64,000 bases of DNA, from IMG/VR virus record IMGVR_UViG_3300045125_000158, positions 1 to 64,000 of that record. One strand, written 5' to 3'. This stretch comes from a virus. The translations under genes and the position numbers were made by a program. The notes beneath the pieces are model-generated. The model was given only the letters and a program-made list of their open reading frames with translations, did no database searches and had not been told where the DNA came from. Positions 1-64,000 of this stretch are shown piece by piece; positions within the stretch are counted from its first letter, which is position 1; every line of letters starts with the position of its first letter.

Positions 1-3000
1 AATAATTGATTCGTTAGCAGTTTCGCTAGGAACGACGCCAATATTTACCGGCTGTGAAAAGTTTCCACATTTATCAGCTGTGACAAGAGAATAATAGCTG
101 ACTACATTATTTTCTATATTCCGATCAACAAATTCAAAATCTGTAGAATTACCAACATAAACTAATACAGCAGAATTACTTACTTTTTTGAGTCACCATC
201 GATAATTGGGCTTCCTTTATCTGACCAATATACTAATATTTTGAGAAACATTTTGATCATCAACCCTCATCCCATAATATATATGCTTTGGCATTTCCAG
301 TGACAAAGCGTACATTATTTAATTGAGGAAGATAAGATAAAGTTATAGCTGCATTTTTTGCATTTATATTTTCAAATTCAGGTATTGAGATTTGCAGCTC
401 TGGAGAATCTGATGAAAGACTTGTATTTCCCAGAACGTTTTGAGTATACAATCTGAAGTAATAATTACGCAAATGAACATAATCAAATGGCAAAGCTACG
501 ACTGTTTCGCCTGCTATTGCGGTTTTTGCATGCACCTCAAGGCCATCATATTCATTATTTATATGTTCTCCGTAACCGTTTAATATTAAATACGGCTCTG
601 TAATTACTTCGGATGTAGCTCCGGTTGCTTGCGGTTCTTGATAATCAAAATTAGCAGTACCAATAGCTTCCTTGCGTATAATTTTTACATTTCCACCCTG
701 ATAATTAAAATCTTGGCTAACAAAGTATTTTAATATTACTAATCTGTCGCCGTTGTCAACTACTTTTCTTGCCAATGATGTTGGCATTTCTGATGCAGCA
801 AAAATATAGCTTTCGCTACGTATAGTATTATGGACGCTTATTTCCGTAATTTTACCAAGAAATTGATTTTCTGCCCCACCAATATAAACATTCATTCCGG
901 ATTCGCTATACTTGATACCTTTTGTCAAAGATCCAGTGCCAGAAAAACACCATCCAAATAGAAATTTGCATATAAAAGATCAGTATCAAAACAAACCGTT
1001 ACATGTTGCCATTTACCTAGATCCAAAACCCCTTCACTTACGGCAATAGTTACATCATCTAACGTAAATGTTAATTTACCATTTGTGTCAATTCCAAATT
1101 TGTACGACAAATTACTTGTTGCATAATCTTCTCTTGTGAAAATATTTCTATTTTGCGAAAAATTAAATGCATAAATCCAAGCTATAATGGTAAAATTATT
1201 CGAAATAATTTTATTGCTCGAATCCATACCAGAAAAATATGTTGAGCCGTCAAGTCGCAAACCGCTAGTGCCATCAGGAACATCAGTGCTACTCAGCCAA
1301 ATTGTATCATTTTTATTACTAGTAAGTATCAAATTCGAATCTGAAAAATCATACAGAACATTCTCGTCAGCTTCGTTCATGTGCCAAAGGCCAACAGTGT
1401 TGTTATCGCGTTTACGACCAGTTCCTGTAATTATTCTATATGTGAAATTTCCAGCACCTCTTGGCAATATTTTCTCATGCGTAGTAACTTTAAGAAATTT
1501 TCCTCGGCTAAATACGCCATCAACATTATAGGTATAAGCGGCATAATAATAGGTTTGGTTTGTTTCAAGATTCTCATCTAAAGCCCGCTGAAACAAGCCT
1601 TCAGAAACTACATCTCCATCTAATGGATTTTCTGGATATCCGTCCAATTTTCTCACAATACGCACACCCGCATAGCCGCTTTCCTGATCTGCAAAAAGGC
1701 TTGAGACACTGCTGCAACATTACTTGTATTTACTTGATCTGATTCTACAACAGCAAAAAATCAAGTTTGATTGGGGCTGCTCCATAGGTTGCTAAATTAT
1801 ATCTTACCTCACCTGGATAAGTAGCTTCCAACTTTATCAATCATTTTTTTCGTTAATACGTGCCGCAATCCAGTATTATCATTCCAGCTCTGAGAACCAC
1901 TCTGATCCACCACAACCGAAACTAATCTATTAGATAAACCTAAAGCCACTTTATCTGTTGACTCATCAATATTTACAATTTTAGTTTGTACAAAATTGGG
2001 AGAAAGTTTGTTGTCGCTAAATTTTTGCACATCTAATGATATCGATGTTGCGGGTGGAATGATAATTTTTCAGATTTAGTATCTAAAGAGTTGTGAAATG
2101 TAAAATATTTTACCGCATATTTACTGTCACAATTTATAACATAAGAACTTGCCTTCGTCATCATATGTCAATACACATGTATTTGCAGAAAGAACCGACT
2201 GATCATCAGCGTAATCCCATGTAAGATACTGCGTATCGCTTGATCCCGACACGAAAAAGGCCTAAAGCATAATTGCCCGAAAAATCTATATCATTTGTAC
2301 CAGGTATAGATTTGAGAACAAAATTGTACCAATTGTCTCTAATTATTTCATTTAGAGTAGTTTTATAGCCATAAAAATTCAGGGTAGATATAATATTATT
2401 TTGAGCATTCAGATTGAATAATTTACAATGCAACGTGCAAAAAGCATTTTTGAAATGAAGATTTGTTGGTAATACATTACTTTGCGTTACTACTATAGTA
2501 TCAATGTAATAATTTGCGGTAGTTGGCTGTAAAGTAATATCTATTTTTTGTCATCTTTTTAAATATCAAATCAGTGGATATCCACTGCCAAGCATCATCA
2601 ACTACAAGGTTTTCTGTGGTTTTTTGATAGATACCATCAATAAAGCAATTCAAGTGAAAAGTATTTTGTCCGCCATTTTTCTTTATTCGCAAATATATAT
2701 AATGCTTGCCTGCAGATGCTTTAATTGGATATGTCATATACCCAAATTGTTGTGAAGTTCCTGACTGTCCTACTTCCATACATCCAGCATGTAGAGAGCC
2801 AGAAATATTTGGATTAAAAATTATATAATTTTCATCTTGCGATAAATAGGAAAAATTAGCTGCACTAAAAGCAACATTGCTTCCTGATGGCACTATGAAA
2901 GCTGCACTGCTATCAATTGAACCAACTGTTCTTATATAAACTGATGCCTTAGTTAAATTCATGCTTGAACATACCTTATTTTTTATTTACAAGAGGATAT

Positions 3001-6000
3001 GCATCTTATACAATTATTTTCATCAATATCTTGCAAAACTAGATAATTATCGTCAACGCAATCTTGAACCAGTGGCGAGTTTTTTGATATAACTTTCTTT
3101 ACTCAATTGATAATTATTGCCACCAAATAAATATGTGTCAGTTTGCGTTTTTAATATTTTATGTAAATTACCTAGCTTTGATTGGTTTGTCACAAAATCA
3201 GAACCATATTGTATATATTTGCCATCACTTAGAGCGATATATGCAACCTGTTCATGTACGAATATGTCATTAATTGCAACAGACGCAGAAAGTTCTAAAT
3301 CTTCAAAAACATCAAGTAGCTGCAGCTGCAATCTACCACTATAGAACGTGCCATTATCTTGATACAAACCAGCATTAGTGCCGACAAGTATCTTGTTTTT
3401 AAATTTACTAATTACGTTAATCGTTTTACCGGAAACTCTACCCAAGCTATTCCATGAATACACCATCATTAGTAGACAAAATTGCTGAAGCATTTGTTAT
3501 TGCAAAAGCAGAGTCAGGAACAATCATCTGCAAAATAGGATCATTTGTTGTGAGCACTTTCACAAATGAAGAGGCATCTAGCTGCCTAGCATAGATACCC
3601 GTATCTCCGCCCACAATTATAGTATTATTCCTAAAAATTAAAAAACAATTCAATTTATTGGGCAGTCCTGTTATATTTTCTTTTGTAACAGCTTCAGTAT
3701 TGATATTATATTTATAGATATATCTTTCATCCAAAATGTAAATATAATTATCAAATCTTTTTATATCAACGATTTGCAATAATTTATCTGCGGATAAATT
3801 AATTTTTGATATTGAATTTGTAATTTCATCAATAACAATTACGCCACCATATCCGCCTACCCATATTTGTTTTTTATCTACGTAAGCAAAAATTGATTTG
3901 GGATAAGGTATAAGTAAATTTTTGTTCCCTGCATCTAATTCAAGATTATAGTCAATTGTGGAGTTTATTCGATCATAAAAATTATTATTTTTTGGCACTA
4001 TGTATTTTGCTTGATATTCCGGAGCTGTAAATTTTTGATAATTAGGATATAGTTTTTCTTGCCCTATGCCTCCGCAAATAACATTTGCATGATGGATTTG
4101 ACTTAAGTGTGATGGCATACCAGAATTAACCCATTCAAGAGTGTCTTCAACTGTTATATGTGGCAAACCAACATTAGTCAACGAAGGATTACGCACGCTT
4201 ATTTGCATTTTATCATATTTTGTGACCGATTGGGCCAAACTTAAAGTTCCGTCCGTAGAGTTTGCTATGCCCACTATTTCATGACGAGCATAGTTTTCTG
4301 GAAATTTATCTCCAACAGATCCAGTAAATGTGTATTTGTATCTTGGGTACCCGAAACCAGCAACCTTGTCACTGTTGATTGTTCCACCTAAAGATGCGAT
4401 TCTGTACTTGCCAAATTTAGCAACTTTAGTTCTGCTTGCATATTCAGCTGGAATTTTAGTGTCAAATCCTGGAATTATTTGCGTTGTTGGATCTATAGAT
4501 AATAAAACATCTTCATAATCAAAATAACTTAAAGGCAGAGGACTTGGAGGTGCGTAAGTTATTTTATGAGAGAACTACTGTAGCTTCGATATAATATGCT
4601 GCATTATAAAATTTTTGTAGCTACTTCAGCCATTTCTTGCAATGTAATCTGTCTATTGCCTAAAACGGTCCACCAAATAATCCCTGTGCAACCTACTTTA
4701 AATGCAGCTTTTATTTAAAAAATCACAAATATCATCATTCAAAGTTGCTTCTTGACGTAAATCTTTTGGCCATGTAAATATATATGTCTTTTTTTGCTTT
4801 TCTTCCAATTTCCATACAATCGCGCAAACTCAATAGGTAAAACAATTTTTCCTGAATTGGATCGCCTTGTCTTCTACCGTTTTGTGTGATTTGCAAAGGA
4901 ATATCATAAGGCGCTTGTTTGTTGAAATAGGTAAAGAGAAGGCGCAATATAGTCAAAAGATTTTATCCATTCATCCCAATAAAACATTTCTTGCTCAGCA
5001 GCACTTATTTATAACATCTGGATTTGCTTTACCAAAATTCAAACCGTCTAATCGCCATGAATTAGCCTCTGGATTAGCTGCATAAAAACCTATTTTTTAC
5101 GTTAGGTCTAACTTCTCTGATGGTTTTATTTAATTCCTGCATATAATAAAGCCAACGGCTCGCCCATGTTTTTTGTAAATAATCACTTTGTTGGGCTTCA
5201 TTTTTATTTACAGACCAACCCCCTGGGTTAACCTGATCTTCAACCCATATCCACCAATTTCTTAATGTTCTAGGAGCTAGACCAGAATTTGGTGAAGACC
5301 TAAACAGTCTTGTTGTTGCCGTATCAAACATATCAAGACCATAACCAATAGATACTCTGTAACTAGATCCGTCTGGGGAAGTTAATGCCATTTCAAAATT
5401 ATGAAATATGTCTCCATCATACGATTCCGACAAATAGCGCCAGCTGGTCTAAAAATTCCACGTAAATTATTAGCGAGCGTTTGTTTTGCTTTATTAAGTT
5501 TGTCCTCTTGATACAACCATAATAGAGAGTCACCACTCATAGATTGTAATTCATTTCCAATTGCCGAACAAGGAACCCATGCTTGACAGACTACCCGAAG
5601 GCAAAGACCAGTCATAATATGCATCGAACTGATATAAACCCATCATATTTTTTACTTTTGGTGGATTTGCGGTATAACTTTTATGAAAATCATCTGGAAC
5701 ACAAACTTTTCTATTCAAAACTGGATCAGCTACTCTACATACCGAATCATTGCCTATAGGATGCACGCTTGAATATAAAACAAAATCATCTTTCCAATTG
5801 ATCTTGTTTGGATATAGACATTCATTTCTAACTATTCTACCAATAGTAACCGGCACTGCTTGATATTTATTTTCTATTAATTGCACATAAGAATCATAAG
5901 CTTGTCTTGTTTGATCATTATTTCCAAAATCAGCATACCAAGAATCAATAGACATATATACCCATGGATCGAAACCTTGCAATAATAAATCTAAAAACCA

Positions 6001-7531
6001 ATCACGACCACCTTTGGCATAATCACTGCTCAGAAACTCTGAACGATCAATATAGCTAGGCACGGCTAAATTATACAACGAGTTGTCGTTTTTACTCAAA
6101 ACACTAAGAGTTGAAGACGAATAAGACCTTCTCCAACCTTCTAAATAGTTAAACACATAACGATCGGACAAGTTGTTAGGAATATTTGATAAAGACAAGC
6201 CACTTGAGGCAATTAATCCTCCGTCATCAAAGTTGTTTTTTATACTACTTAGATGTTGCGGATTATTAATATTAAAATTTTGAGCAGCTTCACTATAACT
6301 ACCTAAATTTACCTTTTTTAACGCATCAGGAGCAGCAAAAAAATACGAAAATTATTTTCAGATTCCCATTGCTTTAGCTCTGCCAAAGTATTTCGCAAAT
6401 TGATTGGTAAATTTGCAAAATAAGATGGATTGCTTCCAGTGTCATTATTGCCCCATCCAGATATATTAAATAGCATGGCAGCCTTATATCCATGTAATTT
6501 TAAGAGTGCCAAATCTAAAATATTGTCTAATAATTTTTCCAACCAGATACATTTTGTGGATTTACAAAATTCTGACCAGGTAACGGCACCAAGCCATTCA
6601 GGCTAGATTTGGTAGCAGTTTCAAATAGATAATATCTTCTTGGATTATCTTTAGCTTGAAAATATGATTTAGGAGCATTTGCTCCGCCTAAACTAACGCC
6701 ATATATTCTTCCGCTCACTCTAGGCCCATGATTTGCATCAGGATAATTTTCCCAGTACCAAGCAAAATATGGTTCATACGAACACAGAGCTGCAATTTTC
6801 CTATAGGTAAGATTGCCATGCCTTGTGATTGGAGCATCAAAAGAACACATATTATTGTAGTTTTCAAATCGCAACCATATTTTCCACGTTCGCGTCTCTC
6901 CAGGAGCAAACCTGTCAGTAACGCCTATGCTTGGGACGTTAATATTGTTGTCAATTCTAAAATACGCCTTCAGAGTCAATGGATCCAAAATCGCCATAAA
7001 TTTTGAAAGGATATCTATAGTTTGTTGATACACTCATCATCTGCAAACCTTCAGAAACAAAACCATTAGATACATAATTATCAATAGTTAAACATGGCGA
7101 AAACCAGTTTTATGCTGTAAATAGCGTTCTTATTTCCAAAATAATCTGTTGCAGGATTTTTATTCGTGGGATATTGTATTTGCTCAAGTCTTATTCCGTA
7201 TGAATCGTGATTAGTGCAATTTCTAACATGTCTCCAGTATGAATTACTACCAGCTGCATTCCAATTAGGATGATACATGCCACTATCAATTTTTATACTG
7301 AGGAGCAGGCTGCTCAGTCTGTGTTTTATTCGTAAGGGTTATTGTAATATTTATTCCGCGCCACTCAATCGTTTGTTTTTCAAATATAATATCCCATGTA
7401 GATGCATTTTGTGACAGAGGATTACCCGTATTTGCTTCACGCAAAATATCTGCATTATAATTATTAATATCTAACCAAATATATCTCTGCGCATTTGGAT
7501 TGCCGCTTTCACGCGGAGAAAATAATGACAT
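1..7531 (-). CDS. Giant tail protein, partial: possible TIM-barrel hydrolase, propeller, vWA-like and LamG domains (>2500 aa, frame breaks)
   Basis: ATG 7531 (MSLFSPRESGNPNAQRYIWL) after AGGAGG; runs off the left edge. Residues coded by about 7000-4600 resemble a glycosidase-type barrel: KAAMLFNISGWGNND, FDPWVYMSIDSWYADFG, SYRVSIGYGLDMFDTATT, NWWIWVEDQVNPGGW, and, after shifts, CTGIIWW near the end; no catalytic acids can be assigned. About 4270-3060 is a propeller (KQIWVGGYGGVIVIDE; NKILVGTNAGLYQDN). About 1980-1780 has SVVVDQSGSQSWND, a D-x-S-x-S MIDAS-like loop. About 1450-750 is LamG-like: GLWHMNEADEN, NFTIIAWIYAFNFSQN, GKWQHVTVCFDTDLLYANFY, then LDGVF. FN3-like pieces flank it. At least 14 breaks. 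Confidence 0.55.
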
Positions 7532-7532
7532 T

Positions 7533-10500
7533 TCATCCTCCTAAATCTGTTGTACTTTTAGCTGTCGCACCAGTAGCAGTATTTATGTTAGCGGTAATAT
7601 CTGAAGTAGTATCAGGTAGTAGAACGCCACCTGCAATATTTTCGCCACCACCATTGCTACCAAAATCTGCCGTTCCTCAATCAGCTCTTGTTTCAAATTG
7701 AATGTATCGTCTAATTCGCTACCATATCTTCCAGGAAGCGAACTACTCGGATAGTTCTTATCCATTCATTATATAAGCCATGCGTACCTATATAAGATTT
7801 ATTATAAGAAGTTGATTTGTTTAAAAGAAGCACTCTAAATTCAGGAGGAACAAAATCAACAGTAGAAGCTGTTCCATCAGTATTGGTAACACTTATAGTG
7901 CGTGCATCTTCGTAAATTTGGGACAAGAATTTATTTAAGGAATCAAATGTGGCAACGACATGATCTTTATCAAAGTTTTTGAATGACACAAAAGCATTAT
8001 TTTCATCAAGATTCTTTTCAACTAAAGAAGACCTTGCGGCATTAAATGCTGTCAATGCAGCATCTGCTCCAAAGCATGAGCGTTTCTGTCGTTATAAACG
8101 GGCAGAATCAAAGCTTCAACTGAATCGGCTGGTTTTTCTGCCAAACTAATTTCATTAATTGCTACGCCGTTTAAAAATAAAGTTACAGAAGATAGGTAGT
8201 TATCATTTACCCAGCCACCATATTTAGCAGTAAATACTCTATATTGATTAGCAACAGTAACTACCGATCCAAATGGTAACTTTGCATCAAAACATAGATA
8301 TTTACCAAGACTAGAGTTGCTTGTGGTAAATCTGTATCCTATTTTTGTGGCTCACCATTTATATATATTGTAGGCATGACCCCTTGCGATTGTTCGAAAT
8401 GGATTGCAAGATTATTTGTTCTTTCGCTTATGTACAAACGGTTTTCTGTTCCTATAAAAAGCTTACCATCAATCACATTCAGTGAAGTAATTGGCAATTG
8501 TTGATTTTTAATTTGCAAATTAGGAAATGCAATTTCAAATTTTATATCACTATCTGTATAAATATTATTTCGAGATGACGAAACCAATAGCCCAAGGTCA
8601 GTGGAGACATAAATTCGATTTTGCCAAATAACCATTAGCCGTGAAACCTGGACATCTTCTAACACACCTATTCTTTGATAGAATGATGTTGTCAAAGATT
8701 TCCTAAAAACCATAAAATCAGTTAATGCAAAAATATAATTATCATCTTGCAATAATGCATATATAGGCTTTTGTTGCGTAAATTCATCGATGAAGAACCA
8801 ATTCTTACCGCCGTCTACCGATTCAAATAAACCAAAATTATTACTTACTAACAATCTTTGCAAAACATTATCATAAAGAAGAGCATATCCTTCAGTGCTC
8901 GCAGGGCCAAAAATAGGCAGCTGTTCTAGGTAAAAAACATTTTCTCCGATTGATTTATTTAGTTTATAAACTCCAAGATCGCTGCTACAATATATTTCGC
9001 CATTTTTGTCTTGAACAATATCACGTATTATTTTTGTGTTTTCTGCTCCGGAAACTTCTCTCCAATCATTGAAATCATTGGCAGTTTCGCCTCTTCCGTA
9101 AAAAAATCCAGTATTTGTAGGCCGCAAAGAAAGATTTGTATTTATTTGAATAATAAAATTTTAGACACTGGTGTTACTAATGACTTTTTCTTATTCCAAG
9201 TATTACCATAGTCGGCACTGGTATAAATGCCATCGCTTGTGGCGGCTAGTAATTCAACATTCGTACTATTAATTGGAATGATATCGTAAAATACTACAGC
9301 ATCTCCAAAAAATTCGTTTTGATTTTCCAGAGTATATCGATATCACTCCATCTAAATCTATGGTTGACAACTGCAACGGAACTAATTCTTCCTTGTAACG
9401 CCCATCATGATTTATATCAAATAATTGTCTTTTCTCAAATAATCCAGATGTTATTTGTGTTGCGTCAACTGTTTTTACTCTATTAGCAGGCAATACACCA
9501 TCCACTTCTTCTATGCCGCCAAAGCTTGCAGTTACATCAGGTAATGTTGTAAAAGGGTATGTCCCGGCATCAGCTTCGTATCCTGTTTCTGCCAGCTTCG
9601 TTTCAAACGTAATTTTGCCGAGCTGTTTATCTAAAATATAAATGATATTATAATCACTTACTTTTTATTATTTAGATAAACCTCGTAGTTAGAAGTTTTT
9701 GAAATATCTGTAGAAGTAGTGAATGTTTGATTATCAACAGTTGCCCAATCAATTACAAGCAGCTGATCGTTTAAATTTATTCTTCTATCATCATCATCCG
9801 CATAATATTGATGCTTATGGGTAGCCAAGACTTTTCTTGTTTCAATCCTGACTGGATCTTCCAATCCAGCAATATTTCTAGCAACTGATGTGTCAATAAA
9901 CACTACTGCATCTTGTATATTTATTTTTGCCAACAATACAGCATTTGTGACTGTATTATTGCTTTCTGTAACATATGGTTCAGCTTCATTTCTATATTTG
10001 CGCAAAATATAATATATCTTAGCAGTTTTAATTAATGCATTCTGATCTAAAAAATAACTACTTGAAGATGGGACGTTTGTTAAATATTCAAAAGAATATT
10101 TATTACCAACTGATTTGTATATTTCATAACCATCAAAAACTCCACCAGTTGGTTGCCAAGACAAGGCGATATTGTTTCCTACAATCTCGCATGAAAAATC
10201 GTCAATAATAGGCAAAGACGATAGAGACTTAGGTCTTCCTGCAACAAATGACTGTGATGCAAGTGAGTTATCGAAAAAATTGACTGAGCGAAGCCCTGCC
10301 TTATTAATAGCTACAACAAAATATGCATATGATATTCCATTTTCAACTTCATAATCCGTATATGAATACTGATTGCCATCTAGACTCTCAATCAAAGAAA
10401 AATCAGATGAAGTCAAATCATACTGGTCCATAGCCCTATAAACTTCAAAATTCTGTATATCAGCAAAAGTATCAAGCGTCCAAGTAATTATATTTTGTTT

Positions 10501-12148
10501 ATCACCAACAAAAATATTAATACGAGGTGGCAAAGGCCTATTTATTTGTGAATTGATTGTTAATGTATACTGCGTAGAAACAATATCACTTTGATTAGCA
10601 AACTCATCACTGCAGTACACATCCACAAAATATTCTGCGTTCGTTTGCACGTATTTTTTTATCCAATAAATAGGAAATTTGCCTTACCTATATTTTTATA
10701 ATCAAAAATAGTTGTTTGTACGTTATTGAGCTTTTGCTTTATACGTATGTAATTATTCGCAAAAATTGATTGTGAATTTAAAAAGTTTATACTTAGACTA
10801 TAATCAAGATTTTGAGTAATTTCCAGATTATATGGAGCTTCCGGCTTAACATAGCTTCTTGTAACATGCTTTACACGCTTACCAACACTCGTGGTACCAT
10901 CATCTAATGCATTTTTAACTGTGATATAATACGTTTTACGTGGCTCAATAGACTTGTAGAAAATACTGTTATCTTTCTTATATGCAAATATTTCTATAGA
11001 TTTTGTGCTTATACCACCAGATATGCTAATCATTTCACTTGTAATTACGAATCCATCCGATCCGTATTCCTCAATTAAAATTTGACCTAAACCGTCAAAT
11101 TCCTCATATGGTGAATCGTAAGATCCCATGAAATATTTAATCCGTTGCGATTTTGTGATGTAATATTTTCATAGTCTATTACGTTTATAAATAATATATC
11201 TGGTGGTCCGACGTAAAATCTTGGAGTTGCTCTTTTTGGGACCCCACTACTTTGCACTTTATTTGTGGATACAGATTTTAAAACAATTAAATATAATTGA
11301 TCATTATCTAAGTTATTTATTGTAAGATCAACTTTATCATAATTGGCTTCATAAAGTACTGTCAACCCTTGCACTATTCCATCAACAGATATTGGGGTTA
11401 CTTCAGCAACGTATTTCGAAATATCACCGAACGCAGCACTGTTCCATGTCAAATAAATCAAATTTTTACCGCTTACGACTTGTACGTTGGTTGGATTTGC
11501 AGGAACAGACAAATCCGCATTAGTAACAGTAGTTAATACCGATGAAAAATTGCTTGTATTACCAGAAAAATCTACACTTTTTATTTTATAATAATATATT
11601 TTATTTTCTGTGAGGCCAGTATCTGTGTAAGAATTATTGTCAGTATCAAAAATTAATTCATATGAAATATTATCTACACTTCTGTAAATTAAAAATTTAC
11701 TGAAATCATAGTCATTATTTGCGTCCCAACTCAACGATAATGAATCTATACTAGTTCCAGTTGCTTTTATATTTGCGGGCACTGCTGGTGGCGTAGAGTC
11801 AAAATAATTAATTGATACAATATTTGAGAAACCACTCAATTGACCAGTAACGCCTGGTCGTCCTCGCATCCAAATATAGTATTGCGAATTATCTACTAAT
11901 GATCTTGCATAGTCACCATATGTCTTAGTAATTTGGCGACCAATCATACCCCAGCCTTCGGTTACTTTCAGAGTTAAATTATTATCAACAGACATGCTCC
12001 AGCCTTGTATTACACCTGGTCCTATTAGATCAGATATAAAAGCCATGCCTTGATCAATCGTGTCAAACCTTCTTTTATCTATTGCTCCTGAATAGTAATC
12101 ACCAAGAACAAAATACTCGATACCAAAATGTGGAGTTTTTTCTGCCAT
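7533..12148 (-). CDS. Giant tail protein: FN3 repeats and Asp-box propeller (~1540 aa, frame breaks)
   Basis: ATG 12148. N-terminus FGIEYFVLGDYYSG ... GPGVIQGWSMS is paralogous to the 39232 gene. FN3 repeats follow: PAVPANIKATGTSIDSLSLS, KFLIYRSVDNISYELI, ENKIYYYKIKSVDFSGNTS; ANPTNVQVVSGKNLIYLTW; and further ones near 10500-10100 (NFEVYRAMDQYDLTSSDF; YFVVAINKAGLRSVN). Near 9430 an EF-hand/dockerin-like loop DINHDGRYKEEL. The propeller at 9127-8339 has an Asp-box, SVDGGKNW, and GEIYCSSDLGVYKLN. C-terminus Gly/Thr-rich. Breaks near 11120, 10655, 9510-9300, 9150, 8340, 8060, 7720-7670. TGA 7535-7533 is followed at once by the next ATG, whose AGGAGG lies inside this gene's end. Confidence 0.6.
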
Positions 12149-15100
12149 TACACTTTAACTCGCATGCTTAGAAACTCGTTATTTTCAAGCTCAAACATAA
12201 TTGCAAAAATTTTGACTACAGGCACATCACTGTAATCGCCACAATAAATTTGAGAGGCAGTATCATTTGCCTTAAATGTGAATGAATTACTATTGTTTTC
12301 AAAACTCACTCCGTCATATACGTCAACAGATAAATAATATGTACGATTAGGTTCTATATAGCTTAATAATGGAGTAAATGTTATCGTAGTTGTTTGTCCT
12401 GGATCCATTGTTACTCCATATACACTAATCATCTCTGTTCCAGCAAACCAATTTGTAACATCATTGCCGCTAAATGCTGTAGTATTTTAGATCGGTTCTT
12501 TCTGGATTATTATAAAATCTTATGCGGAAGTGATAATTTTCAGATATGGTTTTTGTATTCATAAAGTCAAATGTTATAGTATCAACAAAAGTAGTGGCGC
12601 AAGTTTGATAGAAAATATTATCATTCAAAATTAAATTTGTACCACTACTGCTTGTATCTTCAATCTTTACGTAATATATAGTATTACAACGAAGAGGAGT
12701 TTCTCCAACGGGGGTATGATAAACTTTACGGTTTGATTTTGATTAAGTGATACACCGCCAGTTGGGAATATATCTCCATCAAGACTAAATCCAAGCACGG
12801 AATCTGATGAATTAGCAGAATAAATCAATCGCTGCAAAGAACTATCACTGTAAAAAGCTACTTTGAAGTTATATGTTGTAGCAATAGAATTTATATTTTC
12901 AAAATTCCATTCAAGTGAATTAAGCATAGCCATTTCGCCATATGGAGTATGCTCTGGCGCAAAACCTGATGGCTCAAATTTTGTGGGAGTAATTAAACGT
13001 ATGCCAACTCTCATATTTTGACCATTCTGAATTTCTTCAGTTGTAAAAATTCTGTTTTCATCTATAATTTGATATTCAGAAAAACTAGTTGAGTCTTTAG
13101 TGCTAATACCAAATACAACCTCCGCAGATACAGGTAGCAGTTTTGTTGAAGTCAATATGCCTCCTTTCAATCTGCTTGGTAAAACAAAATTTGTAGTGAA
13201 GAAATGTGTTGAATCACTTGCAATCATGCGTACTACAACGTTTTTGACTGAAGGGACTTAGACTTCTAACAAAACTACGCAAAACTATTTTGAACTGCAA
13301 AAATTGACCCGATAAAAACCGTATATCTGCAGACAAGTCTTTACCGTCTACAACATATGAAAATTCTGCATCTAAAAGAGCATCTCTAGTGTTTGCAGTT
13401 CTTACATGTAATTCCATGCCTGTGTTGTCAGGAATGCTTTGCTTCCTAAATAATCTTGTCCCAGGACACAAAATTATTTGAACCATTAAATATCTCAGAA
13501 TAATATTCACCGAGTTCTTGCTCAATGATGTCAGCAGAATAAAATTTGCTATTACCTTCTCTAATCGCTTTTGCATTTCCAAATTCATCAACTTGCAAAA
13601 TTTCTATTTTGATTTATAAAATCTGTTAAATTACTTATATTAATTTCTGCAACCAAATTTTCATCCAAAACTGTTTGAGCAGCATCAGTGTACAATGAAG
13701 TTGCATTACCGGCCTTATCAATAAGCTTTAAATAAATTCCTTTTTGTATTATCAATTTTTGCAATCTTGTAAATATAAGAATCGCTTATAAACCAGATTG
13801 TATCATCATCGCCACCAACAATTGCATTTATTGTTTCAGTGTGCGTAAATTTATTGATCCAGACATTATCAAGGTAATATATAGAACTACCTATAGATGC
13901 ATACAAAATATCATTAATATTTACGATGCTTTTTACCGCACTTGGTATTGTTTTAAATGAATGTATAAAACTTCCATCTGGAGTACGTGATCGTTTAATT
14001 TGACCATTACTGCTGTAACCAGCAAATACAAACTCGGTTTGATTAACATTTGCAACGCCAACTGCTTAAGCAATTTCTATCAGCGTTGACATCAACAATC
14101 TGCTTGAGTATTATTTACAGGATCTAGCTTGTAGACACGACCTTCCGAGCCAGTACCCGCATACAATTCACCCTTAGAGTGGGCAAGAGAATACACTGCA
14201 TTACTAATGCCCGTAAAAATTTGTTTTGTAGTTACTCCATCGTATGAATATAAGGAGCCAGAACCACTACCGCCGCCACCACCAAAATAAAGCACATCGT
14301 CATAAACAATTGCACAATAAGCATGTGTATTATTAGGTAGCGTTCTAAATAAATCAAATTTGTTGGTATTGTTATTAAGTATATATATTTTAGCTATACC
14401 ATTTACTGATCCAGTACTAACATATATATTATTATTATAATCTATAATAAATTCAACAGAGGCATTTACATCAGAAACTCCAGCAACAATCTCCAGCCTA
14501 TCAAATAATTGCCAAGTTTTTGTTTGATTGTCAAATTTATATATATTTGCTGGTTCAGCAGTTCCTGCTAAATATGTAATATTACCACCAACTGGTTGAT
14601 AAGCAAGTATTCTTCTTCCCTTGCCTTTGATGTAAATGTAAACTGCTTTGTGGCTGAATCAAAAATATCACCTATGTTATGCAATAAAAAATCTTGAAAA
14701 CACTAGCAGGAGCAAGTTCATTTTCCCCGATCTGAAGTGAAAAACTTCGTAAAATTAGAAACCACCATTTTGCCATCATAACCATGAAACTTCATCAAAT
14801 ATAGCATTAGTATCCGTACTCAAAGGATCAACTTTCACTTCAAAAACTGTGCGGTCTCTTCATTCCCAACAAGATTTTTACCTTGCGGTAGGTTTTCGAT
14901 CAAGTATGATCTCATCGTATGGAAGATCTGTTTGCGCTACTGATTGATCTGCAGAGAACTAATGTCACCGCCAGTACTTGCAAAAAATGTTGTTTTTGGC
15001 TGGTATTATCTTTTGTAGACGTGTCGCCTCTGCTACCAATTGCTAGCTCTTCAGCTTTGTTTTGTGCAAAATTACCAAGATTCTCTATATCAAAACGCAC

Positions 15101-18100
15101 ATTTTACTTTGACTAAGCAATCAGATTCAAATAATGGATAATTGAATCGTAAAAACTTTATTCTTTGGCGAGAAAGAAAACCTCTCTTGTTATTGGATTA
15201 AGCCATTAAGTGTTACTTCATATAAAGCATTTGAGGGAATAGAATAGATCATCCAAACCTACAAGCTTGTAGGTAGACAGTCCATCGTTCCTGTAGTACG
15301 ATGTATTTTGTAATGCATAATCATCTACTAATAAATTTAGTAACTTCAACTCGCTCAGTACTAAATGCTTCATCTACAAAAGTTATTTGATAGATACTTG
15401 AACTTGAGGAAACAAATAATATATTTGGATTTTTCCACGCAATTGCTTGTGCGTTAATAAAAATTGGCATCTTTATATCGCCACGTTTAATTTCATCTTT
15501 TAGAAGCTGGTGGTATTTGTGTTGTCGAATGACAACCCAGATATTGATATACCCAACATTTTATTAATACCAGCGGTGGTTGCTATATATCGTATTGCAG
15601 TATTTCTTATAGCAATATCATTTATTTTATTTGATTTCAACCATTTGCCTGTGTAAATACAACTATACTACCAGCTTCATACCTAATAAGGCCTTGATCT
15701 GAACCGATCCAGACTATGTTGGCTGCATCAACTTTAACTATCGGTCAACTTATTCGTAGGAAGACCGCTTACATAGTATTTACTATAGAAAATCATTATT
15801 AGTCAAAGTAATTTTTCTAACTGTTTCCACATCTGTTTTACTTACAATAATCTTATCATATATGTTAGATAACTTTATAATAAATAAACCTTGATCAGAT
15901 GCGACATATAACCTATCAAAACCATCCACATCCAAAGACTTTGGATTGATTAAGTTTGGAATTTCTAATTTATAAAAGTAAGCATGATCAGATGAAACAT
16001 AGACACTGGCTGTCTGCGTAATATTTGAATAACCAATAGCGTACATGTTGGATTTTGCATCGAATGCAATTTTTTCTATTTGTAAGCCTTGTAAACCATA
16101 ATCCACATTATCAAGATGATATGCTGTATTAGTATCATTCGTATAGAATATCAAACCTTTACTAGTTCCTATCCAAGCATCTCCATTATTGTTAGGAATC
16201 GAACAGTACATATTAGCATCTACTATATTAGTTGTAGTAGATGATATTAATTTGATGGAAAATGGCTCAACACTATCAGCACAATAATATTTTATATTTC
16301 CAATTACCAAACGAGATGACACGTTATCAGAGAAATCACCAAATCGTAATTCTTTGCGTCCATACTTACTATCAATACTCAACTCGCCAGCCCCATATGC
16401 GTCATGCATGTAAACGTCATATGATGGCGCGAATGAATAATCGAAAAGTATATCTTTTATTTGCGAAAACAAGTTCTTGTTAGGAAGAATTTCACCCGAC
16501 TTACTAGTCTCATTACTTTCATAGAGAATATGCAAGTAACCAGAAAAAACAGGAGGTATTGATGGCCGATAAGCAAGCCTTGGTAAATCATAAATAAATT
16601 CTACATCAAAAGAAGTTGAATAGCCCGCTGGTCTGTTTTGATTGCTGCTAAACCAAGATTGCGTAGCAGTATCGAATTTTAGCATGTATATAGAAGGAGT
16701 CTTGAAAGAAACTTCACTACCTTTACCGCCATAAACATCATAAGGATTTATTTCGGCTCTGTGATAAATTCCTGTTGTTTTTCAAAAACAACATAAATAT
16801 CACCAGTTGATGTATCTAAACTAGAATCAGGATGCACAGCATCAAAATTACCAGTAGTTAACTGTATAATATTTTTAGAAAATACCAAACGAGAGTTTAT
16901 AGTACGTGAAAATAACTGTAGATTATTGTCAATTACATCTTGCCATACAACAATAATTTGACCTTTGAGATCAACAATTACTGTGGAATTATCAGGCTTA
17001 ATTGCTGCAAGACCCGAAACCAAATAATCAGAGCCATTCTGTCCACTACTATTCCAATAAGATTGACCTTCATCAAGTATTGCCAACTTAATTGCTGAGT
17101 TACCCGAATTTTCGAAAGATGTCCAGGTTAAATAGAGACTATTATTATTGACGCATAGGCACGGCCTTTTTGCAGCTATCGCTTCTTTTGTTACTTGAAT
17201 AGAACTTGTACCAAATAAATCACTTGACCATTGCCCATTAGCAGCATTTCTCTTTATATAGAAAATTTGCGGCTGCGATAATCTATAATCTTCCCAGACC
17301 ACATGCACATTATCTCTTGAATCAACTACTATTCTTGGATTAAACGAATCGTATATACCAGAGGATATAAGATAAGGATCAGACCATCCAGATGAATTTT
17401 TAACAATTACTGATATATCTGTGTAATCAGCTTTTTGTTGTTTCATATATTACATATAAAATATTATTTGTATCACATGCTATTTGCGGATTAGATGAGC
17501 TGAATGAATCTGAAACAATCAATTCTGGCTCAGACCAACTACCAATCAATCCGTCATAAAAACTGTAAAAAATCTGTCGTTTATTTATACCCGATCCATC
17601 ATCGTGCCATACGGCGTGCAAATTATTTGACTTATCAGCAACAACATGCGGACGACCCGGAGTTACCCAATTTAGTAGCCAAATCTTTAGGACTAGATTC
17701 GGCAAGCAATCTATAATTTTGTTCTGTACTTTTCTTGCTAAATAATTTTATTTTGTTTTTCTTTCCTACTAAACGATAACTCGACATTTCAGTTGTATCA
17801 TAAACGTAGGATTTACTGGTTGGATTCAAAAATAATTTCTTGTGGCAAAAACCAAAAATTTTCAGCTATAACGCCATCATTTACGTATACACCAATTCCC
17901 TTAGGCAAACCTGTATTCGAAGGGCTATCGCTGTCTTCAACCTGATCAACTCTAAAATCAAAATCAACAGTCCAGCCGGTTTCATTATTAACTTTATCAA
18001 ACCATGGAGTGCCCTTTTTTCTTTGAGTATAAAACCATTTACCAGTATTAAGAGTTCCGTAGGGAGTGGTATTATATACATCAATTATTTCATATTGCCC

Positions 18101-20498
18101 AAAAACAGTTAAGGAAGGAAAAAGATTAGTTTGATTCATTGCTGTCAATCTATTTGCAGCTTGCGAACCTATGCTAGAATTATTGATATATACTTCATAA
18201 AAAAGTGAGAAGTAATAATTTTCTGAAGTTATTAAAGAGTTTAATTCAGTAAGTAATTGATTAATATTTTTGTTAGCAAGTTGTGTCCTAAATACTTCCG
18301 TGCTTGTACCCGCCAGATAAATAGATAGGATAATCTTCATCAACAGTTACATCAAAATTATATGTAAAAATACTATCATATAATGAAGCAAATGTAATAG
18401 CTTCAGTATTTACAGTAAGAATAACTTCATTTGGCGTGTTAGAAAGAATTGTTTGTCTTGCAGATACTGTTGTATCTATTACCATACCTTCTTCAATGTA
18501 ACTCAGAGCATCAAATGGAGCTGTTTTAACAAGCTCCCAGAGATTTGTTTCGGGATCAAAACCAGCACTGAAAATTGTGCTACTATCATATTTTGGTATA
18601 AAATAATTTACAAAAGAAGTTGATCCATATGAGTGAGATACTTGAAGAACATTTTGATTAGGTGATAAACTGAAAGAATTTATTCGCAGATCAAAGAAAT
18701 CGACGTTTTCAGTTGCAGCAGAAATAGTATCCGTAGTTTCCTTATTTTGTAGATCTTACCACTTTCTTGTTCGTTAATTGGATTTGCAGCTATAATAACG
18801 TCGCCATTATTTTGCGTGATATGTCTGCAATTGACATATTAACAAAACCAAAAAATTTCTCTAAACGAATGTCAGCAAATTTTGCATCGCCTGCTTCATA
18901 GTATCCATCAATATTATAGACAAACCTCTTCACAAAAATCTCAGCATCTGATTTGGCATCAGTGCCAATGTCTATAAATCTATCAGTGCTTTTTTGAATA
19001 TATTTATTAGTTCCATCAAAAATAATTTCATTTTCAAGATACATTTTTATGGTATCATTTTTTGCAACAAGCAAATAATTTCGCATAACGGTGGCATCTA
19101 CATCAAAAGCTCAAAACATCTTTTTGACTCAGATACATTTCAATTTTGTCCGCATAGAATCTTGTTTCAACAAATTTCGCCCCATCACCAATAGAAACTC
19201 GTCCGTAACTTTTTGTATCTGCAACCTTAAGAGAGAATTCAACAGTCCAACCTCTAGAATTATCTACTTGAAGAGCCCACAAATTACCCATAACTCTAAA
19301 ACGAGTTGATGCAAAGTTTGCAAAATTATCATTGGTATCGCTAACTGCAACCGAAACATAATAATCAAATCCTCTGCGTATAATATTATCTGGTAATACA
19401 AATTTATTTTCATACGTTTCTATTATGTCTTCATATATTTGAAGCACCAGGAGCTGTTCCAATCCTTATTTTTGCATAACGACTCGACCGATTATAAGGC
19501 TGAATTACGTCCCATTCAACTACGGGGTTCACGCCTTTTACATTTAAATTGTCCTGATTTCCATCTACAAGTAAGTTGATGATTCTAAAACCTGCATCTT
19601 GTATTATTGTGATATTAGAAGAAATTGTTTCCCCATACGCAATTCCATCAAATGGTGTAATAACAAAGTATACAGCATCATCTGGCTTGAGATCAAATCT
19701 AACAAATTTTTGATTATCGGCATTTTCAATATGTTGATTATTAACATACCAGGCAATTTTACTTTTATCTTTAGTTATTAAATTTTGTGTTTGTCCGTCA
19801 TTTGTGACGAAGTTTGCCTCAAGAATATCATTTACATTAGGATTAATAGGTAATATCTGCAAATTTTTGCTGATTGGAGCATTTTTCAAAACATTTACTG
19901 ATTTTGCAAAAAATGTGCTTCCATATTCTATCCCATCATATGGAGTAATTTCACAATACCAATTGTCATTAAACTGTAAATATTCAGTTGAAATTTTGAG
20001 AAAATTATCAAATTGCGAATAGTATTTACCATTTCTAAACCATTTAATTTTACAATTTACAGAGTCTGAGGAAGTAGAATAATTTAAAACAAGATCATCG
20101 CTCTTGCTTGGTTTTTCAGGTAATATTTTTGCGGTCTTTACGAAAGGTAGCCTATTTACAACAAACTTAAACTTAACCCATTCGCTTTCGTTTTCTAATG
20201 TATCCTTTATACGTATTTGCCCGTAATACGTGTTGCCTCTTTGTATAAATTTTGTTTTCAATCTCCAATATTGTGCGCTATCTTTTGAATATGGTTGACT
20301 TATGACATCTGCTGTAAACGATGATGTTCCCCACCCAACATTATTCTTAGCTACTCGTATTTCATAGGCATTTTGCTTCAGAGATGCTAGATTGACTTCA
20401 TATTCCCAATTTAATGTGACAAGATCAAGCGGAACTATAGAAGAATTATCCGCAACAATTTTGTTATTAATTTTTAAATTTTTAATACTAATAGCCAT
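12148..20498 (-). CDS. Very large tail protein: Ig repeats, two LamG-like domains, several propellers (~2780 aa, many frame breaks)
   Basis: ATG 20498 after AGGA. Two tandem Ig-like repeats: KILPEKPSKSDDLVLNYS...CEITPYDGIEYG and QILPINPNVNDILEANF...VITPFDGIAYG. Two ConA-like segments start RGWTVEFSLKVAD (near 19240) and TGWTVDFDFRVDQ (near 17960). Sialidase-like blades: LHAVWHDDGSGINKRQIFY, VHVVWEDYRLSQPQIFY, IIVVWQDVIDNNLQLF. Later blades are of the 'AWIGTSKGLIFYTND' and 'YAGTGSEGRVYKLDP' type. Near 13400 comes IPDNTGMELHVRTANTRDAL, shared with the 39232 gene, then VLPSRLKGGILTSTKLLP. At least 14 breaks; 13600-15780 is worst. I found no convincing internal start with a ribosome site, so I keep one gene; a split is possible. 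The stop overlaps the next ATG (TAATG). Confidence 0.55.
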
Positions 20499-20501
20499 TA
20501 A

Positions 20502-21573
20502 TTAAATCCTGACGGAACCTTTAAAAATTTGCAACGATCCATCTTTTATATCTATTATCGATTTTGCATCTAATTTATTTTTCTTTATAAATTTAGTTTC
20601 ATCAGCATTTGCAAAATCCCTTCGAGACTGCCACATTACTCTGTCGCCTTTATATATATTGCCATCATTTCTGCCAGCGTAAAAATTCTTACCATTACTT
20701 AGCACAGAAGTAACGCCGAGAAATGTCGGATCATCAAATGCAAAACAATTATGCACAAAATTACGATATGTCAAAGATTTATCAATTATAAATTTAGTTC
20801 CATAATTTATAACTGTCGCCAAAGCATCACTATCAATAATAAATTTATTAAAAAAAACTAATTCGTCGATAGTTCCGTTATTATTACGCAAAACACTGCT
20901 ATAGCCAACGGCTGAATTATTTATAGTAAAAGGTATAACAGGATTGTCGTATATATTTGTAGGAATTTGAAATCCATCTTCGCTATACAAGCCTACTTCC
21001 TTGCCATCTATGAATATTTGTAATTTTCTTGATGGACCATAGTCAGGCAATCCAAAAATGATGAAATTTTCCTGTTTCGTATTTTTCTGTTTCTACATTA
21101 GTTTCACGAAAGTCACTACCTATAAGAACAATTTTCAAAACATTGAAACCATCATCACGACATTCTTCATAAAATACAAAACTACCAGAATCAACACTCG
21201 TATATCCAGTTGAGCTACTATAAGAAAAATTTACTTTGTCAAACAAAGACATGCGATAATATACTGGCAAGCCTGTTAGATTACTTACGTTCGGGCGCAA
21301 TGTAGCTTGGTCTAAGCCAAAAGCCCAATGAAAATTCAGAATTATTAGATAAAAATAGCGGTATTTGAAATTTGTTTTTAGGTTGAAAATTAAGAGCCTT
21401 ATCATGAGGCCCATGAACCAAAGAATAAACCGAATCGCCTGATGACTGAACTACCTGTGCGTTAATTTGATTAGTAATAGGCAGTCTATCAAAATCTAAA
21501 AAAACTTAGCAGCATTTTCTAAAATATATTTACTGTAATCACTGGCAGCAATGTTAAGATTTACTTGTTCCAT
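20502..21573 (-). CDS. LamG/ConA-like lectin domain tail protein (~356 aa, frame breaks)
   Basis: ATG 21573 (MEQVNLNIAASDYSKYILEN) with weak AGAG upstream. Breaks near 21508, 21345, 21050. The core is a laminin-G/concanavalin-like domain: FSLGFGLDQATLRPN, SFVFYEECRDDGFNVLKIVL, TGKFHHFWIAYDYGPSRKLQ then IFIDGKEVG, the 'H..A..YD....+..FIDG' edge, and NGTIDELVFFNK, the usual last strand. The C-terminal part has NGKNFYAGRNDGNIYKGDR, a propeller-like turn. Stop TAA 20504-20502 lies three bases from the next start. Likely sugar or protein binding on the tail. Confidence 0.65.
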
Positions 21574-21617
21574 TTTATACTCTACTATAATTTAGGCTAA
21601 GAGAAAATCGGTTATTT

Positions 21618-22992
21618 TCATAAGCCGTCATTTATACTAGCAATACTTCTTTCAACCCAAATGTATACTGCCTCGTATGGCTTCAGATCATTTCCGCTTG
21701 CCCGGTTATTTCCAATATTTATTGGGATACTATTCCCAAATGTAATTGGCGAATAAAACTCCGTAATATTACTTCCGGTTGGTGGCTGTGTTGATGTTTT
21801 GTTTCTAGTAGCAGGTGCCGTATCAATTTCAAATTTATCACCAGGGGATATATTATAAGGCAACCTCTCATCAACAACAATAGTGCCGCTATTACTTATA
21901 AAAGATTTAATTATGCCGTTTGTTTCAAATTATTACCAGAAATAAATGTAATTGGAGTGCACAACAAAATGATTATCGGAGTAAACGTTTATAAAATTAT
22001 AAACAGAAAAACTTGTTATACCGGCAGTTGAAGCTTCAGCAACCTTAAAATCTGAATTTGGAACTTCGATGGCTATTTTTATATTTGACAAATTGTTCCT
22101 ACTATAAGTATTAAAAAATATTAACATCCTTGGCCGTATTAGTGGAATTAATATTTTTTATAGCCAAACACCTGAATTGCTTTCTATCAGTGCCAAAATT
22201 AGCATCAAAAAAAGAATTTTTTATTAATTCACGAATTACGGTTCCCTGCGAGTGCATTCGCAACGGCGTAGCAAACACATTTCTTTCAGACACATAAGCA
22301 CTCAAACCAATCCATTTATCAATCCTAACAACTTCATCATTGATTTGTAAAAATTCATTTTTTTGCATATCAATAACTGAAAAATCATTCGACAAAGCGT
22401 TTTCATCAACAACAAGAATTTTTTCATATATTGAAATACTATCCTTGAGCAACAAACCTCGACAAACTTGGGTTGTGCTGATAAAACCACCAATAGATTG
22501 ATTATAATTTTTTTGCTCTGACAACGGCTCTGCAGTCGTGAGATAAAATCGCAAATCTTTGCCTAATTGATAATAAGTGGAATTTATATCCTTACTAAAG
22601 CAGCTAAAATATACCCAAGAACCATTACTTGTAGTAAAAGCTGTATCTTCTACAAGGCGTTGACACGTAACCGGCAGAATTTGCAACTTCGGCATAAGTG
22701 TCTGGATATTGATTTATCTTTTGAATGAGATCATCGATGCTCTGTCCAATAAGAGGTATCTGTATTAGAGTTGTCTCGCTATTATTCTCATCAATATAAA
22801 CGCCTACAAATATTTTAATTCCCTCAACAGTAATTATGCAATATTTTGCAGAAATATAGGTTGACGTAGAATTTAAATTGCGTACAAATCGCAACTTCAA
22901 ACAGAATTTTGCAACAATTCATTCGATGCTTGCACGTCGGAAGTTAGATCATAAGTGCCAACTATCGCTTTTTTGTCAAAGACACTAGTCAT
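21618..22992 (-). CDS. Unknown tail-block protein (~457 aa, frame breaks)
   Basis: ATG 22992 after GAGG, overlapping the previous stop. Reads MTSVFDKKAIVGTYDLTSD, then KYCIITVEGIKIFVGVYIDE, CRGLLLKDSISIYEKILVVD, NVFATPLRMHSQGTVIREL and DRKQFRCLAIKNINSTNTAK; the C-terminal part has SPGDKFEIDTAPATRN and LKPYEAVYIWVERSI. The last segment (FEID..P.T ... 'LAPYEAVYIWIRR') has the look of phage structural beta domains. Breaks near 22890, 22675, 22140 and 21900. No family named. Confidence 0.5.
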
Positions 22993-24552
22993 ATTGTAAC
23001 CTCAATAAAATTTTTGCCATCATAAACATATATTGTTTTGCTGTTTTGCAATACAATGTAAAGTAAATTGTTATCTGAATACAATCTGGATATTTGATTG
23101 CCAAAATTTCTAACAGACACTATGGTTGTTTTGTCATATACTGAAAGAGTTCCATTTTTTGCACCGCAATATAAATTTGCACCGTATTCACACATGGTAA
23201 TTATTTCAGGAATCACTTGCAGTCAAAGCAAAACCTGCTCAATAACAAAACCAGTATATCTATAAACCAACCCGGTATAATCTGATGTTTTTGCAGCTAT
23301 GTATAAAACGTCATCATAGAATGTAATTGCATTTATTTTTTCATTTATCTCAGTAACATATGAAGTGTTGGGTGTAAATTTATAAATATTTCCTTTCAAT
23401 GTGTTTACGGCCATCCAGACATTTTCATCTGATTTTTGCAAAGCAATATCAGTGATTTGAGCAGTTTCAATATCATATAAAATACGGAAAGTTTTATCTA
23501 TATTTAAAGTTCTATTTCCGCCATAATCCTGGAATTTAACTTTAATGGTTTTTACACCATCTATATCTGACAACTGCCAATACTTCATGTTACTGAAAGA
23601 CTCTTGTCCTTCTATAGTTTTTTCATCTTCTTCTATAAACTGCATAGCATAATGCCAGTTGAATCGTCATAAGCATATAGTCTTACAGAAACATCTAAAC
23701 TTTTCGTATATTGATCAGAATTATTAATTTGCAAATATCCTGTTGGTGGCTTGGTGTCAATTATAAAGAAATTATCATGCAAAATGGCAACATTTTGAAT
23801 ATTGACTTCCTGTGATTTGTTGCCATCATCATCAGTCAGATATACAGTCAACACATAGTCATCAGAAGCAGGTAGTGAAAGTATGTCCCAACGCAAAGGA
23901 CCAAGACCAACTGGCACATTTTGTATTATTGGTGTAAATGGAATTTCGGCTTTTGCTGAACTAAAATAAATGTTATACTTTGCACGTTGTGAAAAAGCAT
24001 TGGTTATTGCTGAATCGTCAAAAATAAATTTGATATTTTTGCTATATCTCGCGTTAGGAATTGGAGACAAAACTAGGGGCATAAGGTATAGACTTTCTTA
24101 TTGAAAAAGATGCTGCTGATACCGACATGTCAGTTCTTTCTCCACGACTATTTACGCCACGTATGCCACATCTCACATTTTTGCTTTTGATGTTATTGCC
24201 AACTTTCCAGTTATATTTACCTATTCCAGAAGGTACCGAGGCAATCATTTTCCAGTCAGGCTCGGTGACGTAATCATAATTTTCGCAGAAAAACAATTCA
24301 TACCATATTTCGCGTTCCATCTACTGTTGGAGGAAAGTTTTCTATCCAACTAACTTCTATCTCTCTCGTCAAAATATCTTCGTTGCCGTTTGGATATAAA
24401 CGAGTTGGGTCTAGTTAGTAGCATTTTGAGGACCGTTTGTAAACTAATGTTGGAAAATTAATAGCTACCGCTTCCGACACAACCTTCCATTGGAAATTGA
24501 CATCAAATGTATCTGGTACGCTCCAAACATAATTCACAGTTATCGTAGGCAA
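22989..24552 (-). CDS. Tail protein: Ig-like segments and propeller (~520 aa, frame breaks)
   Basis: Start chosen as TTG 24552 (MPTITVNYVWSVPDTFD) because GGAG lies seven bases upstream; no ATG fits. Breaks near 24420, 24300, 24075, 23650 and 23220. First part: FN3/Ig-like (DWKMIASVPSGIGKYNWKVG; SSAKAEIPFTPIIQNVPVG). Second part: propeller blades (VWMAVNTLKGNIYKFTPN; DDVLYIAAKTSDYTGLVY; GANLYCGAKNGTLSVYDK). It ends KNFIEVTI, with the TGA overlapping the next ATG. No catalytic site seen; probably fibre or baseplate periphery. Confidence 0.5.
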
Positions 24553-24564
24553 TTTTTATCTCCA

Positions 24565-26146
24565 TTAACTTTCAACAGTATAGTCTATCGCTAAATCTCC
24601 GCTTTTAAGACCTGAATTTTCTGTGGCAAAATTTACTTGAAAAACAACTGAATTGACACTATTTTTTGCAAAATTACTGGCAAGTTAGTTAGATTCGATA
24701 TTACAATATTACTACTATTTGTTTCAACTGAATTTATAGTTATGTTCTTATAAATGCCAGAATTACTGAGTGTGTACGTTTTACTTAGAGGTCTTCCTTT
24801 TGCAAAGTTCCTAACACATACGTTGCCCCGTCAACAACATTTGAGTTTACATCAGAAATTGACGCTCCACTTTTAAAGACCAAATTGTATTGGGGTAAAA
24901 TATTGAAGTTAACTCTAGCTACAAATTCAGGAGCATTAATGTCACTTGATAGAATTCTAATTACACCAGTTTTGCTACCTTCTGATGCATTATTTATGTA
25001 GAATTTTATATTTGCAGTGGCAGCTATAACTAAATTAGTATTCGATTGCACTGAATCTTCAGCAACAGTAATGTCTCCGCTGAAAGATACGGAATTCTAT
25101 TACTAAAACATTAGTGCCTACGTTACGAACAAGCAAAGTTAATTTATTTGAAACGTCTTTGGGATATGAACTGAGAGCAACGTTACCGTTGTTCAATATT
25201 GAAAGGTTGTTGTATTCTAACGAAACTTTGCCAGCACTTTGCGCTGCTACTGCAAAATTAATAATTAAAGAAAATTTTCCACTCGTTACATTAAATGCAT
25301 CACAGGCATATGCCAGTTGTGAATTATATGTAGTATTAGCTGTTTGTCCAAAATACGAAAATGAAATTTCCAAGCTAGCATTTTTACTAACAACTTGTTG
25401 AACTGTATCAGGCGGAGGTTGCTTTGCCAATAAAGCAGTTCCATATGTTATGCCATTTTGTTGAAATACAACATCTTTTTCGCCAAAATTGTAAAATTGC
25501 AACGTTCTTCCCTAAACTTGCTTGGTATGCAATAGTTCCAAAACTAATTGTTTCTTGGTGTAAAAATATTTATTGATTTTTGATCATAAACTACAACGTA
25601 GCTACCGTTTGTTCCTGAAACCGCTTTAATCTTAATCTCATATATGTATACTCGCACAGCAGGACCCGCGCTGCTTATATTAAATTTTGTTGCTATACCA
25701 AAATTAGTTTCTTTAAGATCTTTCCAAAATGGAATATTATTACCAAAAACACGGATAATGGCTGTTTTTCTTACATAGGAATCAGAGTTTGTAGCCGTAT
25801 TTCCATTTATTTGCGTTTGGTTAGGGTATGGTACTCCACTCAAACTTAAAAAGGAAGATAACGAAACTGCATAAGTGCCAGGATCTTCGCTTTGCACACT
25901 CCATTCTATTTGAAATTCTAAATAAGCTAACGTAGGATTGAGATCCATGAATGAACCAAGACTTCCACTATTAAAACGCCATTCAACTGTTTCAGTAAAC
26001 CAAGAATTAGATTCAATTTTTACTGAGGCACCGTTAGAGCCGGTATCCTCAAATAAAGCAAGTGCGGGATCGTCAAATGATTCACCACCCGTACCGTATT
26101 TATAATAATCAAATGCATAATCTTCGAAAGTATCACCAACTGCCAT
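24565..26146 (-). CDS. Second HYDIN/ASH-like repeat protein with beta-sandwich N-terminus (~525 aa, frame breaks)
   Basis: ATG 26146 after AAGGATAA, 7 bases past the previous stop. N-terminal 200 residues form a beta-rich domain (FEDYAFDYYKYGTGGESFDD; VEWRFNSGSLGSFMDL; RVYIYEIKIKAVSGTNGSYV). Then ASH-like repeats: LQFYNFGEKDVVFQ, LLVRNVGTNVLVIE, GVIRILSSDINAPEFVARV and TYTLSNSGIYKNITINSV. Breaks near 25530, 25080, 24790 and 24670. It ends AIDYTVES at TAA 24567-24565, four bases before a GGAG site. Likely a structural partner of the 27247 product. Confidence 0.6.
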
Positions 26147-26155
26147 AGTTTATCC

Positions 26156-27247
26156 TTATAAAGAAACTTCCCATTGTATTTGTAATTCTGAATCCTTCTT
26201 ACCTAGACTGTTTGTATTTAATCGGACGTTAAAACTGAAAGTATTACTTTCATTTGGCTCAACTATAAATGGCAATGCAGGCACTTTCAAAAGATTTGCA
26301 TTTCCTTGCAAAACAATATTACTAACTCGTATACTGTAAAGAATTCCACTGTTGCTTATTGATATAGTTTTCACCAAAACTGAATTTTGATTTACAGAAC
26401 CAATATCTATAATTTGATTATCATAAATTTGTTCACTGACTTGTTTTACTACTAACTGATAAGATTCTGCTACAGAGTAATAAATTGTAAATACAAAAAT
26501 TGGCTTCAAGGCGTCGTTAGAAGCAATAGTAACAACAAACGATCTATCACCTACTGAAACCGTATCAAGGTTGCATGACACGACCGCTGTCTGATTAAAA
26601 TTCAAATTTACTTGTTGAGAAACTGACGGATTATAGGAAAAAGTTTCATTTCCTGATATTGTTGTTAAACTGATACCGCCAATTTCTATAACGAGCTGAG
26701 GTACGCCAAAATTTGCCACATTAAACGATAAAGTTTGTATGGAATTTTTAGCAACTAGACCAGCATTGAGAATGCCGCCATTGACAACAATATTGTTATT
26801 ATATATAATGTTACAATCTGCACTCGTAGTGCTGGCTGCAACGACACTAAAATAAAATGTATGAGTGAAAGTCGGCACTGCAGGATCGTTTGAACTTATC
26901 TGTATTGTAAAAATCCTATTACCAACAATTGAAGTATCCAATTGTATGAGAGCAAATAATCCTTTTTGAAATGTTATGTTTGCTGGTAATGAAGCAGTAG
27001 TTGTTGCCTGCAAAACTCCATTAACCAAAACGCTATTGTAAATATTCAATAAATTTGCATTATTGCTTACATCTACGCCATTAAAAGGAATAACTAATGT
27101 CGAATCAGATGCATCGTTGCCCATAAAAACATATATTTGTCGTGTGGTATTTGCAACAAAGTCACCAAGCTGTGATGCTCCACCATTAAATAGCGCAGAG
27201 CCAACAGAGCTATTATTACGTACAATTATTTTTGGATTATTCGACAT
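26156..27247 (-). CDS. HYDIN/ASH-type Ig-like repeat protein
   Basis: 363 residues, unbroken. Three repeats of about 115 residues fit the 'choice-of-anchor D'/ASPM-SPD2-Hydin (ASH) Ig-like fold: an opening LNIYNSVLVNGVL or IVVNGGILNAGL, an N-x-G core (FNVANFGVPQLVIEIGGISL; ISNSGILYSIRVSNIVLQG), and the closing SSNDPAVPTFTHTFYFS and ASNDALKPIFVFTIYYS, i.e. the 'SND...' signature. The start ATG 27247 follows TGGGTG. In bacteria such repeats occur in secreted and surface proteins; in a phage tail block they would act as rigid spacers. Paired with the next gene of the same type. Confidence 0.75.
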   Translation of the reverse strand: MSNNPKIIVRNNSSVGSALFNGGASQLGDFVANTTRQIYVFMGNDASDSTLVIPFNGVDVSNNANLLNIYNSVLVNGVLQATTTASLPANITFQKGLFALIQLDTSIVGNRIFTIQISSNDPAVPTFTHTFYFSVVAASTTSADCNIIYNNNIVVNGGILNAGLVAKNSIQTLSFNVANFGVPQLVIEIGGISLTTISGNETFSYNPSVSQQVNLNFNQTAVVSCNLDTVSVGDRSFVVTIASNDALKPIFVFTIYYSVAESYQLVVKQVSEQIYDNQIIDIGSVNQNSVLVKTISISNSGILYSIRVSNIVLQGNANLLKVPALPFIVEPNESNTFSFNVRLNTNSLGKKDSELQIQWEVSL

Positions 27248-27259
27248 TGATTACACCCA

Positions 27260-30200
27260 TTAATTTCCGCCTAAATTGTTTTGCAGTTTACTTGAACCTA
27301 TTACATCAGTGATATTACCAATATTTTCAGATATCAAACTATTATTATTGCTATCATTAGATATCTCTAGATCACGAGGCGAAACCGTATTGTTTTCTCC
27401 GATGACGTTTATCGTTCCCGCTCCGCCAACGCCAGCGTAGCCTAAATCAGCTGTAACACTTCCGCCTCCCCCGCCTATCCACTTGTTATTTGCTTTTGCA
27501 GCATCAATTCCAAAATTGGCCTTTTTATAATAATCAAAATTACCGAAAGATGCTTTCAAATCGTCAGCAAAATACTTTTCTTTGAAGATCGTATAATTAT
27601 TATAAATAGAAACTTTTTGTTCAAAAATATCATTTGATATCAATGAATTGGCTTGCAGAAGATAATCTTGTAAGGCATAATTATTGCATGCATTTGGCAC
27701 TGTTATTGTTATCAATGCAAGACCATCTTTATTTATAACGCCATCATCATCAGCAATAGCAAAAGACGACCTGTATATACCATCGCCAATTTTTGTCATT
27801 GACAAATTGAATTGATCATTTAGACCTTGTTGGTAAACATTCATACGTAAACTTTGATTTGCGTATTTTTTGATAGTCTGTAATTTTTCTAATAGAGCTA
27901 TTTTTTGCTTATCTTTAAATTCTACTCGCACATATATCGTAGATATTTTTTGAATATCCTCACCAATTGAAACCATATTATCATCAGTAATTTGCGTAGC
28001 AGTTTTATTTGTACTAGCTATTTTGACATTTTTGTAAACAGGCAAAGGCTCTTCCAGCTTGTCATCAAAATACAAATCAATTTTATATTCCAAGTCATTA
28101 TAAAAGGCCATGAAATCGACACAGAACATTTCTGTTTTGCCAAAAAATGTCAAAATTTCACAACATATTTTTTTGTTGCCATTATTTGGCGATGCAATCC
28201 ATGGGGCTATAAATCTATCTTTACCTATGAAATATGCTCTAAAAAATTCTTGTTCTTTATAAATTTGTTGCAATTTTTCTTGATTTTGAGCATTACTATC
28301 TGTTTTTTGATCAGCACGTAATGGCTGCTCAGGCAAATCAGGTCCTATCGGCAACCATTCCGACCATTCCTCGCTATCTTCATTCTTGAGCCTATATGCA
28401 TATGTACCAGGAACGCCTACAATATCTAATTCAACAAAACAATCATCAATAACAGGAATTGGCTTCTGCAAGTCTACATAAGTTGAATAAGTAACATACT
28501 TTGACAAAATTCTAATTTTTTGGTATTGATCTATCGCTCTATCTGGAGCTGCCGCCAATATCAAACAAAGAGTTACTTGTATCATCTGTGAATGCACAGG
28601 CATTTCTTGTTACTAACTGTGGTTTATAATTACACCCGAAGCTACAAGCTTGCCAAAAAAGTTTATCGCCATTATGTGCTACAAAATTGATATTTTGAAA
28701 TGCGTCCAAATAAATAGATGCATCAAATACCGCAATTTTGTTTTTAAAATATGAAAAAATAGATCTATCATATCCACCTTGACCCGAGGATTGGAAAGTA
28801 TCATTCACAGAATCATAAATTGCCAAATAATAATCTGCAGATATACTTGCTCTATCTTGCATATTTGCTGAATAACGAAAGTCTTGCCACGTAACATAGA
28901 ATTTATCATCGATGGTTACATTTACTTTCGGGAAAAGACATTGATTATCAGTTTGACTAATTCTATAATCATCGAATCCTCCTCCACTTGACAACCACGT
29001 ACTTGAATCATGTTGTACGCCCCAACGATCATCATTTATTTTATTACATTCGCACATAAACTGAAATTCTGATTCAACATAAAATTGATTGTTACGGTAG
29101 CTTTCTATTACACAAGTATATTCCATGCCGCATAACAAAGGCTGACGCACGATATTTGCTGTTTCATAACTCTCGATTGATTGTGAATCATATAGATCAA
29201 ATGGCAACACTTCAGCGCATATATAACATTTGCAATCTGCCCAGGAGATATATCCAATCCGCTTGTTGGAAACTGTCTAGATCCTCCTATGAGCCAGTTT
29301 AAATTGTCAAATTTAGTAAAAGTGCTTAATATAACATCAGTTTTTTCTACATTTGCATAAAATGTTACACGGAAATGAACATTCTGGCTTGTTTTTTCAT
29401 TATTAACATATTGACATTTTACATCGCATCTTGCTAATTGAGCCGCTTGGGCAATAATAAACTAATTCATTTTTACCAACAACCGACGAATTGCTCTCAA
29501 GTAAAATCCTTATCTCATCGATTGCAGGATTAACTTGTGAAGCAAAAGTAATTGTTTTTCTATCCGACGAAATTGTAATGTAATCCCCAGCCTCGATGCT
29601 CTGTTCCCTCCTGATTGCCATATGTAACGCCTGGATATCCATAAATATCATTTGTAATGGCCAAATCATAACCGTTTAAAATAAGAGCGAGTATCGGTTG
29701 GTTAAATTTTATTATGCAACTTGATGAGCCGACTGCCCCTACTGCATCATAATGAATGAGAACACTTTGCACTTTTTGGGCAACACTCACTCCAGGTAAT
29801 TCGGTTAATGGACTATTAAATACAATACCATTTATTTTACCAATGTTCAACTGCGAGGCTGTTTGTGTTGGTATTTTTCTTGGTGATTTATCATCCGATT
29901 CCAAAATAAGTTTGAAATTTGTACTGTCTTCAAATCTTGCAGTACGTAAGTCTAAACCGTCGTAAGCCTGCAAAACTTGGACATTTACACAATTTGCAAT
30001 ATCAACAATAGGATTTATTGATTCATATTCTACTGTAGCATATAACACTCTGCCTGTAATATCATCTTCTGCACTTGGAGTATATGAAATTGCATAACTA
30101 TCGCCAGCGGAAGCGGACAAGCCTTCATAATTGATTGCAACACCGTTTATTTTCCATCCATTTATGTTAAGTTTTGATGATATTTTTTTGTATAAAGTTT

Positions 30201-31738
30201 TGTACGTTTTGTCTTCATATAAATAAACGTTAAAATGATACAAATCACTCGCAGTTGGCTCAAACACGAATTGCATATCACAAGAAATCTTCATCGCACC
30301 AGAATCATATGGATCGTAAGGTTGTAGATTTTCATTGTATGTATATATAAATGCATTAACCTCATCATTTTTGCAATCATCGCTAATCATGTCATCTTCA
30401 TCTTTGCATACTGCTGCAAAGATTTGATGATTGCCTGTGCGATTGTCTTGCCATGCAATTAACCTGCGACCTTTGCTATCAATATTAATCGATGGATTAA
30501 TGCTGTTACTAAATGCATCAGTAATTTGAGTATCAAATTTAAATGGAGTATCAAGATATCTTGTAGTTGCATAATATACATTCCAATAATTATCTCTATT
30601 AGATTGATATGCAAGGTGCAATCTATCGAGTTTATCCAAAACAAAGTCAGCATTAATACTCTGTCTAGTATCTGATAAAGTTATTGGGATTTGTGATATA
30701 GAAGAATCTGTGTTTATAGTAAAATTACTATTAAATTCATAATTGTCAATACCTAAACTTTGCGCTGTAGTGTATGAACTTAACTCATCAACCAAATTAT
30801 TTGATTCAACAATCTTAACATTATCAAGCTGCGGACCATATTCAATATCCTTATATGAAGTAAACTGATTACTTACATTCATGAATTTTATCGTTGTAGA
30901 TACTGTAGTTGCAGTGAATTTGAAAAAACATGTCTTCCAATTCATCCCGGTAATACTAGTAGAATTTATGGTTGTACTATAAACTCTGCTTGTTGCATTG
31001 GCAAAAACACTTACTTTTTTGGTTACAGATGATCCTTGATTGAAACTTTCTGGATGGTTGGCGATGTCAAAGTAAACATAATAAGTTTTACCAATTTCGG
31101 TTGCAATATTTTGTTGTATATATCCATAGTTGAAAACTGATCCTGTAATATTTCCAGATAATTCAATCCAACTATAACCATTACTAGGCCTAAAGCCAAC
31201 AAGATCGTAAGGCACAACAACTCCATTTGTACCATACTTATTTGTGCTTTTACGTAAAATGCAACCATTCTTTACTGTCCAACTCGTCACTACTTGAGCC
31301 GCCATCTTGTAAGAGAGTGTCAGCAGCAAATGGCAAACTCGTTTCTTCAAAACTGCTATTTTGCAGAATATTATAAATAATGTCCGGGACTACAATTTGA
31401 TTTGTATTCCTGTCATAAGTAGAAAAAGTTATCAAATCTTCATTTGGCCGTATTGTAATCGGACTTATTGAAATATTTGCAAAAGTTTGCCTTATGATGC
31501 CTGGTTCATAGTTATTACCTTTATATGGAACCGACTCATTAATCTCATATCCTTGGCCATATGGCAAGCCTAACATTATATCAAATTGTCTATATTGATC
31601 AGAAAAATCAGCATAGAAATTTTGTGCCAAAACAATTTGATTGTCGTATGAAATTATAATATCTCCCTGATATCTAACATTATCAGCAGATAAATTGTTG
31701 TCTTTTTGCATCAGATCTGCAATATAATCAATGGCCAT
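27260..31738 (-). CDS. Giant tail protein: DUF642-like lectin domain plus propeller (~1490 aa, frame breaks)
   Basis: Start set at ATG 31738 (MAIDYIADLMQKDNNLSADN); GTG 31753 is the alternative; no clear SD. From ILQNSSFEETSLPF a DUF642-like jelly roll follows: WTVKNGCI, FRPSNGYSWIELSGN, QQNIATEIGKTYYVYFDIAN. Propeller blades include RRLIAWQDNRTGNHQIF (about 30475-30425) and KFYVTWQDFRYSANM (about 28905-28855). A Cys-rich region with LLCGMEYTCVIESY and FQFMCECNK lies between. The C-terminus has a hydrophilic helix (NQEKLQQIYKEQEFF), a Gly-rich segment KWIGGGGGSVTADLGYAG and Asn-rich tail. Breaks near 31290, 29620, 29440, 29215 and 28560. Downstream genes follow without a terminator. Confidence 0.55.
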
Positions 31739-31761
31739 TTTATTGTAATGCACCGCAATTT

Positions 31762-34592
31762 TTATATTTCTTTTTCAGTAAAGTCAACATATCCGTCAAT
31801 CAATCTGTGAACAATATACTTTTTCTGTACGATCTTACCTGTTGAAGCATTTTCAGAAGTTGCCAGCAAAAGTGCTAATTTATAGCGACCAGTTGCAACT
31901 ATGTAATCAATCTCATTATTAAATCCATCACAGTCACCAATCACTGCTTGATTTCTTTCACAATACTGCGCAAAAGTTTCTGTATTTTTTGCTTTGAAAC
32001 GCATTTTTTCAGGCACTATACCTAGCATAAAATGCTTGAGATTAGCGGGGTTTGTTAAAGAAATTTGCTCATTAAATTTACCATAGATATTTGCGGTATT
32101 ATGAGACACTTTGGGTGCAGCTTGCCCGCCTGCATATGTTTGGATATTAGTTTCTCCGAGTTTATATGTGCCACATATTGGTATTATGTTATCAAAATAT
32201 GGGGTATAGCCATCAATTGTATAAACATTATTGTCTTTTTCGTATTTATAATCACCAACTGGTGTAAACGTTGCCTTCCATGCTTCATATTGCGCATTTA
32301 TAAAGAATTCATCATAGACGCCAGAGTTGGGTATGGGCATCTTCAGATCAAAACTCAACTGATAGCTCAATTGATTAAAATTTGCAGCAAATTCATTACC
32401 ATGTTCGTCTTTGTTGAATTTATAGTAAGCCATGGCGGTGTCGGCTGATGACTCGCCTTCAATACTAACATATTTCTTGTCATACACGGAAACCTTTCCG
32501 TTGCCATCTAAAATTCTTATCCATGTATCTTGTATGCCGTATGCAGGTTCTGAAATTGTAGCTAGTGGTAAATTCGCTTGTGAAATAATATTTTTCTCAA
32601 GCATACTTACAAAAGCTTTATTGTTACTTGACTTGCCAGATGAGCCTAAACACGTATAATATAAATTTGATGCACCGCTTCTATCTGACTCCCAAATTAT
32701 ATGCAAATCACCAGTTGAGTCACATCGTATCTTTGCGTTTTTATTTTCACCAAGCTCGGTTATTTGTGTCCAACCCGTATTAATTGCGCTTTGACCATAT
32801 ATAAATGAATAAAAGAATAGCTGATAAATACCATTAACAGGAGCTTGACAAATTACGTAAACATAATCAACTAAGGTTCCGTTTGCGTCGGCTTTTTTTA
32901 CAAGTTGTGACTACCGGATAAACGCAACTTACTTCACGATTGTATATGTCATATATTGCGGGTAGCGGATTACTTATTGGAGTTGCTATGGCATCTAACT
33001 TAGATAGAGTATCAACTACAACATATTTTTGACAATAGTAATTATCATATATTGTTGGTCCAACATCGTTGTTAAAACCATCAGGCATGCTTATGTAAAT
33101 AATATTATTTACAACATCTCTGTTTATAATTGTATGATATTGATACCCAGTTTGTGGCTGTAAAAAAACAACTGTATTTCCAGCGTCATTAACTGCATCA
33201 GCATCACATAATAATTCCAAAGTTTTGCCTGCTCTTAGATTCGCAGCAAAAACACCAGTACCAGTAACTTTGGTCTTTACAGTAAATCTTGTATTTGATT
33301 TTACTTCAAAGTAAGTTCCTTGATCAACTGCTTTTATTTTATTTTCGATAATTCTTGCGTCACTGTTTATGATAGATACAAAAGCCGTAACGACATCACG
33401 AACAGTGCCGGTAATTGCTTGATATTCAATATCAAAAACAACACTTTCTGCAAGTCTAAAAGTAAGAGTGTATTTCTGCCCGACAGCTACTGCCGTTGGA
33501 GTTAAAGCATGAAAATAATCATATGGCTTTATAATAGTACCATCTCTTACGACGTTGCCTTTGTATTTTAGCGATGTTGGCAAACTAGCAACAAAAACTC
33601 TACTTGCTGGATTTGGATTTGTTGCAGAATTTGATTTGCGCCGAAAAAACAGCTAAAGCAGTTCCATCAGTGAATCCAACAACCGATGTTGAATTATAAA
33701 TACGACATGGAGTTGTATTTGTTTTTGGATATACTTCTTTAGAGAAGAACAATAGCCAACTTTAGAATTATAAAAATCAGATGATGAATCACAAATTGAC
33801 ATATCACCAACTACTGCCGAGTTGACGCAGTAATCATCAACTGTTTCCAAAGTTAAACCGGACACTGGTGCTGAATCAATTATTGCGCAAGATGGAGCGT
33901 CTGGCTCATTTGTAGCCTGTAGAGCTTTGATGCCTTGCGGTACATAATGCAAAAAGGCACCCGATCCATGAGGTTTGCTATAATTATCGTTTGCCAAATA
34001 ATAATTTATAGGAAATTTTTGCAAGCTTGTAGATGATTCGGAAGTTCCAGTAATAATGTCTATCTGCGCGAAATGATATACTGCCTTCCCCATCAAAGTT
34101 TGACTTCACTAAAAATCTTTTATTGTTTACTTCAACTTGAAGCTGCGTGTTGGCTGATGTTTTTTACACGTATTGTAGCTTTGTCATTTTTCTGTACTAA
34201 ATGGAGGATATACGGCAATTTTACTACCGCCTTGATTAATGCTTTCTGATTCTATCTGAAAAGCGAAAGCTGCAATATCAACCAGCTTGAATTCATTTTC
34301 CACTTTTTCATATATGTTTGCATAAACCGAAATGACACTACGGCTACTATCCTGTTCAAAAAATTTCAAATCGATTTTACCACGAAGCTCTTTCGTTTTG
34401 CTGACATATATATATTTTCCAGATATGTTGCCTTGTGAAACCTCTAGAATTTCTATCTGCCGATTGCATGTTGCATTTTCAAAGATGATTTTATAATTTT
34501 TATCTTCTTGAAGACCATTAAGGACAAAGTTAATATTATTAACTTGTTTTTTTAAGCGCACTAAATGGCTGTAATTTTAATTTAGCTGACAC
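31762..34592 (-). CDS. Tail-fibre protein with sialidase-like propeller (~940 aa, frame breaks)
   Basis: Start probably GTG 34592 (MSAKLKLQPFSALKK), overlapping the glycosyltransferase stop; GGAG lies upstream. Breaks near 34557, 34190, 34150, 34080, 33745, 33640, 33590 and 32890. The middle has a beta-rich domain (YHTIINRDVVNNIIYISMPD). A propeller blade near 32760-32640 reads LHIIWESDRSGASNLYY; this blade type recurs in two other genes of the window. Before it, GIYQLFFYSFIYGQSAINTG is a further blade. The C-terminal part holds FEAKNTETF-like hydrophilic segments, a CERNQAVIGDCDG loop and ends DGYVDFTEKEI. Function inferred: surface-exposed, glycan-facing tail protein. Confidence 0.5.
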
Positions 34593-35684
34593 GATAGACG
34601 CTCTCCATTACTTTGTTGAAACTTTGTGCCGCAACTTCATAATTAAAATTTGCATGTACATATTCATATGCTTTATCGGCTTTGAGTTTAGCCTGATCAT
34701 ATTGCATAAAAACCTGCCTCATAGCATCTTGCAAAGTTTTTTACAGTGACTCTAGGCCACTTTTTATTATTGAATTGCAGTATATTGTCCATGTTTGATT
34801 GCAAAACAAATCCTGATGGCTCTAAAAGTGTGCATTTGTCTTCAGCGGCATAATCTTGACACCCGGAAAAATTAGTTACTATTACCGGAGTTCCTACAGC
34901 CATAGACTGCAAACCAGGCAGCCCGAATCCTTCTCCTAAAGTTGGCATAACTAAACAATCAGCTGATTTATAAAAAGAAGGCAAATGTGCATCATCGAAT
35001 ATTCTACTTTCAAAATAAAATAGGGGGCATTCCTTCTTTAAATTCATACCTAGCCGCATCTTTTCTATATCTTTAGAGGCTTGTTGAGGTTTGTCCGTTT
35101 TTAGTAGAAGTTGCACACTCTCTTTTTGATCAAATTCCTGTAAAAATGCTTCTATAAGAATCGGCCAACCTTTTCTTTTTCTTCCATGTACCAACGAAAA
35201 GAAAAGTGAAACTTATCGTATGCATGCAATTTGGGAATATTTTTATTATAAACATTAACATCAATACAGTGAGGTACATAATACAAAGGTCTTTTTACTC
35301 CAGCATGAGCAAAAATTTTATAATTAAATTGGGAAGGACATATAACCGCATCCATATTGTTCAATATATCAACCCACGCTTTGGGTGGCTCAAAAGTTTC
35401 AAATGTTTGCAAAAGCAATTGCCTTTTCTTTACGAGGATAACGAGAAGTCATAGTAGGTATGCAATGATAAACTTGCACAGCCTTACCTGCACTTTGCTT
35501 CTTTGTTGAAGTCAAGATTGATTTAAGTTTTTTGATCAGACAAAAAATTACTTGTAGGATTGCCATTTAAACAATTTATTTTTATATTATATTTTTTTGT
35601 CAATCCTATCGCGCTGATTAGATCATAAGCGGCTTGCCCGTAGCCGGTTTCATTTAAAAAACAAATATAATCTAAATCAATCAT
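34582..35684 (-). CDS. Glycosyltransferase, GT4 family, inside tail-fibre block
   Basis: About 367 residues; breaks near 35525, 35420, 35185 and 34735. N-terminus MIDLDYICFLNETGYGQAAY, a start typical of GT4 enzymes, whose GYG loop lies near the acceptor site. Then NNMDAVICPSQFN, FHFSFVGTWKKRKGWPILIE (after a one-base shift) and the C-terminal domain with CLVMPTLGEGFGLPGLQSM then AVGTPVIVT, the classical E-G-F-G-L-P/x-x-E-like nucleotide-sugar site. It overlaps the upstream tail gene by ATGA and its end overlaps the next start, so it is coupled to tail-fibre genes. Modification of tail proteins during assembly is the natural inference. Confidence 0.85.
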
Positions 35685-38600
35685 GTACTAATCACTACAT
35701 CGCCTGACAACTTAGCTCTTACATCATTTACTTTAGCAAAAAGACCGTTGCTCAATTGCCATATAATATTACCATCAGCATCAATTTTTATAACACGACC
35801 AGCATTATTTATAAAAGATGTCTCAGCCACAATTACAAGATTATTTTCGTCTAAAACAGCATCAGATGGATAGGCATTATCAGAAGAATAATATTCAAAT
35901 GTTATACTATTGTCAGACTTATTTATGATTATAGTTTTACCGCCATAACTGGCTAATTTACGAATAGCTTGCTCTTCAAACGTTTCGTTTTCATTATTTC
36001 CTTCGGGCTTGGGTAAAGAGTCCTCTAAAGAATATAATCCAGACACAAGCAACTTATTATCATCAATAGTCATAGCAGAGCCTAAAGTAAAATCAGAAAA
36101 CTGCAAACCATTATAGCTATATATTACGCTTTCAGTCTCATAATCAATTTGCAATAAGGATGGACTTTCAGTTGGCGTTTCCGTGGTAAGAGAAACCGCC
36201 TTTATAGTAAGAATTACTGTTGTGGTTTCCTGTCCGCCTGTGTTGTCAGTAATTGTTATAAGTAATTGGTAAGCACCAATTTGCGTAGTATCAGGCTGAT
36301 TAATATAGATAGTAGTTTGTAATTTTGTTCCATCTGCACTTCTCTCAGAGCCACCACGAGTTACGGTAGAAGTCAAAGTTGATGGAACTTTTAAATCCCA
36401 TAGAGCAGTATAGTTTTCGATTGGCCTACCCGTAACAGGATCCAAAGGTATATCAATAAATGATATAAATGATGTAGCTTGACCAACTGTCACCGTTATC
36501 TTTTTTGTATCTGTTATTTCTGTTTCTATTTTTGTTATTTTAGCGTTACAAATTGTCCATTCTTGATCGCCAGATTTATTTGCATACACAGGATGTTGTA
36601 TATCATTAACATAAGAAAAATCTCCAACAAAAACATTAAGACCGCGATTTGTTAGCAATTTCTTAGCTGAATCGGAGAATTGAAAAGGCGTTTCAAAAAC
36701 ACCAGTAAGCAAATCAACATATACAATAGTATTCACGTCTTGCATTTGTTCGACTTTATCATTGCTTAGAGATATTTCTAATATTTTTGCATTTTTACCA
36801 GCTGCAACAATATTGTCAACGCTACTTAGGTTAATACTTGCACTATTAATCCATAATTTGATTTTAGTAATATCAAAATTTTGCAAATTTACTATTTGAC
36901 TAAAACAAATAGTAAGTATACCCCTGCGAGGATTAAAGACAAGCCGCACAATGGATAAAATGCAGAAAGATCATCAACATTATGCCCGCCTAATCCTCTT
37001 ACTAATTGTCCATCATAAGTAGTTTCTATAACACGATCATTTAAAGTATCACAAATCAAAAAATTTCTATTTATTAATCTATAAACAGAATAAGGAGTAT
37101 CAAACCCTGGTTTATATGTATTATTTACAATACTCAAAGCCTGAACTGGTGATAAAAGATTTTTAAATTTAAACCCCCTGAATCCAGTAAGAGCAATGCC
37201 TTGCGGATCGTTTTGATTGATACCATTTTGATAGATGTAATACAAGTCACCAACTGACACCGGATCTTCAAGAACTAGGTTATATACGCTACTGTTAATA
37301 ATATCTTTTTCTATCTTTTGATTTATATAATGACCTCTATTCCATGTATCCGAATTATTAATATTGAATCCAACCGTTTCAGAAGATACAAGATATTGCA
37401 ATTCCAAGCTCTTTAGAACCGGAGTCCGAGTTCTATCTGTTGAGGAAACTAATATTACATCTATCTCTGCATCAGTCCTGTTTGTGCAAAAACATCACCC
37501 GAATTCAAAGTTAATGAATAAGTAGCGCGATCAAGCAATTGTGTTGAATTGGCCGTTCTTATGCGAACTCTAACATCACATCCATCAGGTATATCTGCAT
37601 CGTACATAATTGTATTATATAACACAGGAACATTACTGCTATGTCTAAACCTAATAAAACCAGTTGCAGGATACAAACTCTGCGTTCTTATAAAAATATT
37701 ATCTATCCAAAAAATCTGTTTACTTGATGAGTCATCAGTATAAAAAACTATTGCTGTTATATTATTCTTAGCTACACTACTGATATCAAATATTCGTCTC
37801 TCAAAACCATTAAAAGACGGATCAAAATTATCTGTAATCTCATCAGCACCAAGAATAAGAAAATCATTGGATTTTTCTTCTGTAGTTCCATCAGTGTTTA
37901 TCAAATACATATAAACAGCACCATGCGATATAGACAGACTTTTAACATCAAGTATCAATTCGTCATAGTCAGTCCAATCATTATTTTCTGAACTTTCTTG
38001 CTATATAGTATTCTTATTTCACGATCAGTTGTGAATTTACCACTGTAAAATCCTTGCGTTTTACGCGACAAAGTATCATCTGCTACTATTTTAATATCAT
38101 CTGTAACTATTTCTGTGGTTGCTGAAAAAGTTGGAATTGCAGCACCGGCTTTCGCAACATTTTCAAAATCTTCTACTTGAGATGCAGTTGTGCCGCCTTT
38201 AGTTAAAGAAACAGTATTCCTTGCTATTGATACATTAATCCTGTCATACGCATTAGAAAATGCAGAATTAGTTTCATAGAAAATTGAATTAATAGACCCT
38301 TGCGCTTACTGGCTTACCAGATATGCAATGTGTTGCCAAATTTATATTTGCAGTCGATGATTGAAAATCTATTCCAGCATCTGGCGTAATACCGGGATAA
38401 CAAACTAGCAAATTTGGAAAGTCAACAAGATCAGTCAAATTTAAATCAGTTATGCTAGCCAAATAATGCTGTGTTGTAATCAACTTCATGGTATTAACAG
38501 CAGCAACCTCACCAAGCAGCTGTCTATTGCCAGATGATATTAACCTAGTAAAAGAATCAAGGGCGGCGTGCGTCAATAAACCAGTATTTTGCAAATCATT

Positions 38601-39232
38601 GTGATCAAGCTGCGGTATGCGTTCTGGAGACACTTTGCCGCTTACAATTTTTGCAGCATCAAAGTCAGCAATTCTCGCACCTGATAATTGATTTCTAGTC
38701 TCAGCTTGCAAGTCAATTTTACTTGGGAACCACGATGTTTATGAGTAGCTACTTCATCTTTTATGAATTGCAAAAACTTATTTCACGTTTACTTTCATAC
38801 GTAATGCTAGTTACTCCGCTTGAATTAAGTAGTAACTGTGCCAAGATAAACATATTGCTGAACTGGTGTTGTTGTAAAACCAAAAACAACACTTCTATCT
38901 ATATTAAGAAAATCATTATTACGGTTTACATAAAAATAAAGTGTTGAATTGGGTGGTAAATCGCTTATTATCTCTACACTATCAGTTTGTCCATATTGGC
39001 TTTGTACAAAACCATATCCAGGTGCAATGCCAACAGAAAATGGCGTACTATCACTATTGGCAGATATAGACCAACCGTCTATTACTCCATCGCCAAAAAT
39101 ATTATATAAACCATATATTTGTTTATCAATAAATACAAATCTGTCACGCTCTTTGGCGATATTCATTCCATCATCCAAATCATCGCCGTACGTGAAATAT
39201 GTTAAGCCATAGAAGGCGGTATTACCTGACAT
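35681..39232 (-). CDS. Giant tail protein with NHL/PQQ-like propeller parts (~1180 aa, frame breaks)
   Basis: ATG 39232 after CGGAG. The N-terminus (FYGLTYFTYGDDLDD ... FGDGVIDGWSIS) is paralogous to that of the 12148 gene. Next come a segment of LSGARIADFDAAKIVSGKVS and a beta-rich domain (FERRIFDISSVAKNNITAIV; DIPDGCDVRVRIRTANSTQLL) that recurs in the 20498 gene (IPDNTGMELHVRTANTRDALL). Then NHL-like text (LICDTLNDRVIETTYDGQLV), a PKD/cadherin-like domain (GAYQLLITITDNTGGQETTTV) and a final propeller with GRVIKIDADGNIIWQLSNG. Breaks near 38825, 38715, 38310, 37990, 37470 and 36930. The stop TGA overlaps the next start (ATGA). Probably a fibre or baseplate-periphery protein. Confidence 0.55.
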
Positions 39233-39244
39233 AGAAACTCCGGA

Positions 39245-39449
39245 TTATGGACCTACTGTTCCTCTAGAATTCAAACCTGGCAATTGCACACCTTTAGGAA
39301 ATGTTCCTTTTGTGCCCTTATAGAAAAAATCGGTTTTTCTATAACCAAATCTATAATCTCTTGAATTTAAATACTCATTTGACATTCTATCATTTTTTAC
39401 TTGATTCATCCATTTACTTCATTGCAGCAGAGGCATTATTTAAGCTCAT
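39245..39449 (-). CDS. Small basic protein (~67 aa, one frame break)
   Basis: ATG 39449 with AGGAGT upstream. Reads MSLNNASAAM, then after a shift near 39418 SKWMNQVKNDRMSNEYLN and ...DFFYKGTKGTFPKGVQLPGL..., stopping at TAA 39247-39245. Rich in Lys, Arg, Asn and Tyr; no known family. It lies between the hub-like gene and the next giant gene, each with its own strong ribosome site. Possibly a tail-tip linker or stabiliser. Confidence 0.5.
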
Positions 39450-39459
39450 CTTATACTCC

Positions 39460-42400
39460 TTATTTATTGCTTACCAAGCCGTCAAGACCAACGCCAGTGG
39501 TTTTAGTTTTATTGAAAGTTACATTCTTGCTGCTAAACAACCAAATACCTTCAATATTTTGTTGCCATTTATTACTAGAAGCATCAACTTCATTTTTTAT
39601 ACTTGTGATGATTAATGGTTGTTTTTGATCTGTCGTTGATCCAAAATATTGAAATGTTATTGCGTCTAGAACTTTTAATTTATTACGACCAGTAGCTTTA
39701 AAGCTAATTTTTAATGGCGGTATATACATTTTGTATATTTTGATACAAAAGACTTTAAAGTATCTTCGCTTCCAAAGACACCATCTTGTTGTCTAAATAA
39801 TTTTTTATAACCTATAAAAACCTTCACTGTCAGGATTGTATAGAGATGCATAATTTAGATCGCCCGCCAACAATAATTCACCATTAGGGGTTGCTGTAAC
39901 TATTTTAATTTCATTTTTAACATCTTCAACAAGTCTTTCGGTCGTAAAACTTTCAATCGCCAACAGTTTTGCTTTTTCATACGCATTTCCTTGGCACCTT
40001 ACCTGCGTTCGAGAAACAGGGACACCAGCAGCTTCATCATCAGCTTTTTTGGGTATATTCTTCGACTTCACGATGCGATACAACATAACAGTTCTTCTTT
40101 GCTCGCTCGTATATATTATTTAAAGCCTCTTGTCTCAAGTTGATTAATTTTTTGTTGAACACCATTTTGCAAAACATGCAGATAATCATCAAAAATTTGA
40201 TTCTCATATTTGAAAACACCAAATCTATCAAAGTAACAAATTTTACTTGATATTAACGATATCTTTTCGATCGCGCTCCATAAACTTTCTCCATCACCAA
40301 ATTTAAACATAGGTGCCTGTAATATATCAAAACTACCAGGTAATACAAAGTTTCTTACTTTTATTTTTTCACCATTGAAAATATAATTTGTTGACACGTT
40401 GTTTTTGGTAATATCATAGTTGTCCACACACATTTTCATAAAAGAGCCGGGTTCAAATGTGCGCTTCCATTATCACTTCCATTTCGCAAACCAGCTAATT
40501 TTAGAATTTCATCTATTGCAAAAATATCCGTCATACGGTCATAGAAAGGGCTATTGAAAAATACCTGATCTTGCAATATTTTAGAATAATCATGCAAAGT
40601 GCAATTTAATACTTCTTTATTATTCTCAACCACATATTGACCACCATGACACAATCCTGTGAAAGCTATTCTATCCAATTTATTCTCTGGCGTTTCAGGA
40701 TCCCAGGCATTTTCCCACCATAAACTAACCTGTAAATAAAATGTTTTATCTACAAGTTGATTAAAGAAATTTGCATAAAAAATATCATTTGCATTTTTAG
40801 CAGTTTTTATAAGAAAAGAAATACTACCTGAATGCGAGAGTTTTGTCAAAATCTGTTTGCGACCATTCGTCATTAAAAGACATCACATAATCGCTCACGT
40901 CCACTGGCTGCTTGTTCCATGCACGACCTTTGGCATATGCATTTACTCTAACAAAACTTAAAACTGGAGTATCAGCGTTTTCTAGCCACCAATCAGCACC
41001 AAAATTATCAATATCAGGGAAGAAAATAGCACCAGCTTGCATCCTTGCTGCAATTTTTACTTGTTTATTATATTTTTGATCTATTAAAACTGTTTTTGAA
41101 TTTTTGGCTTTGGCTCTTCTGTGCTATCCGGATCGTCAACCAATACAATTTCTTTTACAAAACAATTAGATGGTAAAACAAGTAATCGCGTATAATATCG
41201 AGATGCTTTCAAATGATAGGCATCTTGATTCGGTGAAAAAAGCAAAGAATTAGCAAAATGATATTTATAGTCTGACGAAGGCTCGTTATCAGCCGAAGCA
41301 GCTGCCTCTTCCTTCCTTGGTCTCTTGTTTCTTCATCTAAATTAAATGCATTGTCAAAATTGCATGCGGTTTTATATTGTGGATTTTCGGAAAATGCTTT
41401 TTCAAAATATTCTGTAGCATAATTACTTTGGTAATAAGGTCTTATATAAGATTGGTATCCAAGACGAAATTCTGTACTTTTCTTCTCGTGCAACAAAAAC
41501 TCCGACTTCATCATAATCAGCCGGTCCTTGTATGTTTACGCGATCCATATCAAATATTGGAGCAGTTTCATAAACAATTGGCGTATAATTGAATGCAAAA
41601 TTTCTTATTTCCACCATATACAAAAATACTCGATAATATAAATTTAAATGGATATGTTGGTGTTTCGATATTTGTAAAGGCTGTTTCAGCATTAGCTACT
41701 GGTGGTTTAGTTCGCGTATTTGTAACAATCCAGTAACTACCTTCATTACCAAGAAAAGTTATAATTAATTTGCCAAGATGCACTCTGAAATTTATTTTAA
41801 GATGCTCACGAGACAATAAATCTGCTGACGTAACAAAATCACATGTTGAAATTGGAATAGCGCCCAGTATCCCAAATATAAGATGCTCTCGTGCTGTTAA
41901 CTATTCCACCCTCAATCGTAGTGCTGCACGATGTATTTTCACCTAGTTTAGTTGTATCAACTGTCTTTTTTCCACATAAGGGTAGATAACCTTCATCTCT
42001 AAATATAGTTGGTGGCAAATTTTCTGCAATAAGTAAAAATAATTTTGATTTTTGCACCAAAAAGCTCTGGAGTAGTATCAAGAGGCAACTGCACAAATAT
42101 ATATACCTGTCCAGCTAAATCAAAAATACGCTTGCGTTCCGCATCGGCATTTTTATATTGTTTTTCATCATAATTGCCTTGGCTATCATATCCAGCACAA
42201 TCGCTTGTTTTGTTGTTTTGATAGGATCAAGCCACGCAAATTCAGGCAGCATCCTGTATTGCTGTTTTGGATCTGCAAGTCTAAAAGCCTCTGGTGATTG
42301 CGGTAAGAACGAAAGAGCTAAATCCCATATTTGGAGCAAGCATCAGTCTTTTACATAATCCCAATGTAACCCAGGATTTATGCCGTCAACTTGCCATATA

Positions 42401-43256
42401 TAATTTGAATTATAAGCAAACCCTTGTTGATTATCCAAAGAAAGCGATTCCGCTATCTGAATTGGATCATTCAACGCATCAATTCCCAACAAAACCGGAG
42501 CAAGAATTCTGCTGTCATTCACAAGATTATTTAGGCTCTGATTTCCATCCTTTTTTGACCAGCATTTGCATATGCAGCATCAGATAAAATTGTTTTTGTA
42601 TTACCTAGTCTTACTACTGTATATCCCCATTGTGGCCTAAAAAATTTGGCTAAATCATCAAAATTATTTACAATTACTCTTTCATTGTAATCAATAAAAG
42701 ATGTCGTTTCGCTATCATATAAAGAACCATGCACAACAAAAGTCTGATGAGAGCCTATGGCGTTTCCCTCTACAACCTTGCCATTATTTATCGTAAGGTG
42801 ATTATTGCCTTGTTTTAATTTATAGCTATCTAAAAATCTATAGTTTACTAAGTTTAGTTGGAATGGTATGTCATAATTTCTTTGCGATAAATTGGTTTTT
42901 TTAAGAAAACTCGCCCAGCTTTTTCCATTTACCATAGTTTCTGTCAAATTTGCAAAAGATAGCTGATTGCCTACTCTAGCTGGCTTGAATTCAGCCAAGT
43001 ATGTATCCAGATAAAAATTTTCAATAGGCTTCAAAAAAGTACCATCGTTGCCAGGCAATCCAGCAAGATTTTGTTTGTTGTAATCAGCTACTGCATTTAA
43101 AGTTTCAGGCGATAACTGTAAAATAAATTCCTGTCTTACTCTTTCGTATATAGGACAAGTATTCCAAATTATACATTTACATTTTACCCTTCCAGGGCTA
43201 AATGGAGATAATGCAACTTCGTTACATGAATTTATTTTTTCATTATTATCAGCCAT
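39460..43256 (-). CDS. Predicted baseplate hub / tail-tip (late control D-like) protein (~1265 aa, frame breaks)
   Basis: ATG 43256 (MADNNEKINSCNEVALSPF) follows AGGATAA. Breaks near 42540, 42120, 41830, 41600, 41470, 41300, 40850, 40440, 40110, 40060 and 39790. An N-terminal Cys-rich stretch (GRVKCKCIIWNTCP) may bind metal. The C-terminal half has DPETPENKLDRIAFTG, FDILQAPMFKFGDGESLWSA and IEKISLISSKICYFDRFGVF, a pattern (helix, then 'G..VYFD..G.F.F') found in hub proteins of the gpD/gp27 class. It ends LDGLVSNK at TAA 39462-39460. Order after tape measure and distal tail gene fits a hub. It would form the central plug or needle base of the tail tip. Confidence 0.45.
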
Positions 43257-46200
43257 TATTTATCCTATTTCTATACTGAATATCAAGACTTGGAGTTCGA
43301 GCAAATGTAAAACCCTGCAAATTACCATAGTAATCTATGTAGAAGAAACGCATCAAACCATTTGTCAAAGGATAACCTAAACATTGATATTCAGACAAAG
43401 CAAAGATTGGATTTTTTTGTCAGCAAATATACCCCAATCATCATAATTATAATATGGGAAAATAAAATGATTTCCTTTACCCGCCATATGTGGTATTAAC
43501 TCGTCGGGTATTAAGCCAGAGATAAATACTGGCTTAGTTTCTTCACTATCTGGATCTAAGGCCTGTTGCAAATTTGTTTTTTTATTACCGCTTGTGTTTT
43601 TATCTATAGAATATGTTTTGCCTTCAAATTTTCTCATGAACAACATTCCATCACACAAATATGTAAAATAAACAGTATCAGAATAAATGTCGTAACCAAA
43701 TCCAAGATTACTTATAGAACGATACTCTTGTGACTGCACATTTTTATGTATAAATAAGTTTTGAAGCTCAGAATACCAAGAGTTTCCATTATTACTACTT
43801 TTGCGTTGGTATAAACCACCATTTAAAGCGTAAAGCAAATTCATTTGACCCGATCTGTCTTTATATACAAAAAAATCTACATTTGCAAAACCTCTTTCAA
43901 GGTCATAAAAATCACCCAACACCGTAATTCTTGCATGTCTGGATATCCTTTTTTCTATTCTTTTATTTGTAATTGATAACTCATTAGTTAAATATTTACC
44001 CGTAGTATTGCCTATCGCAACATAACCTAAAGATGCCCTCATCGCTATTCCTGCATCGGAAAAATGATATAGACCATAATGCACTGGTGTATTTTCATCA
44101 ATAACAATTGGTCTTACGTAACCTAAGGATGCATCAGATATATTAAAATTGCTTACATCAATGGGCTTGTGCATAAGATTTCCATTCAAGGTATAAAACA
44201 AATGTATAGTGTTTGTTGCAAAATCACTATAAACGAAATGGATTTTCCAAAAACTTCCTTATAAGAAGTTCTAACAATAGCTTTAAAATCATACCATTTT
44301 ACGCCAAGATTTGTTGACATTAGACATGATATTTCTTTTTCTACATCAGCTGAGGAAACCAGGCCCAGAAAGCCACTGCGGTATGAGTTCCGTCGTTTTT
44401 GCGATTATTTTTTTCTAACGCTCCATCTCTTGCTTTGAGATCTTCATAAAATATATAAATATTTTGCGAGTTATCAAAACATGTACTAACTTTTTGCGTT
44501 GCGATTTTGTGCGCAGTTATATTCATCTTCATATAGATAATCACTACATATTATTTGCAAATTATCAATAAATACGCACGGCCTTTGTCGTAGCTGAAAA
44601 GGCTTGAGCAAAGTATAATCCATATCAACTTTTATTTCAAAGTTGATTTTCTTATAATTATCAATAATATCCTTGCCTTCTGCAAAATCTATACTTATTT
44701 GATCAATTACCTTATTTGCATACGGAAATACTAGTGATATAAAACGCGATTCATCTACTCTGAATTTATCAGTTATTTTTTCATATGTAGAACCGTTAGC
44801 AGAAACAGAATATAAAGCATATGTATTCTTCAAAAGTTAAAGTACCTTTTATTATCAACTGCCCAATGTAAATAGGAGAAACTTGACCTCTTCCATCAAC
44901 ATTAATAGAATTAAAGTTTAATTCATCTATATTTACAAAATAAGCCTTCCAAACCATCAGAAAAAATTATCTTGTTACGTTTCTGCCATTCACTTGCATT
45001 GCTTTCATATAATACAAATTTATATTTTTTGTACTTTTGAAGAAATAGATTTTTGTTCCGGGGAAAAACCAGACAAAACACCAATTTCATTAAGATAAAT
45101 TTCTTTACCTCGAAAATAACCTGGTCTATCACCAAGCAATCTATCGAAACCTGGATCTTCAAGGTTTTTGTCATAAGTATGCATTTGAATTACCAGCTGA
45201 TAAAATTCCATTTGTACCAACCGTAGTTCCGTCTGCAAAATCAACAATAGGCAATTTATTTCCATTAGCATAAAGTCTATTAACATCATATGTAGAGTTA
45301 AGAACATTTTGTAATTGATCAATAACTATTTCATTGTCCAATATTCTATATTTTACAATATTCGTATCGATATCCGTATATGCAATGCAAGCGTATTTGT
45401 TATAGGCATCGGATGCAACTGCAAAGTTTGGAGAAGTAAAAGCTTTCGTACCAACCCAAATGCCCCCATTTTTGCGAATTGGATTATATTGTTGAAATGT
45501 CTCAACATAAATTCTTGTGCGAGTTGACAATTTTTTCTTCTGGAAAAATTTCTGGGGTTCTCATCAAAGCATCTGCAGTTATAGATCCTTTTGTACCTAT
45601 TCCTAGAATAGGATTTTCTCCAGTATTACCTCCTGGAGTAACATCGTTTGTAAAAGAGGGATTGCAAGCTATGTTACTTGGCTTACCATTTACGGCAATA
45701 GAATCAAATTTCGAACCAGTGAGATCTAGTCTTGCTACCCACTCCTGTACTTCATCTATAGAATTATTTGCCGCAATTCTTCCAACAAAAGACTGAAATG
45801 ATTCTAAATTGAATTTATTTTCCAAACTTGCTTTGACAAGATCTAACCTATAATATGATCCAGTATTTTCGCGTAATACAAAATCTAATTTACTTTTATT
45901 TGGATTGTCTAAACTTTTTTGATATCAACAACTGGTGATTTAAACTTTTTTAACGAATTAGCAAGTCTTCTTTCATAACCAAATTTTTCATTATCAGTAT
46001 AAAGTGTATTTATAAATTCATCTACATCAAAATAAAAATCATCAAATAAATTCTTTTTAGCAATTTCAACGTTTATTGTACCGTCTGGATTATAGGCAGG
46101 ACCAACCTCTTTTTTTATTTCTACTAACACTGAATCAAATGTTGCAATATCCCGCACGCTTGCGCGAGGCACTAATACAATAACTTCGTCATTTTTGCTA

Positions 46201-47728
46201 AAATTGCAACTACAAAAACCGCGACTATCAATAAAATAGCAGCCAAGAATGAACGGTTTTCCAATAACTCCGCTTGCTACTTTAGTTTCACATAATCGCT
46301 GTCCTTCAACTTCAAAACTTGATAACTCACTTTCGGCTTGTTTTTTTATATCAAGAAATCTCTGCTCATTAGTCAATTGATATGAAGATTCAGCAATATT
46401 TATAGCACTTATTAATTGATAATCTTTTATAAGATCGTACAAAATAACTTTGTATCTTGTACTATCTTTTGGTAAACGATATTTATATTTTTTATAATTC
46501 CAGGTTTTTACGTAATCATTTGGAGGCAAAATACCAACATCGCCAGTCTGAAATAAATAGAAACGCATGTCGGTTTCTATTCCCTGTCTTAATATTGGCT
46601 TGCCACCAACATATGATACATAAACTGTGTCGCCTGGTTTTAATGTAACTTTTTTGTTTCTTCAACTTGTTTATCAGAATTAAATTCTTTGTACTCACCT
46701 GTAACGTTTATTAGAATAACTTTATCAGTAATATCATCAATACTTCGATTTGTATATGAGTGACTGTCAACACTTTTAATGTTATAAGATGCACTAAATT
46801 TAGTGCCTGAATTATTCAAAACTCTTTCTTGATTGTCCGATCTGAAAAAATTCTTGCGAGGATCTCTGTCAACTGAATAAAATAAGTTTTCTGGTGAATC
46901 AAAAGAATAGTTTTTATAATTAGCACGAATGCCTCCTTCGTAGGTGCGTGGCCAAGCCTTCAGTCTACCTTCTGGATTTCCTAAACTTCCCAACTCATCA
47001 TTTACATTCGTTAAGCCTAATACAATTCTAATCTCGGTATCCGTAAGCTCTGCAGGCAGCTTTTGTAAATCCGAGTGCTTTATATATTTCATCTGGAGTT
47101 TTTTGCAACTTCAGCTCTTTGTGCGTCTGTTATTGCCGATGTTGGTGATTCGAATACAATAGGTTTATAAGTTACGCCCAAAACACCAAGCACATAATCA
47201 GGCAACGTAATCTTTGCATATTGTTGCTTATTGATTGTTACAAAATCAGATGCTTGCAAAACGAAAGATCTATTAATTTTACTTTCGCTTTCGCAAATAT
47301 GATATGTCCAATTTGATTTTATCGGCTCTATATCCCCAATCTTCTGTATGCCCAAAGCATTTACAATCGCAGATCCCGCACCTAGTCCTAAAGTTGATAA
47401 ACCAGATATGCTGCCTTGATCTTGCAGTCTAGTACCTGTTTGTTTACTTGATACACTATACCAAAATTCAACAAAAATTCTATCAGAAGGCAAAAGTCGC
47501 ACATACATGCTTGGAGCTAACGACTCCTCTGCTTGTTTGCAACCAAGATGGTTGGACGTACCTGGCAGGTGAGCCAAATTGATCGATATAACCATTTGCA
47601 ATAAGATCTCGATTGTTATAGGCAGTAACGCTATTAGGCGATAGACTAGCCAAACAACTCAGAGAATTTGCCAATATTCTGTTGGTCGTATTAAAATTGC
47701 TATCAGAATTTGGGGGCGGTAAAGCCAT
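43249..47728 (-). CDS. Giant tail-tip protein with sialidase-like C-terminal part (~1490 aa, frame breaks)
   Basis: Starts MALPPPNSDSNFNTTNRILA at 47728, 20 bases after the tape measure stop. Breaks lie near 47600, 47095, 46640, 45917 (T6 on plus at 45915-45920; one more base restores KKSLDNPNKSKLDF), 45530, 45180, 44830, 44500, 44200 and 43420. N-terminal part unrecognised; the middle has FLDIKKQAESELSSFEVEG and a Cys-containing IDSRGFCSCNFSK segment. The C-terminal part is propeller-like, with NLLYALNGGLYQRKSSNNGNSW, an Asp-box (S-x-N-x-G-x-x-W), and VYFTYLCDGMLFMRKF. The stop TGA lies inside the next start (ATGGCTGAT). First gene after the tape measure, the usual place of a distal tail protein; a carbohydrate-binding tip protein is inferred. 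Confidence 0.55.
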
Positions 47729-47747
47729 CTGTTCTTACCAATATATT

Positions 47748-50446
47748 TTATTGACGCAATCTTCTTATCGTCTCATTGATGATGTCCTGGCTTATTCTAC
47801 TAAATATATCAACTAATGTTCTCTTTAAACTATCTACATCAACCTGACTTATACCTGCACCAGGAGTTGTAGTTGCTTGTCCGCCAAATTTTGCAACGCC
47901 TGTTGAAGGAAGACCTTCAAACGCTCCAGTGCCCAAAGGTCCTTTACCGAACGAAACAGCAGCAGCACTCATTCCAGCACTAGCACCCTGTGAATAATTC
48001 ATCATATTGGCAACATTTCTCTGCAAAGTATTAGCAGAACTAACACCCATTTTATTTAGAATACCTTGCTCATATGCCCCAGCAGCACCTTCTGTAAAAC
48101 CACCAACACCAAAACGGGCAGATGAAGTTCTGCCCACGCCTATGCCGCCTGTAGTCAACGCTTTCATTCCATCGGTTCTGCCTGCGGCTAAATTGCCTAA
48201 TCCTTGCTCTTGTGTTACCACAATTCTTTGAAATACGCCCGCTCCACTAGCCATAGCATCAATAGCTTTGATATAGCCTTCGCACAAACTTTTGAAATAT
48301 CTGCTTGCTTTTGTGTAGCCTGCACTTGCTTTTGTCTAGAATCGAGAATTTCCATATCAAAATCTCGTATTTGTCCAGCGATTTGCAATCTTCTTTCTTC
48401 AGTTGCAGTTTGTGCTTCCGCTAGTAATTTATTCTTCTCAGCGCCTATTAACATTTCACGATTTTTTTGCAATTGTATCTCATCTGCTAGCATTTGCACA
48501 ACTTGTTGCCTTGCCTCAGCTTGTGCTCGCAATCCCAAACCAGCACTGTCTAATAAAGAAATTTGCGACTCTTGTAAAGAAATTTGCTTGTCTAGCAAAC
48601 TAATTGTTGAATCTAATACGGTAGTGTTTCGCTTTCGTGCTTCGCCTTCTTCTTTTATCGCATCATTAAGGGCTTTTTGATCTTTGGCTAAATCTGCTTC
48701 AGCTTTTTTCGATCACGTTCATCATCTGCCGCAGCAATTCTTTCTAAATCTTTAATAATCATTTGTTGTAACAATTCTTGTTTAGCAAGACTCCTCGAAA
48801 TTTGTTCTTCATTAATTATTTTTGCTTGTGTTACATTCCCGCTTTTATTTATATTTTCAAATATTGCAGAAGCTAAGGCGTCTTGCTCTCGCATAACATT
48901 CATTGTGCGTTCAGTTTGCTGTCTGAAATCTTGGTAGACCTGCACTTGTTTCATAAGAGCATCTGTCTTTTCCTGTCCCATTAATTCTGGCTCAGCACTC
49001 GCTGCAGTATCTTCTGCAGCAGTTGCGGGCGACGACCCTTCGCCTTTTTTAGCCATAGCTTTATTAATGTCACGAGCAGCTAATCCCACATCAATTGCAA
49101 CCGAAGTGGCGGTCCCAAGTCCAGGAAGCGTGCTTGCCGCACCGCTTGCTAATTCCAGACCTGCGCCTACGGTATCTCCCTGCAGATATCTATGCAATGC
49201 AAAGCCAGCACCTGCTATAAGACCTATAATTGGTATTTTTTGCAAAACTCTTACCTAGACCCTTAGCTCCAATCTTGGCAACTTCCTCTGCTGCAAGTTT
49301 TTCACCCCCTTTATCGCGGCCTCGGCAATTCCTTTTTCTCCTGCTTTTGCCGCAGCTTCAGCAGCTTCTTTTGCCGCAGCTTCACCAACGCCTGTTTTGA
49401 ATACTTTACGTAAAGCAAATAAATCTCCAAATTTAGCAATAGCGCCACTTTTGTATCCCAGAATACTACCAATAATGCCGCCTCCAACTCCTAGAGCAGC
49501 AGCACCTGCGTTAGAAATTCCTTGCGTCTGTGTTGCTCCTGAAACGATAGAAGAAATTGTTCCAGAAAATTTTTCCAAATTAGTATTAGTAAGGCCAAGC
49601 ATTTCTTGAAACTTGAATAACTCCTCACCACCAGATTTCAGACCATCTTCAAAGGCTTTCTGCACAGTCTTTTCTTGCATTCTGAATCTGTCCATCTGAT
49701 TTATTTGTTGCTGTTCAGGCCCACCAGCTGCTGTTCTCCGCATTTCTTGAAATCCCTGCAGAAGCGGACTGGCTTGCCTGATAGTCATTTCTCCGGCTTT
49801 AATTCTTGCAAACACTGATCTTTCGAGCTTTTCAAAATCTCCAGCCATAAAAGCATCTTCAAGTTCTTTTGCTATCTTCTGTTAGTTTCTCGATGCCTTC
49901 TCTGAAAGAATTTACAGCTTCTAAATTGTTATTAAAACCCCGCATCATCGTATCTAAAGTTTTGATAAATTCCTGAGGAGCATGATAATCAAAACCTCTT
50001 GCTATACTTTGTGTTAATTTTAAAGATTCATCATAGGTTAATTTATATTTAGATCGCATCGTTTCGATTTGTCGGGTGAAATCATTTAATTTCATACCGT
50101 ATCTGCTATAAGCAGCTGAAACTTGTATTATTTGCGTATTAGTGTCTATTAGTAATTTCTTGGCATTTGCAGTGCTTATATTTGTTGCATTATACATCTG
50201 CCCAAATTTATTTACACCCTCTATAGCTGAATCTATCGCTTTTTTAACTTCACCAATAGCATCACCAAGGGCCTCATACTGTCTGCCCATTTGGCCTATT
50301 TTGCTATTCGCACGCTCAACAGACCTTCCCCATCTATCAATATCTAATTCAGCTTTTTCTATCCCTTCGGATTTAAACTTTACCTTTAGGGCATAATACA
50401 ACTCTCGCAATTCTTCTCTATTCATATTTTGCGGAATATCAGGCAT
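47748..50446 (-). CDS. Tape measure protein
   Basis: About 900 residues with breaks near 49858, 49280-49250, 48700, 48600 and 48280. Long helical N-terminal part (KSEGIEKAELDIDRWGRSVE, QMGRQYEALGDAIGEVKKA), typical Gly/Ala-rich hydrophobic stretches (AAALGVGGGIIGSILGYKSG; IIGLIAGAGFALHRYLQGD, then GLELASGAASTLPGLGTATS) and long Ala/Gln/Glu helices (AEARQQVVQMLADEIQLQKN). The C-terminus has a Gly-rich region with STGVAKFGGQ and ends IINETIRRLRQ. It sets tail length; at about 1.5 A per residue the tail would be some 130 nm. Position after tail tube and chaperones is canonical. Confidence 0.85.
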
Positions 50447-50509
50447 ATAAAGTTCTACCTTTTGATAATATAGCTAATTGTCAAACAAACGCTTATATTT
50501 ACATATATA

Positions 50510-50537
50510 AAAAAAAGCCGAAATCTTTGTTTCGGCC
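50510..50537 (-). terminator. Rho-independent terminator upstream of the tape measure gene
   Basis: Stem GCCGAAA/TTTCGGC (50531-50537 with 50518-50524), 6-base loop, followed by eight T on the minus strand. It separates the membrane protein gene from the tape measure gene, so the tail-tip block needs its own promoter or read-through. Confidence 0.85.
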
Positions 50538-50570
50538 TATTAAAAAATAAATTTGTATAAATATTATTTA

Positions 50571-51098
50571 TTTATTTGCATATTCAATAGCTTAGCAATT
50601 TCCTCTCGCTTCATTTCTGTTTTTCTGTTAAGTTGATCCTGTTCTTTTTTCTTTCTGCACTTGCTCTGTTTGTATTCTATTATATTCTTTTTGTATCTCT
50701 TTAGTATAGGCGATATACAAATCTGGCCAATACTTTTGACCTGGATGATTTGATTCCCACTCTAAAATTACTTTCTCAGCATATTTATCACCCTTTACAA
50801 ATGCTTGCGCATTGTTTTTTACATGTGCCTGTTCCAAAACAAGTTGTTCAAAATATGTATGTGGCTTTTCATCGACGAAATTTATTTTACATACATACCA
50901 AACATAAGGCAAAATATAAGCAAAAAGCACATATGCTAAAATGAAATAAAACACCAGTTCTATTGTTTTGATAAAAATATAAACTAATGGCTCATCTTTG
51001 AATGATGGCTCAATCGATGGCTGTTTTACTGTACGATCAATGCAGAAAGTGCTGTACAAAAAATTTCTAAACAACTCATCTCTGTGATTCATGCTCAT
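50571..51098 (-). CDS. Membrane-anchored protein with C-terminal coiled coil
   Basis: About 175 residues from ATG 51098, with AAGGAG six bases upstream; the open frame runs further upstream but lacks a better site. One strong hydrophobic stretch (VFYFILAYVLFAYILPYVWYV) spans about residues 48-68, followed by a soluble domain (YFEQLVLEQAHVKNNAQAF) with NHPGQKYWPDLYIAY and a highly charged helix. A T6 run at 50645-50650 (plus) lacks one base; with it the C-terminus reads KEKKEQDQLNRKTEMKREE... and stops at TAA 50573-50571. Just before the tape measure; a membrane protein here is unusual. Not recognised. Confidence 0.6.
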
Positions 51099-51166
51099 AT
51101 GATGCTCCTTGCACAAAGAATATTTTAGCATTATAATTGCAAAAAGCAATACTTTTTGTAAAAAAT

Positions 51167-51561
51167 TCAAAAAACTTCATCCATTTGTACCATAAAATCT
51201 TCCATTATCAAATCAAGATATGCTTTATCAAGTAATACTATATTTTTTATAGATGCTTCAATAGGAAGATTTTTACTATCAACAAAATTCCATTCTTTTG
51301 TTAATTTTCCTATCAACAAAAGCAATAAAATATTTGCATCAATACTTTCTTTATTGAAATTTTCAGACAGACGATGAGCAATTTCAGCATAATCTTTTTG
51401 CAAAGGAAATCTTATAACAATAAAAAATTTTTCTACAAAATTTTCTTCTATATTTTCTGGTTTTTGCCAACATTATCAGTCCATAGATATATTTTAGCTG
51501 CTTCTGTAAATCTATATATATTTATAATAATATCTTTTTGATTATTCAGAACTAATTTCAT
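51167..51561 (-). CDS. Second chaperone-like protein before the tape measure
   Basis: About 131 residues: MKLVLNNQKDIIINIYRFTEAAKIYLWTD, then one break near 51465 leading into ENIEENFVEKFFIVIRFP and a helical C-terminal half (SENFNKESIDANILLLLLIGKL). Start ATG 51561 overlaps the region just after the preceding stop with a 1-4 base gap (TAAAATG). Helical, acidic and small, with no known family; position next to the G/GT-like gene suggests a helper of tail assembly. Confidence 0.5.
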
Positions 51562-51562
51562 T

Positions 51563-52228
51563 TTACATACCAATACTCTTTATACCTACAGATGCCAGTT
51601 GTTGTGAAATCTGAAATTTTTTCTTTAGTAGACATATCATAAAGTGCTGGTTAAATTCTGTGTATTTCATATTACGCATATATTCTACAGACCAGCCGTA
51701 TTCAGAAGCTAACACATGTTCTTTGATAGTAGATGATAAAGTTGTTTCGTCAATTGATTTACCAGAATATAAATCTACTACGTCTTGAATCATTTTTTTG
51801 ATCTTCATCCTCCATAGTCAATGATTTCTCATACCTATCAAGCAAAGCATTTGCAATAACTGATGGCAAATTACCTATACTTTCAGTATTGATAGGCACT
51901 TGCCTTTCGTTCTCATCTACAATATCCCATTCCTTCAAACACGTCTTAAACATGTTATCTTGATACTTGTTGAAGTCTAGACGATTTGTACCCTCTGATG
52001 GACTATAAAACGTTGATGAACGCAGAATATGGCTATTTGATTGCCATGTTGGTATAACCCACTTAGTGGTCAAGCTGTCAATATCCTTATCACCCTTAGC
52101 AATTGCTGCCTTCACTCGTCTTCCTCAACAATTTTATACTGACGTACGCCAAATTTGTTGACTTTTGACTTGAAATATAGTATAATCGTTATAAGATCTT
52201 CTTCTTTAACTAATAGTGATTTTGCCAT
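51563..52228 (-). CDS. Tail assembly chaperone, G/GT-type with candidate frameshift site
   Basis: Starts MAKSLLVKEEDLIT at ATG 52228 (GGAGAA upstream). One break near 52132 joins it to VKAAIAKGDKD. The first frame then continues to ...SLTMEDEDQKNDSRRSRFIFW and stops at 51759. At 51793-51799 (seven T on plus, A7 on minus) another frame opens: KKMIQDVVDLYSGKSIDETTLS..., ending QQLASVGIKSIGM at TAA 51565-51563. An acidic first product plus a C-terminal extension in another frame, placed between tail tube and tape measure, is the arrangement of lambda-type G/GT chaperones, which guide the tape measure. As read the needed shift is +1 (or -2); eight A's would give a classical -1 site. Confidence 0.55.
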
Positions 52229-52238
52229 TTATTTCTCC

Positions 52239-52276
52239 AAATATAAAATCTAGCAACAATACATTTGCTGCTAGAT
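52239..52276 (-). terminator. Hairpin after the tail tube gene
   Basis: A 12-bp stem with one G-U pair (52265-52276 with 52248-52259, ATCTAGCAGCAA/TTGTTGCTAGAT) and a 5-base loop is followed by TTTATATTT on the minus strand. Partial termination here would raise tube protein over the downstream chaperones. Confidence 0.65.
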
Positions 52277-52307
52277 CTATATCGTCCTAGTTGTAAAAGA
52301 TTCTTTA

Positions 52308-53425
52308 TTAAACGCGAATTGGCGTAAAGTACGCATCGGCTGTAGAACCGCCAAGACCACCAATTCCAGCATCATTGAGAACATCAATATTGCATGCACC
52401 TTTCTCAATCGCTTCATAGGCATTTTGGCAATCACCAAAGGCTATGAATGGCACGTTTGTTTCAACAATTTCATTCGTAACACTTACTTCTTCAATCTTG
52501 AATATACAGCCATGCAAAGCTGTTCCAAAGTAAGTATTATTGCCGCTACCGAATGTGTAGCCAAACTGTATACTGCAGCTACTGCTGTTGCGATCTTGAT
52601 TTTTATATATAAATTCATGGAAAGTTTTGACGGTGAAACCCATCAATTTTATACTACCCTCAACCGTTCTCTTTCTTGCCGTGACATCTTGCGGAGCTAA
52701 TTTGCCATTTAAAGTATAGAAACGATCAACGTTGTTGTTTAAAGTTACATCAAAACTTCTTATATATTGTCCGTTGAAAGTAATTCCACCTTGATCTCTG
52801 CAGAACACGCCAATTCTAAAGTCATTAAAAGTTACAACACGAGCTGGAGAAAGCATATTTAGACGATCAGCTTGATCACCATATGATGCGCCAGAAGTAA
52901 TTGCTTCACGCATGATTGTTTCTGATTGCTGTGGTCTACCTGCGCTCAACAATTCCAAAACGCATTTTTACCGATTCACCATTTGTTACCGAAAGATTGA
53001 GTGTATTTACCACGCAGCGAGGATACTTAAAAGCCATGTTGTCAGTATAACGTATATTTGTATCAAAATCAAACTTTAGACGGCCTTGGTCATCACGGGC
53101 AGATGCAATTTCCCAAAGAGTTTGAGCCAAACTTCTGCAACTATCGCTAGCGGTTCCGCAGTCTTTTGTTGTGTTGTATACTGATTCATGCACAAGAGGG
53201 AAGTCGCCAATCGCCATCTACCGTGCGAGGCATAATAGAATACAAGGTTCTATCCATACGTCCGTCAATAACTTCCTCTGGCCTAATTTCTTGTTTTGCT
53301 GAAATATTGCAGCTCGTTACGCGCAACAAAAATTCTCTCGTAGAAGTAGCAGGAGTAGGATTTATATTATCCAGTACTACACTACCAACAAATCCCATCT
53401 GTGCAGGAATACTAGGTCTTGACAT
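52308..53425 (-). CDS. Predicted tail tube protein
   Basis: About 373 residues after joining breaks near 53200 and 52955. N-terminus MSRPSIPAQMGFVGSVVLDN, then ATSTREFLLRVTSCNISAKQ. The C-terminal half has FRIGVFCRDQGGITFNGQYIRS, a beta strand series with RFYTLNGKLAPQDVTARKRTVEGSI. Such long beta hairpins with a 'K..P..V..GKRTVSGSI' pattern are usual in tail tube proteins. Context agrees: it lies after the neck genes and just before two chaperone-like genes and the tape measure. It has RBS AGGAGT and is followed by a terminator-like hairpin, as expected for an abundant protein. No sheath gene precedes it. Confidence 0.55.
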
Positions 53426-53460
53426 TTTATTTGACTCCTAACTTACAAATTTATATTATA

Positions 53461-53919
53461 TTACGAACAGACGGTTGGAATTATGGTACCATCAGAGAAT
53501 CTACTGTACGTGCCATCCGCAGCAGTCGTTGGCGCGGGCGGATTGCTTATGTTTGTCTTGCATATTAATACGCCAGTCAGCTTGCAAAGCTCTGCCCAAC
53601 CCATTGGCACTTGTACATTTTCCGTATCAAGATAATCATTGATAGAAGTGATGGTGCTATCAGAACGATTCAAAACATGGCTATTTATTGCAACAACGGC
53701 ACCCAAATAACTACTTGAAGCACGGAATATATTATCATTGATTGTATAACTGTTCCAGAATTCACTAATCAAATCGAGCGTTGGATAAATGTCCGTTGAT
53801 AAAACAACCTTATAGACTGCATCGTATAAATAACCTACAGAATCTATATTAGCTGCACGAGAGTTTGAATAATATACTGCAATAGCTGCGTAATCTGCTC
53901 CGCTTATTACATTTGCCAT
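53461..53919 (-). CDS. Small virion-region protein (152 aa)
   Basis: Unbroken 152-residue protein: MANVISGADYAAIAVYYSN, a Tyr-rich helical middle (YLYDAVYKVVLSTDIYPTLDLISEFW) and a C-terminal tail rich in Pro, Thr and Ala (SNPPAPTTAADGTYSRF). No known family recognised. RBS AGAGGAGT precedes the ATG. An AT-rich gap of 110 bases lies upstream and holds GGAGAG, CTTTAAAG and partial inverted repeats; a promoter may lie there but none is convincing. Directly before the predicted tail tube gene; a tail-associated or decoration protein is a guess. Confidence 0.65.
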   Translation of the reverse strand: MANVISGADYAAIAVYYSNSRAANIDSVGYLYDAVYKVVLSTDIYPTLDLISEFWNSYTINDNIFRASSSYLGAVVAINSHVLNRSDSTITSINDYLDTENVQVPMGWAELCKLTGVLICKTNISNPPAPTTAADGTYSRFSDGTIIPTVCS

Positions 53920-54028
53920 GTTTGTTGACTCCTCTTTCTATGCCTTGTACAATATGCAATCACTTTAAAGTATTCATGCAAATTTAAATACTCTCCTTTT
54001 TTTCAACAAACACTTTACAAATCTTTAA

Positions 54029-55190
54029 TTAATATATACAATCCAAGGCAATTTCTTGCGATTTACCTCTTACATCATTTACAACATCTACAATGTGAAT
54101 TGCAAATTTTTGATTCGTATATTTATTCGCTATGGCAATGGCCGCGTGACTTGCTTGCGATAAAGCTTCTCGATTATCTAATAAATTTTTCAATACTCGA
54201 TGCAAATTATCTGGAGAAACTATTGCAAATTCCTCCTCATTTTGTCCTACAAATATATTATACGGCACAAAAAATTGTAATCCTTCTGGCATTTCAGAAA
54301 TTATTTCACCAACTCGTCCATACTTAGGACCCACAGGAACACAACCGCATTTCATTGCCTCTAACATACTCAATGCAGTAGCTGATTTTATTGAACAGTC
54401 AGCAAATATACTATATGAATTATAAATATCCCTTAATTGGTCAATCTGAATACCATCGTTTATTGAACAATAATCAGTTGTAAAAGTAAAGTTTCTCGCA
54501 TCATATCTAGAAATTAGATTCTCAATGTTATAATCACCAGGATCGTACAAATTTGTGTGCAGATATTTATTACAATCCAAGGATGCAGTGGCCATGACAA
54601 AAGCTGCTATATTGCTGCTTTGTGAATTTCGCTGCGGAAAATAAAACTCCAGACCGATCCTTATCCTCACAATAAAATTCATCAGATGACCCGTACGGAA
54701 AAAACTCACCATTTATATTTGCGAAGCTACTTATTTGCTCAAACCCAAATTTTGTAGTAGTTACAACATGATCAGCATATTCGAAGGCATCCTTATTTAT
54801 TTTTGAAATACCTACACAGTCTGTTGTATAAATAGCAATCCATTTGAAAAGATTAGGATACATGGATTTTATTGCTGAAACAAAATTAGTATCTTTATGA
54901 TCCCCAATAGTAATAACTATTTCTGGATGTACCGTTTTCATTAGTTCATAAACAACAGGCGATGCCTCATCTGTTTTAGGAGTAAATGGATAGAGTCTAC
55001 AAATAGATTTACCATTTTCTTCATATTCATGTATTCCTTCTGTACAAGGCATAAAATAAGATTCATCATGATGCCACACAGCTGAACTTACTTGATGTCC
55101 AGAATTAACCAAAGATTTTATTATATCAGCATTTATCTTACCATTTCGCACCAAAAGATATGGCGATGCACTTATAGTCAAAATATTCAT
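54029..55190 (-). CDS. Glycosyltransferase, GT4-like (virion operon)
   Basis: About 387 residues with one frame-loss zone near 54590-54640. The N-terminal Rossmann half starts MNILTISASPYLLVRNG and holds PEIVITIGDHKDT and a DHVVTTTKFG segment. The C-terminal half has SATALSMLEAMKCGCVPVG and PKYGRVGEII, the nucleotide-sugar-binding E-x7-E region of GT4 enzymes, then the usual C-terminal helices. RBS GGAGC lies before ATG 55190. It is placed between the neck gene and the tail tube gene, all on one strand, so its likely acceptors are phage or host surface molecules met late in infection; glycosylation of virion proteins is inferred. The sugar donor cannot be read from sequence. Confidence 0.82.
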
Positions 55191-55227
55191 TTTTGCTCCA
55201 GCTTAGTATAATATCTATAAATTATCG

Positions 55228-56139
55228 TCAAGACAATTGTGGATCTGACCAGCCGTGCCGTGTCTGTATTTCTTGCTCTTCGGCAGACCAACTTATAGTA
55301 GCTGCATGCAATAAAGATTCCTGAACCTTAAATCCATAATCTATGTTTGCTGGCCATGAATTATATATAAATTTCTCGAAACGTATAATTTTGAGTGCTA
55401 TCTGCAATAAAATAATTATGATAAACGTTTGGCCAAATCTGTATTGTCGTGGCATCTACAGCACATTTCACACGCAATTCTTCTGCTTGATAAATATTTT
55501 CAATTAATATTTTATCTTCTGGCTGGAAAATAGAACTATCAGCTACCTTAATGAAATCATCTCCACCTTGTACATTTGCAATCAGATTTGTTGTTGCATA
55601 TGGCCCAATCAAAGGAAAAATGTTTTTCTTTAATCCAAGCTGTATGATATCAGTTAATTGCAGGACCGTGCGATAAGAACTCTCGTCGTTATCAGTTTCT
55701 GCATATATTGCAATTGTTAATTCATACCGCTCTTTTGTTGTACCAAGAGTGAACCATTCTGATGCTCGTGATTTACCTAAAATTGTTATTGCAGGATAGC
55801 GAGGAATCACTGCAGGTTCACCAATATAGATGGCTTGCACAAATTGACCATTATATGTTTTAGTCAACATAGCGTTATTTGCTACGCTCCAGCCAGTAAT
55901 TACTTTTATAGGTGATTCAAGCTCTATTGTATTGTCATCAATTATTTCCGCAATTCTCAAGCCAGGTTCGCCATCTATGCCATTATGTATTGCTACTTCA
56001 TCGCCTTTTTCTAAATCTTCGCGAATTAGTAACTTTAAGGGTGGTTCCGCCATAATTAACATTCGCAGTCAAACTAACATTAGTATTGACCCAACGATAA
56101 ACAACTCTTCTGACGCTTTCGAGTATTTCTATCATTTGA
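55228..56139 (-). CDS. Neck / tail completion protein
   Basis: About 300 residues from ATG 56139 (MIEILESVRRVVYRWV), with breaks near 56050, 55400 and 55385. The N-terminal helix is followed by beta-rich segments with two copies of a turn typical of phage neck proteins: GDEVAIHNGIDGEPGLRIAEI and EDKILIENIYQAEELRVKC, each a 'DDKILI.N..G..E..RV..' hairpin. A middle part (AITILGKSRASEWFTLGTTKERYELTIA) resembles tail terminator-type proteins that measure a local coordinate system. Ends HGWSDPQLS at TGA 55230-55228. Context (between connector and tail tube) supports a head-tail joining or tail terminator role. Confidence 0.5.
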
Positions 56140-56430
56140 ATGCCTTATTTATCTTATCATCAATATACTTATCAGCAATATTACTAATTTTTTCTTTATT
56201 TCTTCATCAGTTTTATCAGAAAGTTTTGGGGCCTGCACTTTGCCGCTTTTCATGTAATCTTCATAATCTTTAATAGCCATAGCTTCTGGTATATCTTTTC
56301 CTATTCTTGCGTCAAGTTTTAAACCAGCATCTTTAAGTTCATTTGATCTTTGCATGCCTTCTAATCCGGCAATAAGCGTTTCTAAACTCTGCTTAAAATC
56401 AGCGAATGTATTACATATTTTTTGACTCAT
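56134..56430 (-). CDS. Small neck-region protein (~98 aa)
   Basis: Helical, charged protein: MSQKICNTFADFKQSL..., then GLEGMQRSNELKDAGLKLDARIGKDIPE and a Lys-rich C-terminus. Near 56190 a T6 run (plus strand) needs one more base; then the C-terminus reads KKKISNIADKYIDDKINKAFK and stops at TGA 56136-56134. It overlaps both neighbours by ATGA-type junctions, so it is part of a tightly coupled neck operon. Position suggests a head-tail joining or tail completion factor; no family recognised. Confidence 0.55.
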
Positions 56431-57156
56431 TGATCGCCACCCTTCATTTCTCTATCACCCGAACCTTCAAGACCAGGCAACCCATATCTATCACGCAACG
56501 TTGGGTTGAAGAAACGATGCCCGATTCGCTTTTGTCCATGCAGAATAATCATGCCACTCAAAATACTATTTATATCCGACAGAGCCCATTTTCTAAGAGT
56601 AGCTCCATACGTCGATTTGTCAGGATTCACTTGCGCTTGCAAAATATTTATCATACAAAGTTGCTGCTGCAAATCTTGCGCAACACAAAGTAATAGTGGG
56701 TGGATATTTTACGCGAATTACTCTTGAGGTTTCAGCATAATATATTCCCAACAGTGTGCTATTTAGAGTTACCAATCCGTCCAGAAATGCGCTTTAACAG
56801 TATGTCTTTCTTCTGTCAATGAATCGATAAAAATAAGCGTATCACCCGGATTGAGTGAATTAGCTTTATCAAGAAATACAAAACCGTTGTAAGCATCAAT
56901 ATCTTGCAATAGAGTAAGTTCAAGATCCGATTTTTCCATCAACGGAGTTACATACATTTCGCTTAATGATGCATCAATCTGATCTGAAGCCCAACTCAGA
57001 TACTGATATACAGTTTCTTCGGGTATATTATTTTGACTTTTTGCTTTTTCCAAATTGCCACAAAGGCACTGGTTGACCATTCACAACCGATGCCGTGGCT
57101 GATGTTAACGCTTGTCCAATTATATCGTAAACATGTTGAAGTGTTGCATATGCCAT
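56427..57156 (-). CDS. Head completion / head-tail connector protein
   Basis: About 240 residues after joining breaks near 57065, 56785 and 56650. It begins MAYATLQHVYDIIGQ (ATG 57156, GGGA upstream). The helix YQYLSWASDQIDASLSEMY followed by VTPL resembles phage gp6/gp36-type connector proteins (DUF1320-like), in which a helical bundle with Ile-Asp-x-x-Leu leads into an RYxxPL-like strand. A beta segment NSLNPGDTLIFIDS and a second helical part (ITLCCARFAAATLYDKYF) follow. The stop overlaps the next ATG (ATGA), showing coupling. Function assigned by resemblance and by its place before neck and tail genes. Confidence 0.45.
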
Positions 57157-57167
57157 TTATTTTCCCA

Positions 57168-58244
57168 TTAGTTCAAGATTCTATCTAATGGATCTTGAGT
57201 TTGGGAAGCATTCTGCATCTCTTTCTTCTGCGTAATTATTGCTTGCGTCAACAAACCTTCAACGACAGCATTCCTTGGACTCTTTGCGTGCCGTATTTCT
57301 TTTATCTGAAACGGCAACTGCAGACCCCTTACTATTTTCTCTAACTTTTTACAAAATCCTTTAGGCATACTGGTGCCACCAGCAACTACAATATCAAGAG
57401 GCTGCGTAAACTGACTCTTTACCTCTTGAAATTTCTTGCCAAACAACTTGAAAACATGTTCAATCATCGCGTCATAATATGCGTCTAAGGCAAAAAGTAT
57501 ATCATCATTCTCATCAAGATTAGTAAAATCTAATTTCTTTTCCTTAGCTGCTAATAATTTGACTTATCGCTGTGCCAGTTTGTTCTGCAACTTGCGTATC
57601 GATCCAATCGCCACTTCTTGCCACACTCATTCCAATCACCGGCAAGCCTTTATAAGCAAGCAAGCAATTTGCTCGACCAGCACCAAAAGAAACACCAATA
57701 CCCGAATATGGAACTACAGTACCATCTTCCTCAATAATTGTAGGTCTTTCACTAAGAATAACAGCATGTGCCTCTTCAATAATTTTTACTTTCCATCCTA
57801 ATCTCGTGAATAATGCAGTTAATCTGTTGCGATGGAATGTAGAATCTGCAGAATTATCAACAGACTCGCTGCTTACGCACGTACATACCCAGGAATTCTC
57901 ATCAGGAGCTTGTCCTATAGATGCACGTATCAACTCAGCAAGCACAACAAGTTTCTTATCTTCATTTTTGTTGAGAACGCCATCAGCCATAGGTCGGCGT
58001 ACTTCAACTTTACCTGGAAATATATTGGCAACCTTTATGCAATCGTCGCCAATAACATAATAGTTTTTACCATCCTTGATGTATTGCCAATTATTTGTAT
58101 TGAGACATCTTCAATATCATCGTTGGGTGGCAACTCAACAAAGGCGTTTCTAGTATTCTTTACTTTGATTTTATCATCTGCCATCTCTGCAACTTGAAAA
58201 AACATCGTCCCCACATCGACGGATACGGCTCTACTTTTGCCCAT
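57168..58244 (-). CDS. Actin/ParM-like ATPase
   Basis: About 355 residues, two frame breaks (near 58085 and 57550). The actin-fold motifs are in order: phosphate-1 SVDVGTMFFQVAE at the N-terminus, phosphate-2 GIGVSFGAGRANCLLAY in the middle, and the adenosine motif DIVVAGGTSMPKGF near the C-terminus, followed by RHAKSPRNAVVEGLL. This is the order in ParM/StbA and MreB-type proteins. RBS is GAGGAA before ATG 58244. In plasmids ParM filaments segregate DNA; some large phages carry actin-like proteins. Here it sits between a coiled-coil protein and head completion genes and has no adjacent ParR-like gene or centromere-like repeats, so a role in virion assembly or intracellular positioning is open. 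Confidence 0.8.
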
Positions 58245-58257
58245 AATTAATTTCCTC

Positions 58258-58835
58258 TTATAAAAGACCTTCTAATTCACTAATATTCTTACTAACGTCT
58301 TTATCGGTTGTTTGTTCTTCGTGCTTTACACTCGATTGCGTTTTGTTTACCAAACGATTCAATGTTCTTTTTTGTATGTCAATCAATTTGCTTGAATTAA
58401 TATCTGCTGCAGGCTGTTCTTGTTTAGCGCACTTGCAATAGGTTTGCCATTTGCAGAGCTAACTAAGCCTTGCAAGGCAGCTACGCTGATTCAAAGCGTT
58501 CATATCGACTTGCGGCTGTGTTTGAGCTACTTTTTCTTCTAATCTTTTTGTAATCTTTTCTTCTAATTGTTTTACCACATCAGCTACATTCACTTGTGGT
58601 TGTGCTGGGGGTTCTTCGTAAACTGGCTCTGCTATTTTAATAGCCGTAGTGCCATCATCTTTGCAAACACACTGCAATTTATCCGCCGACGAAAAAAGCT
58701 TTTAAATTACGTGATTGCTCAATATAAAAATCTTGATGTCACCATATCAAGATCAATCTTTTCTCCTGGAGTTAATGTTACACGAAGATCTGGTATAGTG
58801 ACATCATGCAGTGCAATATTTTTTATGATGTACAT
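58258..58835 (-). CDS. Structural-type protein with N-terminal beta domain and coiled coil (frame breaks)
   Basis: Starts at ATG 58835 behind AGGAGG (58841-58846). The N-terminus (MYIIKNIALHDVTIP, then LTPGEKIDLD) resembles a small beta domain seen in phage virion proteins, where a hydrophobic strand and a PGE/PGQ turn precede a helix. Next come EQSRNLKAFF, a Pro/Glu linker, a strong coiled coil (VVKQLEEKITKRLEEK) and a Lys/Glu-rich tail ending SELEGLL. At least three breaks, near 58722, 58490 and 58430, are bridged by single-base shifts. It ends at TAA 58260-58258, and a GAGGAA site for the next gene follows at once. Function unknown; probably a virion or assembly factor. Confidence 0.55.
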
Positions 58836-59032
58836 TATATCCTCCTCGGCTTTGGATACTTACCAGGCAATGGTTTAGAAAAATCCATTTCATTCATTTT
58901 TTTGCATTCTTGGCACAGCCAATAAACTTTATTGTCATTAAAGTTAAATTCGATTGTAGGATTTTTCTGATGATATCTACAGAATCCACAAACAGCCATA
59001 ATTTTTACAATATTATCATCATTTTCTGACAT
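58835..59032 (-). CDS. Small Cys4 zinc-ribbon protein
   Basis: 65 residues, unbroken. Two CxxC pairs, CGFC (about residues 15-18) and CQEC (about 40-43), are separated by a beta-type linker, as in zinc ribbons. The C-terminus is basic, KYPKPRRI. Nothing catalytic is visible. The stop TAA overlaps the next start (TAATG), so it is translationally coupled to the 58258-58835 gene. Such small zinc-binding proteins are common in phage genomes; DNA, RNA or protein binding cannot be decided here. Confidence 0.7.
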   Translation of the reverse strand: MSENDDNIVKIMAVCGFCRYHQKNPTIEFNFNDNKVYWLCQECKKMNEMDFSKPLPGKYPKPRRI

Positions 59033-59061
59033 AATTACTACTAGTATATCGTCTAATTCGT

Positions 59062-62000
59062 TCAGCTACGGCCAAGATGCTGTGCAGCAAGATCCAATAC
59101 TTTGCCAAAGAATACACCATCTTCGATGCCTGCGTCAAATCGATCGATACTTGGTGCTACGGGCTCTTGTGTCATTATTTTTTCTATAGCTTGCTTGACC
59201 GCAGTCATTACAACTACATCCTTTTTAGGCAAGTCTTTCTTAGATAAAATTCTTCGCTGATATGCTTCGTATAAGTCAGGAAAATATTTTTTACCAATTC
59301 CAAAAAGAGTTTTCTTCCGCATGAGTGCTAATTTACTTTCAATTTCTTGCATGCTCTTTGAAGAATTAGTTATCGCTGATATTTTTGCTGGATCAATTTC
59401 TATGGAATACAAGAAATCATCACTTGACGCAAAATTATGCTCTTCATAGCCCTTATCTAAAATATATGCTTGAATATGCTTAGCAAGCCATGAAACATAA
59501 GCATAATATTGCGTTTCAGTTTCAATATGATACTTTTTCAGCTCTTTTTGCAAAAATGCTGCATTTATCTTTTGCGTAATTTTGCTGAAACTTTAGTATA
59601 GTCATTTTTATTTTTATTTGCAAAAGCTCTTCTTTAGTACCCGTATCTTTTTCATCAGCCGCCGCAATATTTGCCAGCTCGCTAATATATGAGTCAGCAA
59701 ATGACGAATCTTTTGCACCAAGAGCCTTTTCTAATCCTTTAATATTACCATACAAGAAACGCAACATGTTTCTTATTGTGCTAAAGATAGTATTTATTTC
59801 TGTTGGTGACAGTGCTTCAATATCTTTAGGACTAATTGCCTGTTCGCCAGGCTCTTTTTGAATTTTGCGGCCCTCAACTGAAAACTCTGCTCCTCGTTGT
59901 AAAATCTCATACAAATAATCAAGTTTATCTTTGAATGCTCCGAGATTTACATCAGACATTAGAACACCAAATTGAACGTGATCAGGTCGCATTTTTATCA
60001 TTTCGAGAAATGCTAGAATCGTGTCGCCACCAAATTTTTCTAACAATTCATTTGATACGAGAGCGTCTTCAACTTTGTGCAACTCCAAGTTCAGACGATG
60101 TGTTTGACCTGTTAGAGCGTTAAAATTCGATGCTTGCAACTGAGTCATACCCTCAATTATATCAGGATGTTTTTCTTCCAAATATGCATAAAGTGCATAA
60201 TTCCTTTTGCCATCAAGCAAATATCCGTGTTTTGCTGTCATCTGTTTCAAATTAGGATCAGTTGCTTCTCTAGCCTCTAGAATGTTTCTTGCTCTATCTT
60301 GATATTCGCTAGGATTGATATACGCAGAAATTTTTTCACCAAATAGAGCTTTGTACATTTCTTCTTCTGATCCACCCATATCTCTAACTGCAACTTTAAC
60401 AAATTTTTCAATATCTTCTGAATTTAAACTCCAATCTGAAGTCTCCCAATGTCTGCTATCAAAAAAATCGCCCCACTCCCTATTGAGAACCTTGAGAACA
60501 AGCTCATTTGTCAAAGGTGCATATTCTCTTGTTTTAGCACGCAAAACTTCATTTACTGTACTCATGACAGCTTTGAGAAACCTACGGAACAACAAGGCCT
60601 TCTGCAAACATGTTATTTTAACATCTCTATCAACGCTATCAACAGCAGGCAATCTCTTATATTTTGCCAAAAGAGCACTATCTACTGCCGTCATATATTG
60701 CTTGATTCTTTCAAAATCTTTCTGCAAACAGTCAAAATATTCCATGTGCGGTATCATGCCTTTTTCTAATTTTTGGCAATTCACGGCATGAATTAAGTGC
60801 ATTTATATTTACTACTCTTTTCTACAAACTTTCTACTAGCAGCATCAGCAACCGGTTTTTGACCTCCCACATATTGCTGTTCAACATCACCCTCTTCGCC
60901 AGCATGTCCTACACCTGGCTGTGCTTGTTGTATGTCTTCTGCACGAAGTTTATTTGCAACCCAATTATAAAAATCTTCATGCAAAGGATGTTGCGTATTT
61001 TGCATGATATTTTTTATTTCTTCTACAAAATAATCTTTATAATAATTCTGCATGAAAACAAATAAGAATGGAACTTGTTTTTCTCCACTCATCGTAGACA
61101 AAAATGTATGCCAATTTTCCTATGCCTTTTTATAATCAGCATCTTGCTCAATTTCATCTTGTTCGACGCCTGATTCGAGTAATTCCTCAGCATAATTTTG
61201 TAGAAAAACGTTCTGCATGCGACTAAGATTTGTCTTGATTTTATCACTTCTGTTATTTAAGAAATATTTTAAGAACACTTCCTTGTTAGCTTCACTCGGA
61301 GAAAATACCTTATTTTTAGAAATGCAAATTCATCTATTGCAAGTTTTTGTCCTTCTTCACCAAAAATACTTGTGTATCTCTTTTTTCTTTTCGCTTTTTC
61401 TTCTTCATCTGGCGTAATATCCCAATTCAAGTATGAATTGAAAAATAGTTCTGCAAGATTTGTCCTATCCTCTTGACTAATAGCAGCAGGTTTGATAATT
61501 TTGTGTCTACCTATGCCTTCATTTTCTATTTTCTCAAGCAAATCCATGTTATGATCATTTTGCAAAAAATAAGGCATTTCTTTACAAGTATTGATTGCAA
61601 CTTCTATTAAATTTTTGCCACGTAAATCTCCAGTGACACTAGCAGCAACTGCTCTTATGTATGCACGTACCTCGGCTTCGGTCAAATTACGAATTTTACC
61701 AAATTGTTTTTCCTCTGGTTCTGCAGCTATTGGCTTTGCTTTGCTGGCATTCTTTCATGCATTTGTTTGCCCATAAGAAAGTCAAGACCATGCATTTTAT
61801 AGGCGGCAATAATTTTATTTAAAGCTGTTTCTGAAATTTCGCACTGCTGGATCGTGCTGAAATCGTAAATCATTTTTTTGTTCTTCATAAAAATGCTTTA
61901 TGATCTTATCAAGTTCATCTTTGCTTGGGTTTCTGTTATTGTCTTGGTAAAAATCTGCATATAGCCCTTGAAGTACCTGAAGGTATTTTGCATATCTATT

Positions 62001-62222
62001 TTCAACTGCGACTGTATCTATAGCCTTTGCTGCTGGAGCTGCCATTAGTTGAACAGGAGCCTGTACAGGCTTAATATCCTTTCTCTCTGTTCCTAATAAC
62101 TTACCTACAGGCTCGGCTTGCTCTTCGGGTGTAATAGCTGGCTTTTTATAAGGTTCAAAACCTTCGTACTGTAATTTGATAAGTTTATTTTTAACCCAAT
62201 TAAACAAATTTCTGTTTGTCAT
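59062..62222 (-). CDS. Large unknown virion-region protein (~1050 aa, several frame breaks and one in-frame TAG)
   Basis: Not recognised. The start is ATG 62222 with GGAG six bases upstream. Breaks lie near 61815, 61735, 61313 (T5 on plus), 60803 and 59590-59610; each is restored by one or two bases at A-runs. An in-frame TAG at 61122-61120 interrupts ...DADYKKA and ENWHTFLST..., with no Shine-Dalgarno before the next ATG (61092), so I treat the parts as one gene; three separate genes remain possible. It is mostly alpha-helical and charged. A short motif recurs at wide spacing: FNWVKNKL near the N-terminus, FYNWVANKL in the middle and YVSWLAKHI near the C-terminus. Its place before zinc-finger, actin-like and neck genes suggests a head or internal virion protein. 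It stops at TGA 59064-59062. Confidence 0.5.
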
Positions 62223-62252
62223 AAACATCTCCAAATAGCATGCATATATATT

Positions 62253-62273
62253 ATTTGATTTTATTAATCAAAT
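62253..62273. repeat. Short inverted repeat between phoH and the 62222 gene
   Basis: An 8-bp stem ATTTGATT/AATCAAAT with a 5-base loop lies 20 bases after the phoH stop. No T-tract follows on the minus strand, so a terminator function is doubtful. Confidence 0.3.
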
Positions 62274-62292
62274 ACCTTTTTAATCATATTCT

Positions 62293-63075
62293 TCAGCCGC
62301 GAAAGTTTCCATCATCAGTTTTTAAATCTTTTGCATCTTTAATATCTATCTTTTTGGCAGATTTTACAGCATATACGTTGTCTTTATATCGCTGATCTAT
62401 ATCAGCAACAATCTTATCTCGTACGCAACTTGAATAATCGAGTTCAACAAACACAAGGTCCTGTATGTCCTGTAATCTATTCAAAGCGTCAGCAAGACCG
62501 TTAAGCTTTGTACCAATGTCAGATTGCTCTACATCGCCTGTGCAAACAATCTTGCTACCTTCACCAATTCTTGTAAGCAACATTCGCATTTGCTGAGGAC
62601 TCATATTCTGCACTTCATCCGCAATAACATAAGATTTACGGAATGTAATCCCACGCATGTAAGCTATTGGATAAACAATAATTTTCTTTTCATCCATTAA
62701 TTCTTTCATGTCGTCGTTGCTCAAATAATCACTAACAACTTCATAGAGAGGCATAGTAAATGGAGCGAATTTATCGCTACTACCACCTGGAAGAAAACCT
62801 AACTTTTCGCCAGCTTCAACATATGGCCGAGTAAATATTACCCTATCATATGTTCCTTTGATCAGCTCTTGAATTCCCCATCCAACGGCACAATGCGTTT
62901 TTCCGCTACCACTCGCCCCATACACAAATGTAACTTTATTTTCTGAAATTGCTTTAAGAGCTTTTTTCTGGCCAGCATTTTTAGCAGTAACTGCAATTAC
63001 CAATTTTGTAGCAGAATCTTTAGCAGGATATGAAAAATCATTGGCATCCTTCTTGTTCTTTGTTTTTCTGGCCAT
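62293..63075 (-). CDS. phoH: PhoH-family P-loop ATPase
   Basis: PhoH-like ATPase of 260 residues, the usual length of phage PhoH proteins, and unbroken. Walker A is YGASGSGKT at residues 52-60. Walker B is VIADEVQN at about 150-157, followed by MSPQQMRMLLTRIG and CTGDVEQSD, the typical sensor region. The start is the ATG at 63075, which has AGGAG at 63081-63085 five bases upstream; the open frame runs further up but through a hairpin. The N-terminus is lysine-rich. PhoH proteins are widespread in phages; the bacterial gene belongs to the phosphate-starvation regulon and the family is related to RNA helicase/nuclease fusions. The role here is unproven. Confidence 0.95.
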   Translation of the reverse strand: MARKTKNKKDANDFSYPAKDSATKLVIAVTAKNAGQKKALKAISENKVTFVYGASGSGKTHCAVGWGIQELIKGTYDRVIFTRPYVEAGEKLGFLPGGSSDKFAPFTMPLYEVVSDYLSNDDMKELMDEKKIIVYPIAYMRGITFRKSYVIADEVQNMSPQQMRMLLTRIGEGSKIVCTGDVEQSDIGTKLNGLADALNRLQDIQDLVFVELDYSSCVRDKIVADIDQRYKDNVYAVKSAKKIDIKDAKDLKTDDGNFRG

Positions 63076-63088
63076 ACAAGCTCCTAGT

Positions 63089-63162
63089 GTATAAAATAAA
63101 AATCTTCCAAACTTCTCTACATTGAGTGCAAACAAAACATCTAGTTTGCATTTTGGAAGATT
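63089..63162 (-). terminator. Nested hairpin and T-tract between the 63250 gene and phoH (terminator or leader attenuator)
   Basis: An outer 11-bp stem AATCTTCCAAA/TTTGGAAGATT (63152-63162 with 63101-63111) encloses a second stem TGCAAAC/GTTTGCA (63144-63150 with 63127-63133). On the minus strand it is followed by TTTTTATTTTA, then the phoH Shine-Dalgarno about 5 bases later. The shape is a rho-independent terminator; its position directly on the phoH ribosome binding site also allows a leader role. Confidence 0.6.
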
Positions 63163-63249
63163 AAAAAATATAAAATTTTACTATTAAGACGATACAACAC
63201 AATTCACTCTACAAAAAATGTAAATTGTAACCTGCAATAAATTAAAAAA

Positions 63250-63601
63250 TCATGCATTCATATTACGGATTTTTTGAGACTTATTCAAGGCTTTCAACAT
63301 AAGTTGACCTTCATTTTGCACACGTATCTCGCCCATATCAAATAAATAGGTATTGTTTGCATCTAAAGTGCCGTCTATATACTTTAATATCGTAGGCGTG
63401 TATATTGCCATGCCTTGACCGTCTTGAAGCTCTAAAATGCATTTACGGGCCAACGGAGGCAATTTATCAATTATTGGATCGCCACCTTGCACCACAAGTT
63501 GTTTTAGCCTTGTTGAAGGAACAAAATAAAATTCAACTTCATTTTCGATGCCAAGCTGTCTAAACTTAGCCAACATTTCCGATGATGTATATTTTTTCCA
63601 T
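63250..63601 (-). CDS. Hypothetical protein (~115 aa)
   Basis: I do not recognise it. It is a soluble, mixed-charge protein with segments FYFVPSTRLKQLVVQGG and ILELQDGQGMAIYTP, ending KSQKIRNMNA. The frame is open upstream through the preceding terminator hairpin, which is unlikely to be translated. I favour the ATG at 63601: with one A removed from the A6 run just after it, the N-terminus reads MEKYTSSEMLAKF in the main frame. As read, the first in-frame ATG is at 63576. No clear Shine-Dalgarno precedes either, so the start is uncertain. It lies between hsp20 and phoH, each side bounded by a hairpin, and may be a single-gene transcript. Confidence 0.55.
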
Positions 63602-63617
63602 AAGATTCTATCGACTA

Positions 63618-63660
63618 TACAACAAAAGAAGCCAGAAAAGTTTTCACTCAACTGGCTTCT
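63618..63660 (-). terminator. Rho-independent terminator after hsp20
   Basis: A perfect 9-bp stem AGAAGCCAG/CTGGCTTCT (63652-63660 with 63627-63635) has a 16-base loop and is followed on the minus strand by TTTGTTGT. It starts 13 bases after the Hsp20 stop codon. Confidence 0.75.
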
Positions 63661-63672
63661 AAGAATTAAATA

Positions 63673-64000
63673 TCAATTCTTTTTGATTTCTATCTTCTTC
63701 TTAATTTCAGCTTTGGCAGTCTTTGGAACAGCAATGTGCAAAACTCCATTTTCAAGTTCTGCAACAATATTATTTTCATCAATAGTATTTTTCAAACAAT
63801 ATAGATCGAGAAAAGTTATTGTACTGTCTCTCTCTTATTTTGAAACGACGATCTGTTTTTTCTTCTTCAAGATTGCCAGAAATAATCATCTTCTTATCTT
63901 GTACATCAATCTTAATGTCTTCAACATCATAATTGGGCACATCAACATCTACATAAATCATCTTGTCATCTTCTGATACGTCCATACTGCCAACTCTTAA
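63673..64000 (-). CDS. Small heat shock protein, Hsp20/alpha-crystallin family (5' end probably outside window)
   Basis: ATP-independent holdase chaperone. The readable part is an alpha-crystallin domain: a VDVDVPNY...IKIDV strand pair, a GNLEEEK loop and, near the C-terminus, ENGVLHIAVPK, which matches the family's G-V-L motif. The C-terminus is lysine-rich and stops at TGA 63675-63673. An ATG lies at 63985, but the frame stays open to the edge and the ~40-residue N-terminal arm usual for Hsp20 would be missing, so the gene is probably cut by the window. The frame is lost around 63795-63805 at a TTGTTTGAAAAA run; one base fewer restores it. A terminator hairpin follows. Phage Hsp20 genes are known, for example near structural genes in T4-like cyanophages; a folding role during assembly is inferred. 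Confidence 0.88.

Follow-up and report, generated by a model that had tools for sequence, protein, structure and literature searches.

The sequence window analyzed in this study, a stretch of 64,000 nucleotides, belongs to a virus record of 187,259 bases with a GC content of 34%. On its minus strand, a gene encoding a Volactin-family actin-like ATPase was located at positions 57168..58244 (start 58244, end 57168), as deduced from Pfam and from intact homologues in three related records (L002, L003 and L029), which are 81-86% identical to the window actin. An actin-type ATPase had originally been predicted for exactly these coordinates; the gene was found to occupy three reading frames instead of one, namely as an N-terminal, a middle and a C-terminal piece, the frame being broken by indels near 58104-58107 and 57526-57560. 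The relative L029 is collinear with the window and intact, and 8 of 13 comparable window genes are frame-split (seven without one very divergent gene), for example in the regions 55190-54029 and 58835-56427. Since frame-splitting also affects most of the compared neighbors, the breaks in the actin gene are a matter of error-prone assembly and not of decay of the gene itself, and the lack of an open frame in this error-prone record therefore carries little meaning. For split genes, no base was restored; the pieces were read unaltered and joined as protein for the searches. The unbroken stretch of the actin gene (181 codons) features dN values of 0.11-0.15 relative to the closest intact relatives, with dS being 1.6 or saturated. 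As judged from these codon comparisons, this segment is under purifying selection.

Genomic setting among structural genes

Upstream of the actin gene, a frameshifted adaptor-type partner gene (58258..58835, minus strand, cluster 6) was identified, encoding a small N-terminal domain, a coiled coil and a C-terminal tail ending in KNISELEGLL. Its AGGAGG ribosome-binding site (58841..58846, minus strand) precedes the gene start at 58835, in agreement with the original prediction of a coiled-coil flank possessing its own AGGAGG. Further genes on the minus strand comprise a small zinc-ribbon-like protein rich in cysteine, encoded immediately before the adaptor (58835..59032, cluster 13, conserved in group A, to which the window belongs), a PhoH-like ATPase further upstream (62293..63135, conserved in the group A gene order), the cluster 2 gene directly downstream of the actin (56427..57156, conserved beside it in group A) and a structural-module gene of cluster 3 (55231..56135, conserved in group A). 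A neck or connector role is suspected for the cluster 2 gene; the connector label given to it previously was not confirmed, as neither Pfam nor PHROG provided a match for this gene. The predicted setting among head-tail genes was substantiated by the tail tube gene (52308..53404, minus strand, Pfam Phage_tube_2), marking the downstream tail module, and by the start of the tape-measure region (49859..50446, minus strand), which was recognized by PHROG comparison and collinearity with L029. A long series of large tail-fibre or adhesin-like genes extends downstream of the tail module (260-48000, minus strand).

Gene order was compared for about 100 loci. Members of group A encode, in this order, PhoH, a large variable protein, the cysteine-rich protein, the adaptor, the actin, cluster 2, cluster 82, cluster 3, a glycosyltransferase, cluster 4 and the tail tube, followed at some distance by the tape measure. 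In group B, a Neck1-type protein is encoded two genes upstream and a sheath-like protein (weak Pfam match) downstream, group C carries a head maturation protease gene before the adaptor and the large terminase gene some kilobases after it, and group F features a portal gene downstream of the actin. The largest group shows one repeated gene order around adaptor and actin. Because the location among structural genes recurs across lineages, the tie of the actin to these genes is no accident of this window. The expectation that filament genes of large phages lie apart from neck genes does not hold, as this actin gene adjoins genes for Neck1, sheath, tube, portal or terminase in several lineages.

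The fact that Neck1, sheath, tube, portal and head protease genes are tightly and recurrently linked to the actin gene would also be compatible with an assembly factor without cytomotive function. In this case, actin and partner would serve as a nucleotide-driven scaffold or checkpoint in the assembly of neck or tail, forming no long filaments and acting in monomeric or short oligomeric form or as a fixed subunit of the virion. This explanation is regarded as rather unlikely, considering the structural and cellular relatives of the protein described below.

Family membership, fold and nucleotide site

When read through its frame breaks, the window actin matched the Pfam family Volactin (PF25216) with 205.5 bits (E 1.8e-60, profile positions 3-321 of 321), the curated cut-off being 35 bits. 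This cut-off was passed by all seven phage records (7/7); window-type phages score 205-219 bits on the profile, archaea about 400. The cut-off of Pfam MreB_Mbl was missed (20.1 bits vs. 27), and the window actin also remained below the cut-off of the Pfam Actin profile. Searching with one conserved actin segment as query yielded 15 viral relatives, and alignment-based scans of IMG/VR resulted in 222, at least 587 and 399 confirmed relatives, respectively, these sets being overlapping. Among the matches listed, IMG/VR contigs reach up to 548 kb. Within 50,697 phage genome records (INPHARED), only two strong matches were obtained, one in a phage of 485 kb and the other in a phage of 595 kb, both uncultured and unannotated; a short record of uncultured origin provided one further, weak match. 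No isolated or cultured phage carrying this actin was found in the IMG/VR scans and the 50,697 phage genome records, the PHROG library holds no family for it, and no published description of volactin-type actins in phages was found in the literature, coverage of which was incomplete. The new element reported here is a two-gene module of actin and partner that is widespread in uncultured large phages and was found in no cultured phage. As side observations, the actins of group E (L113-L126) possess N-terminal extensions of roughly 70-240 residues, and one phage actin (L016:8495-10579) is interrupted at the phosphate-2 loop by an intein-like insertion. Among ATP-binding proteins, this loop is a place where inteins typically occur.

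The AlphaFold2 model of the intact actin of L029, based on an alignment of 67 relatives, reached a pLDDT of 95.7 and a pTM of 0.93. Best Foldseek matches in the PDB were Mbl/MreB, MreB filaments, the BeeR filament (TM 0.70), MamK and actins, and the top 50 PDB matches were actins except for one Hsp70 domain (BiP) at rank 43. Hsp70 homologues were also among the matches in a viral structure library, these being weaker than the PDB actin matches. Likewise, sequence profile searches returned MamK (4e-12), MreB (1e-7) and BeeR (2e-4). An identity as Hsp70 or sugar kinase was ranked lower, since structure and profile searches group the protein with filament-forming actins. The same placement with MreB, MamK, BeeR and actin favors the filament reading of the original prediction, and, with only one Hsp70 domain among the top 50 PDB matches, its alternative of an enzyme-like actin fold is disfavored.

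The protein combines the actin fold with the phosphate-1, connect-1, phosphate-2 and adenosine motifs that define the actin superfamily, and DxGT, the connect-1 Glu, SFGAG, GDWxD and GG are invariant or nearly so among the 67 relatives. All nucleotide-binding motifs of an actin-type ATPase, as claimed beforehand, are hence present, with one substitution: where MamK and MreB have the phosphate-2 Asp, a Ser is present that is invariant throughout the family. Replacement of this catalytic residue could entail slow hydrolysis and is a second point in favor of a non-cytomotive assembly factor. However, the archaeal volactins in the alignment carry the identical Ser, and the volactin of Haloferax forms dynamic filaments in vivo (PMC10869688); the exchange is therefore compatible with polymerization. 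Moreover, the nearest structures and sequence relatives of the phage protein are polymerizing actins, which further speaks against the assembly factor.

The upstream partner gene

The partner gene is the strongest clue to the mechanism. In 95 of 96 loci, the gene upstream of the actin is encoded on the same strand, and the median distance between the two genes is 9 nt. Partners differ between lineages and have in common a tail of about 45 residues at the C-terminus, following the pattern E-x-(Y/F)-(I/V)-P-x-(I/V) and then, after a spacer, a final helix S-V-x-x-x-L-x-x-L-(K/R)-x-L-(K/R)-K. Pfam matches of the partners represented coiled-coil noise, and de novo profiles were therefore used. In a leave-one-group-out analysis of the tail profile, the adaptor was top-ranked among all locus proteins in 11 of 13 held-out groups, with E-values of 1e-6 to 1e-3 for B2, B3, C, D, H and L085 and weak values elsewhere; the test failed for groups B1 and L060. 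In group A, adaptors occupied the first six ranks among 515 proteins, with E-values of 1-2 that are not individually significant. An independent check was performed by applying the frozen profile to 60 new loci, the actins of which were less than 70% identical to the training set and at most 85% identical to each other. Here, the gene at position -1 was top-ranked in 32 of 60 loci (5.8 expected), and the best tail match was located at -1, -2 or -3 in 52 of 60.

Comparison of tails by means of hhalign yielded mutual probabilities of 82-92% for B2, B3 and D, and a low value for group C vs. B2, which nevertheless exceeded all controls. Tails of groups A and B1 scored no higher than controls. N-terminal domains matched at 94-95% for the pairs A-B2 and B1-B2. 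Accordingly, the shared tail on the upstream gene holds for most groups, and group A, in which it is weak, is linked to the other groups via the N-domain instead. The N-terminal module is a small domain in groups A and B and in the largest group, and a coiled coil in group C. Partners of group H, of several loci in group E and of one group F member have one membrane helix instead; among these, the tail was seen only in group H. At several group E loci, the protein encoded just upstream of the actin is a small membrane-helix protein, and four of these end in a motif of the type P-x-x-x-GGFG.

A constant tail combined with exchangeable heads is the pattern expected of an adaptor family, and on the basis of these sequence features the tail may bind actin. 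In an AlphaFold2 model of a fused adaptor tail and actin (L054, with one stop codon read through), built to look for docking, the tail reached pLDDT values of 50-66. The adaptor N-domain is present also on partner proteins of Planctomycetota and on a glycosyltransferase and is thus not virion-specific. A glycosyltransferase-like protein with an adaptor-like N-terminal domain (weak match) was observed in the same phages (L035, L040 and L044; cluster 65). In one phage lineage, adaptor and actin are separated by an inserted Dps/ferritin-like gene (cluster 7; L188:3292-3945 and 22 further loci).

An adjacent adaptor gene also calls to mind DNA segregation or positioning of the ParM/AlpC type, in which the partner would bind phage DNA and the filament would move genomes, not virion parts. 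The general analogy to ParMRC and to AlpAC of prophage CGP3, both consisting of a filament and an adaptor encoded by an adjacent gene (PMC4446434, PMC5539076), is in favor of this explanation, which nonetheless appears improbable: the genes sit in late structural modules, some partners are predicted to be membrane-anchored, no partner matched a DNA-binding family, and no centromere-like repeat array was present at the four loci examined. The latter result, covering the window and other loci, bears out the earlier statement that centromere-like repeats are missing. The related statement that no ParR-like gene adjoins was correct insofar as no ParR family member was found, but the coiled-coil neighbor turned out to be a conserved adaptor-type partner.

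Cellular relatives, proposed function and comparison with known systems

The Volactin cut-off was passed in 59 of 149 sampled Planctomycetota and, within the archaeal phylum to which L109 belongs, in 13 of 145 genomes. Genes in the GC-rich Planctomycetota loci were called by third-position GC, and three loci binned with cellular genomes (L110, L111 and L112) were counted as phage-like because of genes they have in common with phage groups. In four Planctomycetota loci (L103, L104, L106 and L107), the gene upstream of the volactin encodes the N-domain of the group A adaptor (nearest phage protein: E 5.6e-12), and in four others (L134, L135, L136 and L138) the upstream gene product has the tail (E 0.004-0.13). 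The former set is surrounded by an ABC transporter gene and other housekeeping-type genes recognized by eye, an LPG_synthase_TM gene was identified by Pfam directly downstream in L103, and the pair looks chromosomal there. No published description of Planctomycetota volactins with an upstream partner was found in the literature, which was covered incompletely. In the two archaeal loci examined, a DUF7139 membrane protein is encoded directly upstream of the volactin (2/2; L109:8974-9975, L128:560-1405) and represents a candidate membrane anchor for archaeal volactin filaments.

Occurrence of the same, apparently chromosomal pair in Planctomycetota, where there is no virion to build, is a further argument against an assembly factor. 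On the other hand, these relatives raise the possibility that the phage actin is a Planctomycetota-type volactin copy acting as mimic of the host cytoskeleton or as cell-shape effector, disturbing or replacing a host filament. Frequent occurrence of Volactin proteins above cut-off in Planctomycetota, the partner N-domain common to them and group A phages, and the phylogenetic tree, in which group A actins are sister to the volactins of L103-L107 (support 100/98), are in line with such a role. Yet the remaining phage groups are not sister to these Planctomycetota, and the position of the gene within the structural module is fixed, so that this role is considered improbable.

Membership in the Volactin/actin family, the conserved nucleotide site, the conserved partner and the conserved location among structural genes together characterize the phage system. 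Based on these features, formation of ATP-driven filaments by the phage actin is likely, and a late filament and adaptor system for anchoring or moving virion parts is proposed, to which we assign a roughly even chance. It ranks first, followed by the assembly factor, DNA segregation and, finally, interference with the host cytoskeleton. In the proposed mechanism, actin and adaptor would be produced alongside neck and tail genes, and the actin would polymerize into ATP-dependent filaments late in infection, working together with the adaptor encoded upstream. The adaptor would bind actin, as filament or as monomer, through its C-terminal tail and would hold cargo or anchor through its variable N-terminal module, which is a coiled coil or small domain or, in some phages, a membrane helix. 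Virion parts are the presumed cargo, and the filaments would accordingly keep capsids, tails or packaging complexes in place or transport them. With somewhat less confidence, we suggest that hundreds of uncultured large phages encode a hitherto undescribed actin cargo system, in which the constant tail sits on the filament and the exchangeable module serves for docking of virion parts or of the membrane, and that Planctomycetota possess a related pair.

Among known systems, volactin of Haloferax volcanii (VolA, HVO_2015, PF25216) resembles the phage actin in passing the family cut-off, in its motif set and in having a dedicated upstream gene, and the phage actin aligns with archaeal volactin members including the Ser at phosphate-2. 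In contrast, the DUF7139 membrane protein encoded upstream in the two archaeal relatives L109 and L128 is unlike the phage adaptors, and the Haloferax protein has a role in cell shape, whereas the phage actin is part of a viral module. Of the solved structures, MamK, MreB and BeeR come closest in fold and profile, but the phage actin differs from them by falling below the Pfam MreB cut-off, by its gene neighborhood and by having its own partner. ParMRC and AlpAC of prophage CGP3 likewise combine an actin-like protein with an adaptor encoded by a neighboring gene; the phage actin belongs to another actin family, lacks centromere repeats, is located among late structural genes and has a partner that is not a known DNA binder.

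Phage cytoskeletons moving virion parts are known mainly from tubulin, i.e., PhuZ, which builds the spindle of nucleus-forming jumbo phages. The pair described here would be the actin counterpart of this system, both having the proposed role of a phage-encoded cytomotive filament for virion parts, but with actin in place of tubulin. No tubulin was detected in 18 of the larger volactin-phage records, a result to be read with the qualification that the tubulin model may miss divergent PhuZ and that records may be fragmentary; it fits an alternative filament. The gene pair is a short one, with intact copies in several relatives, and it provides the first candidate partner for bacterial Volactin-family members. 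If the proposed role is true, filament-assisted virion assembly arose in phages not only on the basis of tubulin, as represented by PhuZ, but on an actin basis as well.
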